A stretch of DNA of 64,000 nt from Haloferax litoreum (GTDB lineage Archaea > Halobacteriota > Halobacteria > Halobacteriales > Haloferacaceae). Position 1 is the first letter of the stretch, and each line of letters starts with the position of its first letter. Both the position numbers and the translations under genes were made by a program. The notes under the pieces were generated by a model. It was given only the letters and a program-made list of their open reading frames with translations, made no database searches and was not told the origin of the DNA. The stretch covers positions 1,860,001-1,924,000 of the forward strand of contig NZ_WKJO01000001.1 of the NCBI RefSeq assembly GCF_009674605.1, in the 5' to 3' direction. Of the stretch, positions 1 through 64,000 are shown in pieces.

Positions 1-185
1 AACTGGAGTGCCGCGATGAGTGCGAGCAGCAACAGTCCGATGAGGACGGCGTAGTCGAGGTACCGGCGCAGGCGCTCTGCGAACTCACGGTTCTCCCGGT
101 CGGTCGGGTCTTCGTCCGGGTCGGGGACGGTCTGCGTCCGCTGTTTCTTCGTCGAACTCGATTTGGTCGGCGTCTCGTCGCTCAT
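1..185 (-). CDS. Partial small membrane protein, N-terminal 61 residues
   Basis: The reading frame starts at the ATG on the minus strand at 185 and runs off the left edge of the window. The visible part is a hydrophilic Ser/Thr/Lys/Asp-rich N-terminus (starts MSDETPTKSSSTKKQ), a charged stretch ending in ERLRRYLDY, and then the start of a hydrophobic segment (AVLIGLLLLALIAAL). It therefore looks like a membrane-anchored protein with a cytoplasmic N-terminus. The ATG overlaps the TGA of the upstream PGF-CTERM gene by 4 bp (ATGA), so the two are probably co-transcribed and translationally coupled. The family is not recognised. Confidence 0.7.
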   Translation of the reverse strand, partial: MSDETPTKSSSTKKQRTQTVPDPDEDPTDRENREFAERLRRYLDYAVLIGLLLLALIAALQ

Positions 186-1189
186 CGTCTCCACCTCCGG
201 GTGACGAACGCGGTGGCGAGGAGTGCCACGAGTGCGACGACGACGCCGAACCCGGGCGCTGCGGACTCGGTTCGGGTCGCTTCGTAGTCGGTCTCTTCGG
301 GTGTCGATGCTCCGCCGCCTTCGAAGTCGTCGACGCGCAGTTCGACGTCTTCTGTGGTTTCGTTCACGCTAATCGTCCTCGTTGGGTCCAGGTTCGCCGC
401 GCCGCGGGCGGAGTCGATGACGACACCATCCCGAAGCAGCACGACGTCGATGTAGTAGTTGTAGTCGTTCGGTACGGTCGCAGTCGCGTCCACCGACTCG
501 GTCCGGCCGGCGCGGATGGTCCCCGCGTCGACTGTCGTCCGCGACGCGACGATGTTCGACTCGGCCTGCCGGAGGACGAACGTGACCGAGAGGTCTTCGG
601 CCGGGTCGTCACCGGAGTTGGTGAGCGTCGCCGTCAGGTCGAGTGTAGTCCGGTCCTCGCCAGCCTCTGCGATGGAAAAGGAGACGGGCGGGAGTGCCTC
701 GGACTTGGTGAACGAGGTGGTCGAGCGGAGGTACGGCGGTTTGATGGCCGAGACGCCACGGATGCTCTTTTCGGTCTGGTCGACCCGTTCGGCCTCGCGG
801 AACAGGAGCACCTCGATGTCGTAGCCACCTTCCCGCGGGACCGTCAGGTTGGCCGTCGCAGTCGCTTCACCGTCACGAGTGAGGGTGCCGACGTCCACTC
901 GTTCTGTCGTCGTCAAGAGTCCCGACTCGGCGTCGATGGCGCGAACGAGGACGCTCACGTTGTGAGTCGGGTTTCGTCGATGGTCGATTCGGGTCTCGAT
1001 GCCGAGCGTCACTGTCTCTCCCGTCGCGGGGCCGGCCGATATGGACACGTCCGCAACGTCTACCGGACCGGGCCTGACCGGACCCTCGTCTGTCGGGTCC
1101 GCGAGGACACCGGGGACGAGGACAGCGGTGACTGCCGCGACGAGAAGGACGCCGACGGCCCCGCCAGCGAGGAGGGCGTTTCTATCCAT
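182..1189 (-). CDS. Secreted surface protein with C-terminal PGF-CTERM anchor (DUF7490-like)
   Basis: This is a 335-residue protein. A signal-like hydrophobic segment covers about residues 6-30 (LLAGGAVGVLLVAAVTAVLV). Two related beta-sandwich-type halves follow, each with a DVSVLVRA / DLSVTFVLRQ-type strand and a Y-x-x-x-V-V-L-L-R segment (YDIEVLLFRE and YYIDVVLLRD), which suggests an internal duplication. The C-terminus has a low-complexity Thr/Glu/Ala linker, then Pro-Gly-Phe at about 312-314, a hydrophobic helix and a basic tail (TRRWRR). This is the PGF-CTERM signal that archaeosortase A processes for lipid anchoring at the haloarchaeal cell surface. The assignment to DUF7490 is from memory. 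The function is unknown; a structural or adhesive surface role is likely. Confidence 0.85.
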   Translation of the reverse strand: MDRNALLAGGAVGVLLVAAVTAVLVPGVLADPTDEGPVRPGPVDVADVSISAGPATGETVTLGIETRIDHRRNPTHNVSVLVRAIDAESGLLTTTERVDVGTLTRDGEATATANLTVPREGGYDIEVLLFREAERVDQTEKSIRGVSAIKPPYLRSTTSFTKSEALPPVSFSIAEAGEDRTTLDLTATLTNSGDDPAEDLSVTFVLRQAESNIVASRTTVDAGTIRAGRTESVDATATVPNDYNYYIDVVLLRDGVVIDSARGAANLDPTRTISVNETTEDVELRVDDFEGGGASTPEETDYEATRTESAAPGFGVVVALVALLATAFVTRRWRR

Positions 1190-1304
1190 GGTCGATTGAC
1201 ATCTAGCGGTCGGTAAATGTTTTGTCCCTGATTAATCGTCAGTCGAGAGAGTCTGTGAAAACGTAAACACGGTTTTTGACACTGTATAGCGTACATAGTG
1301 TGGC

Positions 1305-1466
1305 ATGTCGAAGACGATGATGCAGCAGGCAACGTGTGCGTGTGGGTTCAGTGTAACTTCGGAAAACGAAGACGAACTCGTGAAAATCATCCAGGACCAC
1401 GCACACAGCAAACACGACAAAGAGATGACCGTCGCAGACGTAAAGGCGATGGCGAAGCAGGTCTGA
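1305..1466 (+). CDS. Small DUF1059-type protein
   Basis: This is a 53-residue ORF starting MSKTMMQQATCACGFSV. It contains a CxCG pair near the N-terminus, then an acidic segment and a helix with H-A-H-S-K-H-D-K (residues about 32-39) leading to a C-terminal helix. The spacing of the Cys pair and the HxxxxH segment matches the short DUF1059 family, which is common in haloarchaea and actinobacteria and is thought to be a small metal-binding-type fold. The biochemical role is unknown. The gene stands alone, between the PGF-CTERM gene on the other strand and the universal stress protein 51 bp downstream. Confidence 0.8.
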   Translation: MSKTMMQQATCACGFSVTSENEDELVKIIQDHAHSKHDKEMTVADVKAMAKQV

Positions 1467-1487
1467 CCGAACTGCGAGAGGCGTGGA

Positions 1488-1494
1488 TTTTTAT
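1488..1494 (+). promoter_or_regulatory. TATA-like box for the universal stress protein gene
   Basis: TTTTATA lies about 27 bp before the ATG at 1518. This is the spacing expected for a leaderless haloarchaeal transcript. Seen in sequence; the activity is inferred. Confidence 0.55.
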
Positions 1495-1517
1495 AGGACG
1501 GCGTAGGGATATGTGGC

Positions 1518-1922
1518 ATGGCAACGTACGTTATGGGCACGAACTCGGTACACACCAGTGCCGAACTCTGTGACTACCTCTCGCGACGTATCGAGACGGG
1601 CGACGTGGTTCACGTCGTCAACTCCCACAAAGGCGGCGACAGTACAGACAGTGACGACGTTCGTGACGGCGACGACGCACTGAACGTCGTCTCCTCTCGA
1701 CTCGGTGACTTCGTCACCGTCGAAACACACCAGTACATCCGAGGTAACGAGGCGGCCGAAGACATCCTCGAATGTGCCGACGAACAGGGTGCCGACGAAA
1801 TCGTCATCGGCGTCAGAAAACGGAACCCGACCTCGAAAATCGTCTTCGGGAGTACCGCACAGGACGTGCTCTTGTCGTCGAACGTCCCGATGGCGGTCGT
1901 TCCGCTCGAAAAAGTCTACTGA
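1518..1922 (+). CDS. Universal stress protein, UspA family
   Basis: This 134-residue single-domain Usp is close to the usual 135-150. The N-terminal strand is MATYVMGTNSV. The C-terminal half carries the ATP-binding-type signature: ADEIVIGVRKRN at about 90-101, then G-S-T-A-Q-D-V-L-L and a V-P-M-A-V-V-P strand. This is close to the family pattern G-x2-G-x9-G-S/T-A/x-x2-V/L-L. Usp proteins bind nucleotides or act as small stress-response regulators in the cytoplasm; the ligand here is unknown. The gene converges with the lipoprotein gene, with only 7 bp between the stop codons. Confidence 0.85.
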   Translation: MATYVMGTNSVHTSAELCDYLSRRIETGDVVHVVNSHKGGDSTDSDDVRDGDDALNVVSSRLGDFVTVETHQYIRGNEAAEDILECADEQGADEIVIGVRKRNPTSKIVFGSTAQDVLLSSNVPMAVVPLEKVY

Positions 1923-1929
1923 GACCGCC

Positions 1930-2664
1930 TCAGTTTCCGGGCCGGTACTCGACGAGTGTCATCTCGAAGACCGGTTCGTCGTCACCTTCCTCCTCGTAGA
2001 ACGCCATGTAGCCCGGGAGTGGACTCTCTGGGGAGACACAACTCTCCCAGAACACGCTGCCGTTCGTGCGTACCACGAAGTTCGCACAGTCGAGGCCCGC
2101 GTACGACGAGGTACGCTCGACTGTGAAACTCACGTCCCCGTTCGTGCCCGAGGCTTCCCAGCTATCACCGACTTCGAGCGTCTCGCCCTCGACACCGCTG
2201 TAGTACGGCGAGTTGAATCCGACAGTCGCAATCGACCCGGACGGACTTCCGGAGAGTTCGCTGTAGAGTTCGTCTCGCGCCGCGGTCACGGTCTGTTCAC
2301 TGGTGGAGTCTTCGGTGACGACTTTCGTCCGGATGGTCACTTCGTCTTCCGTCGCGTCGAGGACTTCCCATTCGTACGTCGCCGTGCCGTCGATATTTGG
2401 TGAGGTTATCTCGTATCGGTAGTACTGTCCTTCGCGGAACTGTTGGTCCCACGATTGATTGAAGTCGAACATCATCGAGTTCGAGTCGCCGTTGTTCGCC
2501 CCACCACTGCCATCGTCGCCACCCGTCGGCGTCGTCGTGACGGTTGCGGTGAGGTTTCCGGTCTCTGTCGCCGTCGTGGTCGCGTCTTCACCACCAGTCC
2601 CACCCGAACATCCGGCCACGAGGACCAGAGATGCAACGAGGAGGGCTTTCCACATCGAGTGCAT
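1930..2664 (-). CDS. Secreted lipoprotein of unknown function
   Basis: This is a 244-residue protein. The N-terminus is a short basic/hydrophobic signal ending in a lipobox (LVLVAGC, Cys at residue 19, or 16 if the second Met, at 2655, is the start). A Thr/Gly/Asp-rich low-complexity linker to about residue 65 follows, typical of haloarchaeal cell-surface lipoproteins. The folded part is beta-rich (FREGQYYRYEITSP..., DATEDEVTIRTKVVTED, GDVSFTVERTSSY) and holds two Cys (in LDCANF and ESCVSP) that could form a disulfide. No catalytic motif is recognised. It would sit outside the membrane, tethered by a lipid on the N-terminal Cys. Confidence 0.8.
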   Translation of the reverse strand: MHSMWKALLVASLVLVAGCSGGTGGEDATTTATETGNLTATVTTTPTGGDDGSGGANNGDSNSMMFDFNQSWDQQFREGQYYRYEITSPNIDGTATYEWEVLDATEDEVTIRTKVVTEDSTSEQTVTAARDELYSELSGSPSGSIATVGFNSPYYSGVEGETLEVGDSWEASGTNGDVSFTVERTSSYAGLDCANFVVRTNGSVFWESCVSPESPLPGYMAFYEEEGDDEPVFEMTLVEYRPGN

Positions 2665-2748
2665 ACCCCTACTGAAGACAGTCGGGGTTATAATATCGGC
2701 GTGTACCTGACTATCTCGGGTTCGAGACGGTAGAGAAACGAGACGCGA

Positions 2749-3990
2749 TTACTCGGCCGATTCGTCGAGGACTTTCTCGGCGAGCGTCGGGACGAACGTC
2801 CCGATGTCGGTCACCATCCCGATTGCCTGCGACGACCCCCTGTCGAGGAGTTGCGTGACGGTGGCGGGGTTGATGTCCACGCAGACGGTCTTCGCCGTCG
2901 ACGGCAGACAGTTTCCGACGGCGACGGAGTGCAGGAGCGTCGAAAGCATGAGCACCATGTCGGCTTGGTGGGCCTGCTCACGGATGGCGTTCTGTGCTTC
3001 GATGGTGTCGGTGATGGTGTCCGGAAGTGGGCCGTCGTCGCGGATGGACCCTGCGAGGACGTACGGCACGTCGTTCTTCACGCACTCGTACATCACACCC
3101 TCTTTGATGAGTCCCTCCTCGACGGCGGACTCGATGCCGCCCGCACGGATGACCTCGCTGATGGTGTAGATGTGGTGTTTGTGGCCCTTCCGGGGGTGTT
3201 CCATCGTCTCCATGTCCATGCCGAGAGACGTGCCGTAGAGGCCGCGTTCGATGTCGTGGGTGGCGAAGCCGTTCCCAGCGGAAATCATGTCGATGTACCC
3301 CTCTCGGATGAGACGGGCGAGTGCGTCGCCGCCGCCGGAGTGAATGAGTGCCGGACCGGCGACGACGAGGACGTTGCCGCCCTCCTCTTTGGTCTCTCGA
3401 AGTGCGTCGGCAACTTCGCCGATGAGCGACTCGGACGGTCGTTCCGAGGAGACGCCGCCTTGCATGAATCCGAACGGACCGGAGGCGTCACGGGGGCGTT
3501 CCGGCGGTTTGACGCGGATACCCGCCTCGTCGGTGACGACGAGGTCACCCTCCTCGACGCTGTTGAGGACTTTCGTGTAGGCGCGTGGACCGTCGGGTGC
3601 GTCGGGGTCGACGACTATCGCGCAGTCCATCTCGATATCTTCGACCGGGAGCCATCGTCCGTCGTAGCGGACTTCGGTCGGGTGGTTGGTCGTCGAGTAG
3701 AACCCGACCGGGACGACCTGGTCTGCGGGCGAGGGTTCGACGTGTGCGTCCACGGGGTCGGTGAGGTTCGCCCCGATTTGGTGGAGTTCGTGGAGAATCT
3801 CCTGAAGGTCCGACTCGTCGTCCGCCGAGACCGACATCCGGCAGTACGACGTCTTATCTTTCTGTCGTCCGACGTCGAACTCCTCGATGTCGAAGTTCCC
3901 CCCGAGGTCCATCACGATACCCATGGCCTGTTGCATCATCCCGGAGTCGATGATGTGGCCTTCGAGTTCGACCGTGCGCGTGTTCGTCAT
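2749..3990 (-). CDS. Ornithine cyclodeaminase-type protein, LOR/SDH family (TIGR00300)
   Basis: This is a 413-residue protein. Its N-terminal ~100 residues (starts MTNTRTVELEGHIIDSGMM) match the LOR/SDH bifunctional-enzyme conserved domain that defines the archaeal TIGR00300 family. The C-terminal part has a Rossmann-like nucleotide-binding region (NVLVVAGPALIHSGGGDALARL, split here by eye at about 200-222) and a late HSVAVGNCLPSTAKTVCVDI segment. Family members include an archaeal ornithine cyclodeaminase that makes proline from ornithine with release of ammonia, and the C-terminal domain of cyanobacterial arginine-degrading enzymes. The likely role is proline synthesis or arginine/ornithine catabolism. 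The gene stands alone. Confidence 0.8.
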   Translation of the reverse strand: MTNTRTVELEGHIIDSGMMQQAMGIVMDLGGNFDIEEFDVGRQKDKTSYCRMSVSADDESDLQEILHELHQIGANLTDPVDAHVEPSPADQVVPVGFYSTTNHPTEVRYDGRWLPVEDIEMDCAIVVDPDAPDGPRAYTKVLNSVEEGDLVVTDEAGIRVKPPERPRDASGPFGFMQGGVSSERPSESLIGEVADALRETKEEGGNVLVVAGPALIHSGGGDALARLIREGYIDMISAGNGFATHDIERGLYGTSLGMDMETMEHPRKGHKHHIYTISEVIRAGGIESAVEEGLIKEGVMYECVKNDVPYVLAGSIRDDGPLPDTITDTIEAQNAIREQAHQADMVLMLSTLLHSVAVGNCLPSTAKTVCVDINPATVTQLLDRGSSQAIGMVTDIGTFVPTLAEKVLDESAE

Positions 3991-4109
3991 CGACGGAGAA
4001 TCGGCCGTGGGGGCAAAGTGGGTTACGACCGCGACAGTTCACCGACGACGACGCATTCGCTCACGGCGAAGCGAGAGAACAAAACGATGGACTGGCAGAC
4101 CGGCAGGCC

Positions 4110-4595
4110 TCAGAGGAGGAAGCCTTTGAAGACGTTGGCGACGGTCCAGACGGCTTGGTCGACGAGGTGGCCCTTCTCACCCGAGACTCGGATACGGTCG
4201 TCGCGGACCGCCTGTTCGACTTCTCCCAGTGGGTCAGACGACGCGGCTATCGCTTCGAGCGTCTGGCGGTCGGTGCTGATGCGCGTCGAGGCGTCGGCAT
4301 TCGGTCCGGTCGCAACGTTCGAGATGGTCATGTCGTCTTCGACGCTGGCCGAGAACACGTGGGTCTCGCCCCCGTCATCGATGTAGACGTTCACCGTCTT
4401 TCCGGCGATGAGGCTCCTAGCGAACGAGACGTCCAACTGGTCGACGTTGTCGTTGTAGAGGGCGACACCCTCGTCGAGGAGTGCCTTCATCTCTTCGTCG
4501 CTGGGTGTCTCTGACTCCTGTGCGAGGACGGGACCCGACGCAGAGACGAGTGCGAGGACGAGGAACAACGAGACGAGCGTACGGACAGAATTCAT
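4110..4595 (-). CDS. Secreted small protein with SCP2-like soluble domain
   Basis: I chose the ATG at 4595 because it places a clean signal peptide at the N-terminus (MNSVRTLVSLFLVLALVSA, then cleavage near VLAQES). An upstream in-frame start at 4625 would put ten residues before it. The protein is 161 residues. The mature part has an acidic helix (DEEMKALLDEGVALYNDNVDQL), then alternating beta strands (GKTVNVYIDDGG, HVFSASVEDDM) and a C-terminal region with a hydrophobic end (VANVFKGFLL). The strand pattern is loosely like the SCP2 sterol-carrier fold, but this is weak. The function is unknown. Confidence 0.7.
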   Translation of the reverse strand: MNSVRTLVSLFLVLALVSASGPVLAQESETPSDEEMKALLDEGVALYNDNVDQLDVSFARSLIAGKTVNVYIDDGGETHVFSASVEDDMTISNVATGPNADASTRISTDRQTLEAIAASSDPLGEVEQAVRDDRIRVSGEKGHLVDQAVWTVANVFKGFLL

Positions 4596-4664
4596 AATCG
4601 AGTGACGTACGTCGCCGGGGGACATAACCGTTCCCGCGAGAGTTAAACAGACGAACAGGTTCGG

Positions 4665-5606
4665 TTACGCGACTGCCTGTAAGAACGACAGAAGGTGGCC
4701 GAACGTCTGCTCGAAGGTTCGGTCGTAGTGGTCGAAGTGACCTGCCGGCAGTTCGACGAGCGTCGCGTTTGTGAGTTCGTCGGCGAGGGAGGCGACGTCG
4801 TCTGTAGGAGCGAGTTCGTCGCGCGTTCCGGCGACGAGGAGCACCGGGCAGGTGATGGCATCCGGGTCCGAGAGCGCGCGGTAGCGGAACATCGAGAGGA
4901 ACACCCGTGCAGGAGTCTCGTCACGCCACGTGCTCCCCGGTGGGACGAGTTCACGGTACTCGCCACGAACCACCGTGTCTTCGAAGACGGACATTGACGT
5001 GCCATCGCCGAGGACTGGGACGCGATACGGGCCGAGGAGTCGAGACTGGAGTTTGTCGCGGACGCCAGCGCCGAGTGCAGCGAGTGTGCCGCGGACACCC
5101 CGGCCACCCATCACACCAGACCCGTCGAGCATCGGGTTCTGTGCGACGACGGCAGCGACACGAGTGTCTTCGGCGGCGACGCGGAGCGCGTAGCCACCGG
5201 ATAGGCCAGCACCCCAGAGGACGATACGGTTTCCGTCGATTTCGGAGCGTTCGCGGAGTCCTTCGAGTGCCGCGTGCCAGTCGTCGACTTGTTCGTCGGG
5301 CGCGACGAGGTTCCGCGGTTCGCCATCCGAGTCGCCGACGTTTCGATAGTCGAAGAGGAACGCGGCGTACCCTGCTTCTGCTAACCGTTCTGCGTAGGGT
5401 CGAAGGCCGAAGCGTCGTTCTGCGGCGAGTTCACCTGCCATGACGACGACGGGAGGAGTTTCAACGCCATCCGGGCGGTAGAGCCATCCTGCACACGCTA
5501 TGCCGTCGCTCTCGAAGGTGAGTGAGACACGTGAGTAGTCGAAGTGCGACGGCCGTCGCGGGCCACGTGCCGCGGGTGGTTCGCCGCGGTGACGCCACGT
5601 GCTCAC
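4665..5606 (-). CDS. Alpha/beta hydrolase
   Basis: This is a 313-residue cytoplasmic alpha/beta hydrolase. The nucleophile elbow is G-A-G-L-S-G-G, with Ser at about 136. The acid is Asp at about 263 in VAGTRDELAP, and the His is at about 290 in PAGHFDHY, so the triad is complete and in order. The early strand VVVMAGEL and the FLFDYRNVGDSDGEP segment (oxyanion side) are typical of the dienelactone hydrolase/acylaminoacyl peptidase-like group. The substrate cannot be read from the sequence. The start codon overlaps the stop of the upstream 118-residue gene by 4 bp (ATGA), so they form a two-gene operon. Confidence 0.85.
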   Translation of the reverse strand: MSTWRHRGEPPAARGPRRPSHFDYSRVSLTFESDGIACAGWLYRPDGVETPPVVVMAGELAAERRFGLRPYAERLAEAGYAAFLFDYRNVGDSDGEPRNLVAPDEQVDDWHAALEGLRERSEIDGNRIVLWGAGLSGGYALRVAAEDTRVAAVVAQNPMLDGSGVMGGRGVRGTLAALGAGVRDKLQSRLLGPYRVPVLGDGTSMSVFEDTVVRGEYRELVPPGSTWRDETPARVFLSMFRYRALSDPDAITCPVLLVAGTRDELAPTDDVASLADELTNATLVELPAGHFDHYDRTFEQTFGHLLSFLQAVA

Positions 5607-5959
5607 GCGTCGCCCTCCTCGTAGAGACTGTCGAGGACGCGTTTAGAGAGGTCCTCGTCGTCGAGTTCGTAGCGGTTGTACGCTCGAATCCAGTCTTCGT
5701 CGAGTCGCCACGTCGCCTGCACGTCGCCCTCGCTACGGAGAATCGTGGCGTCGACTGTCGTCGGTTCCCAGTCGTCGACCTGCGAGAGTTCGAGGAACGC
5801 AGTGACGGCACGCCCGACTTCACCGTGGTCGGGTTCGACGTCCGGGAACGCCGTGAGATAGGTCACCGAAATCGAATCGTCGATGGAGAGTGACTCGACA
5901 CTGATACCGTTTCCACGGAGTGCCTCCTCGACGGCGACAGTCGGTTCGAGGTCGTTCAT
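5603..5959 (-). CDS. Conserved-looking haloarchaeal protein, unknown function
   Basis: This is a 118-residue acidic protein without a signal or membrane segment. The order is an N-terminal helix (VEEALRGNGISVESL), a strand pair (SISVTYLTAFPD), a long helix (EVGRAVTAFLELSQ), a strand pair (TTVDATILRSEGDVQATWRLDEDWIRAY) and a C-terminal helix (SKRVLDSLYEEGDA). This looks like a small alpha+beta domain, and the family is not recognised. Its last codons overlap the start of the alpha/beta hydrolase gene (ATGA), so the two products are probably made together. Confidence 0.75.
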   Translation of the reverse strand: MNDLEPTVAVEEALRGNGISVESLSIDDSISVTYLTAFPDVEPDHGEVGRAVTAFLELSQVDDWEPTTVDATILRSEGDVQATWRLDEDWIRAYNRYELDDEDLSKRVLDSLYEEGDA

Positions 5960-6018
5960 GGAGCGTGATACGGTACCCGTCGGCTAAACGTTTGCCGCGC
6001 GACACGACACTGCGAGAG

Positions 6019-6729
6019 TTAGACCCGGGCGTCGTGTCGGCGGAGGGCGTCGTGGAGTGAAAAGAGCGGTTCGATGTCGCCGGCGGCGTAGTCGACGAGC
6101 AAGCGAGTGAGTTCGGCGTGCGTGTGCGTGTGGTCGATGCCAGCGACGACGCCTTCGACGTATCGCTCCCCGAGGGCCTCACCGACGTGCGCACCTTTGA
6201 CGTGTGAGTCGTCGATTCCGAGGCTGTCGAGATAGTCAGCCGAGAGGTCGTAGTCGTCGTACCACACGGTGGGTTGGTCGACGCCGGCCTCCTCGCAGGC
6301 TTTCCAGAGTGCGGGGATGTCCCTGTTCGACCGGACGGCGTGCGGAAACGCTGTCGCCGCGAGCGTTCCGAGGTCGACGTGGTCCGAAAAGAGTGCGTCA
6401 ACGTGAGACGGTGCGTCGGGCCAGATGCCTTCGTCTGCGACCTGTCGCGCCCACGCTCGAAGGTGATGTTCGTCGAAGTACTCGCCGTTGTAGGTGACGA
6501 CTGGACCACCGCGTTTCTCACACCACTCGACGACTGCCCGAAGGAGTTCGGCGGTGTGTTCGACTGCCCAGTCGCCATCGCGGAGGAGGACTTCGACTTC
6601 GGTACCGCCGTCGGTTCGGTAGCCGAGTCCGACGGCGACAAGTTCGAAGTCGGCCGTGTTCCGGAAGTCACTCGGCGGTCCGTGCGGGCTCGCCGTCTCG
6701 ATGTCGAGTGCGAGTCGCCCTTCGTTCAT
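6019..6729 (-). CDS. DnaQ-like 3'-5' exonuclease / RNase H-fold nuclease
   Basis: I chose the ATG at 6729; the frame stays open further upstream but with non-protein-like composition. The 236-residue protein has the exonuclease I motif L-A-L-D-I-E-T (Asp 9, Glu 11), the motif II region VVTYNGEYFDEHHLRAW, and a C-terminal Y-A-A-G-D-I-E-P motif of DEDDy type. HVDLGTLAATAFP lies between. This fits the predicted PolB-like/RNase_H_2 3'-5' exonuclease group. The role is probably trimming of DNA or RNA ends; the substrate is unknown. The gene stands alone and runs away from the repeat-protein genes. Confidence 0.8.
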   Translation of the reverse strand: MNEGRLALDIETASPHGPPSDFRNTADFELVAVGLGYRTDGGTEVEVLLRDGDWAVEHTAELLRAVVEWCEKRGGPVVTYNGEYFDEHHLRAWARQVADEGIWPDAPSHVDALFSDHVDLGTLAATAFPHAVRSNRDIPALWKACEEAGVDQPTVWYDDYDLSADYLDSLGIDDSHVKGAHVGEALGERYVEGVVAGIDHTHTHAELTRLLVDYAAGDIEPLFSLHDALRRHDARV

Positions 6730-7267
6730 ACACTGCCTGTCTCGAATGGGATACAAAAATCGGCAGGGTCGACTGTTCGTCTGTGACTGACCGGAACTCC
6801 CGAGTAGGGAGTGACGGCCGTCGTCACTTCTCTCCGTTTCTCGTCGTGTTCTCCGATGGGACCCTCGAAGATGGGTTCGTTTGTGTTCTGAATACGGCGT
6901 GCATAACGAGTGTGCACGACGAGAGTAAAACGCACCTGACACGTTCTGTCTCACAGCTACCGAACTGCGAGGCTGCCGGAGGCCGTCTTCGTCCTGCATT
7001 TTTCTGAGCGGTGTCCGAGGTTTCGTCGTGCCACCTCGTCTCTCGACGAGTTCCTGATTCGTCGCTCTCTGTGAAATTCTTGGCTCGGTGATGGTTCGTC
7101 TGGCGTCTTGATTAACACGCGACTATCCGGTGTTCGCGAGACACAATCACTGTCGGGTCCCGCCGCAATTGGACTCCAGTGTGTTGGAAATGAATGTCCC
7201 TCGGAGTGATAGCTAATTAATAACAAATTGTCAACATGTACGATTGCTCGGTGGTGCTTCGACCACC
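6730..7267. other. 538-bp non-coding region upstream of the curlin-like genes
   Basis: No convincing ORF is present. It holds the promoter of the exonuclease gene on the minus strand and, next to the repeat-protein gene, an AT-rich stretch (TAATTAATAACAAATTG at about 7214-7230) that could carry the TATA and BRE elements. A short inverted repeat (ACTCCC-GAGTA-GGGAGT) lies near 6797-6813. The length is unusual for this compact genome and suggests a regulated promoter. Confidence 0.5.
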
Positions 7268-9346
7268 ATGGCAGCACGAACAACACTACAAAGCGCACTC
7301 GTCGTTCTCGTCGCGGTGACGGTCATGTTCAGCATGGGCGCCGCCGCAGCAGGACACGGCGGTACTGGACCGGCGTGTACAGCAGAAGACGGTGCACAAT
7401 ACCAAGACCAATCGTTCGATCGTGACCAAGACCAATCGCAAGCGGGCTCGGACAACACACAAAGCCAGAGCCAGATAGCGTCGATGGTCGTCGGTCAAGA
7501 CCAGTGCAGTGACGAAAGTGACCAGTCTCAGTCCCAAGACCTTGGCCAGAACCAAGAACAGGACCAAGACGCGACGGACAGTGACCAGGCCCAGAGCCAG
7601 TCGTCCGGTCAGACTGAGGCGCAGAGTCAGTACGGCGAGGACAACGACCAAGAGCAGCGTCAGAGCCTCGACCAAGACCAAGAACAAGACCAGAACGGCG
7701 ACGAACTCGCCCAAGAGCAGTCGCAGGAGGCAGGTCAGGCGCAGATGGAGAACCAGCGCGGTGAAGGCAACCAGCAATCGCAGACTGAGCGCCTGACGCA
7801 GATGCAGATGCAGTCGCAGGGGAACCACCCCATCGTGGGCAGCACACAGTACGGAGACCAGGTCTCCGAACAAATCGGTCAGGTGAACCAGCGCGGTGAG
7901 AACAGCGTCCAGGACATCATGGCCGTCATCGACCAACTGCAAGAGCAGTACCAACTCGCTGATTACAGCGACCAAGGCCAAGACCAGTTCGCTCGCCAGC
8001 ACGCGAACGCTCGCCAGCACGCTGACGACAGCGAACAGACTCTGTCGCAACTTATCGGGCAGTACCACGCCCAGATGCAGTACGGTCAGTACAACGAACA
8101 GTACCAAGACCAGTCCGCTCGCCAACACGCGAACGAGCGGCAGTGGGCCGACGACAGTGACCAGTCGCTCAACCAGTACATCGAGCAACTTCGCGACCAG
8201 ATTCAGGACGCAGAATACAGCTCGCAAGAACACACTCAGGACGCTCGCCAGCACGCGAACCAGCGTCAGTGGGGCGAAGACAACGACCAGGACCTGAGCC
8301 AACTCATCTCGCAGGACGCTTCGCAGACCCAGATAGGTGAGTACAACGACCAGTTCGGTGAACAGACCGCCACCCAGCGTGCGAACCAGCGCCAGTGGGG
8401 CGAAGACAACGACCAGGACTTCGACCAGGACGCCGTCCAGACGCAAGACCAGTCGCAGGCTGGTGAAGACAACTCCCAGGAACAGACCCAGGAGAACGAA
8501 CAGCGCGGTCAGCAGCGTCAGTGGGGCGAAGACAACGACCAGAGCCGGACCCAGTCGTCGGCTCAGACGAGCTCCCAGACGCAGACCGGCGAAGACAACG
8601 ACCAGCAGGCCGACCAGTCGTCGAGCCAGCGTGAACGTCAGCACCAGTCCGGTGAGGACAACACGCAGACGCAAGACCAGACCTCCGACCAGACCGAGAG
8701 TCAGAACCAGCAGGGTGAAGACAACAGTCAGGAGCAGTCGCAGACTGACGACCAGCACCAACACGCGACGCAGCAGGACGGCGAAAACAACGACCAGTCG
8801 CAAGACCAGACGTCCGTCCAGGGTCAGAGTCAGGACCAGGCTGGCGAAGAAAACGACCAGACGCAGACGCAGGACGCAGACAAGACGCAAGAACAGGAAC
8901 AGCAGAGCGACGACAGCTCGCAGGACCAGAGCCAGACCTCTGGCCAAGAACAGGTCCAGAACCAGGACGCTGAAGACAGCTCCCAGGACCAGAGCCAGAC
9001 CGTCGACCAAGACGAAGAACAGACCCAAGAGACCGATGGCAGCAGTCAGTCGCAGGACCAGACTGCGACCCAGACTGAGAGCCAAGAACAGACCGGCGAA
9101 GACAACGACCAAGCACAGTCGCAAGACGCTGACCAAGACCAGACCCAAGAGCAGACTGGCGACGACAGCAGTCAGACCCAGAGTCAGACCTCGGGTCAGG
9201 GTCAGTCACAGACGCAGTCTGGCGAGGACAACGTCCAGGAGCAGACCCAGGACGCTGACCAAGACCAGACCCAAGAGCAGTCTGCTGACGACAGCAGTCA
9301 GACCCAGAGTCAGACGGTGACGCAAACGCAGACGCAGAGCCAGTAA
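7268..9346 (+). CDS. Secreted Gln/Asp-rich curlin-like repeat protein (candidate amyloid subunit 1)
   Basis: I chose the ATG at 7268 because it gives a clean Sec signal peptide (hydrophobic SALVVLVAVTVMF, cleavage near GAAAAGHG). A TTG at 7244 is in frame but unlikely. Nearly all of the 692 residues are repeats of about 21 residues with the core Q-x-G-x-x-N-x-Q-x-x-x-Q, for example QYGEDNDQEQRQ, QIGEYNDQFGEQ and QTGEDNDQQADQ. I count 16 exact Q-x-G-x-x-N cores. Gln alternates along the flanking strands (QxQxQ), as in a beta-solenoid ladder. The spacing equals the bacterial curlin repeat, with Gln where curlin has Ala. Residues about 242-451 form five 42-residue super-repeats with Trp and His. 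Repeats run to the last residue and there is no PGF-CTERM. The inferred role is an extracellular amyloid or matrix fibre; a passive acidic matrix polymer is the main alternative. Confidence 0.75.
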   Translation: MAARTTLQSALVVLVAVTVMFSMGAAAAGHGGTGPACTAEDGAQYQDQSFDRDQDQSQAGSDNTQSQSQIASMVVGQDQCSDESDQSQSQDLGQNQEQDQDATDSDQAQSQSSGQTEAQSQYGEDNDQEQRQSLDQDQEQDQNGDELAQEQSQEAGQAQMENQRGEGNQQSQTERLTQMQMQSQGNHPIVGSTQYGDQVSEQIGQVNQRGENSVQDIMAVIDQLQEQYQLADYSDQGQDQFARQHANARQHADDSEQTLSQLIGQYHAQMQYGQYNEQYQDQSARQHANERQWADDSDQSLNQYIEQLRDQIQDAEYSSQEHTQDARQHANQRQWGEDNDQDLSQLISQDASQTQIGEYNDQFGEQTATQRANQRQWGEDNDQDFDQDAVQTQDQSQAGEDNSQEQTQENEQRGQQRQWGEDNDQSRTQSSAQTSSQTQTGEDNDQQADQSSSQRERQHQSGEDNTQTQDQTSDQTESQNQQGEDNSQEQSQTDDQHQHATQQDGENNDQSQDQTSVQGQSQDQAGEENDQTQTQDADKTQEQEQQSDDSSQDQSQTSGQEQVQNQDAEDSSQDQSQTVDQDEEQTQETDGSSQSQDQTATQTESQEQTGEDNDQAQSQDADQDQTQEQTGDDSSQTQSQTSGQGQSQTQSGEDNVQEQTQDADQDQTQEQSADDSSQTQSQTVTQTQTQSQ
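7991..8620 (+). repeat. Five tandem 126-bp (42-residue) units inside curlin-like gene 1
   Basis: The units begin at 7991, 8117, 8243, 8369 and 8495 with no length change. Each encodes ARQHAN or a variant (ATQRAN, NEQRGQ), then R-Q-[HW]-[AG]-[DE]-D-[SN]-[DE]-Q and a second 21-residue half. This is a higher-order duplication of two basic units. Confidence 0.85.
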
Positions 9347-9368
9347 GCGACCACTCTCCTCGAGTTCT

Positions 9369-9386
9369 CCGCCGGATGCCCGGCGG
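9369..9386 (+). terminator. Hairpin between the two curlin-like genes
   Basis: CCGCCGG-ATGC-CCGGCGG forms a perfect 7-bp stem in the 64-bp gap between the genes, with no T-run directly after it. It could attenuate read-through so that the first gene is expressed more than the second, or stabilise the upstream mRNA. Function inferred. Confidence 0.5.
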
Positions 9387-9410
9387 GACTCTCATTATCT
9401 AGAGGTATTC

Positions 9411-11750
9411 ATGAAATCGACAACGAAATCGAGTTCACTGTTGGTGGTTGCTGTCGCGCTTCTCGTCGTCATCGGAACGACTGGGCTCGTCGCACCGATA
9501 CAGGTCGGATCGAACCAACTGGACGGTGCAGCAGCAGCCTTGGACAGTGGCGCGCAACAACCGAGTATCGCTAACGAACAATCGCAGTACAGTGCAGGGC
9601 CCGGTACACCGACCGGAGACGTCTCTGTGTCGAACCCGTCCGACTCAGATTCGGACGACGATGACGCAGGTGACGCCAGTTCGAACCAGGCAGATTCGTC
9701 CGCCGACGGTGACGACAACGAGCAATCGCAACACAGCGAAGGACCCGGTTCGCCGACCGGAGACGACTCCGACTCGAACGCGGACGACTCCGATTCAGAG
9801 AACTCCGACTCGAATTCGGGTAACTCTGGGTCGAATTCGGACGACTCCGACTCCAATTCAGACGACTCTGATTCGAACTCGGACAGTTCCGAGTCGTCTG
9901 ACCACCACGACGACAACCCCGACCGCGCCGACGGCGCGGACGGGAGCGTGAACCCCTCCGAGAACACCGGTCCGAGTGAGGACAGCGACCAATCGAGCGA
10001 CCAAACGGTCGACCAATCGCAGGACCAATCGCAGTCCGGCGAGGACAACGACCAGTCGCAGGGTCAGGCCTTCGCGCGCGGACAAGACCAGTCGCAGTCC
10101 GGCGAAGACAACGACCAAGACCAGTCCCAAGACGGGAACCAGCGGCAGACGCAGGCCCAGTCTGGCGAAGACAGTAGCCAGACGCAGGGGCAGGCCACTG
10201 GACAGACGCAGACCCAGACCCAAGACGGGACGGCCAACCAGCAGAACGAAGAACAGGACGCCGCACAGCGTCAGAGTCAGACCCAGAGCGGCGACGACAG
10301 CGAGCAGTGCCAGACCGAAGATACGACGCAAGAACAGGAGCAAGCACAAGACAGTGAGGACAGCGAACAGTCGCAAGGTCAACTCGCCGATCAAGACCAG
10401 AGTCAAGCACAGTCCGGCGACGACAGCACGCAGTGCCAGAGTCAGACGGACACGCAGTCGCAGGACCAAGAACAGACTGGCGAGAGCAACGACCAGTCGC
10501 AACGCCAGTCGGACGACCAGGCTCAACAGCAGAGTCAGTCCGGCGACGACAGTGACCAGGCGCAAGGCCAAGAGAGCGAGCAGACGCAAGACCAGGCCCA
10601 GTCCGGCGAAGACAACGACCAGCAACAGCGTCAGTCCGACGACCAGACACAACAGCAGACGCAGTCCGCTGACGACAGCGACCAAACACAGGACCAGACG
10701 TCCGACCAGGGTCAAAGTCAGCGTCAGACCGGCGACGGTGCCGAGCAAGACCAGTCGCAGGACACAGACCAGACGCAAGACCAGACCCAGTCCGGCGAAG
10801 ACAGTTCGCAGGACCAGTCGCAAGATGCCGACCAGTCGCAAGACCAAACTCAGTCCGACGACGATTCGTCGCAGAACCAGCGACAGACGTCTGACCAGAA
10901 TCAGGCCCAGAGTCAGAGCGGTGACGGCAACACCCAGACACAGGGCCAGACGTCCGACCAGGACCAGGCGCAAGGTCAGTCCGGCGGCGACCAGGACCAG
11001 ACGCAGTCGGTAGCCCAGTCGCAGTCGCAGGAACAAGACACCGGGTCGCAGGCAGGTCAGGGCCAAGGTCAAGCCCAGGGGACCACCTCGTCGAACGACG
11101 ACCAGGTGTCGTCGAACATCGACGTTCAGGTTCAGGTCACCGTCGACGGCCAGACCTATCAGGGCCAGACGCAAGTCTCCAGTCAGACCCAACAACAGTC
11201 TGGCACTGTGATGACCGACGGCGGCCAGACGCAGGGTCAGACCATCATCCAGACGCAGGTCCAGATTCAAATCGGCGATAACAACCAGCAGTCGCAGAGC
11301 CAGAGCGCCGACCAGGACCAAGAACAGTCTGCGAGTGACGCGTCGAGCGACTCAGACGACTCGACGAGTGGAACCCAAAGCGAGAGTCAGTCGACTACCC
11401 AGTCGCAAGGTCAGGTGCAAGTCGGCGACGGCAACTCCCAGAGTCAGAGTCAGAGCGCTGAAGAAGAGCAGAGACAGGGTGACGGGTCGAGTTCCGACGA
11501 CGGCGAGAGCCACTCCGAGGAAACCGACTCTAACAGTACCGACAACGCTTCGGACTCGACTGAAGACGCTGGAAGTGAGTCGAACGACTCCACCGACTCG
11601 AATGACGGCGGCGAGCAGACTGACAACTCGTCGTCTGACGGCGGCGAGCAAACCGACAGTTCGTCATCCGACGACTCGAACAACGAACAGAACCAGACCG
11701 ACGACATCGACACGAGTTCCGACTCGGACGACGGTTCGTCGGAGAACTAA
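9411..11750 (+). CDS. Secreted curlin-like repeat protein with acidic Ser/Asp flanks (candidate subunit 2)
   Basis: This is a 779-residue protein. A signal peptide covers residues 1-30 (LLVVAVALLVVIGTTGLVAP). The N-terminal region to about 200 has two copies of a NEQSQ-[YH]-S-x-GPG-[ST]-PTGD motif separated by Ser/Asp/Asn runs. Residues about 208-522 are fifteen back-to-back 21-residue curlin-like units (for example QSGEDNDQSQGQ and QSGDGNTQTQGQ, with N often replaced by S). A less repetitive beta-rich segment follows (VQVQVTVDGQTYQGQ), then two more good cores (QIGDNNQQSQSQ and QVGDGNSQSQSQ). The last ~110 residues are a Ser/Asp/Glu tail without LPXTG or PGF-CTERM. Two Cys lie in equivalent positions of two units (EQCQ, TQCQ). 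The layout suggests a nucleator, linker or surface-anchored partner of the first protein; this is inference. Confidence 0.75.
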   Translation: MKSTTKSSSLLVVAVALLVVIGTTGLVAPIQVGSNQLDGAAAALDSGAQQPSIANEQSQYSAGPGTPTGDVSVSNPSDSDSDDDDAGDASSNQADSSADGDDNEQSQHSEGPGSPTGDDSDSNADDSDSENSDSNSGNSGSNSDDSDSNSDDSDSNSDSSESSDHHDDNPDRADGADGSVNPSENTGPSEDSDQSSDQTVDQSQDQSQSGEDNDQSQGQAFARGQDQSQSGEDNDQDQSQDGNQRQTQAQSGEDSSQTQGQATGQTQTQTQDGTANQQNEEQDAAQRQSQTQSGDDSEQCQTEDTTQEQEQAQDSEDSEQSQGQLADQDQSQAQSGDDSTQCQSQTDTQSQDQEQTGESNDQSQRQSDDQAQQQSQSGDDSDQAQGQESEQTQDQAQSGEDNDQQQRQSDDQTQQQTQSADDSDQTQDQTSDQGQSQRQTGDGAEQDQSQDTDQTQDQTQSGEDSSQDQSQDADQSQDQTQSDDDSSQNQRQTSDQNQAQSQSGDGNTQTQGQTSDQDQAQGQSGGDQDQTQSVAQSQSQEQDTGSQAGQGQGQAQGTTSSNDDQVSSNIDVQVQVTVDGQTYQGQTQVSSQTQQQSGTVMTDGGQTQGQTIIQTQVQIQIGDNNQQSQSQSADQDQEQSASDASSDSDDSTSGTQSESQSTTQSQGQVQVGDGNSQSQSQSAEEEQRQGDGSSSDDGESHSEETDSNSTDNASDSTEDAGSESNDSTDSNDGGEQTDNSSSDGGEQTDSSSSDDSNNEQNQTDDIDTSSDSDDGSSEN
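10032..10976 (+). repeat. Fifteen exact-length 63-bp tandem units in curlin-like gene 2
   Basis: Unit starts fall every 63 bp from 10032 (checked at 10095, 10158, 10221, 10284, 10347, 10410, 10473, 10536 and on to 10914) with no insertion or deletion. Each encodes one 21-residue Q-[ST]-G-[ED]-[DG]-[NS]-x-Q-x-Q-x-Q unit. The nucleotide sequence of units has diverged, so the length is kept by selection on the protein. Confidence 0.9.
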
Positions 11751-11762
11751 CCGAATCGACAC

Positions 11763-11788
11763 CGACATCGGTCTCCCGGCCGATGTCG
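11763..11788 (+). terminator. Hairpin after curlin-like gene 2
   Basis: CGACATCGG and CCGATGTCG form a perfect 9-bp stem with an 8-nt loop, 13 bp after the stop codon. A CTTT run lies a few bases further on. It probably ends or stabilises the transcript of the repeat-protein genes. Confidence 0.6.
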
Positions 11789-11924
11789 TGCGCTTTGGTC
11801 CAACTCTTTATCGACAGTGCCTCGCGAGACACCCGTGGTTCACCTGTGGACGAACGTCAGTCGGGGTAGACATAACAGTCACTCGCCCAACATTTACATC
11901 GTGCCTCCGCCCGTTCTATCGCGT

Positions 11925-12491
11925 ATGGCTCGAAGACCAAGGGCGGAAGCGCGGCGAGCGAGACGAGAAGACCGCGGTATCGGACGCCGTGGCGGGAGAC
12001 GAGAGTGGGAGCGCTACAAGATGACGCAGAAGCTCATCTCTATCGGGGACGACTTCTACGTCGAGAATCAGGCCGGGATGCGTGTGTTCAAAATCGACGG
12101 GAAGGCCCTCCGCGTCCGGGACACCCTCGTGATGGAGGACCTCCAGAGCGGGGACACCTACAGAATTCAAGAGAAAATCGTCCGCATCAAGGACACCATG
12201 ACGGTACAGAAGGACGGTCGCCCCGAAGCGACTATCAAGAAAGCACTCATCACGCCCCTCCGAGACCGGTTTACCATCTCCATCGGTGGTGGCCGTGACC
12301 TCACGGTGAAAGGGAACATCCTCGACCACGAGTACAGGCTGATGCGCAACGGTGAACGCGTCGCAGAAGTCTCGAAGAAGTGGTTCCGTATCCGCGACTC
12401 CTACGGTATCGAAGTCTCCCCGGAGATGGACACTGGTCTCGTGGTCGCCTGTACAGTCGCCCTCGACATGATGGTTCACCCAACGCGGTGA
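11925..12491 (+). CDS. LURP-one-related (tubby-like fold) protein
   Basis: I chose the ATG at 11925. A basic, Arg-rich N-terminus (residues 1-32) precedes the domain, so an internal start at YKMTQK is possible. The 188-residue protein has the repeating beta-hairpin pattern of the LURP-one/YxjI family: FYVENQAGMRVFKIDGKALRVRD, then DTYRIQEKIVRIKDTMTV, RDLTVKGNILDHEYRL and SKKWFRIRDSYGIEV. The family forms a 12-stranded barrel around a central helix. Plant members are linked to defence and membrane lipids; the archaeal function is unknown. CATTTACA at 11891-11898 is a possible TATA box. It lies directly downstream of the curlin-like pair on the same strand, but behind a hairpin and with its own promoter. 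Confidence 0.8.
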   Translation: MARRPRAEARRARREDRGIGRRGGRREWERYKMTQKLISIGDDFYVENQAGMRVFKIDGKALRVRDTLVMEDLQSGDTYRIQEKIVRIKDTMTVQKDGRPEATIKKALITPLRDRFTISIGGGRDLTVKGNILDHEYRLMRNGERVAEVSKKWFRIRDSYGIEVSPEMDTGLVVACTVALDMMVHPTR

Positions 12492-12510
12492 CAGACGACA
12501 AATTCGCGCG

Positions 12511-12705
12511 ATGACAGACGACGAGAGAACGTCACGGGTACGACAGACCCTCGTCGACTCTCTCCGCGAACGCGGTCACATCTACACGACGAGAGTCGCG
12601 AACGCGGTCGTGACGACGGAGGACGGCCGAATCGAACGGACGAACTACGGTGGGGTTCGGTTCGTGCCGCTGGTGGGTTCGCACGGGTTTGCTGAAGAAG
12701 AGTGA
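12511..12705 (+). CDS. Small hypothetical protein (64 residues)
   Basis: The ORF follows the LURP-one gene by 19 bp on the same strand and may be co-transcribed with it. It is highly charged at the N-terminus (MTDDERTSRVRQTLVDSLRERGH) and continues with a strand-rich half (NAVVTTEDGRIERTNYGGVRFVPLVGSHGF). No family is recognised. Support comes from the spacing, haloarchaeal amino acid composition and the hairpin at its stop codon. Confidence 0.55.
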   Translation: MTDDERTSRVRQTLVDSLRERGHIYTTRVANAVVTTEDGRIERTNYGGVRFVPLVGSHGFAEEE

Positions 12706-12719
12706 GTGTCGCCACTCAC
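12702..12719. terminator. Hairpin between the small ORF and secY (convergent genes)
   Basis: GTGAGTG-TCGC-CACTCAC is a perfect 7-bp stem overlapping the stop codon of the 64-residue ORF. It lies 35 bp beyond the secY stop on the other strand, so it could serve both transcripts. Confidence 0.5.
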
Positions 12720-12753
12720 GTCGCGAGTAAAATGAAAAGTGGACAGGTGTTCC

Positions 12754-14223
12754 TTACTCGCTGCCGAACATCTGGCGCATCATCGGGTGCATCTCCATGA
12801 GCTGCTCCTCGGCAATCTCCTCGTACAGTTTGTACGTGATGGAGACCGTAAGCAGCAGCCCCGTCCCGGAGACGGCACCGATGGTACCCAGCATGTTCGC
12901 CATGACGGCGAGCAGGCCGACGAGCGCGCCACCGATGACGGTCACTTGCGGGATGTACCGCTCCATGACCTTCTCGATGACCTGCGGGTTACGTCGGAAA
13001 CCGGGAATCTGCATCCCGGAGTTCTGAATCTGTCGTGCAGTCGATTCGGGCCCCATGCCCGTCGTCTCGACCCAGAAGACAGCGAACACCGCGCCACCGA
13101 CAATCATGAACGCGAGGTCGATGAGGACGCGGATGGCGATGTCGAGCGGGTCGGCCGACGTGAGACCCAGGAACCACATCCAATCGGAGCGCGACTGGAT
13201 GGGCGCGAGGTAGTAGAACAGGCCACCGGTGACCTGTCCACTCGCGTACTCGCCCAGCCACGCAGGCATTCCTGCCCACTGGCTGTCGAGGATTCGCCCG
13301 AGGAACTGGATGTTCGCCTGCAGGGCACGGACGAGAATCATCGGCAGGACACTCGCGTAGATGAGTTTGACCGGGAAGCGACCGCGGGCACCCTTCACAC
13401 GAGCGTGCGAGAGAGGAATCTCCACGCGGACACTCTCGGCGTACACGACGATGCCGAAGATGAGCACCGTCGTGATGAGCGCGAGCAGTTGGCCCTGACC
13501 GAGGAAGATGGTCGACAGCAGGTCAGTCGGCGAGGACGGTAGTTCGACGGAACCGGAGATGATTCCGAACCACGTCGGGAAGAAGCCCGACGCGCCACCG
13601 AGACCCTGCCAACTGAACAGCCCACCGACGAGCTGCTGGCTGACACCGGCGATGATGAACAGCCCAACACCGGAGCCGACGCCCCACTTGCTGACGATCT
13701 CGTCCATGAACAGGATGAGGACACCACCGACGGCAATCTGCGCGAAGATGAGACTCTTCACGCCGAAAGAACCGATGCCGAGCGAGGCCGCGACGGCCGG
13801 GTCGGCCGGCAGGAAGTTGCCGGCGAACACCATCGGCAGGCCCGTCAGGACGATCATGACCCCGACGAGCAACTTCTGGAGGCCCTGATAGAGGACCTGG
13901 TCGCGCGGGTTGTTGTCGGTGTCGAGCCCGAGCAGGTCAGCACCGCCAAGCAGTTGTAAGACGATGCTTGCCGTGACGATTGGACCGATGCCCAGTTGGA
14001 GCACCGACCCTTGCTGGCCGGCCAAGATGGACCGGAACTGACCGAAGAGGTCGTTCGCGGCCGCAGCGTCGACGCCGAACAGCGTCACGTTCGTCAGGAA
14101 GAAGTACAGGACGAGGATGCCACCCGTCCACCCGAGTTTCCGGCGGAACGGTACGTGTCCCTCCGGTCGGGCGACTGCGGGCATCCGCGCCAGCACTGGT
14201 TCGGCGGCGTCCTTCCATCCCAT
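12754..14223 (-). CDS. secY: Preprotein translocase subunit SecY
   Basis: This is a 489-residue polytopic membrane protein, the pore subunit of the Sec61/SecYEG channel. The N-terminus (MGWKDAAEPVLARMPAV) is followed by a plug/TM2 region with GIGPIVTASIVLQLLGGADLL split over about 77-97, and about ten hydrophobic segments in all. The cytoplasmic loop YAESVRVEIPLSHARVKGARG between TM6 and TM7 and the late TM8-10 region match archaeal SecY. It is the last gene of the ribosomal superoperon, 3 bp after uL15, the classical spc position. It would be the export route for the signal-peptide proteins in this window. Confidence 0.95.
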   Translation of the reverse strand: MGWKDAAEPVLARMPAVARPEGHVPFRRKLGWTGGILVLYFFLTNVTLFGVDAAAANDLFGQFRSILAGQQGSVLQLGIGPIVTASIVLQLLGGADLLGLDTDNNPRDQVLYQGLQKLLVGVMIVLTGLPMVFAGNFLPADPAVAASLGIGSFGVKSLIFAQIAVGGVLILFMDEIVSKWGVGSGVGLFIIAGVSQQLVGGLFSWQGLGGASGFFPTWFGIISGSVELPSSPTDLLSTIFLGQGQLLALITTVLIFGIVVYAESVRVEIPLSHARVKGARGRFPVKLIYASVLPMILVRALQANIQFLGRILDSQWAGMPAWLGEYASGQVTGGLFYYLAPIQSRSDWMWFLGLTSADPLDIAIRVLIDLAFMIVGGAVFAVFWVETTGMGPESTARQIQNSGMQIPGFRRNPQVIEKVMERYIPQVTVIGGALVGLLAVMANMLGTIGAVSGTGLLLTVSITYKLYEEIAEEQLMEMHPMMRQMFGSE

Positions 14224-14226
14224 GAT

Positions 14227-14730
14227 TTATTCCTCGTCGTCCTGGTCGGCGTCGGCTTCAGCTTCCGCTTCCGCTTCGGCCGCTTCTTCTGCGCGTTCGG
14301 AGAGTTCTGCGCTGCCGCCAGCCTCTTCGATGAGTTCGACGGCACCGGCGGTGAACGCGTCGGCGACGACGTTCAGTTCGTTGCGAACTTGCCCGCCACC
14401 GAGCACCTTGACGACGTCCGCTTCCCAGCCGTCCTCGGCCACGTCGCGAGCGTCGATGGTGTAGGCGTCACCGTCTTTCTCGGCGAGTCCGTCGGCGGCG
14501 AGGAGGGCAGCGTCCTCGTCAAGCTTCTGGACCTTGACTTCGGCGACGGTGTCCTGCAGGACGTCCGGTCGCTTGAAGCCGTGCTTGCCGAGCGGTTCGT
14601 AGTTGTGGAATTCGTGCTTGTCGCGCCCGGCACGGCCGCGGCCACCACGGTGTCCGGCACCACGCCGGTTCTTGTGGGTACCGCCGCTGTGGGTCCGGGA
14701 GCCACGCTGGCGTCGTTTCTTAGACGTCAT
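14227..14730 (-). CDS. rpl15: Large ribosomal subunit protein uL15
   Basis: This is a 167-residue protein. The N-terminus is the Gly/Arg/His-rich rRNA-binding extension (SKKRRQRGSRTHSGGTHKNRRG, split; followed by GAGHRGGRGRAGRDKHEFHN). The globular L15/L27Ae domain follows, with KVLGGGQVRNELNVVADAF. The last ~25 residues are an Ala/Glu/Asp tail, a halophilic addition. It is a late-assembling 50S protein. It lies between uL30 (4-bp overlap) and secY. Confidence 0.95.
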   Translation of the reverse strand: MTSKKRRQRGSRTHSGGTHKNRRGAGHRGGRGRAGRDKHEFHNYEPLGKHGFKRPDVLQDTVAEVKVQKLDEDAALLAADGLAEKDGDAYTIDARDVAEDGWEADVVKVLGGGQVRNELNVVADAFTAGAVELIEEAGGSAELSERAEEAAEAEAEAEADADQDDEE

Positions 14731-15191
14731 CGCATTGCCTCCAGGAGTTCGTCGATTTGGTCGGTCTCGTGCTTACCGAGTTGACCGCCTTCCTTCGTGA
14801 CGTGCTTCTGGCCGCGGTGGCCACCACGTGCCGGGTGGAGACGGAGGACCGGGGAGATGCCCTGTTCGCGCAGGGTCGTCTCTTCGTCGTAGACGGCCTG
14901 TGCGAGCGAGGTCACGTCCTCGAAGTCCGTGTTCTCGGAGACCCATTCGTCCGTGATGTCGCCGGAGCCCTTCTCGGGTTCGGCGCGGGTGCGGACGAGC
15001 GTCTCGACGACGTCGACACTCGGCGTGCCGTGTGCGACGTAGTCGTTGACCTTCGTGATCATTCCACGGTAGGTGTCGGTCTCGGGGACGAACGTCGCGT
15101 GGTTGACACGGTGGATGTTGAGCATCGACAGCGTGTCACGGACGTCCTGTGCCATGTCGACTTCACCGCGAAGTTGGACGATAGCCTGCAT
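14727..15191 (-). CDS. rpl30: Large ribosomal subunit protein uL30
   Basis: This is a 154-residue archaeal/eukaryal-type L30 (L7 in yeast), longer than the ~60-residue bacterial form. It starts [13 protein letters not shown] and contains the TLSMLNIHRVNHATFVP signature near residues 18-34. The C-terminal half has GISPVLRLHPARGGHRG. Its stop codon overlaps uL15, and its start abuts the uS5 stop within one base. Confidence 0.95.
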   Translation of the reverse strand: MQAIVQLRGEVDMAQDVRDTLSMLNIHRVNHATFVPETDTYRGMITKVNDYVAHGTPSVDVVETLVRTRAEPEKGSGDITDEWVSENTDFEDVTSLAQAVYDEETTLREQGISPVLRLHPARGGHRGQKHVTKEGGQLGKHETDQIDELLEAMR

Positions 15192-15835
15192 CAGTCGCGC
15201 ACCTCCTGACGAATCTCACGAGCGCGTTGCGGAGTACGGGACTGCGACGCGTTCTTGAGTGCGTTGTACGTTGCCTTGGCGAGGTTGACGGTCGTTCGCG
15301 TATTCCCGTCACTCTTGGTCCAGGCGTCCTGGACGCCGGCGAGTTCGAGGATGTTGCGGACCGTCTCTGCGGCCGCGAGGCCGAGACCCTGCGGTGCCGG
15401 GATGATTCGGACCGTCACGGAGCCTGCTTTCCCTTCTGCCTTGCGCGAGAGGGAGTTGAGGCCACCTGCACGGTCTTCCCAGGAACCGGAGCCGCGGTCA
15501 ACCTTGATAATGTTCAGTTTCGCCACCTCGATAGCTTTCTGAATCGCCCCGCCGACCTGGTCGTCGCGGGCTTCAGCATAGCCGAGGTAGCCGTCACGGT
15601 TACCGACAGCAACGACACACCGGAACTTCACCCGGCGGCCGGAGTCGGTCATGCGCTGAACCATGTTGATGTCGAGAACTTCGTCTTCCAGTCCGGGGAG
15701 GAGCTGGTCGACGATCTGGGGCTCCTTGAGCGGAAGCCCGGTCTCGAGCGCGTGGTCCATCGACGTGACGTCGCCGTTCTGCACCATGCGGCCGAGCCGC
15801 GTTCGCGGCTCCCAGCCGTTGTTATTTCTGCTCAT
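15191..15835 (-). CDS. rps5: Small ribosomal subunit protein uS5
   Basis: This is a 214-residue S5. It contains the double-stranded RNA-binding-like N-domain ([19 protein letters not shown], then [20 protein letters not shown]) and the C-domain [19 protein letters not shown] with a [19 protein letters not shown] segment. It sits at the decoding-site side of the 30S body and affects accuracy. Its start overlaps uL18 by 4 bp. Confidence 0.95.
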
Positions 15836-16386
15836 TCGTCCTCCTGAAGGTTCCCGAGCACTTCGTCGAAGTGGTCGGGGAGGTTCGTGGCGTCGAAGTC
15901 TCCACTGTAGAGCGGCTCGTCGAGCTGCTCTGCGTACTCTGCGATGTGGACACCGCGGTTGCGGTCCCAGTCAGCGAGCACTGCGTCGTTGTGGGGGATT
16001 TCGAGGCCAGCGTCGATAGCACCCTCCTGCACTGCGAAGACCTTGTTTCCGGGCGTGGCCGTGTTGAGGCCGATGTCGAGGACCGCTTCCTCGACGCCGG
16101 CGGCCAGCGCCCGCTTGCCTGCCAGGTACCCCGTGAGGTACGCGCTCGGGAGGTTGCCCGTGGGGGCTTCCCAGCCGTACTCGGCGAGGTCGGCAGAGGT
16201 CGCTGCAGCGTGGGTCTCGTCGCCCTGCGGGCCCGGCGTGACCAGCTGCGCCCTGACGTGCTTGTTGCTCACGCGAGCAACGAGGCGGGGTTTACCCGAT
16301 TTCAGCAGGCGCAACCTTTGATGGTAGTCCGTCCGGACTTCGCGGCGGCGACGCATCGGAACCTTGTATCGTGGTCCTGTCGCCAT
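15832..16386 (-). CDS. rpl18: Large ribosomal subunit protein uL18
   Basis: This is a 184-residue archaeal uL18, a 5S rRNA-binding protein. It starts [20 protein letters not shown] with the basic RNA-binding end, then [20 protein letters not shown] and the [20 protein letters not shown] helix. An acidic C-terminus follows, with the [18 protein letters not shown] segment that archaeal homologs share. It overlaps eL19 by one base and uS5 by four. Confidence 0.95.
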
Positions 16387-16841
16387 TATTGAATCTCCAC
16401 CTGGTAGTTGTTCTGGATGTATGCTTCGAGCCGGTCCACGCTGTCGAATTCGCCACCGGACGCCTTGTTGTAGAGCGAGCGGTACTGGGTACGGTCGAGC
16501 GTACCGTCGTCACGCAGCTCTTTCAGGCGACGGCGCTGGGCGCGGATTCGGCTGACCCATGCGTCTTTCTTGTTCTTCCGAGCGCCGGAACGGCCCTTGC
16601 GGGAGCCGGCACCCTTACGGTGACCGTAGGAACGCTTGGCGGCGCGCTCGCGTGCGCGTCCTTTCGAGTTGCCCTTGGCGTCCTTCGCACGAATCGTGCC
16701 CTCGTCGACGAGTTCACGAATGTCTTCGCGCGTGATGGCCTCCGCGATGTCGGACTGTGCGTCGGGGTCGAACCACACACGGCCCTTACCGACGTCGAGG
16801 ACGTCAGCGGCCATGCGCTTCTGTGCTTTCAGGTCCGTCAT
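16386..16841 (-). CDS. rpl19e: Large ribosomal subunit protein eL19
   Basis: This is a 151-residue archaeal/eukaryal-specific protein. The N-terminus is [20 protein letters not shown], followed by VWFDP and a helix (DIAEAITREDIRELVDEG). A very basic long helix-loop region follows (RERAAKRSYGHRKGAGSRKG), then LKELRDDGTLDRTQYRSLYN. It is a 50S protein at the base of the subunit, near the bridge to the small subunit. It overlaps eL32 and uL18 by one base each. Confidence 0.95.
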   Translation of the reverse strand: MTDLKAQKRMAADVLDVGKGRVWFDPDAQSDIAEAITREDIRELVDEGTIRAKDAKGNSKGRARERAAKRSYGHRKGAGSRKGRSGARKNKKDAWVSRIRAQRRRLKELRDDGTLDRTQYRSLYNKASGGEFDSVDRLEAYIQNNYQVEIQ

Positions 16842-17545
16842 CAGTTGTCCACCTCGACTTCGACGTAGGTGGGGTTGAGGACGCGAATCTCGCGGTCCTC
16901 ACACTCTTCCTCGATGCGCTCGCGCTTGCGCGCGCCGACCGAGGACGCGATACGAACGGCCTGCGTGTCGCCGTCGACGCCTTCGAGGTCGTCCGTGTTG
17001 AACACGCGGACTTCCTCGAAGCCGGACGGGTGCAGACCACGGGCGGCCTTCGGCGTGCGGTAACCCGCTTCGACCTTGGGGCCTTTGCCCTTGATGCCAC
17101 GGCGCTGCTTGGAGAGACCACCACGGGGGCGACGCCACGACGTGGGCGTGCGCTTCTTCTTGTGGTAGTCTTGCCGGTTGAACTGCGGCTTGCCTTCGCG
17201 GCGCTTCTGTGCGAGGGCCGCGGCCTTCTCGGCGTCGAGTTCGGGCTTCTTGTCCGCGTGGCCGCGGGGGCGAAGTTCGGTCTCGACGTCTTCGGCTGGC
17301 TCTTCTTCGGCTTCTTCGGACTCGTCTTCGACCTCAGCCTCCGCCTCTTCGGAGACTTCGAGGCCACCGACGTCGGCCTTGATACGCGCAGCGAGCGCGT
17401 TACCAATGCCGTCGACCTCGGCCAGTTCGGACTGGCTCGCGGCCTGCACGTCGTCGACAGTCTCGAAACCTGCGTCGCGGAGTGCGTCAGCCTTCGACGG
17501 GCCGACACCGCTGATGTCTTCGAGTTCGGTGATTTCTTCCGACAT
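16841..17545 (-). CDS. rpl32e: Large ribosomal subunit protein eL32 with N-terminal helix-hairpin-helix extension
   Basis: This is a 234-residue protein. Residues 1-60 are a helix-hairpin-helix domain ([19 protein letters not shown], then [23 protein letters not shown]), followed by an acidic linker to about 95. The core eL32 domain starts near [20 protein letters not shown] and continues to the C-terminus, with [13 protein letters not shown]. The HhH extension is known from halophilic eL32 and roughly doubles the protein relative to its usual core. The role of the extension is not known; it may bind nucleic acid. Confidence 0.95.
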
Positions 17546-18081
17546 TAGGCACCACCGGTCTTGGGTTTCTGGGTGATGTACACGCCGTCGGTGAACACGC
17601 GAGTGTCCTTGTCCGTGACGCGAGTGAGTTGTTCGATGTCGGCGGCAGTCTGCCCGACGTCCTCCTTGCTGGGGCCGCTCAGGGTGACTTCTTCGCCGTC
17701 GACCTGTACCTCTGTGTCACCGCGAATCTCTGCTCGTCGCGGGGACTTCTCGCCGAGGAAGTTCTTGATGACGACTTCGTCACCTTCGACGCTCACTTGC
17801 ATCGGGAAGTGAGCGTAGTGGACTTCCATCTGGTACTCCCATCCCTCGGTGACGCCGTGAAGCATGTTGTTCACGTGGCTCTCGAAGGTGCCGATCGTCG
17901 CGTTCGTCTTCGCGTTCTCGACGTCGGTCTCGATGGCCACGGAACCGTCTTCGACGGTGACCGAGATATTCGGGTACCACAGGCGCTTGGTGACGCTGCC
18001 GTTGGAACCCTCGACGGTGAGTTCGAGGTTGTCGACCTCGGCGGTTACCTCGTCCGGGATTTCGATTTCTATTCGGCTCAT
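17545..18081 (-). CDS. rpl6: Large ribosomal subunit protein uL6
   Basis: I chose the ATG at 18081 ([16 protein letters not shown]). The open frame extends 11 codons further, but that would overlap the usual start. The 178-residue protein has the two L6 repeats: [20 protein letters not shown] in the first half, and [20 protein letters not shown] with [20 protein letters not shown] in the second. It binds domain VI of 23S rRNA near the factor-binding site. It overlaps eL32 by one base. Confidence 0.95.
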
Positions 18082-18085
18082 TGTT

Positions 18086-18478
18086 CTAGTAGACGTAGGC
18101 GATAATCTGGCCACCGATGCCCTGTTCGCGGGCCTCGTAGTGGCTCATGACGCCGTGGCTCGTCGTGACGATGAGCGCACCGTAATCACGGGCAGGGAGG
18201 AACTGCTTCTCCCATCGCTCGAAGTCGTCAGCACCCGCGGAGTACCGCGGTTTGACGGCGCCACACTTGTTGATTGCGCCTTTCAGTTCGACCTCGAACT
18301 TACCGGCCTTGCCGTCGTCGACGAATTCGAAGCCGTCGACGTACCCGCGGTCGTAGAAGACCTCGAGGACGGAGCCGATGATGTTCGAGGCGGGCTGGAT
18401 CTCGTGGGACAGGTGTCCGACGCTCTCGGCGTTGTTCACACCGGAAAGCGCGCTACTGAGTGGGTCGTTGTCAGCCAT
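18086..18478 (-). CDS. rps8: Small ribosomal subunit protein uS8
   Basis: This is a 130-residue protein starting [20 protein letters not shown]. The N-terminal domain carries the [20 protein letters not shown] region, and the C-terminal domain ends [20 protein letters not shown], then [11 protein letters not shown]. This is the strongly conserved S8 signature that binds helix 21 of 16S rRNA. It lies 3 bp after uS14 and 4 bp before uL6. Confidence 0.95.
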
Positions 18479-18481
18479 GAC

Positions 18482-18658
18482 TTATCGGTACTTCTTGAAT
18501 CCCATATCGCGGGCAATCTCTCGGAAGCACTGTCGGCACAGGTTGATGTCGTACTTGCCGACAAGTCCCTGTTTTCGACCGCAACGCCGGCACTCGTTCT
18601 CCTGGCCGGTGCGGCGGGATGCGTGCTCGCCCGTCTGTTCTGTTTCGCTATCGCTCAT
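18482..18658 (-). CDS. rps14: Small ribosomal subunit protein uS14 (zinc-binding type)
   Basis: This is a 58-residue protein starting at the ATG at 18658 ([20 protein letters not shown]). It carries a C-x2-C...C-x2-C zinc ribbon with Cys 23, 26, 41 and 44 ([20 protein letters not shown], then [13 protein letters not shown]). It ends GFKKYR. The length and motif match archaeal S14. The start overlaps the uL5 stop by 4 bp, and the position between uL5 and uS8 is canonical. Confidence 0.95.
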
Positions 18659-19173
18659 TCTTCAACCTCCACGTCGAACGTGGATTCGATGAACGCGACG
18701 GCGTCCTCGACGGTCATCCGGTGGGAAGACGGAATCTGGCGAGAGCGCTTGTCGCGCTTCTTCACACGGTATCCGGGGCGGACGAGGTTGACCGTCACGT
18801 CCAGGCCGTAGATACCGATCTGCGGGTCGTACTCCTGACTCGGGAATTCGGTGTGTTCTTCGACACCGAAGCCGAAGTTCCCCGTCTCGTCGAACGACGA
18901 GTACGAGAGGTCTGCGATGGGGAGTGCGGTCTCGAGGAACTCGACGGCGGTGTCACCACGGAGGGTGACCTTCGCACCGACGGGTTCGCCTCGGCGGACA
19001 CCGAAGTCCTGCGAGGCACGGCCGGAGACCGTTCGAACGCTCTCTTGGCCCGTGATCTCTTCGAGGATGTCCTCGGCTTTCGCGAGTTCGCGACCACCTT
19101 CGCCGACGCCCATGTGGACGACGACCTTCTCGATACGCGGGTCGCGCATCGCGTGGAATTCAGCCTCGCTCAT
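18655..19173 (-). CDS. rpl5: Large ribosomal subunit protein uL5
   Basis: This is a 172-residue protein starting [20 protein letters not shown]. It includes the [20 protein letters not shown] segment, the [20 protein letters not shown] loop and the ending [20 protein letters not shown]. It binds 5S rRNA in the central protuberance together with uL18. It overlaps eS4 upstream and uS14 downstream by 4 bp each. Confidence 0.95.
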
Positions 19174-19871
19174 TCGTCATCACCCGTGAAGTTCTCGTCG
19201 ATGACGACGACGTACTGTTCGATGGTCTCGAACTCGCCGTCTTCGGTCTCGACGACAACGGAGTTGTTTCCGCTGCCCTTGGTCGTGATGATCTCGGTGA
19301 CTTCACCGATTTCGCCGGCGTGGGTGCCAGCGACGGCGGTCACGAGTGCACCTTCCTCGTAGGGGAAGTGGACGACGACCTCTTTCGTCTCGTTGTCAAC
19401 GACGATGGAGTCCTTGTTGTCGTACTCCGAGGCGTCGTCGACGACGAGGTTCGAGCCGTCGTGAAGGGTCAGCTGGAACTTGCCACCGCTGACCTGCGTC
19501 TTGCGGACGATCTTACCGAGTCGGCTGGATGCCGAGTCGGCGTCGACTGGCGTGAGTGCGAGACGGCCTCCCTCGTCGGGGAAGACACGGTAGTATTCGT
19601 CACGCTCGGTGAACGCCAGGATGTCGAACATCCCGATGGGACGGCGAACGTCGGAAGCCGGGTCGCCGTTGACCAGAACACTCTGGTTGTTGAGGGCGTA
19701 CTTGGCCTCCTTCTTCGAGTCCACGTAGCCGAGCACGTCGCGCAGGACGATGAGCAGGGGAACCCCTGCTTCGCCGTGCGGGCCGGCACCGGCTTTGACC
19801 GTGAACGTGCCTGTCTTGCGCTCGACCGGCCAGGACTTCGGTACGGACAGTCGCTTCTGGTGTCGAGTCAT
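19170..19871 (-). CDS. rps4e: Small ribosomal subunit protein eS4
   Basis: This is a 233-residue archaeal/eukaryal S4e. It starts [20 protein letters not shown]. The S4-like RNA-binding domain ([20 protein letters not shown], ...[20 protein letters not shown]) is followed by the central S4e domain and a C-terminal KOW-like segment ([20 protein letters not shown]). It overlaps uL24 and uL5 by 4 bp each. Confidence 0.95.
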
Positions 19872-20224
19872 TCGTTATCCTCCTTGAGTCGGGCCTCGCG
19901 CACGTCGTCTTCGAGGTCCAGTTCCGTCACGCGGACGTTACTGGCCTGAAGGGGTCGTGGGACCTCCTCACCGTCGGCTTTGGCCACAGTGACGCCTTCG
20001 ACGTAGATGACGGCGTCCTTGAGGTCGACCTCGGTGACTTCGCCATCTTCGCCGGCGAAGTCGCCACGGAGTACCTCCACGGTGTCGCCCACGTTGACGC
20101 GGACGTTCCGGGTGTCGTACTCCTCGCGGAGGTCGGCCGACAGCGGTGCGCGGACCTGCTTTTGCCGCTCGTGGAGCGGCGCATTGCGAACTTCGTTTCG
20201 CTGTTTGCGCGGTTGTCGGGTCAT
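19868..20224 (-). CDS. rpl24: Large ribosomal subunit protein uL24
   Basis: I chose the ATG at 20224 ([20 protein letters not shown]); the frame extends three codons further upstream. The 118-residue protein carries the KOW motif ([20 protein letters not shown]) near residues 45-65. The assembly-initiating L24/L26 protein binds 23S domain I. It follows uL14 by 1 bp. Confidence 0.95.
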
Positions 20225-20225
20225 A

Positions 20226-20624
20226 CTATACAATCATCGTAGCCGTCGATGCGATACTCCCGAAGCGCTCGGCCACTTCACGCGCAACAGGACCTTTGAT
20301 CTCGGTCCCGCGAGGCTCTTCCATCTCGTCGATGATGACGGCGGCGTTGTCCTCGAACTTCACGCGCGTCCCGTCCGGCCGGCGGATGGATTTCCGCTGT
20401 CGGACGATGACGGCTTCGAGCACCTGGCGGCGCATCTCGGGAGTCCCTTTGGTGACCGAGACGGTCACCTTGTCCCCGATGCCTGCCTTGGGGTGGCGGT
20501 TCTTCGTGCCGGAGTAACCCGCGACGCTGATAATCTTCAGTTCACGAGCACCGGTGTTGTCGGCGCACGTGACCAGCGAGCCACGAGCAACGCCTTTGGT
20601 GATGTCTGCTTTGAGCGCTTCCAT
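20226..20624 (-). CDS. rpl14: Large ribosomal subunit protein uL14
   Basis: I chose the ATG at 20624; a GTG one codon upstream is possible. The 132-residue protein has the L14 signature [20 protein letters not shown] at about 15-34, then [20 protein letters not shown] and [20 protein letters not shown]. It forms bridges to 16S rRNA and the anti-association factor site. The start lies within the uS17 stop codon region. Confidence 0.95.
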
Positions 20625-20968
20625 CACTCGTCACCCCCGATGATCTCAACCACAACGTGTGATTTGGTCTTCGAGAGCGGGCGTGTCTCCGCAATTGTTA
20701 CTTCGTCACCGACAGCGACGTGGTCGAGCACGCCCGGCACGTGTGCCGGAATGCGCGAACGTCGCTTCATGTAGCGGTCGTACTTCGGAACGAATACGTC
20801 GTACTCCCGCTCGACGATGACGGTCTTTGCCATGTCCGTCGAGACGACTTTGCCCTCCAGGGTCTGACCCCGGACGGAGAGCGAGCCGTAGAACGGACAT
20901 TTATCGTAGTCGTAAGCCTCCGAGTCGTCGGGTTCCGGAGGCATTGGAACGTCAAGTCCTATCGCCAT
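20624..20968 (-). CDS. rps17: Small ribosomal subunit protein uS17
   Basis: This is a 114-residue protein. The N-terminus is Pro/Glu/Asp-rich ([20 protein letters not shown]), as in archaeal S17. The core has [20 protein letters not shown] and [20 protein letters not shown], an OB-fold binding 16S rRNA. It overlaps Rnp1 by 10 bp and uL14 by one base. Confidence 0.95.
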
Positions 20969-21390
20969 TTCGAGTCACCTGTAGTTTCGGTGCGTAGGGC
21001 GGGTCGTGAGAGCAGTTGTGAGCCATCCACCGTAACGTAGGCCACGCCCTCGCAATTCCCGGTGTGGGAAGCGGCCGATGATGAGTCGGCGCGCCGACCA
21101 GACTGACTGGCATCTAATCCGCCAGTAGTATCCGATCGAAGTTTGGACGTGGTCCCCGACGCCTTCGCAGCGCCGGCGGCTTCATCTGTGCTCGGAATTG
21201 CAAATTCGAAGGTCGCCCCTCGTTTCGGCACCTGCCGCACCCGAGTCCCGTCGTCGACCATCAAAGTGCGCATCGTCTCGACGACGATACGCCCGGCTAT
21301 CCCGACCAAGTCGGGGTTCGCCGCCTCGACGACCTCTACAGAGAGGCCGTTGAGTTCGTGTCGCGTGAGGGTCTCGGGTGTCAGTGGCAT
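20959..21390 (-). CDS. rnp1: Ribonuclease P protein component 1 (Rpp29/Pop4 homolog)
   Basis: This is a 143-residue protein. The N-terminal part ([20 protein letters not shown], then [20 protein letters not shown] and [17 protein letters not shown]) is the archaeal Rpp29 Sm-like barrel that supports RNase P RNA in 5' maturation of tRNA. The position between uL29 and uS17 is canonical. It is odd in carrying a Ser/Thr/Ala/Gly-rich stretch of about 40 residues (about 70-112) between the barrel and the final [19 protein letters not shown] strands, which makes it longer than the usual ~95-100 residues. Confidence 0.92.
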
Positions 21391-21603
21391 TTATTCTTCG
21401 TCGAGGTCGCCTTCTTCGCCCTGAATCGTCTTGATTCGGGCGATGGTCTTCTTCAGTTCAGAGACGCGCCCCGGGTTGTCCGGTGCGCCACCCGCGGCCT
21501 GAACGGCCTTGGCGTTGAGCAGTTCGGTCTCGAGCTCTTCGAGCTCGGCGACGCGCTCTGCGGGCGTCATGTCGCGAATCTCTTCGGTGTAGAGGATCGC
21601 CAT
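21391..21603 (-). CDS. rpl29: Large ribosomal subunit protein uL29
   Basis: This 70-residue protein is two helices: [20 protein letters not shown] and the L29 signature region [20 protein letters not shown] near the C-terminus. It lies at the polypeptide exit tunnel, where it contacts SRP and chaperones. It lies directly between uS3 and rnp1 with no spacing. Confidence 0.95.
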
Positions 21604-22506
21604 TTATTCTTCCTCCGTCTCGTCTTCGTCTTCCATCTCGGCGACGAGGTCGGCCGCCTCTTCGGCGACGTCTTCGTCGAGTTCTTCCTCGACGGCTTCC
21701 TCGTCGTCGTCGTCGGCCGCTTCGTCCTCGACGACTTCTTCGTCGTCGATGACTTCTTCGACGGCTTCCTCGACGACTTCCTCGTCGACGGCTTCCGTCT
21801 CGGGCTCTGCTTCGACGTCCTCGGCGACGTCCGGAATCTCTTCCGGTTCCTCTTCGAGGAGGTCTTCGACGCTCTCGGTCTCTTCGATCTGTTCGACCGC
21901 TTCGGGCTGGGCGTCTTCCTCGACTTCGAAGTCGTCGGGGAGGCGCGCACCCGGCGGGATGATCTTGACCGTGACGCCGATGGTACCGAGCTTCATGACT
22001 GCGACGCCCTGACCCTCGTCGACGATTTCCTGTGCGGGTTCACCGTTGTGCTTGATGTAGCCACGGTTGAACTTCTCCACGCGCGAGCGAGCGCCCGTGA
22101 CCTTCCCGGAGAGGACGATTTCGGCACCGAGGGCGCCGGCGTCCATGATACGGTCGATGGTCGTGTGGCCCGCTTTACGGAAGTACCAACCACGTTCGAG
22201 TGCGTTGGCGAGGCGGTCGGCGACGATCCGGGCGTTGAGGTCCGGTTCGTCGACTTCCTGCACGTCGATCTGGGGGTCGTCGAGGTTGAATCGCTCTTCG
22301 AGTTCGCGAGTCACCTTACGGATGTTCTTGCCACCCTTCCCGATGACCATCCCGGGCTTCTCGGCCTTGAGCACGATCTGCGTACCCATGGGCGTCTTCG
22401 CGACGTCCATGCCGCCGTAGCCGGCGCGGCCGAGTTCTTCGGCGAAGAACTCGTCGATCTGGGACCGCTGCAGTCCGTTCTCGATGAATTGGTGTTCGTC
22501 AGCCAT
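21604..22506 (-). CDS. rps3: Small ribosomal subunit protein uS3 with long acidic tail
   Basis: This is a 300-residue protein. The N-terminal KH domain carries [20 protein letters not shown], and the C-terminal domain [20 protein letters not shown], then [20 protein letters not shown]. The last ~90 residues are almost only Glu, Asp, Ala and Val ([20 protein letters not shown] and similar). The tail is a halophile-type extension and is open in frame without interruption. uS3 forms the mRNA entry site. It overlaps uL22 by one base. Confidence 0.95.
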
Positions 22507-22967
22507 TATTCCTCGACCTCTTCGATGATGAGTTCGACGTCACAGATTGGGGTGTTCCACGGGTCTGCCCGGCCGAAGGCGCGGGGCTTGCGACCCTGAC
22601 GTTCGCCGACCTTGTGGGCGGCGAGGTGTTTAATCTCCATGGCTGGTCCGTCGAATCCCTGTTCGGTCGCGTTGTTGCGGACGTTCTCGAGGAGTTCGAG
22701 GAACGCCTTGGACGCTTTCTCAGGGTATCGTCCTGCGTCCCAGCCCTCGATGTCGCTTCGGTGACCGACACCAGAGTTGTGCTGCTTGAACGGGACCGAG
22801 CGCTCGCCGTCGATGACGGCTTCGAGGTACTCCTCGGCGTCGGCGACGGTCATCCCCTTGATGGCGCGGGAGATGGCCTTACTGTGCTTGAGGCTGATGG
22901 GCCGGTCCCGGAGCATACCTTTGGCCGTGGAGTCCGGGTCGGCCTCGACGCTGTAATTGATTCCCAT
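22506..22967 (-). CDS. rpl22: Large ribosomal subunit protein uL22
   Basis: This is a 153-residue archaeal L22. It starts [20 protein letters not shown], then [20 protein letters not shown] and the exit-tunnel beta-hairpin region near [20 protein letters not shown]. It ends with a strand plus acidic residues ([12 protein letters not shown]). It lies 4 bp after uS19. Confidence 0.95.
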
Positions 22968-22971
22968 GGTT

Positions 22972-23394
22972 TTACTTGAGCGGCACGAACTTCGAGGACC
23001 GGGTCGCGCCGATACCGGCCTGACCGTGGGTCACTGACGAACGGGTCAGCTGGAACTCGCCAAGGTAGTGTCCGATCATCTCGGGCTGAACCTTGACGCG
23101 CTCGAATTCCTGACCGTTGTACACAGCGAAGGTGAGACCGACGAATTCGGGGAGAATCGGCATGTCACGCAGGTGCGTTCGCACTGGTGCGTTCGCCGTC
23201 TCCTCTTCCGTCTTGTCTTCGACCTTCGCGAGCAGTTTCTCGTGCTCGGTCGACAGGCCACGGGTGATGGTTCGCCGCTGACGAGCGGGGAGCAGTTCCG
23301 CGACTTCGTCGAGCTCCATATCCTGCAGCTCTTCGAGCGTGTAGCCACGGTAGGTGAACTCACCTTCGCGGCCGGTACGGTATTGCGTGCTCAT
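22972..23394 (-). CDS. rps19: Small ribosomal subunit protein uS19
   Basis: This is a 140-residue protein. The archaeal-type N-terminus ([20 protein letters not shown]) precedes the core, which includes [40 protein letters not shown] and the basic end [12 protein letters not shown]. It sits in the 30S head near the A-site finger. It lies 2 bp after uL2. Confidence 0.95.
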
Positions 23395-23396
23395 GA

Positions 23397-24122
23397 TTAC
23401 TTACCTCCCTTGCCACCGCGACCGGTGCGCTTGGAGGCGATGTCACCGACCTTCCGTCCCGGCGGGGCGTTCCGCGAGACGGACTTCGGCTGACCGGGGT
23501 GCTGACGGCCACCGCCACCGAACGGGTGGTCGACGGCGTTCATTGCAACACCACGAACGCGCGGCCACTTGATACCGCGCGCTTTCATCTTGTGGTACTT
23601 CTTCCCTGCCTTGACGAACGGCTTCTCCGTGCGGCCGCCACCGGCGACGACGCCGATGGTGGCACGGCACTCGGGGTTGAGGCGCTTGACCTCACCCGAT
23701 GGCAGCTTCACGACGGCGACCTTACGGTCGTGCGAGAGGAGCTGCGCGCTGACACCGGAGGCGCGGGCGAACTTCCCGCCGTCGCCGGGCTGACGCTCGA
23801 CGTTACAGACGGGGACACCTTCGGGAATCTCGGCGAGCGGCAGCGTGTTGCCGGGCTTGATTTCGGCGGAGACGCCGATCTGAAGCTCTTCGCCGACGGT
23901 GACTCCCTCGGGCGCGAGAATCATGCGCTGTTCGTCCTCGAACTCGACGAGGGCGATGGGCGCACTGCGGGCGGGGTCGTGCTCGATGCCGACGACCGTA
24001 CCCGAGATAGTGTCTTTCTTCTCGGACTTCTTGTGCGACAGTTCGGCCTTGTAGCGGTGCGACGGTGCCCGGAAGGTGGACGAACCGCGACCACGACGCT
24101 GGCCCTGAATTCGGCGTCCCAT
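23397..24122 (-). CDS. rpl2: Large ribosomal subunit protein uL2
   Basis: This is a 241-residue protein. It starts [20 protein letters not shown], has the OB and SH3-like domains and the highly conserved loop [19 protein letters not shown] near the C-terminus. Its His is the residue that approaches the peptidyl-transferase centre. The end [10 protein letters not shown] is basic. It lies 2 bp after uL23. Confidence 0.95.
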
Positions 24123-24124
24123 GG

Positions 24125-24376
24125 TTAGAACACCCCAATTCGCGACGCGATTTCCTGCGCGTCGTCGTCCTCAGAGAGACGAACAGTTGCTTTCTTCTTA
24201 CCTTTCATCGTGACCTGTGTGTTGATCTTCTCGACGGTCACGTCGTACCGCGACTCGACTTCGTCCGAAATCTCGGACTTGGTCGCGTCGACGTGGACGA
24301 TGAACTGGAGCTTGTTCTGGAAGTCCATCTGGTTCATCGCTTTCTCGGTGACCAGCGGGTGCTCGATGATGCTCAT
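24125..24376 (-). CDS. rpl23: Large ribosomal subunit protein uL23
   Basis: This 83-residue compact archaeal L23 starts MSIIEHPLVTEKAMNQMDFQ and contains the FIVHVDATKSEISDEVESRY helix-strand. It is part of the exit-tunnel ring and the docking site for SRP and Sec. It overlaps uL4 by 4 bp. Confidence 0.95.
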   Translation of the reverse strand: MSIIEHPLVTEKAMNQMDFQNKLQFIVHVDATKSEISDEVESRYDVTVEKINTQVTMKGKKKATVRLSEDDDAQEIASRIGVF

Positions 24377-25119
24377 CGTTCTGCGACCTCCTCGAGAGCG
24401 CTTTCGGTGAAGAGCGTGAGGCGACCGGCGTGCGTACCGGGCGCGAGGTCCTCGGCGGAGACGTTCGCCGCGGTGGCGACGTCGACACCGGCGAGGTTAC
24501 GAGCAGCCTTCGAGGGCTCCTCAGCCGTCACGAAGAGGATGGACTTCGGACGGGTGTACTTGCGGCCACGGAGCTTCCCTTGGCCGGCCTTCACCTTCTT
24601 GTTGTCCTCAGAGCGCTCGATGTCGGCGTAGACGCCGAGGGACTGCAGGAGGTCGACGACCTCCTTCGTCTTGACGAGGTCCTCGAAGTCGTCGGAAACG
24701 ACGAGCGGGAGTTCGAGGTCGTCGTCGAACTGGTGACCGCGCTCGCGGACGATTTCGGGGTTCGCCGTGGCGGCGAGTGCCGAGCGGACGGCGAGTTTGC
24801 GCTCTTTGGTGTTGATCTCCTTCCCCTGGTCCTTCTCGGCCTTCGGCGGGTGTGCGCGACGACCGGAGACGGCGTGCGGGACACGTCGGGCCACACCGTT
24901 CTGGCGTGGGTCGTGCGACATGCCGCGACCGCTTCCCATGGACTCTGCCGGCGTTCGCATGCCAGCGTAGGGGTCGGAACCGTACGGCTGTTTTCGGTTT
25001 GCCTGAGCAGCGATGACAGCGCGCTTGATGAGGTCCGGACGGTAAGCCGTCTCGAAGACCTCGGGCAGGTCGATGCTGCCTGCGTCGTCACCGTTCAGGT
25101 CTCGGATAGTTGCCTGCAT
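24373..25119 (-). CDS. rpl4: Large ribosomal subunit protein uL4
   Basis: This is a 248-residue protein starting MQATIRDLNGDDAGSIDLPE. The long extended loop lining the tunnel is seen in PYAGMRTPAESMGSGRGMSH and the basic RVPHAVSGRRAHPPKAEK. The globular part includes VVSDDFEDLVKTKEVVDLLQ. It lies 3 bp after uL3. Confidence 0.95.
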   Translation of the reverse strand: MQATIRDLNGDDAGSIDLPEVFETAYRPDLIKRAVIAAQANRKQPYGSDPYAGMRTPAESMGSGRGMSHDPRQNGVARRVPHAVSGRRAHPPKAEKDQGKEINTKERKLAVRSALAATANPEIVRERGHQFDDDLELPLVVSDDFEDLVKTKEVVDLLQSLGVYADIERSEDNKKVKAGQGKLRGRKYTRPKSILFVTAEEPSKAARNLAGVDVATAANVSAEDLAPGTHAGRLTLFTESALEEVAER

Positions 25120-25122
25120 GGT

Positions 25123-26139
25123 TTAACCCTGGTTCGATGCGGTAGAGACGAAGCGCACCTCGGGGTCGAGGCGCGGCTGGTCGTTCGGCCGGACGGCCGG
25201 GCGGAACCGCAGAAGACGCTTGTTGGGGCCCGGGAGCGAGCCCTTGACGAGCGCGTAGTTGCCGTCGACCTCACCGTAGTTGACGAAGCCACCGTCGACG
25301 GAGGCGTCGTCACCCTCACCGAGGTCGATGAGGCGCTTGTTGAGCTCGGTGCGCTGGTGGTAACCAGTCTGACCGAGCTGCGGAACCGTCGAGCGAACGC
25401 GGGACGGGTTCCACGGGCCGAGGTTGCCAATACGGCGTCTCCAGCCCTGACGGGCGTGCTTGCCCTTCCGCTTCTGGACGCCCCATCGCTTGACGGGACC
25501 CTGCGTACCCTTACCCTTCGTGACACCGGCGACGTCGAGGTACTCGCCAGCGCGGAACACGTCGGACATGTCGTGTTCGCCACCCTCGGCAATCAGGTCG
25601 AGGGCGAAGTCGGCACGCTCCACGAGGGAGCCACCGCCGACGCGAGTCTCCATCACGTCGGGCTTCTTCTTCGGGACGTTCTTGAGTTCAGACGGGACCG
25701 TGTGCGTGATGACACGAAGGTCGTCGACTTCGCCGGCCTCGACGGCCTCGCGAAGCGCTTCGGCGTCTTCTTCGAACGTATCTTCTGCCGGGAGGTTGAG
25801 GACGCGGTCGAGTTCGTCGTGGAACTCGTTCGTCCAGACCTCGGTCTTCGGCTTCATACCGTACGACGTCTGCTCGTAGGCGCGAAGAGCGACAGCACGC
25901 ATCGGTGGCGTCTCGACGACGGTCACCGGCACTGCTTCCTCCATACCCTCTCGGGGGGAGTCCGCTTCGTCGTTGACCATCATGACGTGGGTCATGCCGG
26001 CTTTGTAGCCAGCGAATCCCTGCAGTGCAGGGGAGCCATCGTCACTTGGCCACGACTTGATGCGCGGGACCTCTTTGGTCACACGCTTGCGTGGGCTGAA
26101 GCCCATCGAGCCTTTTCGTGGTCTGCTTGGTTGTGGCAT
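25123..26139 (-). CDS. rpl3: Large ribosomal subunit protein uL3
   Basis: This is a 338-residue archaeal L3. It starts MPQPSRPRKGSMGFSPRKRV, followed by GFAGYKAGMTHVMMVNDEAD. The finger reaching the peptidyl-transferase centre lies around KGTQGPVKRWGVQKRKGKHA and GNLGPWNPSRVRSTVPQLGQ. It is the first ribosomal protein of the cluster, 4 bp after the SPOUT methyltransferase. Confidence 0.95.
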   Translation of the reverse strand: MPQPSRPRKGSMGFSPRKRVTKEVPRIKSWPSDDGSPALQGFAGYKAGMTHVMMVNDEADSPREGMEEAVPVTVVETPPMRAVALRAYEQTSYGMKPKTEVWTNEFHDELDRVLNLPAEDTFEEDAEALREAVEAGEVDDLRVITHTVPSELKNVPKKKPDVMETRVGGGSLVERADFALDLIAEGGEHDMSDVFRAGEYLDVAGVTKGKGTQGPVKRWGVQKRKGKHARQGWRRRIGNLGPWNPSRVRSTVPQLGQTGYHQRTELNKRLIDLGEGDDASVDGGFVNYGEVDGNYALVKGSLPGPNKRLLRFRPAVRPNDQPRLDPEVRFVSTASNQG

Positions 26140-26143
26140 GTAT

Positions 26144-26986
26144 TCACTCCGTGAGTGTCAGGGAGGCGAGTGACGCGAACATCGCTTCTTCAGTTCGCAC
26201 CACGTCGCTGCCCTGTCGCGGAATCGTATTGAGCCAGAGGTCGAACCCCGGACCACCGGAAGGTTCGACGTCTGCAACATCCTCGGGAGACATCCCGAGC
26301 ATGTCCGGAAGCCCACGGCCCGGTGAACCGAAGACGACGGTCGTACCGTCGGCGTCGGCGATGCGGGCAGTCAGTTCTCCCAGACGGGGGACTGACAGCG
26401 GCTCGCCATAGCGAGACGTGGCGATTCGCACGCCCGCATCTGGCCTGCCGAGTGCTTCCGTGAGGTCCATGCGGGATACGTCGAAGCCCGGAAGGGGCTC
26501 GTCGACGATCCTCGCACGGACCGGTTCTCGCGAAGAGATCCTGACAGCGACGCGCTCTCCCTCTGTGAGGTTCATCCCCGGAGGGACGAACAGGGAGATC
26601 GGGTGTTGCATTCCGCAATTGACCCGAACGCGGTCGTCAGGTCCGACCTCGGTCACGATTCCTTCTCGCAACGCAGGCAACTCGTCGGAGTCGCCCGCGG
26701 TCGTAGACGAGACGAGAACGGGAGGCAGAATCCCAGCGTACCGGAGTTCGTCACGCTTGCCCCACACTTCCTTCCGGAGGTATGGGGGTGTCGCAGCGTA
26801 CCGAAGTACGGTTTCGACGAACTCGCCGCCCCACCTGGTTTCGCCATCTTCGTCGGAGAAGATGACGAGTTCGTTCGCCCGGAAGACCGCCGCCGCGCGG
26901 GCGACGTAGCCGAGTTTGCGAGTTGCCTCGCGTTGGTCTTCGGCTTCCCGGACGAGTGAGGTCGGCACGAGTACGCTGAGTTTCAT
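26144..26986 (-). CDS. SPOUT-family RNA methyltransferase (SPOUT1/C9orf114-like, DUF171)
   Basis: I chose the ATG at 26986 (MKLSVLVPTSLVREAEDQRE). The open frame continues 68 codons upstream without protein-like character. The 280-residue protein has a SPOUT N-half (LGYVARAAAVFRANELVIFS), an inserted OB-like domain (REGIVTEVGPDDRVRVNCGM) and the C-terminal knot with the S-adenosylmethionine loop VVFGSPGRGLPDMLGM near residues 220-236. Homologs sit at the head of archaeal S10-type operons and probably methylate rRNA (uridine N3-type is predicted). It is the first gene of the superoperon. Confidence 0.85.
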   Translation of the reverse strand: MKLSVLVPTSLVREAEDQREATRKLGYVARAAAVFRANELVIFSDEDGETRWGGEFVETVLRYAATPPYLRKEVWGKRDELRYAGILPPVLVSSTTAGDSDELPALREGIVTEVGPDDRVRVNCGMQHPISLFVPPGMNLTEGERVAVRISSREPVRARIVDEPLPGFDVSRMDLTEALGRPDAGVRIATSRYGEPLSVPRLGELTARIADADGTTVVFGSPGRGLPDMLGMSPEDVADVEPSGGPGFDLWLNTIPRQGSDVVRTEEAMFASLASLTLTE

Positions 26987-27036
26987 GCCGGATTCATCCT
27001 CGTATCGTCTAGACTGTGGCGTTTCTACCGGGGGCC

Positions 27037-27047
27037 TACCTAAAAGA
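27037..27047 (-). promoter_or_regulatory. TATA-like box of the ribosomal superoperon
   Basis: On the minus strand the sequence reads TCTTTTAGGTA, about 50 bp upstream of the first ATG at 26986. This implies a short 5' leader of roughly 25 nt. It is the only TATA-like element seen before the 25-gene run. Confidence 0.4.
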
Positions 27048-27215
27048 GTAGCGAATCCAATCTGGGGTGATAGAGGCTCCCACGCACCAGTTTGTGGAGG
27101 ATTGACGAACGACGTGTGTGAGTGAATTACACGGTTTTCGACAGGTCCCGAGAACCGAATCTCACGTGGTAGCAGGTGCCGCGCTGTCACCCGATTTCTC
27201 CCCCGTTTCGCAAGT

Positions 27216-27225
27216 CTTATTTATC
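27216..27225 (+). promoter_or_regulatory. TATA-like box of the tRNA-Gly pair
   Basis: CTTATTTATC lies about 50 bp before the first tRNA-Gly, in an otherwise GC-rich context. It fits an archaeal tRNA promoter with a short 5' leader that RNase P removes. Confidence 0.5.
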
Positions 27226-27274
27226 AACCCGGCATTATCCTGAAACGCAGCAAGCGCCACGATACACGCGGAAT

Positions 27275-27345
27275 GCGCTGGTAGTGTAGTGGTATCACGT
27301 GACCTTGCCATGGTCACAACCTGGGTTCAAATCCCAGCCAGCGCA
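27275..27345 (+). tRNA. tRNA-Gly (anticodon GCC), copy 1
   Basis: This is a 71-nt cloverleaf. The acceptor stem GCGCTGG pairs fully with CCAGCGC and is followed by discriminator A. The anticodon loop is CTTGCCATG with anticodon GCC. The T-arm is CTGGGTTCAAATCCCAG. No CCA is encoded and no intron is present. It lies 12 bp before copy 2. Confidence 0.95.
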
Positions 27346-27357
27346 CTTCCACCTCAT

Positions 27358-27428
27358 GCGTCGGTAGTGTAGTGGTATCACGTGACCTTGCCATGGTCAC
27401 AACCTGGGTTCAAATCCCAGCCGACGCA
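27358..27428 (+). tRNA. tRNA-Gly (anticodon GCC), copy 2
   Basis: This 71-nt gene is identical to copy 1 except in the acceptor stem. Here GCGTCGG pairs with CCGACGC; the fourth and fifth base pairs are swapped on both strands, so pairing is kept. Anticodon GCC. It is probably co-transcribed with copy 1. Confidence 0.95.
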
Positions 27429-27864
27429 CTTCTCCACCGAACCTACCTTCCGAGCGACCGCTGTGCGTGTCGCTCGGACTGTGAGTTGTGAATGCGACAC
27501 TCTGGGATTTGAACTAGCGAGCGAACGAAGTGAGCGAGTGAAGTTCACAATCCCAGCCGACGCACTTTCTGAACGGAACCAAACGAGGAGTCGATAGACT
27601 CCGAGTTTCTGTGGAGTGAGGAAACCGCCTCGACTCGGTTCAATCCCGTCACACCGGTCACTCACTTCGTTCGTTCCCGGGAGTTCCTGAGTCCCCCTCA
27701 CTCGGTTCGCGGGACTCCCAGCCGACGCACTTCGGACGAACCTCCCGTCTGAACGAACTTCGTGAGCGAGAGACACCGCCGGTCCAGTGACTGTCTTTCC
27801 GAAAAATGGTTCCACGAGTAAATTTAAGTCAACATTTTTACATGTGTCCGACGTGCGTCTCGGT
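27429..27864 (+). repeat. Gene-free region with two partial copies of the tRNA-Gly 3' end
   Basis: The sequence AATCCCAGCCGACGCACTT at the end of tRNA-Gly copy 2 recurs as (A)ATCCCAGCCGACGCACTT ending near 27567 and as CTCCCAGCCGACGCACTT ending near 27732. Before the first recurrence there is an inverted T-arm copy (CTGGGATTTGAACT at 27502-27515) facing AGTTCACAATCCCAG (27542-27556). CGAGCGAACGAAGTGAGCGAG lies between them, and its relative CTCACTTCGTTCGTTC near 27661. No ORF is convincing. The last ~50 bp hold an AT-rich promoter (TAAATTTAAG, about 27819-27828) for the next gene. Confidence 0.75.
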
Positions 27865-28134
27865 ATGGCAACAACCGAAGCGGTCGAGATAACGGATTGG
27901 AACTTCGAACGAGGGACCGACGGAAACGTGGTCGCCGTCGTGCAACTGCGGAATACCGGTGACGGCGACGAAAAACGGACCGTCAAGGCTGTCGCGAAGT
28001 CGGGAGACAAACGACAAGAGAAGACCGAACAGGCCGTCGTCTCGCCGGGCCTCCCGAAGACCGTCAAGATACCGTTCGAGATTACTCACGAACAGTTCCG
28101 GAAGAGTGGTGACCTCACCGTCGACCTCGAGTAA
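27865..28134 (+). CDS. Small beta-rich protein (89 residues), CARDB-like, unknown function
   Basis: I chose the ATG at 27865 (MATTEAVEITDWNFERGTDG); the frame extends upstream through the promoter region, which is unlikely to be coding. The protein has the strand pattern of one immunoglobulin-like domain: VAVVQLRNTGDGDEKRTVKA, then VSPGLPKTVKIPFEITHEQF and DLTVDLE. No signal peptide is seen, so it is probably cytoplasmic. The pattern is like the CARDB fold, but no family is assigned. Confidence 0.7.
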   Translation: MATTEAVEITDWNFERGTDGNVVAVVQLRNTGDGDEKRTVKAVAKSGDKRQEKTEQAVVSPGLPKTVKIPFEITHEQFRKSGDLTVDLE

Positions 28135-28227
28135 GCGCCCTTCCCACGACTCGAATTTTCACACGAGAGTGTCGACGAAGACGTAGTTGAATGACTCCCG
28201 CGCGTCGCACACGTGCGAGAGAAGAAA

Positions 28228-28539
28228 TTAATACCCGAGCGTATCGACCGTCTCGATTCGTTCGATACCGTCGAGTTCACAGAGTGCTGCTACGTCGGGT
28301 TCGGCGAGGACGACCACGACGCCGCCGAACTGGAGTTCCTTCTCTATCGACCCGCCGAGGGACGCGACGTGGTCGTCGAGGACGACTCTGGCGTCGTCGT
28401 CCACGGGTTCGACCCGGAGTTCCGCCGTCTCGTCGTCGAATGGGTCGTCACGCATCCGTCGGACGGGGTGAGAGAGGTACATACTCGCTGGTCGATTGCG
28501 AGCGGGAAAACCGTCGCGGTCGGAGCCGAAGATGGGCAC
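28228..28539 (-). CDS. Small haloarchaeal protein, unknown function (103 residues or shorter)
   Basis: The longest start is a GTG at 28539. ATGs at 28482 (MYLSHPVRRM...) and 28455 are equally possible and would give 84 or 75 residues. The C-terminal domain alternates strand-helix-strand-helix: ARVVLDDHVASLGGSIEKEL, then GGVVVVLAEPDVAALCELDG and IERIETVDTLGY. This resembles a ferredoxin-like or protease-propeptide (I9-like) fold by eye only. It follows the zinc-ribbon gene by 15 bp on the same strand, so the two probably form an operon. Confidence 0.65.
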   Translation of the reverse strand: MPIFGSDRDGFPARNRPASMYLSHPVRRMRDDPFDDETAELRVEPVDDDARVVLDDHVASLGGSIEKELQFGGVVVVLAEPDVAALCELDGIERIETVDTLGY

Positions 28540-28554
28540 TCGCGGCGTCGGGGG

Positions 28555-28875
28555 TCAGTCCTCGGTGTAGTAGAACAGCGCTTCGCGTGCCGCCCCACAG
28601 TCCGGGCAGGACGTCGGGAAGGCGGTCAGTGTGCCGACCTCGCCGCAGTCGTCGCACTGCCAGACGAGGTGTGCTTCGCCGAAGTGGTGGTGACCCATGG
28701 TTCGGTTTTCCACGACGACGGGTGGCAAGACGGCCCGAGACGCGGTGGTCGAACTCGTCTCGACAGTCTCCCACGTCGTGTGGTCGCCTTCGAGCGGTCG
28801 TGTCGGGTGTGCGGGTGTCTTGATGGCCATACAGGACGTACGGTCGCAGAACACATAATCCACGTAGTCAGTCAT
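28555..28875 (-). CDS. Rubredoxin-like zinc-ribbon protein (DUF7130-like)
   Basis: This is a 106-residue protein. The C-terminal half has a C-x2-C ... C-x2-C zinc ribbon (WQCDDCGEVGTLTAFPTSCP, then DCGAAREALFYYTED). The N-terminal half has VDYVFCDRTSC and HHHFGEAHLVW, which could hold a second metal. It resembles the rubrerythrin-like proteins common in haloarchaea. The role is unknown; redox or protein-binding is possible. Its start overlaps the stop of the upstream BrkB-type gene by 8 bp. Confidence 0.75.
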   Translation of the reverse strand: MTDYVDYVFCDRTSCMAIKTPAHPTRPLEGDHTTWETVETSSTTASRAVLPPVVVENRTMGHHHFGEAHLVWQCDDCGEVGTLTAFPTSCPDCGAAREALFYYTED

Positions 28876-29926
28876 CTTGACTGTCTGGCCACGACGACCA
28901 TCTGAACTCTAACCGAACCGGTCCCTCCGGGAGGAATCGACTGACGTCGCTATCGACGACGACCTTCTCGGGACCCGGAATCCGTATCGTCTCGTCCCCG
29001 ACGCTGATGCTGATGTCTTCGTCCGGGTTTGCCGCGACGAGAGCATCTACTTGGTCGATAGCCCGTACCACCTCTCGTCTGGTCGTCCGGGCGGCCTGTG
29101 AGTCGAGTGGGATACCACCGAGGAGTGGGCGGACGTTCACGTCGCGAGAACGATTCGAGAGCACGGCGTTCACCGTCGCGCCGAAGAGGATGACGAGACC
29201 ACTGAAGTACAACCACGTCAGGAGGACGAGGATACCGGCGACGACACTCGACTCGGGTGACCGACTGCTGAAGTGGATGTAGAGTCGGAAGAGCGACCCG
29301 AAGGCGGTCAACCCGACGGCGGCGACGAGTGTTCCGGGGACGACTTCGAGGTACGACACGTCCACGTCGGGGAAGATGTAGTACATCGGGTAGAACGTCG
29401 CGAAGAGGAGCAAGACGAGCACACCTCGGTAGACGACCCATCCGACGCTTCCGACGAGGTGCGGGAGCGACGATTCGAGGATACCGCCGGCGACGAGGGC
29501 GAGCGAAACGGTGACGAGGACGATGATGCCATCTCTGAGTTGGTCGGCGAACGTGTTGGCCGCCTCCGACTCGTAGATGTCCGAGAAGGCAGTGTCGAGG
29601 CCGCGGAAGATGCGAAGCGTCCCCCACAGGAGGACGAGGACACCGACGAGTGAGAGACTCGTGAGGCGACTCGTCGCCTCCAGTTCGGCGATGATGATGT
29701 CACCCGCACCCGGCGTCAGGGCGGTTTGGATGAGGACGATGACACTCTGTCGGAGGTCGGCACTCCCGATAATCGATATCGCGGCGAGCACGAGGAGAAA
29801 CAGTGGGAGAAGCGAGACGAACGCCCCGTAAGCGATGCTTCCCGCCATGAAGGTGAGTCGCTCGGCGCGCGCTTCGTGGAAGATTGCCCGCGTGAGAGTG
29901 AGCGCACGCGAGACCCGTGGATTCAT
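28868..29926 (-). CDS. YihY/BrkB-family membrane protein
   Basis: I chose the ATG at 29926 (MNPRVSRALTLTRAIFHEAR). The 352-residue protein starts with the family segment LTFMAGSIAYGAFVSLLPLF and has about six membrane helices: LLVLAAISII, SLVGVLVLLWGTLRIFRGLD, GIIVLVTVSLALVAGGILE, GVLVLLLFATFYPMYYIFP, LVAAVGLTAFGSLFRLYIHF and VVAGILVLLTWLYFSGLVIL. A cytoplasmic C-terminal domain of about 90 residues follows. The family was once called ribonuclease BN in error; its transport or envelope function is unsettled. Confidence 0.85.
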   Translation of the reverse strand: MNPRVSRALTLTRAIFHEARAERLTFMAGSIAYGAFVSLLPLFLLVLAAISIIGSADLRQSVIVLIQTALTPGAGDIIIAELEATSRLTSLSLVGVLVLLWGTLRIFRGLDTAFSDIYESEAANTFADQLRDGIIVLVTVSLALVAGGILESSLPHLVGSVGWVVYRGVLVLLLFATFYPMYYIFPDVDVSYLEVVPGTLVAAVGLTAFGSLFRLYIHFSSRSPESSVVAGILVLLTWLYFSGLVILFGATVNAVLSNRSRDVNVRPLLGGIPLDSQAARTTRREVVRAIDQVDALVAANPDEDISISVGDETIRIPGPEKVVVDSDVSRFLPEGPVRLEFRWSSWPDSQDD

Positions 29927-29984
29927 GGAATCCGATACGTCGTCGGGAGAGAAAAAGGCCGACTTGAAAATCGACTGCCCGGGA

Positions 29985-30152
29985 CTACCGCTTCGAGGTG
30001 AAGAGTCCGACTGCGATACCGAAGACGGCACCCGTCGCCGTCCACTCTGTCGAGTACCCGACGGCCCCACCAATCGCCGACCCGAGGACGACTCCGATGA
30101 GAATCGTCGCCACGAAGACGAGTACCAGTCGAGTTAGTCCACTGCGAGACAT
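29985..30152 (-). CDS. Tiny glycine-zipper membrane protein (55 residues)
   Basis: This ORF starts at the ATG at 30152 and ends in TAG at 29985. It has two hydrophobic stretches: LTRLVLVFVATILIGVVLGS, and a Gly-rich second segment GAVFGIAVGLFTSKR after GSAIGGAVGYSTEW. The Gly spacing and basic end are typical of small haloarchaeal two-helix membrane proteins. It lies 58 bp upstream of the BrkB-type gene on the same strand. Confidence 0.65.
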   Translation of the reverse strand: MSRSGLTRLVLVFVATILIGVVLGSAIGGAVGYSTEWTATGAVFGIAVGLFTSKR

Positions 30153-30224
30153 ACAGGAATCTATGACTGTCAGGCAGAAAGCCTCGTCGGTTCGAAAACT
30201 GACGTGTTAGCCGCTCAACACCTT

Positions 30225-30231
30225 GTTTTAC
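30225..30231 (+). promoter_or_regulatory. TATA-like box of the thiamine-binding protein gene
   Basis: GTTTTAC lies about 29 bp before the ATG at 30257. Confidence 0.4.
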
Positions 30232-30256
30232 TGTCTTGCACTGCGGAGTCTACAGT

Positions 30257-30571
30257 ATGACAGTCATCGCGATGTTGAGTGTCGCACCGGTCGTCGAAGG
30301 GAGCATGTCCAGCGAAGTCGCCAAGGCGGTCGCCGCCCTCGACGACTTCGACGTGTCGTACGAGACCAACCCGATGGGGACGGTCATCGAAGCGGACGAC
30401 ATCGACGAACTCCTCGCCGCGGTTGGTGCGGCGCACAAAGCGGTCGACGGCGACCGAGTGAGCACGTTCCTGAAGGTCGACGACAAACGGACCAGCGACC
30501 AGCGTGCTGCGGACAAAGTTTCGGCGGTCGAAAAACACCTCGGACGCCCCGCCAAGCGCGACGCCGAGTGA
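30257..30571 (+). CDS. Thiamine-binding protein, MTH1187/YqgV family
   Basis: This 104-residue protein is a single ferredoxin-like domain that starts MTVIAMLSVAPVVEGSMSSE, has DVSYETNPMGTVIEADDIDE and ends with SDQRAADKVSAVEKHLGRPA. This matches the UPF0045/MTH1187 family, whose members bind thiamine or related pyrimidines as tetramers in the cytoplasm. I chose the ATG at 30257 over an upstream TTG. No thiamine biosynthetic gene is adjacent. Confidence 0.85.
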   Translation: MTVIAMLSVAPVVEGSMSSEVAKAVAALDDFDVSYETNPMGTVIEADDIDELLAAVGAAHKAVDGDRVSTFLKVDDKRTSDQRAADKVSAVEKHLGRPAKRDAE

Positions 30572-30664
30572 GTCGCGTCCGACTCTCGTCCTGCTTGCTC
30601 GCCCACTCGTCTCACCCACTTCGAGACACGTCCACGCACGTCGGAGAGCGTCCGACTGACAAAC

Positions 30665-30670
30665 CCTTTA
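30665..30670 (+). promoter_or_regulatory. TATA-like box of mch
   Basis: CCTTTA is centred about 27 bp before the mch ATG at 30695, consistent with a leaderless mRNA. Confidence 0.5.
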
Positions 30671-30694
30671 GCCGAAGGCGCGTAATCGCCGCGC

Positions 30695-31627
30695 ATGGAA
30701 AGCATCAATCGAATGGCCATCGAACTGGTGGACGAAGCGCTCGACTTCGCCGACGAACTCGGCATCGAGGGCTACGAACTCGACTCCGGTGCGACGGTCA
30801 TCGACTTCGGCGTCGACGCCGACGGCGGTGTCGAAGCGGGGATGCTCCTCGCCGAAATTCAGACCGCCGGCCTCGCGACGGTCCAGACACGGATGGGTGA
30901 CGTGGCGGGCACGCCGCGCCCCGTGGTCGAACTGTCGACGGACCGTCCCGCACTCGCCCTGCTCTGTTCGCAGAAGGCAGGGTGGGAACTCGTCTTCGAC
31001 GACTACGACGGACTCGGGTCCGGGCCCGCGCGCGCCCTCGTCGGCGAAGAAGAGGAGTTCCACCACCTCGGGTACTACGACGAGTTCGACCTGACGGCCC
31101 TCACCGTCGAGAGCATCGACCTCCCGACCGACGAGGTTGCAGAGCACGTCGCCGACATGTGTGGTGTCGAACCCAGCGCCGTCTTCCTGCCGACGTACGC
31201 CACTGGGTCACTCGCGGGGAGCGTCACGGGTGCGGCCCGTGCGGCCGAACTCGCCGTGTTCAACCTGTTCGAAGCGGGCTACGAACCGGCCAGTATCGTC
31301 TCGGCCACCGGGTCGGCACCACTCGCCCCGGTCAGTTACGACGAGAGCGTCGCCATGAGTCGAACGAACGACGCCGTCGCCTACGGCGGGAGGGTCCACC
31401 TCACCGTCGCCGAGGACTTCGACGACTTCGACCAGGCTATCTCGACTGCCGGCGACGAGTACGGCGTCCCGTTCGAAGACGTGTTCGACGACGCCGAGTG
31501 GGACTTCGACGAGGTCGACCCCGGCGTGTTCGGCCCCGCACAGGCCACTATCGACGTTATCGACGGCCCCACCTACACGCTCGGTGAGACAGACGAAGAG
31601 GTCCTCGCCGAGTCGTTCGGACTGTGA
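30695..31627 (+). CDS. mch: Methenyltetrahydromethanopterin cyclohydrolase
   Basis: This is a 310-residue protein with full Mch architecture. It starts MESINRMAIELVDEALDFAD and carries VEAGMLLAEIQTAGLATVQT, the RPALALLCSQKAGWEL region, and the C-terminal APLAPVSYDESVAMSRTNDA and AVAYGGRVHLTV. Mch interconverts 5,10-methenyl-H4MPT and N5-formyl-H4MPT. Haloarchaea are not methanogens, so it probably serves C1 folate-type metabolism with a tetrahydropterin. The stop codon overlaps the next start by 4 bp. Confidence 0.92.
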   Translation: MESINRMAIELVDEALDFADELGIEGYELDSGATVIDFGVDADGGVEAGMLLAEIQTAGLATVQTRMGDVAGTPRPVVELSTDRPALALLCSQKAGWELVFDDYDGLGSGPARALVGEEEEFHHLGYYDEFDLTALTVESIDLPTDEVAEHVADMCGVEPSAVFLPTYATGSLAGSVTGAARAAELAVFNLFEAGYEPASIVSATGSAPLAPVSYDESVAMSRTNDAVAYGGRVHLTVAEDFDDFDQAISTAGDEYGVPFEDVFDDAEWDFDEVDPGVFGPAQATIDVIDGPTYTLGETDEEVLAESFGL

Positions 31628-32109
31628 GGCGAAAGCCGGTCCCACCCGCACCGGACAAACTGGACCGCCTCTGGGAGGCACACCGCGCCGTTCCGTTGAT
31701 TCCGGGGTCCGAGGACGACTGCTGTGGCCGCCTCGCGACGCGGTTAGACGTGACGCCGGACGAAGGCCGCGATTGGCTGGTGTTCTGTCAGTCGCTCGGA
31801 CTCGCCCGCGAGACGAGTCGCGGGTTCGAGCGCATCCGCGACGAGCAGACGGTCGACGACCTCGGAGAGGCGTTCGTCGCCCACGTCTTCGGTGCTGAAG
31901 AGGTTCTCGACGCCCTCGACGAGGACCCACAGTCGGTCGCCGCCGTCTTCGACGCGTTCGAACCGACGGTCCCGAACTGGGAACGGCACCGCGACCCGAA
32001 CGGGTGGGAGACACGCTGGCGTGGCCGTGTGTCTGACTTGCTGGACTGGGCGGTGCTGTTCGGACTCGCGGGGCGAAAAGAAGGCGGATACGTCGCTGTC
32101 GAAGGCTAA
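31624..32109 (+). CDS. Conserved haloarchaeal protein downstream of mch, unknown function
   Basis: This 161-residue protein starts with a GTG inside the mch stop (GTGA overlap), so it is translationally coupled. It is mostly helical and acidic: MRRKPVPPAPDKLDRLWEAH, then CCGRLATRLDVTPDEGRDWL with a Cys-Cys pair, VFCQSLGLARETSRGFERIR and AEEVLDALDEDPQSVAAVFD. It ends with WRGRVSDLLDWAVLFGLAGR. The DVTPDEGRDWLVFCQSLGLA part looks like a winged-helix or HTH-like segment. No family is recognised; the coupling suggests a link to Mch. Confidence 0.7.
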   Translation: MRRKPVPPAPDKLDRLWEAHRAVPLIPGSEDDCCGRLATRLDVTPDEGRDWLVFCQSLGLARETSRGFERIRDEQTVDDLGEAFVAHVFGAEEVLDALDEDPQSVAAVFDAFEPTVPNWERHRDPNGWETRWRGRVSDLLDWAVLFGLAGRKEGGYVAVEG

Positions 32110-32115
32110 GCGGGC

Positions 32116-33720
32116 TTACTCGACGCTCGTCACGGTCCCGACGCCTTTCGACCGTCCCTCGCGGAAGACGAACCGCTGTCCTTCTTCGACGAAGTACGGC
32201 CGGAACTTGAACTCGACGCGGGTCTTCCCTGTGTCTCCGGGGAGGAGTTGCCCACCCTCGGGGTGGAAGATAGCCGCCTCGGAGACGGTTTCGAGGTGGA
32301 CGACCGGTTCGTAGCCCTCGCGGATACGCGTCGGGTGGTTGAGGACCATCACCTCCGCTTCGAACTCACGGACAGCGGTCGGTTCGGCGTCAGCCGGGAG
32401 CAACACCATCCCGCGTTCGACTGCCGACTCACGGACGCCTTTGAGGGCGATGCCGACGATGCGCCCGGCGTTCGCTCTGTCGACACGGTGGTAGTGCATC
32501 TCAATGGAGCGGACTTCGACCGCTCGGAACGACCCGTCTGCCATCGGGCCCAAGAGGAGAGAGTCGCCCGCTTCGACTGCACCGGAGTTGACGGTTCCGG
32601 AGGCGACTGCGCCGACACCGGTGACCGAGTACGTCCGGTCGATGTACATCTTGAAGTCGCCCTCTGCGGCGCTTCGCTTCGGGAGCGACTCGAACATGTG
32701 GTCGAGTTCCTCGATACCCGCCATCTCGACGGCGCTCGTCAGGACGATTGGGACGACGGATTCGCTAATCTCGTCGACAGCGGCCTCGACGCCGTGGCGT
32801 TCGACGCTGAGCGGGGTTCGGCCGACGTTACGGAGTAGTCGCTCGACATCGCGTTCGACGTCGTCGAGTCGTTCTTCGGAGACGGCGTCCGCCTTCGTGA
32901 TGGCGACTATCGTCGGCAGTTCCATGGCGAGGAGGATACCGAGGTGTTCTCGGGTCGTCCGCGTCGGCCCGTCGTCGGCGGCGACGACGAGGAGACCGTA
33001 ATCGAGTCGCTGCCCGACGAGGCCGCGAATCGTCGTCCGAAGCCACGGTTCGTGGCCGACGGTATCGACGAACGAGACCAGTCGGTCGGCCTCCTGAACG
33101 ATGTGCGCCCGATCGGACTTACGGTGCGGATTTCGCATGTGGACCGGGCCGTCGTCGGCGAACCCGTAGACTGCGTACGAGAGGTCGGCAGAGAGGCCGC
33201 GTTCGACTTCGTGCGGTTGCACGTCGAGGAACGACCGCGTCCCGCCGTTTCCGTCGTCCGCTTGGCCGGTCACGAGCGACCCCACGAGCGTGGACTTTCC
33301 GTGGTCGACGTGGCCGGCGGTACCGACGACGATGTGGTCGTCGTCCACGTCGAGCATCGCCCCCTCGCGGATGGTCGCGACGCCGACGAGACCACGTTCG
33401 GCGCTCTCGCCGACGCCCCACGTCTCGACGTCTTCGATGTGGGCACCCGCCTCTTCGGCGAGTAAGGAGAGGACGTCCATCGTCTCGGAGAAGTCGTCCG
33501 GCGAGATGCCGGCGATTCCGCCGTCGTCGGTGACGCCGACAACGTACGTCGCGACTCCGTCACCGGAGAGCACTCTGTGTCGGAGTTGGGCCGCGAGCGA
33601 CTCCATCCGACCATCTGCCAAATGAACGGCACGAGTGAGGCGTTCTTTGAACTCGACGTTGCCGCCTTCTTCCTCACCGCGCTCGAGGGCCTCGTTCAGG
33701 AGAGCCCGGTCAGCGCTCAT
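32116..33720 (-). CDS. GTPBP1-like translational GTPase
   Basis: I chose the ATG at 33720 (MSADRALLNEALERGEEEGG). In the 534-residue protein, an N-terminal domain of about 125 residues precedes the EF-Tu-type G domain. G1 is GTAGHVDHGKST, G3 VDTVGHEPW and G4 ITKAD. Domains II and III follow (YIDRTYSVTGVGAVASGTVN and the ending RFVFREGRSKGVGTVTSVE). This is the archaeal/eukaryal GTPBP1/GTPBP2 group, related to EF1A/SelB and linked in eukaryotes to ribosome rescue and RNA decay. The substrate complex is unknown. It converges with the mch operon (6 bp gap). Confidence 0.85.
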   Translation of the reverse strand: MSADRALLNEALERGEEEGGNVEFKERLTRAVHLADGRMESLAAQLRHRVLSGDGVATYVVGVTDDGGIAGISPDDFSETMDVLSLLAEEAGAHIEDVETWGVGESAERGLVGVATIREGAMLDVDDDHIVVGTAGHVDHGKSTLVGSLVTGQADDGNGGTRSFLDVQPHEVERGLSADLSYAVYGFADDGPVHMRNPHRKSDRAHIVQEADRLVSFVDTVGHEPWLRTTIRGLVGQRLDYGLLVVAADDGPTRTTREHLGILLAMELPTIVAITKADAVSEERLDDVERDVERLLRNVGRTPLSVERHGVEAAVDEISESVVPIVLTSAVEMAGIEELDHMFESLPKRSAAEGDFKMYIDRTYSVTGVGAVASGTVNSGAVEAGDSLLLGPMADGSFRAVEVRSIEMHYHRVDRANAGRIVGIALKGVRESAVERGMVLLPADAEPTAVREFEAEVMVLNHPTRIREGYEPVVHLETVSEAAIFHPEGGQLLPGDTGKTRVEFKFRPYFVEEGQRFVFREGRSKGVGTVTSVE

Positions 33721-33864
33721 GGGCGGCCGTAGGAAACCAACCGTGAAAACGCTTTCCGCGGTAGTGGTTACCATGTTAATATCACTCAACAGAGACGACA
33801 GACTCCTCAGTGGGCTATCTGGGCGTCACGAGACACGCCGAATCGCGTGGCGTTCAGACTGAGG

Positions 33865-34416
33865 TCACTCCGACAGGCGCTCGTAGGCCCGCGTGACGCG
33901 CTTGAACGCCTCTTCGTCCCCTGTCTTCGAGTCTGGGTGCGTCTCTTTGACGCGTTCTCGGTACGCCTGCTTTACATCCGCGGCGGTGGCGTCGGCGTCG
34001 AGTCCGAGGGTTCGGAGTGCCTCTTGCTTGCTCACGGCGTTTTTGGGCGGGCGTACCCGCTGGTATTCACGCCGCCGGCGATTCTGCCCACCACCGTCTC
34101 CAAAGCGCCCTGCTCCCGGTCCCTGCCGTGGGTCGCCGCGGGGGCCTGCACCGAATCCACCGGTCGTTTGGCGACTCGCCCGCCGCCGTTCCGACTGGAA
34201 CCCCACGCGGCCAGTGCTCGCTCGGGCACGGGTTCGGCGGAATCGTTCCTCTAACCGCCCGCTGACGTGGGAGTACATGAAGTACGTCGTCGCGCCGAAC
34301 GGGACGGCGACGAACAGGATGAGTAACTGGCGGTACGCGAAGGCCAGCACGACGAGGAGCATGGTGATGCCCGCGAACACCGCAGCGAGGCCCATGACGA
34401 GTCGGTCCCGGTCCAC
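33865..34416 (-). CDS. Membrane-anchored DnaJ-domain protein
   Basis: This is a 183-residue protein. Two adjacent hydrophobic segments at 7-45 (LVMGLAAVFAGITMLLVVLA and YRQLLILFVAVPFGATTYF) anchor it. A basic, Arg/Gly-rich linker is followed by a C-terminal J domain (about 130-183): EALRTLGLDADATAADVKQA, YRERVKETHPDSKTGDEEAF. The HPD tripeptide is intact, so it should stimulate a DnaK/Hsp70 near the membrane. The client is unknown. Confidence 0.85.
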   Translation of the reverse strand: MDRDRLVMGLAAVFAGITMLLVVLAFAYRQLLILFVAVPFGATTYFMYSHVSGRLEERFRRTRARASTGRVGFQSERRRASRQTTGGFGAGPRGDPRQGPGAGRFGDGGGQNRRRREYQRVRPPKNAVSKQEALRTLGLDADATAADVKQAYRERVKETHPDSKTGDEEAFKRVTRAYERLSE

Positions 34417-34548
34417 GAACGTACTATGGCGCGCACCCCAGTAAACGTCTCGCTGGTGTGGGTGCGGGCCTCCGCGGACCGCGGTGGTTCGACACGTCCC
34501 GCACAGTCACGGGAAACGGTGATACGGCCGGTCCACGTTGCCACAGAT

Positions 34549-34668
34549 ATGAGTGACTCGGCGACCGACGACAGAGACGATGGGTTCGTGTGTGACGTGT
34601 GCGGTCGGACGTTCGACACGAGAGCGGAACGACTCGAACACCTTCGCTCGGAAGGACTCGTCGACTGA
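34549..34668 (+). CDS. Mini C2H2-like zinc finger protein (39 residues)
   Basis: I chose the ATG at 34549 (MSDSATDDRDDGFVCDVCGR). The finger is C-x2-C-x3-F...L-x2-H (VCDVCGRTFDTRAERLEHLR). Only one His is present where a classical finger has two; the chain ends SEGLVD. It is a member of the tiny zinc-finger proteins common in haloarchaea. A nucleic acid or protein-binding role is possible. Confidence 0.6.
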   Translation: MSDSATDDRDDGFVCDVCGRTFDTRAERLEHLRSEGLVD

Positions 34669-34697
34669 GTCCGCGAGAAGTCGACAGCGAACGTCCT

Positions 34698-35495
34698 TCA
34701 GCGGAACTGGTTGAGACGGGTCTTGAGTCGTTTTGCCGCTTGCCCGGCGGCCTTGTCGAAGTGTTCGTCTTGGCCCTCGCCGGCGAAGATGATGCCGCGC
34801 GACGAGTTCACGAGGCCGACGCCGTCGGCGAGGCCGAACTCGACTGCCGCTTCCGCGTCGCCACCCTGTGCGCCGACGCCGGGGACGAGGAACGGCAGGT
34901 CGGGAACCTGTTCGCGGATGTGTTCTAACTCGTCGGGACCCGTCGCGCCGACGACGAGGCCGACGTTCCCGTGTTCGTTCCAGAGGTCACAGAGCGCCGC
35001 GACGCGTTCGTAGAGCGGTTCGCCCGACGCGAGTTCGAGCGACTGGAGGTCTGACCCGCCGGGGTTCGAGGTTCGACAGAGGACGAACACACCCTTGTCT
35101 TCCCGGTCGAGGAACGGTTGGATGGAGTCGCGGCCCATGTAGGGATTGACGGTGATGGCGTCCGCGTAATCGAGTATCTCGGAGTATTTTCGGGTCGTGT
35201 TGCCGATGTCGGCGCGCTTGGCGTCGAGGAGGACGGGGACGCCTTTCCCGTGTGCGTAGGCGATGGTCTCGCGGAGCGAACGCCACCCGTCGGCATCTTC
35301 GTAGAACGCCGCGTTCGGCTTGTAGGCCGCCGCGTGCTCGTGGGTCGCGTCGATGATGCGTCGATTGAACGCCCACCGCGGGAGGTCCTTGTCGAGGAGG
35401 TGTTCGGGGATGCGGTCGATGTCGGCGTCGAGGCCGACCGAGACGACGCTGTTCACCTTCTCGATGCGGTCGTGGAGGTCGTCGAAGAAGCCCAT
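34698..35495 (-). CDS. pyrF: Orotidine 5'-phosphate decarboxylase (type 2)
   Basis: This 265-residue TIM-barrel enzyme catalyses the last step of UMP synthesis. The catalytic motif is LLDAKRADIGNT with Lys at about 93 and the Asp of RAD. VSVGLDADIDRIPEHL is the N-terminal phosphate/substrate strand. ITVNPYMGRDSIQPF, PGVGAQGGD and NSSRGIIFAGEG are late loops of the long (PyrF type 2) subfamily. The gene stands alone. Confidence 0.93.
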   Translation of the reverse strand: MGFFDDLHDRIEKVNSVVSVGLDADIDRIPEHLLDKDLPRWAFNRRIIDATHEHAAAYKPNAAFYEDADGWRSLRETIAYAHGKGVPVLLDAKRADIGNTTRKYSEILDYADAITVNPYMGRDSIQPFLDREDKGVFVLCRTSNPGGSDLQSLELASGEPLYERVAALCDLWNEHGNVGLVVGATGPDELEHIREQVPDLPFLVPGVGAQGGDAEAAVEFGLADGVGLVNSSRGIIFAGEGQDEHFDKAAGQAAKRLKTRLNQFR

Positions 35496-35561
35496 TGCCC
35501 GCGAGTGCGACGACCGGGAGTAAGGGGTTTTCCCTTCGGGACGGCCGAAGTCAGTCGTCCG

Positions 35562-36482
35562 CTACAATCCCGCTTCGAAGAAGAACACCACCGCGTCGGT
35601 ACTCACAATCAGTGAGATGTACGCGAGCGCCGGCACGAAGAGCGACCGAGTTCGTTCGTGGGCGTAAGCGGCGATACCGAGGACGAGAGCGTGCGAGAGG
35701 ACGAACAGTGCGACGGCAACCGACCCGATTGTGACGAGTTCGGACCCGATGACGACGACGACGAATCCGAGGGCGGGGACGTAACAGAGCACACGTGTCC
35801 AGTCACGTGTCGTGCGCACGGAGACAGTCAGCGCGACACCGAGCAGAAGCAGGAACACCGCGGCGGCGGCGAGTCGGCCGACGTTGGGAACGAAGACCAG
35901 TCCGCGGTTCACGTTCACGAGCACGAACACCGTCGTCACCGTCGTCGCGGCGATAGCCACTCGGTCGGTTGCGACGCGCCGAAAGCTCGACTGGACGAAG
36001 ACGTGCGAGACGAGTACGAGGACGGGGACACCGACGACGAGTTCCAACCCGGTGAGTGGGAACACCGCCGCGAGGGTCGCATCAGCACCGTACCCAGTCT
36101 TCGTGAGCGACCCGTACGTGACGCCCGTGACGGAACCAACCAGTTTCGTCGCACCGACGAGGACCGCAGGACCGAGTACGGTGAGAGCGATGACTCCGGC
36201 GTCACTGGCCGATGGACCGGTCGATGGAACGTCGATGTCACGGACGCTGGTGTACACACTGGCGTACACCGTGAGGCCGGCGAGTAGGATGCCACCGGTG
36301 ACGAGACTGCCGACGAGGATACCCCCGCGTCGAAGGAGCGGCTGTGCCACTCCCGAGGCGGTCGTGTCGACGAAGAACTGCCAGAGAGCCACGCCCAGAA
36401 GCGCGGCCACGACGAACCCAGCCTCGACGGCGAGCGAGGCGCTCGATTCGGCGGAGGAATTGACAGATGACCTGAACGACAT
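35562..36482 (-). CDS. Polytopic membrane protein, unknown function
   Basis: This 306-residue protein has about eight hydrophobic segments: VVAALLGVALWQFFVDT, GILVGSLVTGGILLAGLTVY, VIALTVLGPAVLVGATKLVG, LVVGVPVLVLVSHVFV, VAIAATTVTTVFVLV, AAVFLLLLGVALTVSV, VLCYVPALGFVVVVIGSELV and VALFVLSHALVLGIAAYA. Loops are short and there is no recognised catalytic motif. The family is not identified; it may be a haloarchaea-specific membrane protein. It follows the MFS gene by 36 bp on the same strand. Confidence 0.7.
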   Translation of the reverse strand: MSFRSSVNSSAESSASLAVEAGFVVAALLGVALWQFFVDTTASGVAQPLLRRGGILVGSLVTGGILLAGLTVYASVYTSVRDIDVPSTGPSASDAGVIALTVLGPAVLVGATKLVGSVTGVTYGSLTKTGYGADATLAAVFPLTGLELVVGVPVLVLVSHVFVQSSFRRVATDRVAIAATTVTTVFVLVNVNRGLVFVPNVGRLAAAAVFLLLLGVALTVSVRTTRDWTRVLCYVPALGFVVVVIGSELVTIGSVAVALFVLSHALVLGIAAYAHERTRSLFVPALAYISLIVSTDAVVFFFEAGL

Positions 36483-36518
36483 GGTTCTCGTTCAGATGGC
36501 TGTGATATGAATCTACGG

Positions 36519-37700
36519 TCACACCGGCCGTTCGACCGTCCACAACACCGCCGACCCGACGAGGAGGACCCCGCCGAACGCGGCGAGCGCACCGGTCGGA
36601 GAAACCGCGTCTGCAACGACGCCACCGGCGAGTTCGAACGGGACGACAGCGAGCGAGTAGAGCATTCCGGCGGCCGAAAGGACCGTCGCGCGGCCGACGG
36701 AATCGACCCGGTCGTTGACGTACTGGTTCCCGAGGACGACAGACGAGTTCGTGACGGCGCGCGCGACGATGAACGCGGGGAAGGCAAGCGGGCCGAACAG
36801 CGGGAGCGACCCGAAGGCGAGTGCGACGAGGACGGGTGCGACGAGGAACCACCGACGAATCCCGATTCGGTCACGAATCCACCCGGCACGGTAACTCGCG
36901 GCGGCGGCAGCGAGCGAGAAGACGGCGTAGGAGGCGCTCACCGCCGTATTCGTCGCAGATTCGGGAACGCCCAGACCGAGTGCCACGTCGCGGACGATTG
37001 GCTGGTCGAAGATGTACGCCATGTTGACGACGCCGAACAGGAGCGCGAAGTAGACCACGAACCCCCGGAGGGGTGGGCGCGTCAACTTCTCGCGGATGAC
37101 GCGAACGGCTTTCTTCGGGGTGAACCCGTCTCCATCGCTCCCCGTCTCCGGGACCGAGAGGAGAATCGGAATCCCGAGAGCCGTGATGGCCGCCGTCGCG
37201 AAGAACGGAACCGAGTAGTTCGTCGCATCGGCGATGACACCGCCTGCGAGCGTGGTCACCGCGCCGATAGCGAGGCCGACGCCGGTCGCTCTCCCGCGAA
37301 CGTTCGCAAACTCCTGTGTCTCGTCGGTCTCACCGAGCAAGTCGTAGAGCCACGCGTCGTCGCTCCCGGACCGAAAAGTCTGACCGACTGCCCACGTGCC
37401 GTAGACGACAGCGAACTGGAGAAACGTGGACGAGAGGCCCATCGCCACTGTCGAGACGGCGATGATTGCCGTTCCGAGCGCCATCGCCGAGCGACGGCCG
37501 AGTCGGTCGCCGACGTATCCCGTCGGAATCTCGCTGGCGACGAGGGCAAGCCACCAGACGCTGTTGAGTGCGCCGACCTCGGCGAACGAGAGACCGCGTG
37601 ACCGGACGAACAGAATCCAGATTGCGGCCGTAAAGGAGACGAACTCGGTCGTCTTGTAGGCGTAGTATTTCGCGACTGGAGAGCGGAGACCCGTCTGCAT
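36519..37700 (-). CDS. MFS transporter
   Basis: This 393-residue protein has the twelve-helix major facilitator layout. The start MQTGLRSPVAKYYAYKTTEF leads into TM1. The cytoplasmic loop 2-3 motif is G-Y-V-G-D-R-L-G-R-R (EIPTGYVGDRLGRRSAMALG). The second half has the weaker counterpart AGWIRDRIGIRRWFLVAP. The substrate is unknown. The start codon abuts the stop of the amidohydrolase with no gap, so the two probably work on a shared compound. Confidence 0.88.
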   Translation of the reverse strand: MQTGLRSPVAKYYAYKTTEFVSFTAAIWILFVRSRGLSFAEVGALNSVWWLALVASEIPTGYVGDRLGRRSAMALGTAIIAVSTVAMGLSSTFLQFAVVYGTWAVGQTFRSGSDDAWLYDLLGETDETQEFANVRGRATGVGLAIGAVTTLAGGVIADATNYSVPFFATAAITALGIPILLSVPETGSDGDGFTPKKAVRVIREKLTRPPLRGFVVYFALLFGVVNMAYIFDQPIVRDVALGLGVPESATNTAVSASYAVFSLAAAAASYRAGWIRDRIGIRRWFLVAPVLVALAFGSLPLFGPLAFPAFIVARAVTNSSVVLGNQYVNDRVDSVGRATVLSAAGMLYSLAVVPFELAGGVVADAVSPTGALAAFGGVLLVGSAVLWTVERPV

Positions 37701-39248
37701 TCAGTCGCGTGCCTCGAAGACGACACGTCCGTCGACGATGGTCATCGCGACGCCGATGTCGCGAATTGACTCCGACTCCCACGGCGACTCGTCGAGGACG
37801 ACGAAGTCGGCAGCGTACCCCGGTGCGATAGTGCCCAGTCGGTCTTCGTCGAACCCGGCGTAGGCCCCGCCCGAGGTGTAGGCCCGGAGCGCTTCGGTCA
37901 CAGTGAGCGACTGCTCGGGGTTCGGGTGGTCGGTGGCGAGGTCGATGCCGAGGAGTGGTCCGAGCGGCATGCAGTCACTACCGAACGCGAGGTTCACACC
38001 GGCGTCGAGGAGGTCACGGTAGCGGTTCGTCTGGAGGCGTCGGTCCCCGAGTCGCGCGTCGTAGAGGCCGTCTTCGCCGGCCCACTTCAGGAAGTTCGGT
38101 TGGACGGAGGCGACGACGCCTGTGTCAGCGAATCGGTCGAGTGCTTCGTCGGAGGCGAGTTCGACGTGTTCGACACGGTGGCGAGCAGTGCCGGGGTCGG
38201 CCGTCTCCGCGTAGGCGTCGAGGACGGTGTCGATTGCGTCGTCGCCGATGGCGTGCGCCGTGAGTTGGTAGCCCGCGTCGTCTGCCTCGGCGACGAGTTC
38301 GTGGAGTTCGTCTGGTGCGACGACCCACTGTCCAGTCTCGTCGGGGGCGTCTGCGTACGGTTCAGTGACTTTCGCGGTTCGCCCGCCGAAACTACCGTCA
38401 GTGAACGTCTTGATGGCACCAGTCTGGACGAGTCCGTCACCGTGGTTCGTCCGAAGGCCGACTTCGTGGAGAGACGCGAAGTGGTCAGACCAGTAGTTGA
38501 TTCGGACTCGAAGGTCCAACTCGCCTGCCTCGGCGAGGTCACGATAGACCTCGGGCGCGCGAGACCCACGGACCATGTCGTGGACGCCGGTGACGCCGCG
38601 GGCGGTAGCGTACTCCTGTGCGGCGCGGACGAGTCTGGTCATCTCGTCTCGGTCCGGTTCGGTCGCGTCCCAGAGTACGTCGACCGCCTCTTCGACGATG
38701 ACGCCCGTCGGTTCTCCGTCTTCGTCGTCACTGTCAGTCTGGACGCCTTCGGCGGCCATCCGGTCGCCGTACCGGTCGAGGACGACTGAGTTCACGCCGG
38801 CAGTGTGGAGGTCTTCGCGGAAGGCGACGACAGGAGCGGTTTCGGAGACTGAGTCGAGGTCGTCGCGAGTGAGGTAGCGCGACTCGTCCCACGTGCTTTC
38901 GTCGTAGCCGAATCCGAGAACCCACGCTCCGTCGTCCACTTCCGATGCGCGGTCTTCGAGCAGTGAGACCGCATCGGCGACCGAGTCCGCCTTCGAGAGG
39001 TCGGCGTGGACGAGCGACCGGCCGACCATCGGGAGATGCGTGTGGGCGTCGACGAATCCGGGGAGGACGACTCGGCCGTCGCAATCGATAACCCGCGTCT
39101 CGACGCCGACGAGCAGTTCCACGTCGAACGCACGGCCGACACGGACGATTTCACCGCCGCGGATAGCGACCGCTTCGTGCGTCTCGTCCGGTGATTCGAG
39201 CGTGTGTACCGCCGCGTTCGTCAGTACGAGGTCCGCTGCCGCAGTCAT
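37701..39248 (-). CDS. Amidohydrolase (YtcJ-like)
   Basis: I chose the ATG at 39248 (MTAAADLVLTNAAVHTLESP) over a much longer in-frame extension that crosses hmgA on the other strand. The 515-residue protein has the amidohydrolase metal site VVLPGFVDAHTHLPMVG (HxH), an AHAIGDDAID strand, RHRVEHVELASDEAL and the late FGSDCMPLGP Asp. This order matches the YtcJ/NfdA group of metal-dependent hydrolases, which act on N-substituted formamides and similar C-N bonds. The true substrate is unknown. It forms an operon with the MFS transporter directly downstream. Confidence 0.85.
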   Translation of the reverse strand: MTAAADLVLTNAAVHTLESPDETHEAVAIRGGEIVRVGRAFDVELLVGVETRVIDCDGRVVLPGFVDAHTHLPMVGRSLVHADLSKADSVADAVSLLEDRASEVDDGAWVLGFGYDESTWDESRYLTRDDLDSVSETAPVVAFREDLHTAGVNSVVLDRYGDRMAAEGVQTDSDDEDGEPTGVIVEEAVDVLWDATEPDRDEMTRLVRAAQEYATARGVTGVHDMVRGSRAPEVYRDLAEAGELDLRVRINYWSDHFASLHEVGLRTNHGDGLVQTGAIKTFTDGSFGGRTAKVTEPYADAPDETGQWVVAPDELHELVAEADDAGYQLTAHAIGDDAIDTVLDAYAETADPGTARHRVEHVELASDEALDRFADTGVVASVQPNFLKWAGEDGLYDARLGDRRLQTNRYRDLLDAGVNLAFGSDCMPLGPLLGIDLATDHPNPEQSLTVTEALRAYTSGGAYAGFDEDRLGTIAPGYAADFVVLDESPWESESIRDIGVAMTIVDGRVVFEARD

Positions 39249-39356
39249 ACCTTCGACCCCGACGCGGGAGGCCAAAATCGTTCGGGATGGGGAGGGACCG
39301 GCCGGGTCGCTCGAAGAACCGGAAACCGTTAGGGCCGGCGCGGGAAACGTCGGAGC

Positions 39357-40568
39357 ATGACAGACGCCGCGTCCCTCGCCGACCGCGTTCGGGAGGGCGA
39401 ACTCCGCCTCCACGAACTCGAAGCACACGCCGACGCCGACGTCGCCGCCGAAGCACGCCGCCTCCTCGTCGAAGAGCAGTCGGGTGCCTCGCTCGACGCC
39501 GTTGGCAACTACGGCTTCCCCGCGGAGGCCGCCGAAACGGCTATCGAGAACATGGTCGGTACCATCCAGGTACCGCTGGGTGTCGCCGGTCCCGTCACCG
39601 TGAATGGGGCCGCCGTCTCCGAGGAGAAGTACCTGCCGCTGGCGACGACCGAAGGCGCACTCCTCGCGTCGGTCAACCGCGGGTGTTCGGTCATCAACAG
39701 CGCTGGCGGTGCGACCGCGCGTGTTCTCAAGTCCGGGATGACTCGTGCACCAGTCTTCCGCGTCGCCGACGTGGCCGAGGCCGAAGCACTCGTCTCGTGG
39801 ACCCGCGACAACTTCGAGGCGCTGAAAGAGGCCGCCGAGGAGACGACGAATCACGGCGAACTCCTCGACGTGACGCCGTACGTCGTCGGGAACTCCGTCT
39901 ACCTGCGGTTCCGGTACGACTCGAAAGACGCGATGGGAATGAACATGGTCACCATCGCCACCGAGGCGGCCTGTGACGTGGTCGAATCCGAGACCACCGG
40001 GTCGCTCGTCGCCCTCTCGGGGAATCTCTGTACCGACAAGAAACCCGCCGCCATCAACGCCGTCGAAGGCCGCGGCCGAAGCGTCACCGCCGACGTTCGC
40101 ATCCCGCGCGACGTCGTCGAAGAACGGCTCCACACCACGCCCGAGGCCATCGCCGAACTCAACACACGCAAGAACCTCGTTGGGTCTGCGAAGGCCGCGA
40201 GTCTCGGCTTCAACGCCCACGTCGCCAACGTCGTGGCCGCGATGTTCCTCGCTACCGGGCAGGACGAAGCGCAAGTCGTCGAAGGTGCGAACGCTATCAC
40301 GACGGCCGAGGTCCAAGACGGCGACCTATACGTGTCGGTGTCGCTCGCCTCACTCGAAGTCGGAACCATCGGTGGCGGGACGAAACTGCCGACGCAGGCC
40401 GAAGGCCTCGACATCCTCGGCATCCGTGGCGGTGGCGACCCTGCGGGGTCGAACGCCGACGCCCTCGCCGAGTGTATCGCCGTCGGGTCACTCGCCGGCG
40501 AACTCTCGCTCCTCTCTGCGCTCGCGTCGCGGCACCTTTCGAGCGCCCACGCGAAACTCGGTCGGTAA
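39357..40568 (+). CDS. hmgA: Hydroxymethylglutaryl-CoA reductase (NADPH), class I
   Basis: This 403-residue enzyme makes mevalonate for archaeal ether lipids and is the target of mevinolin in haloarchaea. Motifs are ENMVGTIQVPLGVAGP (CoA site), LATTEGALLASVNRG with the catalytic Glu, DAMGMNMVTIATEAA (NADPH), GNLCTDKKPAAIN with the catalytic Lys, and GTIGGGTKLPTQAE. The C-terminal helix (LASRHLSSAHAKLGR) holds the His. A fragment copy of this gene's 3' end lies about 0.4 kb downstream. Confidence 0.95.
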   Translation: MTDAASLADRVREGELRLHELEAHADADVAAEARRLLVEEQSGASLDAVGNYGFPAEAAETAIENMVGTIQVPLGVAGPVTVNGAAVSEEKYLPLATTEGALLASVNRGCSVINSAGGATARVLKSGMTRAPVFRVADVAEAEALVSWTRDNFEALKEAAEETTNHGELLDVTPYVVGNSVYLRFRYDSKDAMGMNMVTIATEAACDVVESETTGSLVALSGNLCTDKKPAAINAVEGRGRSVTADVRIPRDVVEERLHTTPEAIAELNTRKNLVGSAKAASLGFNAHVANVVAAMFLATGQDEAQVVEGANAITTAEVQDGDLYVSVSLASLEVGTIGGGTKLPTQAEGLDILGIRGGGDPAGSNADALAECIAVGSLAGELSLLSALASRHLSSAHAKLGR

Positions 40569-40694
40569 CTGGGTTTCGCCGAGAACTGTTGTCACCTGAC
40601 GGTGGCGCTGCTGTGAGCGTCCCGGTCTCTCGGGGCGTCTCGCCCCAACTGTCCGACTCGCGGACGATTTTCACACCCTCAGAATATCGGTTCA

Positions 40695-40701
40695 ATTTAT
40701 A
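40695..40701 (+). promoter_or_regulatory. TATA-like box of the 53-residue Cys-containing ORF
   Basis: ATTTATA is centred about 28 bp before the ATG at 40726, the spacing of a leaderless transcript. Confidence 0.5.
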
Positions 40702-40725
40702 GTTGTGCCACGGCGAGTCACGAGC

Positions 40726-40887
40726 ATGTTTACCATGTCAAGCACTGATTTCAGTGTACACATGCGGGGGTGCGAGGAAGCAGGTTCGACCATCCCGATT
40801 ACGGACCTTCCGGACGAAGTCACCTCACTGGACGACCTCGAGTGCACGTGCTGGGACGAGTTCGACTCGTTCGACGAACTCCAGTAG
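40726..40887 (+). CDS. Small acidic Cys-containing protein (53 residues)
   Basis: I chose the ATG at 40726 (MFTMSSTDFSVHMRGCEEAG) because a TATA-like box lies at leaderless distance; a GTG at 40705 is also in frame. The protein has one Cys in the first half and a C-x-C-W pair in the second (DDLECTCWDEFDSFDELQ) and is strongly acidic. No family is recognised. It lies between hmgA and a degenerate copy of the hmgA 3' end, and may have come with that rearrangement. Confidence 0.6.
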   Translation: MFTMSSTDFSVHMRGCEEAGSTIPITDLPDEVTSLDDLECTCWDEFDSFDELQ

Positions 40888-40904
40888 ACTCGTCCCGTCT
40901 GTCG

Positions 40905-41000
40905 GGTGCCGGCAAACGCCGATGTTCTCTCCGAGTGTTGGCCGTCGGGTCACTCGCCCACGAACTCACACTCCTCTCTGCACGCACGTCGAACTGGGTC
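40905..41000 (+). pseudogene. Degenerate fragment of the hmgA 3' end
   Basis: AACGCCGATGTTCTCTCCGAGTGT, given here in two parts as AACGCCGATGTTCTC and TCCGAGTGT, matches hmgA (AACGCCGACGCCCTC, GCCGAGTGT). GCCGTCGGGTCACTCGCC is identical in both, and CGAACTC-x-C-x-CTCCTCTCTGC and CGTCG also match. The corresponding hmgA region is about 40455-40535. The translated remnant AVGSLAHELTLLSA parallels AVGSLAGELSLLSA. It has no start and cannot be functional. Confidence 0.8.
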
Positions 41001-41134
41001 GGCAACCCAATCCCGGAATTGCCGATTTCTGTACCTAGAGGCCTGCTATCTGGTTTTTTGACCGTTAAACGTCCCCATGAAATGAGAACCGAGTCTTCGC
41101 TTGAAGCCTACACCTCACGTACATACAGGTCGCA

Positions 41135-42016
41135 ATGACCGAAACAACGCAGGTGTCGGTGGGTGAAACGAGAACGTCTACCGGGAGTCCGTGGGTATTT
41201 TTCGGTGTTACGTATTTCATCACGTGGTCGTTTTGGTTGGTCGCTATCGCACTCGGCATCTCGTTCGAAAGCGCCACAGGGTTGGTCTTGTTGCTCGCTG
41301 GACTCGCCGGCCCGGGTATCGCCGGTATCGGGTTCACGTACCTCGTCTACGGTGAGGAGGGCCGACGGGACTTCTGGAGACGCCTCACGGATGTCAGTCG
41401 AATTGGGGTCAAGTGGTTCCTCGTCATCTTGTTCCTCCCACTCGCGATTAACCTCGTGGGAGCAGTAGCGGATATCCTCCTCGGAGGGACCGGTGCAACG
41501 TGGAGTGAAGGCGTCAGAGGCTTCGCAGTGAGTCCGCTCGCGATACTTCCGGCGATATTCTTCGCGACGCTTCCACCGTTCGTCGAGGAGTTAGGATGGC
41601 GCGGCTACGTGTTAGACCGGCTTCAACTCCGCTGGAACGCCCTGACCGCGAGCGTCATCTTGGGTATCGTGTGGGCGGTGTGGCACCTCCCGTTGTTCTT
41701 CGTCGACGGGACGTACCAGTCGGGACTCGGCGTCGGGACACTGGAGTTCTGGACGTTCATGGTCGGGGTCGTCGGCCTCTCCGGGGCGTTTAGCTGGGTG
41801 TTCAACAACACTACTCGCAGTACGCTCGCAATCATCATCTTACACGGGATGGTCAACTTCACGGGTGAGATAATCGCGGTCACGCCGCGTGCCGACGCGA
41901 TTGCGACCGTCTCGTGGGTCGGACTGGTCGTGGTCCTCGCATTGGTCTGGGGCGCGAAGACGATGACCAGCGCGGACGAGGTACCGCGACCACCGCCGGT
42001 CGCTGTGAAACGGTAA
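41135..42016 (+). CDS. CPBP-family intramembrane metalloprotease
   Basis: This is a 293-residue protein with about eight membrane segments. Motif 1 is EELGWRGYVLDRL with Glu-Glu at about 151-152 and the Arg. Motif 2 is WAVWHLPLFF with His at about 184. Motif 3 is HGMVN with His at about 237 and Asn 241. All CAAX-protease/bacteriocin-processing (CPBP, Rce1-like) catalytic positions are present. The likely role is cleavage of a membrane substrate; haloarchaeal substrates are not known. The 247-bp upstream gap contains the hmgA fragment. Confidence 0.88.
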   Translation: MTETTQVSVGETRTSTGSPWVFFGVTYFITWSFWLVAIALGISFESATGLVLLLAGLAGPGIAGIGFTYLVYGEEGRRDFWRRLTDVSRIGVKWFLVILFLPLAINLVGAVADILLGGTGATWSEGVRGFAVSPLAILPAIFFATLPPFVEELGWRGYVLDRLQLRWNALTASVILGIVWAVWHLPLFFVDGTYQSGLGVGTLEFWTFMVGVVGLSGAFSWVFNNTTRSTLAIIILHGMVNFTGEIIAVTPRADAIATVSWVGLVVVLALVWGAKTMTSADEVPRPPPVAVKR

Positions 42017-42338
42017 ACAGTCTCGGTGGAGGGGCGCCGACCAGTGCGTTTCTGCCTCTCGCTCGTCGCCGCTCGCAACCTCATCGAGTGTGCCAGTCGG
42101 GTTCGGGGCTAGATGGTGCCGGTGCTTCCCGCATCGTTCTTTAGTTTCACTGGAGAGTCGACGCTTCGTTCGTGCGCCTCTCGTGCTCTAGCGCACTCCA
42201 TCGACCGATTCGGCGTCTCGCGTCTTCGTTCACTTTCACTCCGCACCCGTGGCTCGATTTTAATCCTTTCTCGCTGGTAGGTTCACAAGCGTCCGTCGGT
42301 GAGCACCCGCGGGCGTATCCACACTCCCACCCCAACCC
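42017..42338 (+). other. 322-bp intergenic region
   Basis: No convincing gene is seen. There is a pyrimidine-rich stretch near 42170-42240 and a TATA-like GATTTTAATCC near 42253, which is about 80 bp before the next small ORF. Confidence 0.4.
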
Positions 42339-42485
42339 ATGTCCGTACCCACCTCCAGTATCGACCCTGAATCGGACGACGACCACGACGTGCGGCGTCT
42401 CGCGCGAGGCCTACGACTCCTGAAGTTGGTACTGGGTGTCGTCGCCTCCGCACTCACCATCGCGAAACTCCTCGGGTACCTCTGA
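42339..42485 (+). CDS. Small membrane-associated protein (48 residues)
   Basis: The ATG at 42339 opens a 48-residue frame: an acidic N-terminus (MSVPTSSIDPESDDDHDVRR) followed by a basic turn and one hydrophobic helix (LLKLVLGVVASALTIAKLLG). The charge pattern suggests a single-pass membrane peptide. It converges with the DUF5817-like gene (22-bp gap). No family is known to me. Confidence 0.55.
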   Translation: MSVPTSSIDPESDDDHDVRRLARGLRLLKLVLGVVASALTIAKLLGYL

Positions 42486-42507
42486 AACGAAAGCCGACCT
42501 CGAACGC

Positions 42508-43047
42508 TCAGAGGACGCGGTACCGGCCGCCAGACTCGGACACCTCACCACGGCGGCGGAGTCTCTCCAGCACGTCGCGGGCTTTTTCGTCCGGGACCCC
42601 CTGTTCGCTCACCGCGGCCACGATTTCGTCCTCGGTCGGCCTGTCGCCGTTCCGAACTGCGTCTTTGACGGCAGTCACGCGGTCCACCGACCCAGACGAC
42701 GCGGCGCGCCCGTGTTTCGCCTGTTCGCCAGCATCGAACACTTTGTCGGCGTCGAGTCCCGACTCTTCGAGGTACTCGCGGTCGTCGATACCCGACTCGT
42801 CGACCTGTCTGTCGAGTTCCGAGACGTGTGCCACCTGCGCGAACGCCTCGCTGTCGCCGTGTTTCTTCGCCAAGAGCGCCGCCCGCGCCTGTCTCGCGGC
42901 GTCACGGTCTTCCGACTCGAAGAACCGCCGAAGTCTCTTCGTCTGGTGTCGCGTGCCGCACCGCGGGCACGTCGCCGTCTTCGACTCCTGTGGGTTCGAG
43001 AGCAACCACATGTTCGCACAGTCCGTACACCCGACCACCGCGTACAT
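42508..43047 (-). CDS. DUF5817-like zinc-binding protein
   Basis: I chose the ATG at 43047 (MYAVVGCTDCANMWLLSNPQ); the frame extends upstream across the cupin promoter, which is unlikely. The 179-residue protein starts with a zinc ribbon C-x2-C ... C-x2-C (GCTDCANM..., TCPRCGTRH). A basic helix (QTKRLRRFFESEDRDAARQA) follows, and then a C-terminal winged-helix-like part (PTEDEIVAAVSEQGVPDEKA, RDVLERLRRRGEVSESGGRY). The combination suggests a nucleic-acid-binding protein. The family name is from memory. Confidence 0.75.
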   Translation of the reverse strand: MYAVVGCTDCANMWLLSNPQESKTATCPRCGTRHQTKRLRRFFESEDRDAARQARAALLAKKHGDSEAFAQVAHVSELDRQVDESGIDDREYLEESGLDADKVFDAGEQAKHGRAASSGSVDRVTAVKDAVRNGDRPTEDEIVAAVSEQGVPDEKARDVLERLRRRGEVSESGGRYRVL

Positions 43048-43109
43048 ACTCGTGAGTTGCCCGTCATCTGATTTGAACGTTCGGGGGCGTGACTGGGTCA
43101 CGCCCGTCG

Positions 43110-43117
43110 GTTTTATC
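43110..43117 (+). promoter_or_regulatory. TATA-like box of the cupin gene
   Basis: GTTTTATC is centred about 27 bp before the cupin ATG at 43141. Confidence 0.5.
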
Positions 43118-43140
43118 TCGGCAGCGAGTGGCCTGTCACC

Positions 43141-43485
43141 ATGGACCGCATCTCCATCGACGACGTTGAACCAACCGAAGCGGCGGACGACGTGTACCTC
43201 GCACTCCTCGCTGGCGGCGACGAGATGAACGTTCAGCACTTTCGTATCGAACCCGGCGCGTCGGTTCCAGTTCACGACCACCCGCACGAACAGGTGGGGT
43301 ACATCGTCGCTGGCGAATTGACCTTCGTTGCGGGCGACGACGGCGAGGAAATCGTCGTCGGCCCCGGCGACTCGTACTCACTCGCGGGTGGCGAACCGCA
43401 CGGTGCAGAGAACCGTGGCGACGAGACGGTAGTCGGTATCGACGTGTTCTCACCACCCCGAGACAACCCCCCGTGGATGGACTGA
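43141..43485 (+). CDS. Cupin-domain protein
   Basis: This is a 114-residue single cupin. Motif 1 is P-V-H-D-H-P-H-E-Q-V-G-Y-I-V-A-G-E (His at about 45, 47 and 49), and motif 2 is PGDSYSLAGGEPHGAEN, so metal ligands are in place. The end FSPPRDNPPWMD is typical of small haloarchaeal cupins annotated as sugar- or quercetinase-like. The reaction is unknown. Confidence 0.85.
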   Translation: MDRISIDDVEPTEAADDVYLALLAGGDEMNVQHFRIEPGASVPVHDHPHEQVGYIVAGELTFVAGDDGEEIVVGPGDSYSLAGGEPHGAENRGDETVVGIDVFSPPRDNPPWMD

Positions 43486-43639
43486 CGAGCAGACACACAT
43501 TCGACCCACGGGCGACCGTTTCTCGTGCTTGTGAGTGTCACACATCCACCACTGTGAGGGAGAAAGCATTTATCAATAGGTTGTAACTATCTAACCGACA
43601 GTAGTCCCTAACTATGCCCTCCCCCCGCGTATATCAACT

Positions 43640-44233
43640 ATGGATAGCGTCCAGCCTGCCGAACGACCTGCTGACGACGGTACGTCACAGGCGGCGATGA
43701 GCCGAGTCGCACTCTCGCGAGAGCCGTGGCTCTGGGCGTTCGTCGGTCTGTGGGCACTCTTCGTCAGTGGCCTCCACTTCGGTGGGCTGGCCTACGGCAT
43801 CTACACGAAGATTTGGTGGTGGGACCTGCTGACACACTCCCTGTCGGGGTTCGGCGTCGCTGGCGTGTTGTTCCTCGTCTTCCCGCGGACGTTCGACGGG
43901 AATCGCGCTCCAGTCGTCGTCGCCGGCATCATCTTCGCCATCGGTGCAGGCTTCGAACTGTACGAGTACCTGTTCAAGGACTTCTGGTACGGGTGGTCGG
44001 CAGCGTACTACGCTGAAGACACCGCCACTGACCTCGTCGTCGACGTCCTCGGCGCACTCGCGTTCGTCGTCCTCGTCGACGGCGTCGTTCAGTTCACGAG
44101 TGATGCGCAGCGTCGACCCGACTCCCAACCGCCGGGCAACCACGCGAACATTCGGTCTGACGGCGGTGGTGCGTCAGTTCGCTCTGGCGATGACGCCAGT
44201 TCGTCCGGCGACGACGCCCCGTCGCGGCGGTGA
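43640..44233 (+). CDS. Membrane protein, paralog A of a tandem pair
   Basis: This is a 197-residue protein (or 178 from Met 20) with four membrane segments and a hydrophilic Ser/Gly/Asp-rich C-terminal tail of about 50 residues. Key segments are YTKIWWWDLLTHSLSGFGVA, VVVAGIIFAIGAGFELYEYL and FKDFWYGWSAAYYAEDTATD. The conserved W-W-W-D, H-x3-S-G-F-G-V-A, F-E-x-Y-E and E-D-T-x-x-D residues could form a polar cluster in the membrane. The pattern is loosely YjdF/DUF2238-like; the function is unknown. ATTTATCAATAG upstream (about 43568) may be its TATA box. Confidence 0.75.
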   Translation: MDSVQPAERPADDGTSQAAMSRVALSREPWLWAFVGLWALFVSGLHFGGLAYGIYTKIWWWDLLTHSLSGFGVAGVLFLVFPRTFDGNRAPVVVAGIIFAIGAGFELYEYLFKDFWYGWSAAYYAEDTATDLVVDVLGALAFVVLVDGVVQFTSDAQRRPDSQPPGNHANIRSDGGGASVRSGDDASSSGDDAPSRR

Positions 44234-44402
44234 CGCTCTCTCCTCTCCGACTCTGCGTTAAATTAACCCACGACCTGTTTCTCGCGGGGGATAACGTACA
44301 TATTCCCGATTCACTATCACCCAATATGGACCCGTACAGCACCCGTCCTCCACGGCGGATACCAGACACCCCGAACAGCGCTCTGCGCCCCACCCGCCTC
44401 GA

Positions 44403-44837
44403 ATGCTGAGACAGACGTGGGAGCAGATGGTGGCACCGCGCTGGGAAGAACGTCCGCGAGAGATGGCTATCGTCGCCACGTGGGGCGGTGCAGTCACCCT
44501 CACTCACTTCGTGAGCATGGCGTTGTACCTCTACACGAAGATTTGGTGGTGGGACATCTTTGTCCACGCCGCCTCCGGGTTCGGTGTTGCAGCACTGTTG
44601 TACGTCTTCAAACCGAGATTGCTCCGGTCGCCTATCGCCTTACTCGTGGTCCTCCCGATGGCCGTCGCCGCCATCGGCACGTGGTTCGAGGTGTACGAGC
44701 GACTCTTCACCGACTTCTGGGTCGAGTGGTCGATGGCATACTACCTCGAAGACACGGGCGTCGATATCGTCGCCGACACCGCCGGCGCGTTCGTCTTCGG
44801 ACTCGTTCGGCCGTTGTTCGACCTGCTTCGGCGGTGA
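44403..44837 (+). CDS. Membrane protein, paralog B of the tandem pair
   Basis: This 144-residue protein is clearly homologous to the preceding gene. It has LYTKIWWWDIFVHAASGFGV, GTWFEVYERLFTDFWVEWSM and AYYLEDTGVDIVADTAGAFV in the same order, but no hydrophilic tail. About four membrane segments are present. It is separated from paralog A by 169 bp with its own AT-rich region, so it may have a separate promoter. Confidence 0.75.
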   Translation: MLRQTWEQMVAPRWEERPREMAIVATWGGAVTLTHFVSMALYLYTKIWWWDIFVHAASGFGVAALLYVFKPRLLRSPIALLVVLPMAVAAIGTWFEVYERLFTDFWVEWSMAYYLEDTGVDIVADTAGAFVFGLVRPLFDLLRR

Positions 44838-44899
44838 GATGTCGCTCTTCGGGCAGTCGAAAGAAGAAATAGTCGAGGCCGGTTGGCCCCGGTGAGAGG

Positions 44900-45010
44900 G
44901 AGACTCGTTTACGCGAGTTCGTGAATGTATCCAGAAATCGAAGATTTCTGGCTGCTCAACGAACTCGTTTACGCGAGTTCGTTGATGTTGCCGAGCAGAG
45001 CTCGGCAGAC
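44900..45010 (-). repeat. Two extra copies of the icd 3'-terminal coding sequence plus hairpins
   Basis: On the minus strand, AACATTCACGAACTGGCGTAA ends icd (stop at 45023). It recurs as AACATCAACGAACTCGCGTAA (stop at 44969) and TACATTCACGAACTCGCGTAA (stop at 44909). The last two are both followed by ACGAGT. Between them lie the hairpins CCAGAAATC-GAA-GATTTCTGG (44930-44950) and GCCGAG-CAGAG-CTCGGC (about 44990-45006). The copies are 60 and 54 bp apart. Confidence 0.8.
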
Positions 45011-45022
45011 CCACTAACTGGC

Positions 45023-46276
<1,254 letters not shown>

Positions 46277-46302
46277 GAACAATCAGGGGTTTTCATTGCG
46301 GT

Positions 46303-46310
46303 GTAAAAGT
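46303..46310 (-). promoter_or_regulatory. TATA-like box of icd
   Basis: On the minus strand ACTTTTAC is centred about 30 bp upstream of the icd ATG. The region to 46398 is a divergent promoter shared with the asparaginase gene. Confidence 0.5.
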
Positions 46311-46367
46311 CCTGCCGTTCTCCCGCTCGTTCCGCAAATATCTCCGTCTTTCGTGGGTATTCGATAC

Positions 46368-46375
46368 GTTTACCC
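46368..46375 (+). promoter_or_regulatory. TATA-like box of the asparaginase-type gene
   Basis: GTTTACCC is centred about 27 bp before the ATG at 46399. Confidence 0.45.
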
Positions 46376-46398
46376 ACGACCTGCGAGTGCGCGTACGT

Positions 46399-47310
46399 AT
46401 GCGAATTATCCTGCACGGCGGCGCCGGTGGCGTCCCCGACGAACCCGAACCACGACAGGCCGTCCTCGACGACGCCGCAAACCGCGGGGTCGCGGAGTCA
46501 GACCCGCTTTCGGCGGTCGAAACCGCGGTCCGCGTCCTCGAATCCGACCGCCGGTTCAACGCGGGTGTCGGCGGCGCGGTGCAATCCGATGGCGTCGTCC
46601 GAACCGACGCCGGCCTGATGACGAGTGACCGCCGTGCTGGTGCCGCGGCCGGGATGGAGGGCGTCGAACACGCCGTCTCTGTCGCCCGGGCCGTCCTCGA
46701 AGATACACCGCACGTCCTGTTAGCGGGCGACCCTGCGGTCGATTTCGCGGCCGACGTGGGGGTCGAAACCGGTGTCGACCTGTTCACTGACGAGACGCGT
46801 GAGCGCTGGAAGGCCGCCGATGCACCGGACGGGTCGCCACGAGAACACCTCGACTGGCTTGCCGACCGATTTGGCGGTAGTACGAGCGACCCCACCGCAG
46901 AGGCGAGTGATGGACAGGTGCAGTCGACCGACTTGCCGGGACACGATACAGTCGGTGCCGTCGCAACCGACGGTGAGACGTTCGCGGCCGCGACTTCGAC
47001 CGGCGGCCGGTGGTTCGCGCTCGCCGGACGCGTCGGCGACGTGCCACAGATTGGCTCCGGGTTCTACGCCGCGCCCGCAGGTGCGGCGTCGACGACCGGC
47101 GCTGGCGAGGATATCGCTCGCGTGACGCTCGCCCGCCGAGCAGTTCGCCACCTCGAACACGGCCGTGACGCACAGACTGCCGCAGACCTCGCCATGGAGG
47201 AGTTCGGCGAACTCACCGGGTCGTCGGCAGGTATCATCCTCCTCGACGACGAGGGATTCGGGTCGGCGTTCAACTCCGACGGGATGCAGACGAGTACGGC
47301 GTCTCGGTAG
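46399..47310 (+). CDS. Isoaspartyl peptidase/L-asparaginase (Ntn hydrolase)
   Basis: I chose the ATG at 46399 (MRIILHGGAGGVPDEPEPRQ). The 303-residue precursor has the plant-type asparaginase fold. FNAGVGGAVQSDG and VRTDAGLMTSD lie in the alpha part. The autocleavage site GHDTVGAVATD has Thr 184 as the new N-terminal nucleophile. The beta part has TSTGGRWFALAGRVGDVPQI and GSGFYA. It hydrolyses beta-aspartyl peptides and/or asparagine. The linker before the cleavage site is low-complexity. Confidence 0.9.
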   Translation: MRIILHGGAGGVPDEPEPRQAVLDDAANRGVAESDPLSAVETAVRVLESDRRFNAGVGGAVQSDGVVRTDAGLMTSDRRAGAAAGMEGVEHAVSVARAVLEDTPHVLLAGDPAVDFAADVGVETGVDLFTDETRERWKAADAPDGSPREHLDWLADRFGGSTSDPTAEASDGQVQSTDLPGHDTVGAVATDGETFAAATSTGGRWFALAGRVGDVPQIGSGFYAAPAGAASTTGAGEDIARVTLARRAVRHLEHGRDAQTAADLAMEEFGELTGSSAGIILLDDEGFGSAFNSDGMQTSTASR

Positions 47311-47342
47311 TCTGGTCGGCACAGACGACGAGTCGCCACCAC

Positions 47343-47350
47343 GGTTTTTT
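47343..47350 (+). promoter_or_regulatory. TATA-like box of the SDR gene
   Basis: GGTTTTTT is centred about 27 bp before the ATG at 47374. Confidence 0.4.
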
Positions 47351-47373
47351 CGCTCCGGGCCATCTCACGTGAC

Positions 47374-48309
47374 ATGAGCGACTGGACTGCCGACGACGTA
47401 CCTGACCTCTCCGGGAAGACTGCCGTCGTCACCGGTGCGAACAGTGGCATCGGGTTCGAAGCGACGAAACTGTTCGCCGAGAAGGGCGCGCACGTCGTCA
47501 TGGCCTGTCGAAGCCTCGACAGGGGGAACCGGGCGATGGCAGATATCCGGGCCGACGTGCCGGCAGCGTCGCTGACAGTCGCCGAACTCGACCTCGCAGA
47601 CCTCGATTCGGTTCACCGCTTCGCCGACGAGTTCGCCGACGACCACGGGGCGCTCAACGTCCTCTGTAACAACGCCGGCGTGATGGCGATTCCGCGACAG
47701 AAGACCGAACAGGGTTTCGAGATGCAGTTCGGCGTCAACCACCTCGGTCACTTCGTGCTGACCGCCAGACTGTTCGCGCACCTCCGCGACACGCCGGGCG
47801 AGACGCGCATCGTCACAGTGTCGAGTGGACTCCACGAACGCGGTCGGATGAACTTCGACGACCTCCACGGCGAACGCGGATACGACGAGTGGGACGCCTA
47901 CGCCCAGAGCAAACTCGCCAACCTGTTGTTCGCGTTCGAACTCGACCGCCGCCTGACTGCGTCGGGTATCGACGACGTCGTGAGCGTCGGTGCACACCCC
48001 GGATACGCCGCGACGAACTTACAACTCCGAGGCCCCTCGGAGACTGGGTCGACCGCCCGGTTGTGGATGAGCAAACTTGCGAACGCCGTCTTCGCCCAGT
48101 CCGCTGAGATGGGGTCGCTTCCCCTCGTCTACGCGGCGACCGACCCGTCTGTCGAGAGCGGCGACTACGTCGGTCCGCAGGGTCTCTTCGACATGCGTGG
48201 CTATCCGGGGCCAGCAGAACCGAGTGAGCGAGCGAGAGACCAAGAGACGGCCGCGCGACTCTGGGAGGTTACGGAGACGCTGACTGACACCCGATTCCGA
48301 CTCGCGTAA
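47374..48309 (+). CDS. Short-chain dehydrogenase/reductase (retinol dehydrogenase-like)
   Basis: This is a 311-residue SDR. The cofactor loop is TGANSGIGFEA, with ACRSLDRG after beta-2 (Arg suggests NADP). NNAGVMAIP, the Ser of TVSSGLHERG and Y-A-Q-S-K (Tyr 176, Lys 180) complete the catalytic set. The long C-terminal part (VGAHPGYAATNLQLRGPSET and QGLFDMRGYPG) is typical of the retinol dehydrogenase/WWOX-like extended group. The substrate is unknown. Confidence 0.88.
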   Translation: MSDWTADDVPDLSGKTAVVTGANSGIGFEATKLFAEKGAHVVMACRSLDRGNRAMADIRADVPAASLTVAELDLADLDSVHRFADEFADDHGALNVLCNNAGVMAIPRQKTEQGFEMQFGVNHLGHFVLTARLFAHLRDTPGETRIVTVSSGLHERGRMNFDDLHGERGYDEWDAYAQSKLANLLFAFELDRRLTASGIDDVVSVGAHPGYAATNLQLRGPSETGSTARLWMSKLANAVFAQSAEMGSLPLVYAATDPSVESGDYVGPQGLFDMRGYPGPAEPSERARDQETAARLWEVTETLTDTRFRLA

Positions 48310-48386
48310 CGGCCGTCGGCGGGACACCATACCCACCGGTCCGAGAACCAGAATGCGGCGAGATAGCCAAATACTGCCGAGTGCTA

Positions 48387-48393
48387 TGGAGGA
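48387..48393 (+). promoter_or_regulatory. Shine-Dalgarno-like site GGAGGAA before the 146-residue gene
   Basis: TGGAGGAAC lies 3-9 bp before the ATG at 48396. Clear Shine-Dalgarno sites are uncommon in this window, where most genes look leaderless. It supports the 48396 start over an upstream in-frame TTG. Confidence 0.45.
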
Positions 48394-48395
48394 AC

Positions 48396-48836
48396 ATGAC
48401 ACGTTCGTCCATTGACGTTTCACAGACCTTCACAGACGCCATCGTTTCGACAGTCCGCACGACGCTCGGCGACTCCCTCCGAAGCGTGGTCTACTTCACC
48501 CGCGACGACTTCGAGACGCTCTACGTTCGACAGGACCTCTACGGCGGCGACGAGGAGAAGATTCGCTCGGTGAAAGGTGCCCTCGTCGAAAACGAGCGAG
48601 CAGCGTTCGGACCACAGGAGACCTACGGCACGACCGGAACGGACAGCGAGGGTTCCGAAGGGCCGGAGTTCGGCGAGTACGAGTTCACGCTTCGCGTGTT
48701 CTCGGACGGGTTCGTCGGCCGGGCCGTCGTCGGCGACCACGGCATCATCGTGACCACCGACGAACTCGAATTCTCGGAGTTCGAGGAGATGGAAGTGGCA
48801 ATCTGCCAGATACTCGAAGAAGAAACGACTGCCTGA
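48396..48836 (+). CDS. Conserved haloarchaeal protein (DUF7522-like), unknown function
   Basis: This is a 146-residue protein without signal or membrane segments. The order is a helix (FTDAIVSTVRTTLGDSLRSV), a strand pair (VVYFTRDDFETLYVRQDLY), a helix (EEKIRSVKGALVENERAAFG), then strands (YEFTLRVFSDGFVGRAVVGD, HGIIVTTDELEFSEFEEMEV) and a final helix. The fold looks alpha+beta and roadblock-like by eye. The family name is from memory; no function is known. Confidence 0.7.
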   Translation: MTRSSIDVSQTFTDAIVSTVRTTLGDSLRSVVYFTRDDFETLYVRQDLYGGDEEKIRSVKGALVENERAAFGPQETYGTTGTDSEGSEGPEFGEYEFTLRVFSDGFVGRAVVGDHGIIVTTDELEFSEFEEMEVAICQILEEETTA

Positions 48837-48897
48837 GTGGCGGACGAGGCCACCGAACCGACGGTCGCTCGTGCCCGACGCACAGCCAAGCAATTCG

Positions 48898-48905
48898 TTT
48901 TTGTA
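48898..48905 (+). promoter_or_regulatory. TATA-like box of the DsbA-family gene
   Basis: TTTTTGTA is centred about 27 bp before the ATG at 48928. Confidence 0.5.
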
Positions 48906-48927
48906 ACCGTGTTCAATACGAGTGTGT

Positions 48928-49560
48928 ATGGACGACCCTGAGGCAGACAGTATCACCGTCTACTCCGACTACGTGTGTCCCTTCTGTTATCTCGGACGCG
49001 AGTCGCTGAAGCGGTATCAGGAGACACGTGACGAGGCACTCGACATCGACTGGCATCCGTTCGACCTGCGGAGTCAGAAGCGTCGCCCCGACGGAAGCAT
49101 CGACTTCTCTGTGGACGATGGGAAAGACGAGGACTACTACGAACAGGCGAAACAGGGCGTCCGTCGCCTCCAGGACCGGTACGACGTCGAGATGAAGCAG
49201 GAGATTGCAACCGACATCGACTCCCTGCCCGCACAAGTCGCGTCCTACTACGTCAAGCAACACTACGACAACGAGACGTGGCTTGCGTTCGACGTGTCCA
49301 TCTTCGAGGCACTCTGGCAAGAGGGCGAAGACATCGGAGACGAAGCGGTCCTCGTGGAACTCGCCGAAGAGGCAGGTGTCGCGGGCGACGAGATTCGGTC
49401 CGCGTTGGACGACGACACACTCTTCGACGAAGTCCGTGAGCAGTTCGCCGAGGCCCAGCGACACGGCGTCACCGGTGTTCCCACGTTCGCGTACGACGGA
49501 TACGCCGCCCGGGGAGCAGTGCCGCCGGAGCATCTGGAACGACTCGTCGAAGGAGTCTGA
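48928..49560 (+). CDS. DsbA-family oxidoreductase (FrnE-like)
   Basis: I chose the ATG at 48928 (MDDPEADSITVYSDYVCPFC). The 210-residue thioredoxin-fold protein has the redox motif C-P-F-C (Cys 17 and 20) followed by YLGRESLKRY. The inserted helical domain and the cis-Pro loop GVTGVPTFAYDGYAARG are those of FrnE-type DsbA proteins. No signal peptide is present, so it acts in the cytoplasm. Disulfide exchange or protection from oxidative stress is likely. Confidence 0.88.
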   Translation: MDDPEADSITVYSDYVCPFCYLGRESLKRYQETRDEALDIDWHPFDLRSQKRRPDGSIDFSVDDGKDEDYYEQAKQGVRRLQDRYDVEMKQEIATDIDSLPAQVASYYVKQHYDNETWLAFDVSIFEALWQEGEDIGDEAVLVELAEEAGVAGDEIRSALDDDTLFDEVREQFAEAQRHGVTGVPTFAYDGYAARGAVPPEHLERLVEGV

Positions 49561-49648
49561 GCCGTTTCTCGACGGTTGTTCTGGTCTCGCAATCTGATAT
49601 CCCACCCACCAGCCTAGGTTAATCATGTTAGCTGTCGTAGATTTCACC

Positions 49649-49804
49649 ATGACCAAGCGACACCACCGCTGTAACCTCTGTGGAAAGGACTTCGACACCG
49701 GCGACAAACTGAAAGCACACGTGGAAAAGCGACACCCTAAAGAAGACGTTCGCTGGTGGGTCGTCGCCGAGAACCCCGAGAAAGACCTCAAGTTCTCCCG
49801 GTGA
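49649..49804 (+). CDS. Small C2H2 zinc finger protein (51 residues)
   Basis: The ATG at 49649 opens MTKRHHRCNLCGKDFDTGDK. A further ATG at 49625 is in frame and would add eight residues. The finger is C-x2-C-x12-H-x4-H (CNLCGKDFDTGDKLKAHVEK, then RH), followed by VRWWVVAENPEKDLKFSR. Both metal pairs are intact, unlike the finger at 34549. A nucleic-acid-binding role is plausible; haloarchaea carry many such micro-zinc-fingers. Confidence 0.75.
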   Translation: MTKRHHRCNLCGKDFDTGDKLKAHVEKRHPKEDVRWWVVAENPEKDLKFSR

Positions 49805-49832
49805 ACGTGGGGCGGGGCGAGTGGGTGTCCTC

Positions 49833-50474
49833 TCACTCGAGGTGCGTCTCGAACCAGTCGGCCGCGAGGTCGGCAACGTCCTCCAGTTGTCCCGGGCCTT
49901 CGAACAGGTGACCTGCACCCGGAATCACCTCCAGTGACTTTTCGCAGTCGAGGCTCTCGTACGCGTCGCGGTTGAGACTGAGGACGGGTTCGTCAGCGCC
50001 ACCGACGACGAACATCGTCGGTGCGGCCACGTCTGAGAGACGCTCTTCGGCGAGGTCGACGCGACCACCCCGAGAGACGACGGCGTCGGTCTGGCCACCG
50101 AGTTCCGCCGCCGCGAGCAGTGCCGCCGCCGCGCCCGTACTCGACCCGAAGTACCCAATCTTCAGGTCGCGCGTGTCATTTCGACCCCGAAGCCAATCGG
50201 TCGCCGAGAGGAGTCGCTCTACCAGCAACGGAATGTCGAACCGTGTCTCGTAGGTCTGGTCTTCTTCTTCGGTCAAGAGGTCGAATAGGAGTGTCCCGAC
50301 GCCGCGTTCACGGATGACGTCCGCGACGTAGTTGTTCCGTGGACTCTTTCGACTGCTTCCACTGCCGTGCGCGAAGACGACGAGGCCGGACGCACCCGTG
50401 GGAATCCCGAGGTCACCTTCCAGTTCGACGCCGTCGGCGGGTATCGTGACCGGTGTCGGTGTCGTGTCAGCCAT
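49833..50474 (-). CDS. Dienelactone hydrolase-like alpha/beta hydrolase
   Basis: I chose the ATG at 50474 (MADTTPTPVTIPADGVELEG). The 213-residue protein begins LGIPTGASGLVVFAHGSGSS and has the nucleophile elbow G-Y-F-G-S-S-T-G-A-A (Ser). The acid lies in VVGGADEPVLSLN, and the His in IPGAGHLFEGPGQ. This compact form matches the dienelactone hydrolase-related group. The substrate is unknown. The gene diverges from the 2-oxoacid dehydrogenase cluster. Confidence 0.82.
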   Translation of the reverse strand: MADTTPTPVTIPADGVELEGDLGIPTGASGLVVFAHGSGSSRKSPRNNYVADVIRERGVGTLLFDLLTEEEDQTYETRFDIPLLVERLLSATDWLRGRNDTRDLKIGYFGSSTGAAAALLAAAELGGQTDAVVSRGGRVDLAEERLSDVAAPTMFVVGGADEPVLSLNRDAYESLDCEKSLEVIPGAGHLFEGPGQLEDVADLAADWFETHLE

Positions 50475-50576
50475 ACGAACTGATCCGTCGCCGACTGACT
50501 TATTTCTGTACGGTAGCGGCCCTGTAGGCGGCGATTTTGGTATTTTCAGGTGGACAGATGTTCGGGTATTACACAA

Positions 50577-50589
50577 TTAATGTTAATAG
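50577..50589 (+). promoter_or_regulatory. TATA-like region of the 2-oxoacid dehydrogenase cluster
   Basis: TTAATGTTAATAG lies 27-39 bp before the ATG at 50616, within an AT-rich island in a GC-rich genome. Confidence 0.5.
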
Positions 50590-50594
50590 AATAT

Positions 50595-50612
50595 CTCGTG
50601 TACACTCACGAG
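50595..50612 (+). promoter_or_regulatory. Inverted repeat between TATA region and E1 alpha start
   Basis: CTCGTG-TACACT-CACGAG is a perfect 6-bp inverted repeat ending 3 bp before the ATG at 50616. It may be an operator around the transcription start or a small leader hairpin. Function inferred. Confidence 0.45.
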
Positions 50613-50615
50613 CAT

Positions 50616-51677
50616 ATGGTGAGTGTTACCGAACTACGTACAATGTACGAGCAGATGGTGACTGCTCGGTACTACGAAGAGCGATTACAGGAGGAGTATC
50701 TGGTCGGCAAACAACCGGCGTTCGACATCTCTGCCGGACCGATTCCCGGGGAACTACACCTCGCCGCAGGACACGAGTCTTCGGGTGCTGGGGTCTGTAT
50801 CCACCTTCGAGACGACGACACGGTGACGGCACCGCACCGACCGCACCACATCGCCATCGCGAAGGGCGTCGACCTGAAGAAGATGACCGCCGAGATATTC
50901 GGCCGCGAGACGGGACTGTGCCGCGGGAAGGGAGGCCACATGCACCTGTTCGACCCGGACGTAAACTTCGCGTGTTCGGGTATCATCGCGCAGGGATGTC
51001 CGCCAGCAGTCGGCGCTGCGATGGCGGCGAAAAAGCGAAACACGGACTCGGTGGCCGTCGCTTTCCTCGGCGAAGGGGCAATCGACCAAGGTGGGTTCTT
51101 GGAGTCGCTCAACCTCGCGGCGGTTCAAGACCTCCCGGTCGTTTTCGTCATCGAAGACAACGATTGGGCGATTAGTATGCCGAAAGACCGCGTGACGGAC
51201 GTGGAAGACGGGTCTCGACGCGCGTTGGGATTCGACATGCCCGGAGAGCGAGTCGATTCCGACGACGCCGTCGCCGTCTACGAGGCGGCGGAGAGAGCCA
51301 TCATGCGTGCCCGCGACGGCAACGGGCCGTCGCTCATCGAGGTGCAGGTCCACCGTCGGATGGGTCACTTCATGGGTGACGCCGAGGCCTACCGGCCAGA
51401 AGCGGACATCGAACGCGCCAAACAGCGCGACTCTATCGAGCGACTGGCCGACGACCTGCGAGCACACGGCGTGGAAGACGACGAACTCGACGAGATTCGA
51501 GAACGTGCGCACGAACGAGTCGACGAGGCTATCGCGTGGGCCAAAGAGCAACCGGAACCAGACCCGTCGACGGCGTACGAGAACGTCTTTACGAACCCGC
51601 CAGCACAGGCGGCGACTGACGGTGGTGCGAACACGTCGGATGCGTCGTCCGATGGCGACGAGGGAGGTGACCAATAA
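50616..51677 (+). CDS. 2-oxoacid dehydrogenase E1 component, alpha subunit
   Basis: I chose the ATG at 50616 (MVSVTELRTMYEQMVTARYY). The 353-residue protein has AGHESSGAGVCIHLRDDDTV, TAPHRPHHIAIAKGVD and GLCRGKGGHMHLFDP, and the thiamine diphosphate motif G-E-G-A-I-D-Q-G-G...DN (FLGEGAIDQGG from 151, then VFVIEDN). It decarboxylates a 2-oxoacid together with the beta subunit. The substrate could be pyruvate, a branched-chain oxoacid or acetoin. A Ser/Gly/Asp-rich tail of about 30 residues is present. It overlaps E1 beta by one base. Confidence 0.9.
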   Translation: MVSVTELRTMYEQMVTARYYEERLQEEYLVGKQPAFDISAGPIPGELHLAAGHESSGAGVCIHLRDDDTVTAPHRPHHIAIAKGVDLKKMTAEIFGRETGLCRGKGGHMHLFDPDVNFACSGIIAQGCPPAVGAAMAAKKRNTDSVAVAFLGEGAIDQGGFLESLNLAAVQDLPVVFVIEDNDWAISMPKDRVTDVEDGSRRALGFDMPGERVDSDDAVAVYEAAERAIMRARDGNGPSLIEVQVHRRMGHFMGDAEAYRPEADIERAKQRDSIERLADDLRAHGVEDDELDEIRERAHERVDEAIAWAKEQPEPDPSTAYENVFTNPPAQAATDGGANTSDASSDGDEGGDQ

Positions 51678-52717
51678 TGGCGACTGAATCACGAGACTTC
51701 ACCGAAGCGACAGAGACGGACCGCGAACTGACCATGAGTCGCGCGATGGTCGAAGCCATCGCGTGGGAGATGCGCGAGAACGAAGAGGTGTTCTACATGG
51801 GCGAGGACGTCGCCGACTACGGCGGCATCTTCTCCAGTACGACCGGCCTCTTAGACGAGTTCGGGCGTGACCGCGTGATGGACGTTCCCATCAGCGAGAC
51901 TGCCTTCCTCGGTGCCGCCGTCGGGGCGGCACAGGCCGGCATGCGGCCGATTGCCGAACTGATGTTCGTCGACTTCTTCGGCGTCGCCATGGACCAAATC
52001 TACAACAACATGGCGAAGAACACCTACATGAGCGGTGGGTCGTTCTCCGTCCCGATGGTGTTGACCACCGCCGTCGGCGGCACCTACAACGACGCCGGCC
52101 AGCACTCCCAGACGCTCTACGGGACGTTCGCACACCTTCCGGGCATGAAAGTCGTCGTCCCGAGTACGGCCTACGACGCAAAGGGCCTGATGCACAGCGC
52201 CATCCGCGACGACGACCCGGTCGTCTACATGTTCCACAAGCGCCTGATGGGCCTCGGGTGGATGCCCTCGCCGCCGGGCCCGAAGACGGGCGTGCCGGAA
52301 GAAGACTACACGATTCCGTTTGGCGAAGCAGATATCAAGCGCCACGGGAGCGACGTGACCGTCGTCACCCTCGGCCTGCACGTCCACCGGGCACTCGACG
52401 CGGCGAGCCAACTCGAAGACGACGGCATCGACGCCGAAGTCGTCGACCTGCGAACGCTCGTCCCCCTCGACACCGAGACCATCCTCGACTCGGTCCGCAA
52501 GACCGGCAAGCTCCTCGTCGTCGACGAGGACTACCAGTCGTTCGGCGTGACGGGCGAAATCATCGCCCGCGCGGCGGAAGGCGCACTCGACGACCTCTCG
52601 GCGGTCAAGCGCCTCGCCATCCCGGACGTGCCGATTCCGTACGCTCGGTCACTGGAAGACGAAGTCAACCCCGGCACCGACGATATCGCGGCGGCCATCC
52701 GCGAACTCCACGAATGA
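51677..52717 (+). CDS. 2-oxoacid dehydrogenase E1 component, beta subunit
   Basis: This is a 346-residue transketolase-like beta subunit. The N-terminus is TDRELTMSRAMVEAIAWEMR. The Pyr domain has VFYMGEDVADYGGIFSSTTG and VMDVPISETAFLGAAVGAAQ with the catalytic-type Glu. RPIAELMFVDFFGVAMDQIY follows, then the C-terminal transketolase domain (SDVTVVTLGLHVHRALDAAS, VVDLRTLVPLDTETILDSVR). It forms the E1 heterotetramer with the alpha subunit. The lipoyl-domain gene follows after 31 bp. Confidence 0.92.
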   Translation: MATESRDFTEATETDRELTMSRAMVEAIAWEMRENEEVFYMGEDVADYGGIFSSTTGLLDEFGRDRVMDVPISETAFLGAAVGAAQAGMRPIAELMFVDFFGVAMDQIYNNMAKNTYMSGGSFSVPMVLTTAVGGTYNDAGQHSQTLYGTFAHLPGMKVVVPSTAYDAKGLMHSAIRDDDPVVYMFHKRLMGLGWMPSPPGPKTGVPEEDYTIPFGEADIKRHGSDVTVVTLGLHVHRALDAASQLEDDGIDAEVVDLRTLVPLDTETILDSVRKTGKLLVVDEDYQSFGVTGEIIARAAEGALDDLSAVKRLAIPDVPIPYARSLEDEVNPGTDDIAAAIRELHE

Positions 52718-52748
52718 GCGGGACCGTAGACGCAAACGGAGGACGCGT

Positions 52749-53009
52749 ATGACGGAGACCGCCGATGTCGATTCGGCGTCCATCTGGCCCGACGACGCAG
52801 ACGACGTAGACGAGGGCTACCTCGCCAACTGGTTCGTCCGCGAAGGGTCCGCCGTCGACGAAGGCGAGACAATCGGCGAGATGCAAGTCGAGAAAGTGAG
52901 CATCGACGTGACGGCACCGACGAACGGGACTGTCACCGAACTCGTCGTCGCGGAAGGCGGCGAGTTCACACGCGGCGACGTCCTCGCTCGGATTCAACCG
53001 AGCGCCTGA
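52749..53009 (+). CDS. Free-standing lipoyl (biotinyl-like) domain protein
   Basis: This 86-residue protein is a single lipoyl domain: GYLANWFVREGSAVDEGETI, G-E-M-Q-V-E-K-V-S-I with the modified Lys at about 49 (canonical D/E-K-A/V turn), and then TVTELVVAEGGEFTRGDVLA. There is no peripheral-subunit-binding or acyltransferase domain, so it is not a complete E2. It would carry the acyl or aldehyde group from E1 to an unknown partner. The position directly after E1 alpha and beta supports this. A similar three-gene arrangement is, as I recall, described in Haloferax. Confidence 0.88.
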   Translation: MTETADVDSASIWPDDADDVDEGYLANWFVREGSAVDEGETIGEMQVEKVSIDVTAPTNGTVTELVVAEGGEFTRGDVLARIQPSA

Positions 53010-53028
53010 GGACGACCATTTTTCGGGG

Positions 53029-53505
53029 CTAGCAGGGGGAAATGTCGTCGCCGCTGGTGCGTTCGACACTCGTCTCGTTCACGAGGTAGAACGCCTCCGA
53101 GACCGAGTCCGCTTCTTCGTTCTCCTTGCCGTACCAGTATGGATGCGTCACGTCCACGACGACGCCGTCAGCAGAGCGTTCGACGACAGTGGCTTCTTTG
53201 CTCGCCGTTGTCGGCGTCGTTCCCCAACTCAGGAGACAGGTAGCGTTCTGAAGACGGGTTTCGAGGTACGCTTCCTCGGCGGCGAGCGCTCGTGCTTTGG
53301 CGTCCTCGTCTGAAATCTCGGCGAGTGGAACTTCTGTCTCGGAATTCGGTGTTGCCGTCTGGACTTTGGTCGTCTCGGAGTGCGTGGTGGTCGTGTCATT
53401 ATCACCAGTCGGCGCTTCACCGAGGCACCCGGTGAGTCCAATTCCGGAGATGAGAGCGACGCCGGTACGCTGGAGGACACGTCTCCGGGGGCGAGGAGTG
53501 GTCAT
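53029..53505 (-). CDS. Tat-exported lipoprotein, unknown function
   Basis: This 158-residue protein has a twin-arginine signal (RPRRRVLQRTGVALISGIGL) followed by the lipobox L-T-G-C (Cys at about 27). A Thr/Glu linker follows to about 60. The mature part has a helix (SDEDAKARALAAEEAYLETR), then a Cys (ATCLLSW), and strands (ATVVERSADGVVVDVTHPYW). The C-terminus is DDISPC, so a disulfide with the earlier Cys is possible. The family is unknown. Confidence 0.8.
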   Translation of the reverse strand: MTTPRPRRRVLQRTGVALISGIGLTGCLGEAPTGDNDTTTTHSETTKVQTATPNSETEVPLAEISDEDAKARALAAEEAYLETRLQNATCLLSWGTTPTTASKEATVVERSADGVVVDVTHPYWYGKENEEADSVSEAFYLVNETSVERTSGDDISPC

Positions 53506-53579
53506 AGACCCGTCTGTGAAGCGGACCAGAATATGTTTTCTGCTCGACTAGACCGAGTGGGTCGGTCGTGTCGGTCACG

Positions 53580-55859
53580 CTACGACTCGTGCTCGCCGTT
53601 CTTCGACCGGTACGTCTCGCCAAGCGCCCGGTTCATCAGCACAGTGTGCGCCTCGACTTCGTGTGCATCGTCGGCGGGGCGAAGTTGGTGGTAGCGCCCG
53701 TCGGCGTCCATCACCCACCGGCGGCGGTTGTCGGAGAGGAGTGCTTCGAGTACGGCGTCGAGTTCGACCCGGAGCGACGGGTCTACGACGGGTGTGATGG
53801 CTTCCACGCGGCGGTCGAGGTTGCGCGTCATCCAGTCGGCCGACCCGACGTAGTAGTCGGGGTCACCCGCATTCTCGAAGTAGAAGATACGCGAGTGTTC
53901 GAGGAACCGACCGACCACGCTCGACACCGAGATAGTCTCGGAGATTCCGTCGATTCCCGGTCTGAGGCGACAGATACCGCGCACCACGAGGTCGATATCG
54001 ACGCCGGCCATCGACGCTTCGTAGAGTTCGCGGACCATCTCCGGGTCTTCGAGCGAGTTCATCTTGGCGACGATGCGGGCGTCGCGTCCGGCGCGAGCGT
54101 GGTCTGCCTCTCGGCGGACGAGTCGGGTCATCTCCTCACGGAGGTTGGTCGGCGCGACGAGGAGTTTTCGGTACGACTCGTGTCGGGAGTGCCCGGTGAA
54201 GTAGTTGAACAGGCGAACCAGGTCGTGGCCGATATCCGGGTCGGCGGTGAACAGACCGAGGTCGGTGTAGAGTTTGGCCGTCTGGGAGTGGTAGTTCCCA
54301 GTCGCGACGTGTGAGTAGAGTTGGACGCCGTCGTTCTCTTCGCGGACGACGAGGGCCGTCTTCGTGTGCGTCTTCAGCCCGATAGTCCCGTAAGCGACGT
54401 GGATACCCTCTTCTTCGAGACGGCGAACCCACCGCAGGTTGTTCTCCTCGTCGAACCGGGCTTTGAGTTCGACCATCACGGCGACTTGGATACCGTTGCT
54501 CGCGGCCTCGATGAGTGTCTCGATGACCTCCGAGTCGGGCGCAGTTCGGTAGATTGTCGCCTTGATTGCGAGGACAGACGGGTCGTTCGCCGCCGCACCG
54601 AGGAACGTTCCGACAGTCCCGGTAAAGGAGTGATACGGGTGGTGGACGAGCACGTCTTTGCGTGCAACCTCGGCGAAGAGGGCGCCCGGGTCGTCCGTAG
54701 AGAGGCCGACGAATCGCGGATGAGGTTGCGGGTGCCACGGGTCGACTTCGAGTTCTTGCCGGTCGAGGTCGAACAACGTCGTCAACCCCGTGAAGTCGAG
54801 GGGAATCTCTCGCTCGAACACCTCCCTGTCGTCGAGGCCGAGTTGTTCGACGAGGAGGTCACGGACTGCGTCCGGGGTGTCGTCTTCGACCTCCAGACGG
54901 ACGACTGTCGCGAAGCGACGTTGGCGGAGCACGTCCTCTATCATCTCGATGAGGCCCTCTGCGACCTCTTCGTTCCGCCGGACTTCGGCGTTCCGCGTCA
55001 CGCGGAACGTCGACGCGTCGAGGACTTCGACGTTCGGGAACAGCAAGTCGAGGTTGTGCTCGATGACACGGGCGAGTGGAACGAACCGCGTGGGAGCGTG
55101 GGCGGTGCGGCCAAGAGTCTCGCTGTCGGCGTCCATGGTCCGTCCGACGATGTCGTCGACATCGACCAGTCGCGGTCGGTTCCCCGGAACCTTCACGCGG
55201 GAGAACTTCGTCGGCGCGTCTTCGTGCTCTCGCGTGAGTACCGCGAGCGACAGCGAGAGGTTCGAGATGAACGGGAACGGGTGCGCCGGGTCGAACGTAA
55301 GAGGCGTGAGCGTCGGGAGGACAGACGCTTCGAAGTAGTCGCGAAGGGCGGCCTGTTCGTCCGACGACAGTGCGTCGTAGGCGACGATTTCGATGCCAGC
55401 GTCTGCGAGGGCGGGGCGGACGAGGTCACGGAAGCAGGCCGTCTGCCGGTCGAGGAGGTCACGGGCGCGTTCTAAGACGAGCGTCCACTGTTCGTATGGG
55501 GTGCGGCCGTCGGGTGACAGTACCGTCACGTCGGCGGCGATTTGCTGTTTCAACCCGCCGACCCGTTTCATGAAGAATTCGTCGAGGTTCGAGGTGAGAA
55601 TCGAGAGGAACTTGACACGCTCGAACAACGGGTTGCGCTCGTCCAGCGCTTCGTTGAGCACACGTTCGTGGAAAGAGAGTTCACTCAGTTCGCGGTTGAG
55701 ATACAGCGACGTGTCCGAGAGGTCCGCGGTCTCTGGCACCACCGGCGCGTCGGTGAGGGGTCCGACGCGGACGGGTTTAGTCGTCGGGCTCTGGGCAGTC
55801 GTCGCCTGCCCCCCGTCGTAATCGATTGGCTCACCGCTGTGCGCCTCGTCTTCGGACAT
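53580..55859 (-). CDS. ppk1: Polyphosphate kinase 1
   Basis: This 759-residue protein has all four Ppk1 domains. The N-domain starts near SLYLNRELSELSFHERVLNE (about 51-70). The head domain carries NLDEFFMKRVGGLKQQIAAD. C1 has MVELKARFDEENNLRWVRRL and the autophosphorylated His in IGLKTHTKTALVVREE (about residue 498). C2 has VVRGICRLRPGIDG and YYVGSADWMTRNLDRRVEAI. It makes long-chain polyphosphate from ATP. About 50 acidic, low-complexity residues precede the N-domain. Confidence 0.95.
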   Translation of the reverse strand: MSEDEAHSGEPIDYDGGQATTAQSPTTKPVRVGPLTDAPVVPETADLSDTSLYLNRELSELSFHERVLNEALDERNPLFERVKFLSILTSNLDEFFMKRVGGLKQQIAADVTVLSPDGRTPYEQWTLVLERARDLLDRQTACFRDLVRPALADAGIEIVAYDALSSDEQAALRDYFEASVLPTLTPLTFDPAHPFPFISNLSLSLAVLTREHEDAPTKFSRVKVPGNRPRLVDVDDIVGRTMDADSETLGRTAHAPTRFVPLARVIEHNLDLLFPNVEVLDASTFRVTRNAEVRRNEEVAEGLIEMIEDVLRQRRFATVVRLEVEDDTPDAVRDLLVEQLGLDDREVFEREIPLDFTGLTTLFDLDRQELEVDPWHPQPHPRFVGLSTDDPGALFAEVARKDVLVHHPYHSFTGTVGTFLGAAANDPSVLAIKATIYRTAPDSEVIETLIEAASNGIQVAVMVELKARFDEENNLRWVRRLEEEGIHVAYGTIGLKTHTKTALVVREENDGVQLYSHVATGNYHSQTAKLYTDLGLFTADPDIGHDLVRLFNYFTGHSRHESYRKLLVAPTNLREEMTRLVRREADHARAGRDARIVAKMNSLEDPEMVRELYEASMAGVDIDLVVRGICRLRPGIDGISETISVSSVVGRFLEHSRIFYFENAGDPDYYVGSADWMTRNLDRRVEAITPVVDPSLRVELDAVLEALLSDNRRRWVMDADGRYHQLRPADDAHEVEAHTVLMNRALGETYRSKNGEHES

Positions 55860-55958
55860 GTACTGAGCAAAGATGGTACCGCGACGGTCTTTAGTCCGCC
55901 GCCCGTTCGTCGCTCAGACGAGGTCGGTCGTCAGAGCACGTGAAGACCGGGTGCTGCC

Positions 55959-56660
55959 TCAGGCCAGCGCGGGTTGCCGGGGTTCGAGAATCTTCGAGTC
56001 TTTCCGCGACTCGTGAGTCACGTCCACGTCGATAGAGACGATTTCGTCCGCGTGGAGGTCGTACGCCGAGAGTGCGCCACCGTAGACTGCGCCAGTGTCC
56101 AGACCCATCGCGTACCGGAACACTGCCGGGTGCGCCATGACGGTGTGTCCGAAGAAGACGCGGTCTGGCCCGTCGTAGTGTTCGAACCAGAACGGCCCGT
56201 CGTAGCTATCGCCGGGGTTCATCGCGCGCGTGTTTTCGAGTTTGTCGACGTCGTGTTCTTCGAGCGGAACCTCGGGGTGGACGCCGCCGTGGACGACGAG
56301 TGCACCGTCCCACGAGATGGCGACCGGGAGGTTCTCTATCCACGCCAGGTCGTCGTCGGTGAGGGCGTCTATCTCCTTCGTGCCGCGGATGAGTTTCTCT
56401 TCGTTGTTTCCGCGGACGGTGAGGAAGTTGTCACGCTCGCGGACGTAGTCGACGACACCTTTGCTGTCGGGGCCCTTCCGAACGAGGTCACCGACGAAGA
56501 CCACGAGGTCGTCGTCCGAGGGGTCGATGCGGTCGACGAGTCGTTCGAGCGCGGAGAGACACCCGTGAACGTCGCCGGCGACGTACACGTCGTCCCACTC
56601 GTCGATGTCGACTCGGTGGTGCTGTTCGGCGACGTCGGGGTGGAAAGATGGTACACTCAT
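55959..56660 (-). CDS. Metallophosphoesterase, serine/threonine protein phosphatase-like
   Basis: I chose the ATG at 56660 (MSVPSFHPDVAEQHHRVDID). The 233-residue protein has the PP2A-type signature: VYVAGDVHGCLSALERLVDR, then VVFVGDLVRKGPDSKGVVDY and FLTVRGNNEEKL (Asn where PPPs have GNHE, so the His of this motif is replaced by Asn), ALVVHGGVHPEV and FFGHTVMAHPAVF. This is the bacterial/archaeal PrpA-like group. It may dephosphorylate proteins or diadenosine tetraphosphate. Confidence 0.85.
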   Translation of the reverse strand: MSVPSFHPDVAEQHHRVDIDEWDDVYVAGDVHGCLSALERLVDRIDPSDDDLVVFVGDLVRKGPDSKGVVDYVRERDNFLTVRGNNEEKLIRGTKEIDALTDDDLAWIENLPVAISWDGALVVHGGVHPEVPLEEHDVDKLENTRAMNPGDSYDGPFWFEHYDGPDRVFFGHTVMAHPAVFRYAMGLDTGAVYGGALSAYDLHADEIVSIDVDVTHESRKDSKILEPRQPALA

Positions 56661-56831
56661 GTGGGCGCTATCTTCTGGTATCAAGAACTGGCACTTTAGA
56701 AAGGGTTACTAGTTGTAGAATGTTGAGCTATATAGTCACGGGAGCGCGACCCATGGACTCGGGTCGGTGACGGTTGGTGTGGTCCCGCCCGTCCCGCAAT
56801 CGCTTTCCGGCGGGGCCTCGAATCCGGGGAC

Positions 56832-57722
56832 ATGAGCATCGGACCCCTCGACGACGAGACAGTCGAGAAGTATCGAGAAGCAGGGGAGGTCCTCCGAACG
56901 GTGATGGACGAGTCGGCCGAGATGGTCGAACCCGGTGTCACCCACCTCGAAGTGGCCGAATACGCCGAGGAACGAATTCGCGAACTGGCAGACGGGTGTG
57001 CGTTCCCGGCCAACATCAGCGTCAACGAAGAGGCGTCGCACGCGAGTCCGGGACGCGACGACGACACCGTCTTCGGCGAGGACATGGTCTGTCTGGACCT
57101 CGGTGTCCACGTCGACGGCTACATCGCCGACTCGGCGGTGACCGTGGACCTCTCGGGCAACGACGAACTCGTCGAGTCCGCCGAAGAGGCACTCGACGCC
57201 GCCCTCGACATGGTCGAAGCGGGCGCGCACACCGGGAAAATCGGTGCCGAAATCGAAGACGTGATTCGCGGCTACGGCTACACGCCGGTTCTCAACCTCT
57301 CGGGTCACGGTGTCGAACAGTGGGACGCCCACACCGACCCGACCATCCCGAACCGTGGTGCCGACCGCGGCGTCGAACTCGAAGTCGGCGACGTGGTCGC
57401 CATCGAACCGTTCGCAACCGACGGGTCCGGCAAGGTCACCGAAGGGTCGAAAAACGAGATATATAGTCTCGTCCACGACCGCTCGGTCCGCGACCGGATG
57501 TCCCGCAAACTCCTCGACGAAGTCCGCGAGAAGTACAAACTACTCCCCTTCGCGGCACGCTGGTTCGAAGGTGGTCGCTCCGAGATGGCCATCCGTCGCC
57601 TCGAACAGCAGGGCGTCCTCCGCGGGTACCCCGTCCTGAAGGAAGAAGAAGGCGCGATGGTTGGACAGGCCGAAGACACCGTCATCGTCACCGAAGACGG
57701 CTACGAGAACATCACTCGGTAA
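56832..57722 (+). CDS. map: Methionine aminopeptidase (type II, archaeal)
   Basis: This is a 296-residue protein. The pita-bread fold is shown by FPANISVNEEASHASPGRDD, the metal site VCLDLGVHVDGYIADSAVTV (first two Asp ligands), NLSGHGVEQWDAHTDPTIPN (His ligand) and VVAIEPFATDGSGKVTEG (Glu). The insertion helical region that defines type II is present. It removes the initiator Met from nascent proteins. The start MSIGPLDDETVEKYREAGEV matches the family. Confidence 0.93.
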   Translation: MSIGPLDDETVEKYREAGEVLRTVMDESAEMVEPGVTHLEVAEYAEERIRELADGCAFPANISVNEEASHASPGRDDDTVFGEDMVCLDLGVHVDGYIADSAVTVDLSGNDELVESAEEALDAALDMVEAGAHTGKIGAEIEDVIRGYGYTPVLNLSGHGVEQWDAHTDPTIPNRGADRGVELEVGDVVAIEPFATDGSGKVTEGSKNEIYSLVHDRSVRDRMSRKLLDEVREKYKLLPFAARWFEGGRSEMAIRRLEQQGVLRGYPVLKEEEGAMVGQAEDTVIVTEDGYENITR

Positions 57723-57800
57723 GTCCCACGAGACTGCCGTCCGGTTTCGGAGATACCTGCAACCGAAACGGCTTGCATCCCCCCGTTCGTTCACCCCGCC

Positions 57801-58352
57801 ATGGACCAACTGTTCGCCCCGTGGCGCATCGAGTGGGTGACTCGTGACGGAGACCAGGATGCAGACGACGACTCCTGTCCGTTCTGTGCACTCCCCGAAC
57901 GTGACGACGACGCCGAGAGCAACATCGTCGCTCGCTCGGAACACTCGTTCGTCCTCCTCAACAACTATCCGTACGCGCCGGGGCACGTGATGGTCATCCC
58001 GTACCGTCACACCGGCGACTTCGCCGACCTCTCGGACGAGGAACTCCTCGACCACGCCCGGTTGAAATCGCGTACACTCGCCGCACTCGACGCCGCGTTC
58101 GACCCCGACGGGTTCAACGCCGGCGAGAACCTCGGTGGGTCGGCCGCCGGGGGGTCTATCGACGACCACCTCCACACGCACGTCGTCCCTCGCTGGACCG
58201 GTGACACGAACTTCATGCCGGTCATCTCGGATGCGAAAGTGCTCGTGCAGGCACTCGACGACTCGTACGACCACCTCCACGACGCCTTTGCGGGACTCGA
58301 CGGGGGCGTCACCGACGGAGACGACTCGGCCGTCTTCTTCGATTTAGACTGA
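57801..58352 (+). CDS. HIT-family nucleotide hydrolase
   Basis: This is a 183-residue protein. C-P-F-C near residue 26 is a zinc-type pair. The domain has FVLLNNYPYAPGHVMVIPYR and the HIT triad H-L-H-T-H-V-V-P (His 123, 125 and 127; His 125 is the nucleophile). This is the Hint/Fhit-like group acting on AMP conjugates or diadenosine polyphosphates. The physiological substrate is unknown. It follows map by about 80 bp. Confidence 0.9.
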   Translation: MDQLFAPWRIEWVTRDGDQDADDDSCPFCALPERDDDAESNIVARSEHSFVLLNNYPYAPGHVMVIPYRHTGDFADLSDEELLDHARLKSRTLAALDAAFDPDGFNAGENLGGSAAGGSIDDHLHTHVVPRWTGDTNFMPVISDAKVLVQALDDSYDHLHDAFAGLDGGVTDGDDSAVFFDLD

Positions 58353-58433
58353 CTCAAAAACTCTTGTGAACCGCGTCTAAACGCCCGCTACCACCCGAAG
58401 CTCATTTGAACCCCACACCCGAATGCCACGGTA

Positions 58434-59369
58434 ATGGAGCGGAAACGGGCCATCCGTCGGGTCGCTGTCGTCGTCCTCGTGGCGAACGTCCTCCTCGTCC
58501 TCGGCAAGGGGGCGGTGTGGTGGACGACGGGGAGTCTGGCGGTCGGGTCCGAGGCGGTGAACAGTCTCGCTGACGTCATCTACAGCACGATTATCCTCGC
58601 CGGTCTCTACCTGACGACGAAACCGCCGGACTTCGAACACCCCCACGGGCACGAGCGAATCGAACCGTTCGTCTCGCTGTTCGTCGCCGTCGGTATCTTC
58701 GCGGCGGGTGGGGCCATCCTCTGGCAGAGTACGAGCAGTATCCTCGACCAGAGTTACGGCGGGGCCGCAGGGACCCTCGGTGTCCTCGTCCTCGTCGCCG
58801 CCGGCGTCTTCAAGTACGTGCTCTATCGCTACTGTTTGAACGTCGGCAAGGAGAGCAACTCGCCCGCCCTCGTGGCGGCAGCACTCGACAACCGCAACGA
58901 CATCCTCACGGCGGCGGCGGCACTCGTCGGTGTCGTCGGCGCGCAGATGGGCTACCCGATTCTCGACCCACTGGCCGCGATGGTCGTCTCTATCGGCATC
59001 ATCTACACTGGCTACGAAATCGTCCGTGACAACGTGAACTATCTCGTCGGTGCTGCGCCGCCGGAGTACCTCCGGGCACTCATCGTGCAGACGGCACTCT
59101 CACACCCCGACGTGCAGGGCGCACACGACGTGGTCGCCCACTACGTCGGCCCGGAAATCGACGTGAGTCTCCACATCGAAGTCGAGGGCGACATGACGCT
59201 CACCGAGGCTCACGACATCGAGACGTGGGTCGTTCAGGCCATCCGCGACATCGACGAAGTCGACGACGTGTTCGTTCACATCGACCCCAAGGAACTCGGC
59301 GAGTGGAAAGACGACCACGACGAAGACCGGTTCACGATGTTCACCCCGGACGGCGGTGACGACAGATAG
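58434..59369 (+). CDS. Cation diffusion facilitator transporter
   Basis: This is a 311-residue protein. Six membrane helices come first: VAVVVLVANVLLVLGKGAVW, VGSEAVNSLADVIYSTIILA and further segments to about residue 205. The metal-binding pair lies in TM2 (S/A-x3-D) and TM5 (DNRNDILTAAAALVG). The C-terminal cytoplasmic domain (HPDVQGAHDVVAHYVGPEID, VEGDMTLTEAHDIETWVVQA) is the CDF dimer domain. It exports Zn, Mn, Fe or Co out of the cell; the metal is unknown. Confidence 0.9.
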   Translation: MERKRAIRRVAVVVLVANVLLVLGKGAVWWTTGSLAVGSEAVNSLADVIYSTIILAGLYLTTKPPDFEHPHGHERIEPFVSLFVAVGIFAAGGAILWQSTSSILDQSYGGAAGTLGVLVLVAAGVFKYVLYRYCLNVGKESNSPALVAAALDNRNDILTAAAALVGVVGAQMGYPILDPLAAMVVSIGIIYTGYEIVRDNVNYLVGAAPPEYLRALIVQTALSHPDVQGAHDVVAHYVGPEIDVSLHIEVEGDMTLTEAHDIETWVVQAIRDIDEVDDVFVHIDPKELGEWKDDHDEDRFTMFTPDGGDDR

Positions 59370-59393
59370 GCTCTGACAGCGACGTAGTCGCGG

Positions 59394-59984
59394 TTAGAGC
59401 GCCTTCTGAAGTTCGAGTCGGACCATCCCGAGATACGGCACGTGAAACTGCGCCTTCGCTCGTATCCACTGCGGACGGACCGGTGGCGCGATTCCTCTCG
59501 CCTGGTCGTAGTAGTCGTTGTTGTCGCCGCGAGTGATGTACCCCGCGTGTGGGGCGGGGCAGTTGCGTAACGCTGCACACGAATCTGCGCCGGCGACGTA
59601 CGTCTCGTTGGCCTCTTCGTACCAGTTCTCACCCGCCTCGACGGCGAATACTGCCCGGTGAATTATCGGGGACCCGCGCCGTCCCGGTGGCGCGTAGACG
59701 ACGACGTCGCCGGCGTCGCCGATTCGCGCGTACCCCTCGCTTGCGTTCGCCGTAACCACGCCGAACTCGTCGGCAGCAGGGCCGGTGAAACGCCCCTTCT
59801 CGGTGACGACCACGAGGTCACCACGTTCGAGGGTTGGCTCCATACTGCCGCTCTCGACGGCGACCAGTGGTGGCCAGACGCCAGTGGCGACGAAGAGGAG
59901 GGCACCGACGACGAGGATGCCGAGGACTATCTGGAGGGTGTCGCGAGCGACGATTCGTGAGAGTGGCGGACCGTCAGCAGACAC
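59394..59984 (-). CDS. Signal peptidase I (Sec11-type)
   Basis: This is a 196-residue protein. One membrane helix near residues 18-36 (IVLGILVVGALLFVATGVW) is followed by the catalytic Ser box V-E-S-G-S-M-E-P-T-L (Ser at about 47). The His is in SPIIHRAV (about 109), replacing the bacterial Lys. The box D-type G-D-N-N-D-Y-Y-D is in YITRGDNNDYYDQARGI. This is the archaeal Sec11 type that cleaves Sec signal peptides outside the membrane. It would process the signal-peptide proteins of this window. Confidence 0.88.
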   Translation of the reverse strand: MSADGPPLSRIVARDTLQIVLGILVVGALLFVATGVWPPLVAVESGSMEPTLERGDLVVVTEKGRFTGPAADEFGVVTANASEGYARIGDAGDVVVYAPPGRRGSPIIHRAVFAVEAGENWYEEANETYVAGADSCAALRNCPAPHAGYITRGDNNDYYDQARGIAPPVRPQWIRAKAQFHVPYLGMVRLELQKAL

Positions 59985-60073
59985 ACACGATACTCTCGGA
60001 GTCGAACTAACAACCTGTCGGTGAGGGACCTTCGAACAGAACGGTTAGACGACCGAGCGACCTCTCTCGAATC

Positions 60074-60526
60074 GTGACCGACTACCATCTCCGACCATCG
60101 TTCCCCGACCCAGAGACGTACGTGACCCTCCGTGAAGCCGCTGGGATGGCCCCTCGTTCGCTCGCCGCCGCGAAGCGAGGACTCCCGAACACGATTTTCG
60201 GTGTCACCGTCGTGAGTGGCGATGAGGACGACGTCGACGATGGAACAGTCGTCGGTATGGGTCGTCTGGTCGGCGACGGTGGGACCGTCTATCAGGTCGT
60301 CGACGTCGCAGTTCACCCAGACCATCAGGGCAAGGGTCTGGGGACGCGCGTGATGGACGCTCTCGTCGACTACCTCGACAAGGAGGCCCCGCCGTCGGCG
60401 TTTGTGAATCTCTTCGCCGACGTCGATGGCTACTACGAGCGATGGGGGTTCGAACCGACGGCCCCGGCGTCGAAGGGCATGTTCCTGCGAGTCACCGAAG
60501 ACGGGGTTCGCGGCCGGCGCGAGTGA
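60074..60526 (+). CDS. GNAT-family N-acetyltransferase
   Basis: This 150-residue protein starts with GTG at 60074. Motif A of the GNAT fold is YQVVDVAVHPDHQGKGLGTR, in which the Q-x2-G-x-G loop binds acetyl-CoA. SAFVNLFADVDGYYERWGFE is the motif B region with the conserved Y-x-R/K-x-G-F. The substrate is unknown. Confidence 0.88.
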   Translation: MTDYHLRPSFPDPETYVTLREAAGMAPRSLAAAKRGLPNTIFGVTVVSGDEDDVDDGTVVGMGRLVGDGGTVYQVVDVAVHPDHQGKGLGTRVMDALVDYLDKEAPPSAFVNLFADVDGYYERWGFEPTAPASKGMFLRVTEDGVRGRRE

Positions 60527-60572
60527 CACCGCCACCAGAACGGCTTCAAGCCCCGTCACATATCGAACGAAG

Positions 60573-60579
60573 CTTTAAG
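60573..60579 (+). promoter_or_regulatory. TATA-like box of the methyltransferase gene
   Basis: CTTTAAG is centred about 27 bp before the ATG at 60603. Confidence 0.5.
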
Positions 60580-60602
60580 GCCGACTCCGCCGCAGACCGC
60601 CT

Positions 60603-61352
60603 ATGGAATCGGACGACAGCACCGACTACTACGACACGTGGGCACGAGTCTACGACGCAGAGGGGACTCCCACACGAGACGTGTCGTACTACGTCGACCG
60701 GGCCGTCGACGTCGGTGGACGCGTCCTCGAAGTTGGGTGTGGAACGGGCCGAATCTACCTCGAACTCCTGCGCGCAGGCGTCGACGCGGACGGAATCGAC
60801 CTCTCGATGGGGATGCTCGACCAGTTGCGCGAGAACGCGGCGGCAGACGGACTCGACCCCAACGTGTGGCAGGCGGACATGCGAGACTTCACCGTCTCCG
60901 ACCCGTACGACCTCGTTATCGTTCCCTTCCGGGCCTTCCTTCACAACCTGACCATCGACGACCAACTGTCGGCCCTCCGTTCACTACTCGATGCGACGGC
61001 AGACGACGGCGAGTTGGTGTTGAACTTCTACGCGCCGGACTGCGAGTTCGTCGTGGAGAACTACGGGACCGAAGAAGTCGAAGCGGTGGAGATAGACGGC
61101 GAGCAGTACCGAGTCCTCCACCGAGCAGACTTCGAAGACGAGGTGGCGGGAATCGTGAGAGGCGAGAAGGTGCTGTTCGACGAGAACGACGACGTGGTCG
61201 TCTCGGAGTCGTACCGACTCAAGTCGGTGACGAAACGGGAGTTCGAACTCCTGTTACGACTCGTCGGCGCGTCGTCGTGGGAGGTGACGAACTTCGACGG
61301 CGACCCGCCGACGTCGGTGACAGACGAACTCGTGTGGTCGATTAGCCCGTAG
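60603..61352 (+). CDS. SAM-dependent methyltransferase (class I)
   Basis: This is a 249-residue protein. Motif I is GGRVLEVGCGTGRIYLELL, followed by the acidic GIDLSMGMLDQLREN loop. Motif II is PYDLVIVPFRAFLHNLTI. The C-terminal strands (VVSESYRLKSVTKREFELLL, WEVTNFDGDPPTSVTDELVW) are those of the Methyltransf_25/41-like group. A small-molecule substrate is likely but unknown. Confidence 0.88.
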   Translation: MESDDSTDYYDTWARVYDAEGTPTRDVSYYVDRAVDVGGRVLEVGCGTGRIYLELLRAGVDADGIDLSMGMLDQLRENAAADGLDPNVWQADMRDFTVSDPYDLVIVPFRAFLHNLTIDDQLSALRSLLDATADDGELVLNFYAPDCEFVVENYGTEEVEAVEIDGEQYRVLHRADFEDEVAGIVRGEKVLFDENDDVVVSESYRLKSVTKREFELLLRLVGASSWEVTNFDGDPPTSVTDELVWSISP

Positions 61353-61379
61353 TCGTCAAAGAAGAATCGACGGCGTCTC

Positions 61380-62660
61380 TCAGGCGGTTGCTGGGTCGAC
61401 TTTCGCTTCGACCGGTTCGCCGAAGGCGTACACCGTCTGATGGGCCGTGACAGTCACCCGCACGAAGTCACCGGGTTCGAGGCCGTGTTCGGAAGCGTTC
61501 TGGACGATGATTTGCCGGTAGGCCTCGTCGCGGCACTTCACCGAGTCGCCAGTTCCCTCTTCGACGACGAGCACGTCGTGTTCGGTGCCGACCATCTCCT
61601 CGTAGGCGGCGGCGACGATGTCCATCTTCGCTTCTGACATCTCCTTCGACCGCTCTTTCTTGATGGTCCCTCCGAGGCCCTTCAGGTCGGCGGCGTCGGT
61701 GCCGGGGCGCTTCGAGAAGCGCGTGACGTTGATTTTCTCGGGGCGAATCTCGCGGAGGAGGGCCATCGACTTCGCGTGGTCTTCGTCGGTTTCGGTCGGA
61801 TAGCCGACGATGAAGTCCGTCGAGAGCGTCCAGTAGTCGAGCGTCTCGTCGAACGTCTCGACGATGTCGCGGAATTTGTCGACGCGGTGTTGTCGGCGCA
61901 TGTGTTCGAGCACCTCGTCAGACCCCGACTGGACGGGGGCGTGGATGAAGTTGTAGAGGTTGTCGTGCGTGGCGAACACGTCGGCGAGTTCCTGACGGAT
62001 GCCGTGGACGCCGCCGGGGTTGGCCATACCGACGCGGACGCGGAACTCGCCGTCGATTTCCGAGCAGATGCGGTCGAGGAGTTCCGGAAGCTTACGGTCG
62101 CCTTTGTCCCATCCGTAGACGCCCGTGTCCTGTCCGGTGATACGGAGTTCTTTCGCGCCAGCGTGGACGAGGGCGCGGGCTTTCTCGACGTTCTCGTCGA
62201 CGGATGGGGAATCGACACGCCCCGTGGCGAACTTGGTGATGCAGTACGAGCAGTTCGACATGCACCCGCGGGCGATGGGGAGGATACCGACGACGCCGTC
62301 CAAGACGGGTTCGACGCCCGGTCCCGGCGTCGGGCACTCACCGTTGGTGACGGCCGTGGGCACGTCGTCCCAGTGGAGAATCTGGGCGTCGATGCCTTCC
62401 TCGCGGAAGTCGTTGCCCTGTGCCAACGCCATGCACCCGGTGATGACGAGGTCAGCCGTCTCCTGTTCGAGTTCTTTGGCCCGACGGAGCATGTTCCGCT
62501 CCGTCTTCTCCACGACCGTACAGGTGTTCATGATGGCGACGTCGGCTTCCTCGGGTCCGTCGACGCGGTAGTGACCGGCGTCGCGAAGCGCACTCTCGAT
62601 GGCACGGCTCTCGCCGCGGTTCGAGGTACAGCCGTACGTCTCGATGTGGTATCGGGCCAT
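61380..62660 (-). CDS. tRNA threonylcarbamoyladenosine(37) C2-methylthiotransferase (MtaB/CDKAL1-type)
   Basis: This is a 426-residue radical-SAM methylthiotransferase. The N-terminal cluster is held by Cys at about 11 (ETYGCTSNRGES), 47 (MNTCTVVEKTERNM) and 76 (ITGCMALAQG). The radical-SAM cluster is in ARGCMSNCSYCITKFATGRV (Cys at about 133, 137 and 140). The TRAM domain is at the C-terminus (YRQIIVQNASEHGLEPGDFV). It converts t6A to ms2t6A at position 37 of tRNAs reading ANN codons. Confidence 0.92.
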   Translation of the reverse strand: MARYHIETYGCTSNRGESRAIESALRDAGHYRVDGPEEADVAIMNTCTVVEKTERNMLRRAKELEQETADLVITGCMALAQGNDFREEGIDAQILHWDDVPTAVTNGECPTPGPGVEPVLDGVVGILPIARGCMSNCSYCITKFATGRVDSPSVDENVEKARALVHAGAKELRITGQDTGVYGWDKGDRKLPELLDRICSEIDGEFRVRVGMANPGGVHGIRQELADVFATHDNLYNFIHAPVQSGSDEVLEHMRRQHRVDKFRDIVETFDETLDYWTLSTDFIVGYPTETDEDHAKSMALLREIRPEKINVTRFSKRPGTDAADLKGLGGTIKKERSKEMSEAKMDIVAAAYEEMVGTEHDVLVVEEGTGDSVKCRDEAYRQIIVQNASEHGLEPGDFVRVTVTAHQTVYAFGEPVEAKVDPATA

Positions 62661-62754
62661 TCGGTTAGTTCAGGTATCGGGTCCGCGGCCAAAAACGACG
62701 CGGTATCCGACGAGAGTGCGGCACGCTCGGAGACGGGCGCTCCGGTCGCCGGTG

Positions 62755-62931
62755 CTATCGAGTGAACAACAACGCTCCGACGAGTGTCAGCAGGAACTCG
62801 GACCAACACTGCCCGAGGCTGAACGAAGACCGGAAGACGGACGAGAGACACGGAAGCAGTTGCAAGAACCCGACGATGAAGCAAAGCAGACCGACTGCGG
62901 ACAGGATGCGGTGGAGTGTCGTTCGGGACAT
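62755..62931 (-). CDS. Small two-helix membrane protein (58 residues)
   Basis: The ATG at 62931 opens MSRTTLHRILSAVGLLCFIV. A hydrophobic helix (ILSAVGLLCFIVGFLQLL) and a second one (EFLLTLVGALLFTR) are separated by a short loop with two Cys in PCLSSV and GQCWSE. The frame continues upstream, but this start matches the composition. No family is recognised. Confidence 0.55.
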   Translation of the reverse strand: MSRTTLHRILSAVGLLCFIVGFLQLLPCLSSVFRSSFSLGQCWSEFLLTLVGALLFTR

Positions 62932-63157
62932 CGGTAACAGGGACGTGTGTATCAGTGAGTACCGAGAAGACGCTAATGAATGTTCGCCAACATAAATGTG
63001 GAGTGTCGGGCACACACCGAGTCTCGAGTCGGGCCTGAGACAGTCACGATGGCTCTCTGTCCCGGAGTATCAGCCACCAAAGAGACTCTCGCCACCAGTA
63101 TTATCCGATGAACGACGAACATAATTCATTCTCTCAGACGTTGTATATTGATTCGCT

Positions 63158-63559
63158 ATGGAACTCAACCTACGCGCGATTGCATACGGTTTCGCTGCAA
63201 CGCTCATCATTGGCCTCCTCAGTGGCCTCACAGTGCCGTTTACGAGCTTCACACTCCCGACAATCGGCTACATACTGACTGGGATTATCGGTGGGTTCGT
63301 CGCCGGATACATGGTCACCACTGGGTGGACTGACGGCGCAGTGAACGGTCTCGTCGGAACGACGCTCGGTGCCATCTTCGTGGCAATCGGCCTCGTCCTG
63401 TTCAACATCCTGTTCACGGGCGTGTTCTTCGGCCTGACCACGTTCGCGGCGGCCATCGTCATCATCGCCATCGCCGGCATCCCCGGCGCACTCGGTGGCG
63501 CACTCGGAACCATGATGAAGGAACGCTCGGCCGCCCGCCGCACCCGACCCGTCGCCTGA
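63158..63559 (+). CDS. DUF5518-family membrane protein
   Basis: This is a 133-residue protein with four hydrophobic, Gly-rich helices: AIAYGFAATLIIGLLSGLTV, TIGYILTGIIGGFVAGYMVT, GLVGTTLGAIFVAIGLVLF and ITGIPGALGGALGT-like AGIPGALGGALGTMM. A basic C-terminus (KERSAARRTRPVA) follows. The GGFVAGYM-x5-DGAVNGLVG pattern is that of haloarchaeal DUF5518 proteins. The function is unknown. Confidence 0.8.
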   Translation: MELNLRAIAYGFAATLIIGLLSGLTVPFTSFTLPTIGYILTGIIGGFVAGYMVTTGWTDGAVNGLVGTTLGAIFVAIGLVLFNILFTGVFFGLTTFAAAIVIIAIAGIPGALGGALGTMMKERSAARRTRPVA

Positions 63560-63683
63560 GTTCGACTGGCGAGCGTCTCGCAGCGCAGATTCGACCTTTT
63601 CGACAGACTACCTATCCTTGCGGACGCGCTCCGACCGTCGGGACGAAAAGCTACTTGTCACCCTGTTATGAATTCAAGGGCAG

Positions 63684-64000
63684 ATGAATTCACCCGCTAC
63701 ACCCTCCACTCACCCCACTCCGAGCGAACGGGGTGGTCCTCAGTCTCGCCGCACGCTCCGGCGGCGTGACCTCCTCCAACTCGTCGGGTCTGGGGTACTC
63801 ACCGGACTCGCGGGGTGCCTCGGTGGCGACGACAGTGTCGATGACGACGACTTGCCCGAAGGAACGCAGTTCGACGCGGACTGGCCCACCTACGCGCAAG
63901 ACGACGCGAACACCGCCTTTCTCGACGACGGACGCGCCGTCTCCGACCCCGTCGTCGAGTACGAGGCGGACTTCGGGATGCCGACGTGGGAACCGGCGGC
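63684..64000 (+). CDS. Tat lipoprotein with PQQ-like beta-propeller N-terminus (partial)
   Basis: The frame starts at the ATG at 63684 and runs off the right edge (105 codons visible). The twin-arginine region RRTLRRRDLLQLVGSGVLTG leads into the lipobox L-A-G-C (Cys at about 45). The mature part begins with an acidic linker and then WPTYAQDDANTAF, the phrase that opens the first blade of PQQ/pyrrolo-quinoline quinone-like beta-propeller proteins. An ATG at 63668 is out of frame with this. The propeller body lies outside the window. Confidence 0.8.
   Translation, partial: MNSPATPSTHPTPSERGGPQSRRTLRRRDLLQLVGSGVLTGLAGCLGGDDSVDDDDLPEGTQFDADWPTYAQDDANTAFLDDGRAVSDPVVEYEADFGMPTWEPA

Follow-up and report, generated by a model that had tools for sequence, protein, structure and literature searches.

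Two adjacent genes of Haloferax litoreum have, in our judgement, an even chance of encoding a cross-beta protein that assembles by itself into a surface fibre or matrix (gene 1) and a surface-tethered partner (gene 2), and they may serve in assembly, surface tethering, adhesion or biofilms. They lie in the window, by which we mean the whole stretch of 64,000 nucleotides that was analysed. The sequence shows export-type N-termini, an exact repeat, an apparent one-strand-one-turn alternation and selection on a Gln face; three genomes carry the genes as a tandem pair, and more distant ones have comparable adjacent pairs. The features of the locus are as follows.

7268..9346, plus strand: gene 1, intact ORF for the major repeat protein, putatively secreted, 692 aa with ~30 21-residue units
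7268..7357, plus strand: gene 1 predicted export signal, residues 1-30, hydrophobic, ending ..GAAAAGHG
7370..9343, plus strand: array of gene 1, with the repeat unit N-(x-Q)3-x-[ASIV]-(x-Q)4-x-G-[ED]-D
7805-7882, plus strand: irregular stretch inside the gene 1 repeat array, ~residues 180-205
9411..11750, plus strand: gene 2, intact ORF for the 779-aa partner repeat protein; pair conserved in L048/L003 and L014
9411..9545, plus strand: hydrophobic N-terminus of gene 2, either an export signal or a membrane anchor
9606..10001, plus strand: gene 2 acidic Ser/Asp-rich linker, ~residues 66-197, probable spacer
10014..11030, plus strand: array of 15-16 21-residue units in gene 2 (residues 202-540)
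11085..11480, plus strand: gene 2 beta-rich Gln domain (..VQVQVTVDGQTYQGQTQV..MTDGGQ..QVQIQIGDNNQ..) with two isolated units, conserved in each of the three orthologues; may serve in docking or nucleation
11481..11747, plus strand: gene 2 acidic Ser/Asp-rich tail
6775..11914, no strand: segment missing from the orthologous site in two same-genus genomes, an empty site between the flanking genes
6019-6729, minus strand: flanking gene, presumably exonuclease-like
12021-12491, plus strand: flanking gene, presumably LURP-one-like

The names of the two flanking genes come from sequence recognition without a profile search and are to be taken as our assumption. A preliminary description of this DNA had given both repeat proteins signal peptides, and direct reading, which is also the basis for the linker and tail of gene 2, found a hydrophobic export-type N-terminus on each, as on every family member whose sequence was read (the window pair and relatives). 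Glutamine makes up 28.5% of the mature chain of gene 1 and 23.3% of that of gene 2. The AT skew is very strong, up to 0.65, across the repeat genes (7000-12000), because one strand carries the CAG/CAA and GAC/GAA codons. Elsewhere in the window, two tRNA-Gly (GCC) genes stand in tandem with 11 bases between them (27275-27346 and 27358-27429).

The ~21-residue repeat unit claimed for both proteins was confirmed, far above shuffled sequences. Autocorrelation peaked at lags 21 and 42, with values of 0.38 and 0.42 for gene 1 (shuffle maximum 0.18) and 0.31 and 0.32 for gene 2 (shuffle maximum 0.23). The motif QxGxxNxQ occurred 16 times in gene 1 and 8 times in gene 2, against means of 0.14 and 0.19 and a maximum of 3 in 1000 shuffles. 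The longer core QxGxxNxQxxxQ was found 15 and 8 times where 0.05 was expected, which bears out the proposed spacing of Q at 0, G at +2, N at +5 and Q at +11; the Gln placed at +7, where CsgA has Ala, was also correct. Strict QxGxxN cores had been counted as 16 and 7, and here the repeats stood while the numbers did not, our recount giving 17 for gene 1 and 8 for gene 2, one more each. Cores were spaced by 21 residues or multiples of 21, the exceptions in gene 1 being one interval of 22 and one irregular stretch of ~45 residues; its array stays in register over ~30 units, with one extra residue near 503. The identity at lag 42 exceeded that at lag 21 in all 21-type proteins tested, and a sister group has a repeat of 47 residues made of 23 + 24. 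Taken together, the lag-42 excess and the 23/24 alternation indicate that two units form a higher repeat, so that the true repeat is best read as 42 residues, a point which the earlier description missed.

We counted positions within the unit from the turn Asn (0) and assessed strand parity over positions 0 to 16. In gene 1, 79 of 207 odd positions were charged vs 7 of 207 even positions (Fisher 6e-20), in agreement with the earlier placing of Asp/Glu at outward positions; the corresponding counts for gene 2 were 36/108 and 6/108. Position 8, where curlin has its second arc, was charged in 7 of 151 units from ten proteins, against 74/151 at position 7 and 92/151 at position 9 (166/302 together; Fisher 1.5e-29). 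Gene 2 alone was charged there in 3 of 12 units, which marks it as the more degenerate member. Alternation was likewise maintained across 19 residues in the 23/24-residue units. Because parity runs unbroken through the place of the second arc, the unit is best read as a single predicted beta-strand of 17 residues, amphipathic and with glutamine on one face, followed by one turn; the earlier description had missed this as well. In a charge-pairing test opposite charges paired better in an antiparallel arrangement, with shuffles of limb order not significant (P 0.32, 0.14 and 0.07), and the strand topology may be either an antiparallel meander or a wide two-limb beta-arch solenoid.

Structure prediction with AlphaFold2 gave different pictures for long and short inputs. 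Full-length gene 1, with an input of only two sequences, gave a mean pLDDT of 40, mostly coil or disorder with one weak long helix; the helix was set aside, as conservation alternates every second residue and not every 3-4. A 91-residue C-terminal stretch, with an input of 19 in-register unit rows from the window and Halobellus, was modelled as all-beta, with strands of 15-18 residues and breaks at G-x-x-N (pLDDT 73, pTM 0.47; the other four models 49-58). A5, an overlapping alignment with shifted register, was dropped after it had collapsed onto itself. When the all-beta model was submitted to Foldseek, no PDB match was found at E <= 0.001 (best E 0.07), and the 50 matches listed included antiparallel beta-hairpin proteins and no curlin chain. 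AlphaFold2 is known to give confident but unrealistic ordered beta structures on repeat sequences (PMC11795689), and given this bias the all-beta model is weak support for long strands. The AlphaFold2 models give no support to a curlin solenoid, which the preliminary description had expected from a few units.

Selection on the two faces was measured against a sister species. Between the gene 1 sequences pN/pS was 0.07 on the even face and 0.44 on the odd face (P 9e-6), whilst in the gene 2 array amino-acid changes were seen at 0 of 143 even sites and 18 of 155 odd sites (P 9e-5), with synonymous changes almost equally divided (21 at even, 22 at odd sites). Purifying selection is thus strong at the even positions, those of the face presumed buried, and the beta-type inward/outward alternation proposed earlier is both present and selected. 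This contrast in rates argues for a structure that buries every second residue, and against a disordered polymer kept by slippage alone. Such a polymer would be an intrinsically disordered, acidic, Gln-rich secreted chain that forms a hydration coat in the manner of mucin or halomucin; its repeats would come from DNA slippage and have no fold. The low-complexity Gln/Asp/Ser-rich composition would suit it, as would the low-confidence full-length AlphaFold2 model and the disordered look of the Ser/Asp-rich flanks of gene 2. We consider it unlikely, since slippage alone does not predict that alternating positions evolve at very different rates, nor that phase is kept over ~30 units and at ~52% identity.

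The preliminary description had gone further and offered both proteins as a candidate curli-like amyloid, with the 21-residue units as strand-loop-strand coils of the curlin type. The published curlin kernel, N-$-psi-$-psi-$-Q-X-G-X-X, has two strands and two arcs per ~22 residues (PMC10192328). Family membership was not borne out by the searches: Pfam and NCBIfam scans of both proteins gave no match at E up to 10, the curlin profile PF07012 included, a PDB sequence search with both gave no match, and hmmscan assigned no curlin family to the window proteins or to the relatives scanned. Among 393 genomes of the phylum PF07012 had 0 matches, with a positive E. coli control; matches in relatives were all below the cut-off. 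The CsgE/F/G-like genes reported missing from the window were absent from the whole genome as well (profiles PF03783, PF10614 and PF10627), again with a positive E. coli control. Archaea have no outer membrane, so this absence speaks to the operon and not to fibre formation.

Comparison with the kernel itself was more mixed. Of the 21 registers, the predicted one fitted the E. coli and Pontibacter kernels best, and the X-G-X-X-N turn and its Gln/Asn flanks match, so the curlin-like spacing stood in this part; its significance was modest, with a column-permutation P of 0.0016, or 0.005 with the Gln columns kept, and 0.07 against bacterial kernels with the Gln columns fixed. Log-odds of the window units vs bacterial curlin kernels were negative. 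The inward positions psi1 and psi2 are mostly Gln in the window proteins, not hydrophobic or Ser/Thr; in the 47-residue sister group they are partly Ala/Val/Ser. We found no parity break at the place of the second arc, and therefore not the two arcs and two short strands of a curlin unit.

A true curlin-type fold would have strand-arc-strand-arc per 21 residues, with arc 2 cut to three residues and an in-register CsgA-like stack around a Gln core. The coincidence of Q0, G+2, N+5 and Q+11 with the curlin kernel and the permutation values above speak for such a fold, and bacterial curlins with purely hydrophilic Ser/Thr cores have been reported (PMC10192328). We nevertheless hold it to be very unlikely, as parity runs on through the supposed arc 2, where the residue is small and of inward type, lag 42 beats lag 21, PF07012 is silent, the log-odds are negative (with P 0.07 once the Gln columns are fixed), and AlphaFold2 returned no solenoid. 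The curlin interpretation as a whole is partly supported, and the fibres and biofilm role suggested with it are plausible. The window proteins resemble CsgA/CsgB in being a putatively secreted tandem repeat pair with the X-G-X-X-N arc, Gln/Asn ladders, strict inward/outward alternation and a polar outer face. They differ in having one long predicted strand and one arc per 21 residues, where a CsgA/CsgB unit of 22 has two of each, the strands being short, and Gln in place of a hydrophobic core, as well as in their acidic outer face, the lack of CsgE/F/G and the lack of a Pfam match.

Relatives were sought by a profile search that covered 342 genomes of the order, and by DNA patterns derived from the proposed structure. 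In the sister species (same-genus genome G006) both genes are present, with identities of 87% and 91%. A tandem pair also occurs in Halobellus inordinatus YC20, at 52% and 53% identity and at another genomic site, beside epimerase-like and glycosyltransferase-like genes instead of the neighbours seen in the window. In two other same-genus genomes the exonuclease-like and LURP-one-like genes are adjacent with no insert, and these empty orthologous sites indicate that the segment 6775-11914 is a unit of gain or loss. The pair is present in 2 of 15 genomes of the genus, and such patchiness indicates that it is not an essential surface component. The LURP-one-like gene is tandemly duplicated in one same-genus genome (L053, G005).

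The pattern for the 21-residue unit matched 6 of 391 Halobacteria genomes, 5 with real arrays, whilst the reversed pattern matched 0 in all; the lone match in G068 looks like chance, with no array there. The pattern for the 23 + 24 unit matched 7 of 341 genomes (control 0). The 21 + 21 sub-type is found in G000, G006, G236, G739 and G274, and the 23 + 24 sub-type in G068, G074, G215, G259, G301, G312 and G333, with G132 and G163 added from the profile search. These searches place the same design in a scattered set of Halobacteria, at least 13 of the several hundred genomes tested. Genome G274 (locus L041) has CsgA-sized tandem members of 145 and 148 residues, each with four to five units (unit QSGAFNYQDQYQDNDQKQKAK). 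A tblastn search of viral contigs found no relatives; pattern matching gave two isolated single matches there.

The array gene often has a partner beside it. In the window, G006 and Halobellus it is followed by a gene of the gene 2 type. Two more distant loci, L040 (8793-10478) and L084 (9266-11176), have an adjacent second long Gln-repeat gene in reverse order, and by inspection these second genes are like gene 2 in their acidic N-terminal region, their shorter array and an additional domain outside the repeats. At three loci of the 23 + 24 group, a large secreted protein of FG-GAP type is encoded upstream of the array gene, at a distance of one or two genes (L042 2341-6690, L044 2174-6103 and L046 4054-7683). 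FG-GAP repeats were recognized by Pfam in L042 (E 8e-35) and L046 (5e-29), and the L044 partner has a Gln domain homologous to that of these two. All three are laid out as an integrin-alpha-like N-terminus, then an acidic linker and lastly a beta domain rich in Gln. The similarity in sequence between the C-terminal domain of gene 2 and the Gln domain of the FG-GAP partners was not significant, so the parallel between them rests on position and architecture.

Other neighbours were noted in the course of this comparison. Beside array genes of the 47-residue type lies a secreted protein of 412-415 aa (L043 12331-13566 and L047 8975-10219, both on the minus strand), with Gln/Asn and hydrophobic beta-like repeats of its own (..AEVYQENSQTTDQNATVTVDAERAAVLVVQLNVQENDQ..) and no Pfam family. 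A DUF7344 (HTH-like) gene, possibly a regulator, is found near five array loci of different genera, recognized by Pfam in L014 (14131-14721), L040 (14433-14801), L043 (14124-14708) and L046 (10813-11373) and by similarity to L043 in L047 (10775-11359).

The FG-GAP proteins adjoining array genes would also fit a folded, monomeric beta-repeat stalk or adhesin, a rod that holds its partner off the cell and does not self-assemble into fibres. The arrays are long and variable in length, and an acidic outward face would keep such a protein soluble. We find this quite unlikely, because the nearly uncharged Gln-rich face of each strand would be sticky and would need burial between sheets, and because the CsgA-sized tandem relatives of L041 suit polymerising subunits better.

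In the self-assembling arrangement that we prefer, the two genes would encode a pair of exported proteins of a single family. Each unit would form a long amphipathic beta-strand, N-x-Q-x-Q-x-Q-x-small-x-Q-x-Q-x-Q-x-Q, followed by a tight X-G-[E/D]-[D]-N turn, with strands alternating in pairs to give the structural repeat of 42 residues. One face of the strand would be a ladder of glutamine and asparagine with small residues, and the other would be acidic and fit for high salt. The Gln faces of stacked strands may then pack together and be buried, inside one molecule and probably also between molecules, so that a cross-beta fibre, sheet or matrix results. Gene 1 would be the bulk subunit. The hydrophobic N-terminus, long acidic spacer, shorter array and extra beta domain of gene 2 suggest a tethered or nucleating partner, which would anchor the assembly at the cell surface, and the integrin-alpha-like FG-GAP head of the distant partners points to adhesion. 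More tentatively, at somewhat less than an even chance, the family may be a class of archaeal cross-beta fibre with an ancestry separate from curli and convergent with it only at the turn: 17-19-residue Gln-ladder strands with one turn per unit, adapted to brine, and a bulk subunit with a surface-tethered partner that has an FG-GAP head in some lineages.

The family is absent from protein-family databases so far, and a literature search found no account of a Gln-ladder repeat family. The relevant part of Dueholm 2012 reports a single archaeal protein picked up by the CsgA/B repeat model, its curli-like repeats set at regular intervals (PMC3521004); the spacing is curli-like as here, and the protein is unnamed in that part and set aside there as a non-curli match. 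The cross-beta silk of lacewing egg stalks, with its 16-residue periodicity (PMC5485732), is likewise a short-unit cross-beta material resembling the one-strand-per-unit design proposed here; it is from an insect and rich in Ser/Gly/Ala, so the likeness is one of design only. The sheath amyloids of Methanosaeta and Methanospirillum (PMC6242892) are archaeal extracellular functional amyloids, a status for which the present proteins are candidates; those sheath proteins differ in that they form tubular cell sheaths.

Congo red and thioflavin T both stain haloarchaeal biofilms; the study of Haloferax volcanii names a single candidate gene, which is homologous to a Sulfolobus acylphosphatase, and the genetic basis is unconfirmed (PMC4180959). 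A recognisable gene pair offers testable candidates for this question of biofilm amyloid, in the species that carry the pair. The comparison also sharpens what is to be called curli-like, as a common turn spacing does not mean a common architecture. If the proposed structure is true, these proteins would show a zipper of almost nothing but glutamine serving as structural material in brine, a setting in which the classical rules for hydrophobic cores and surface charge differ.
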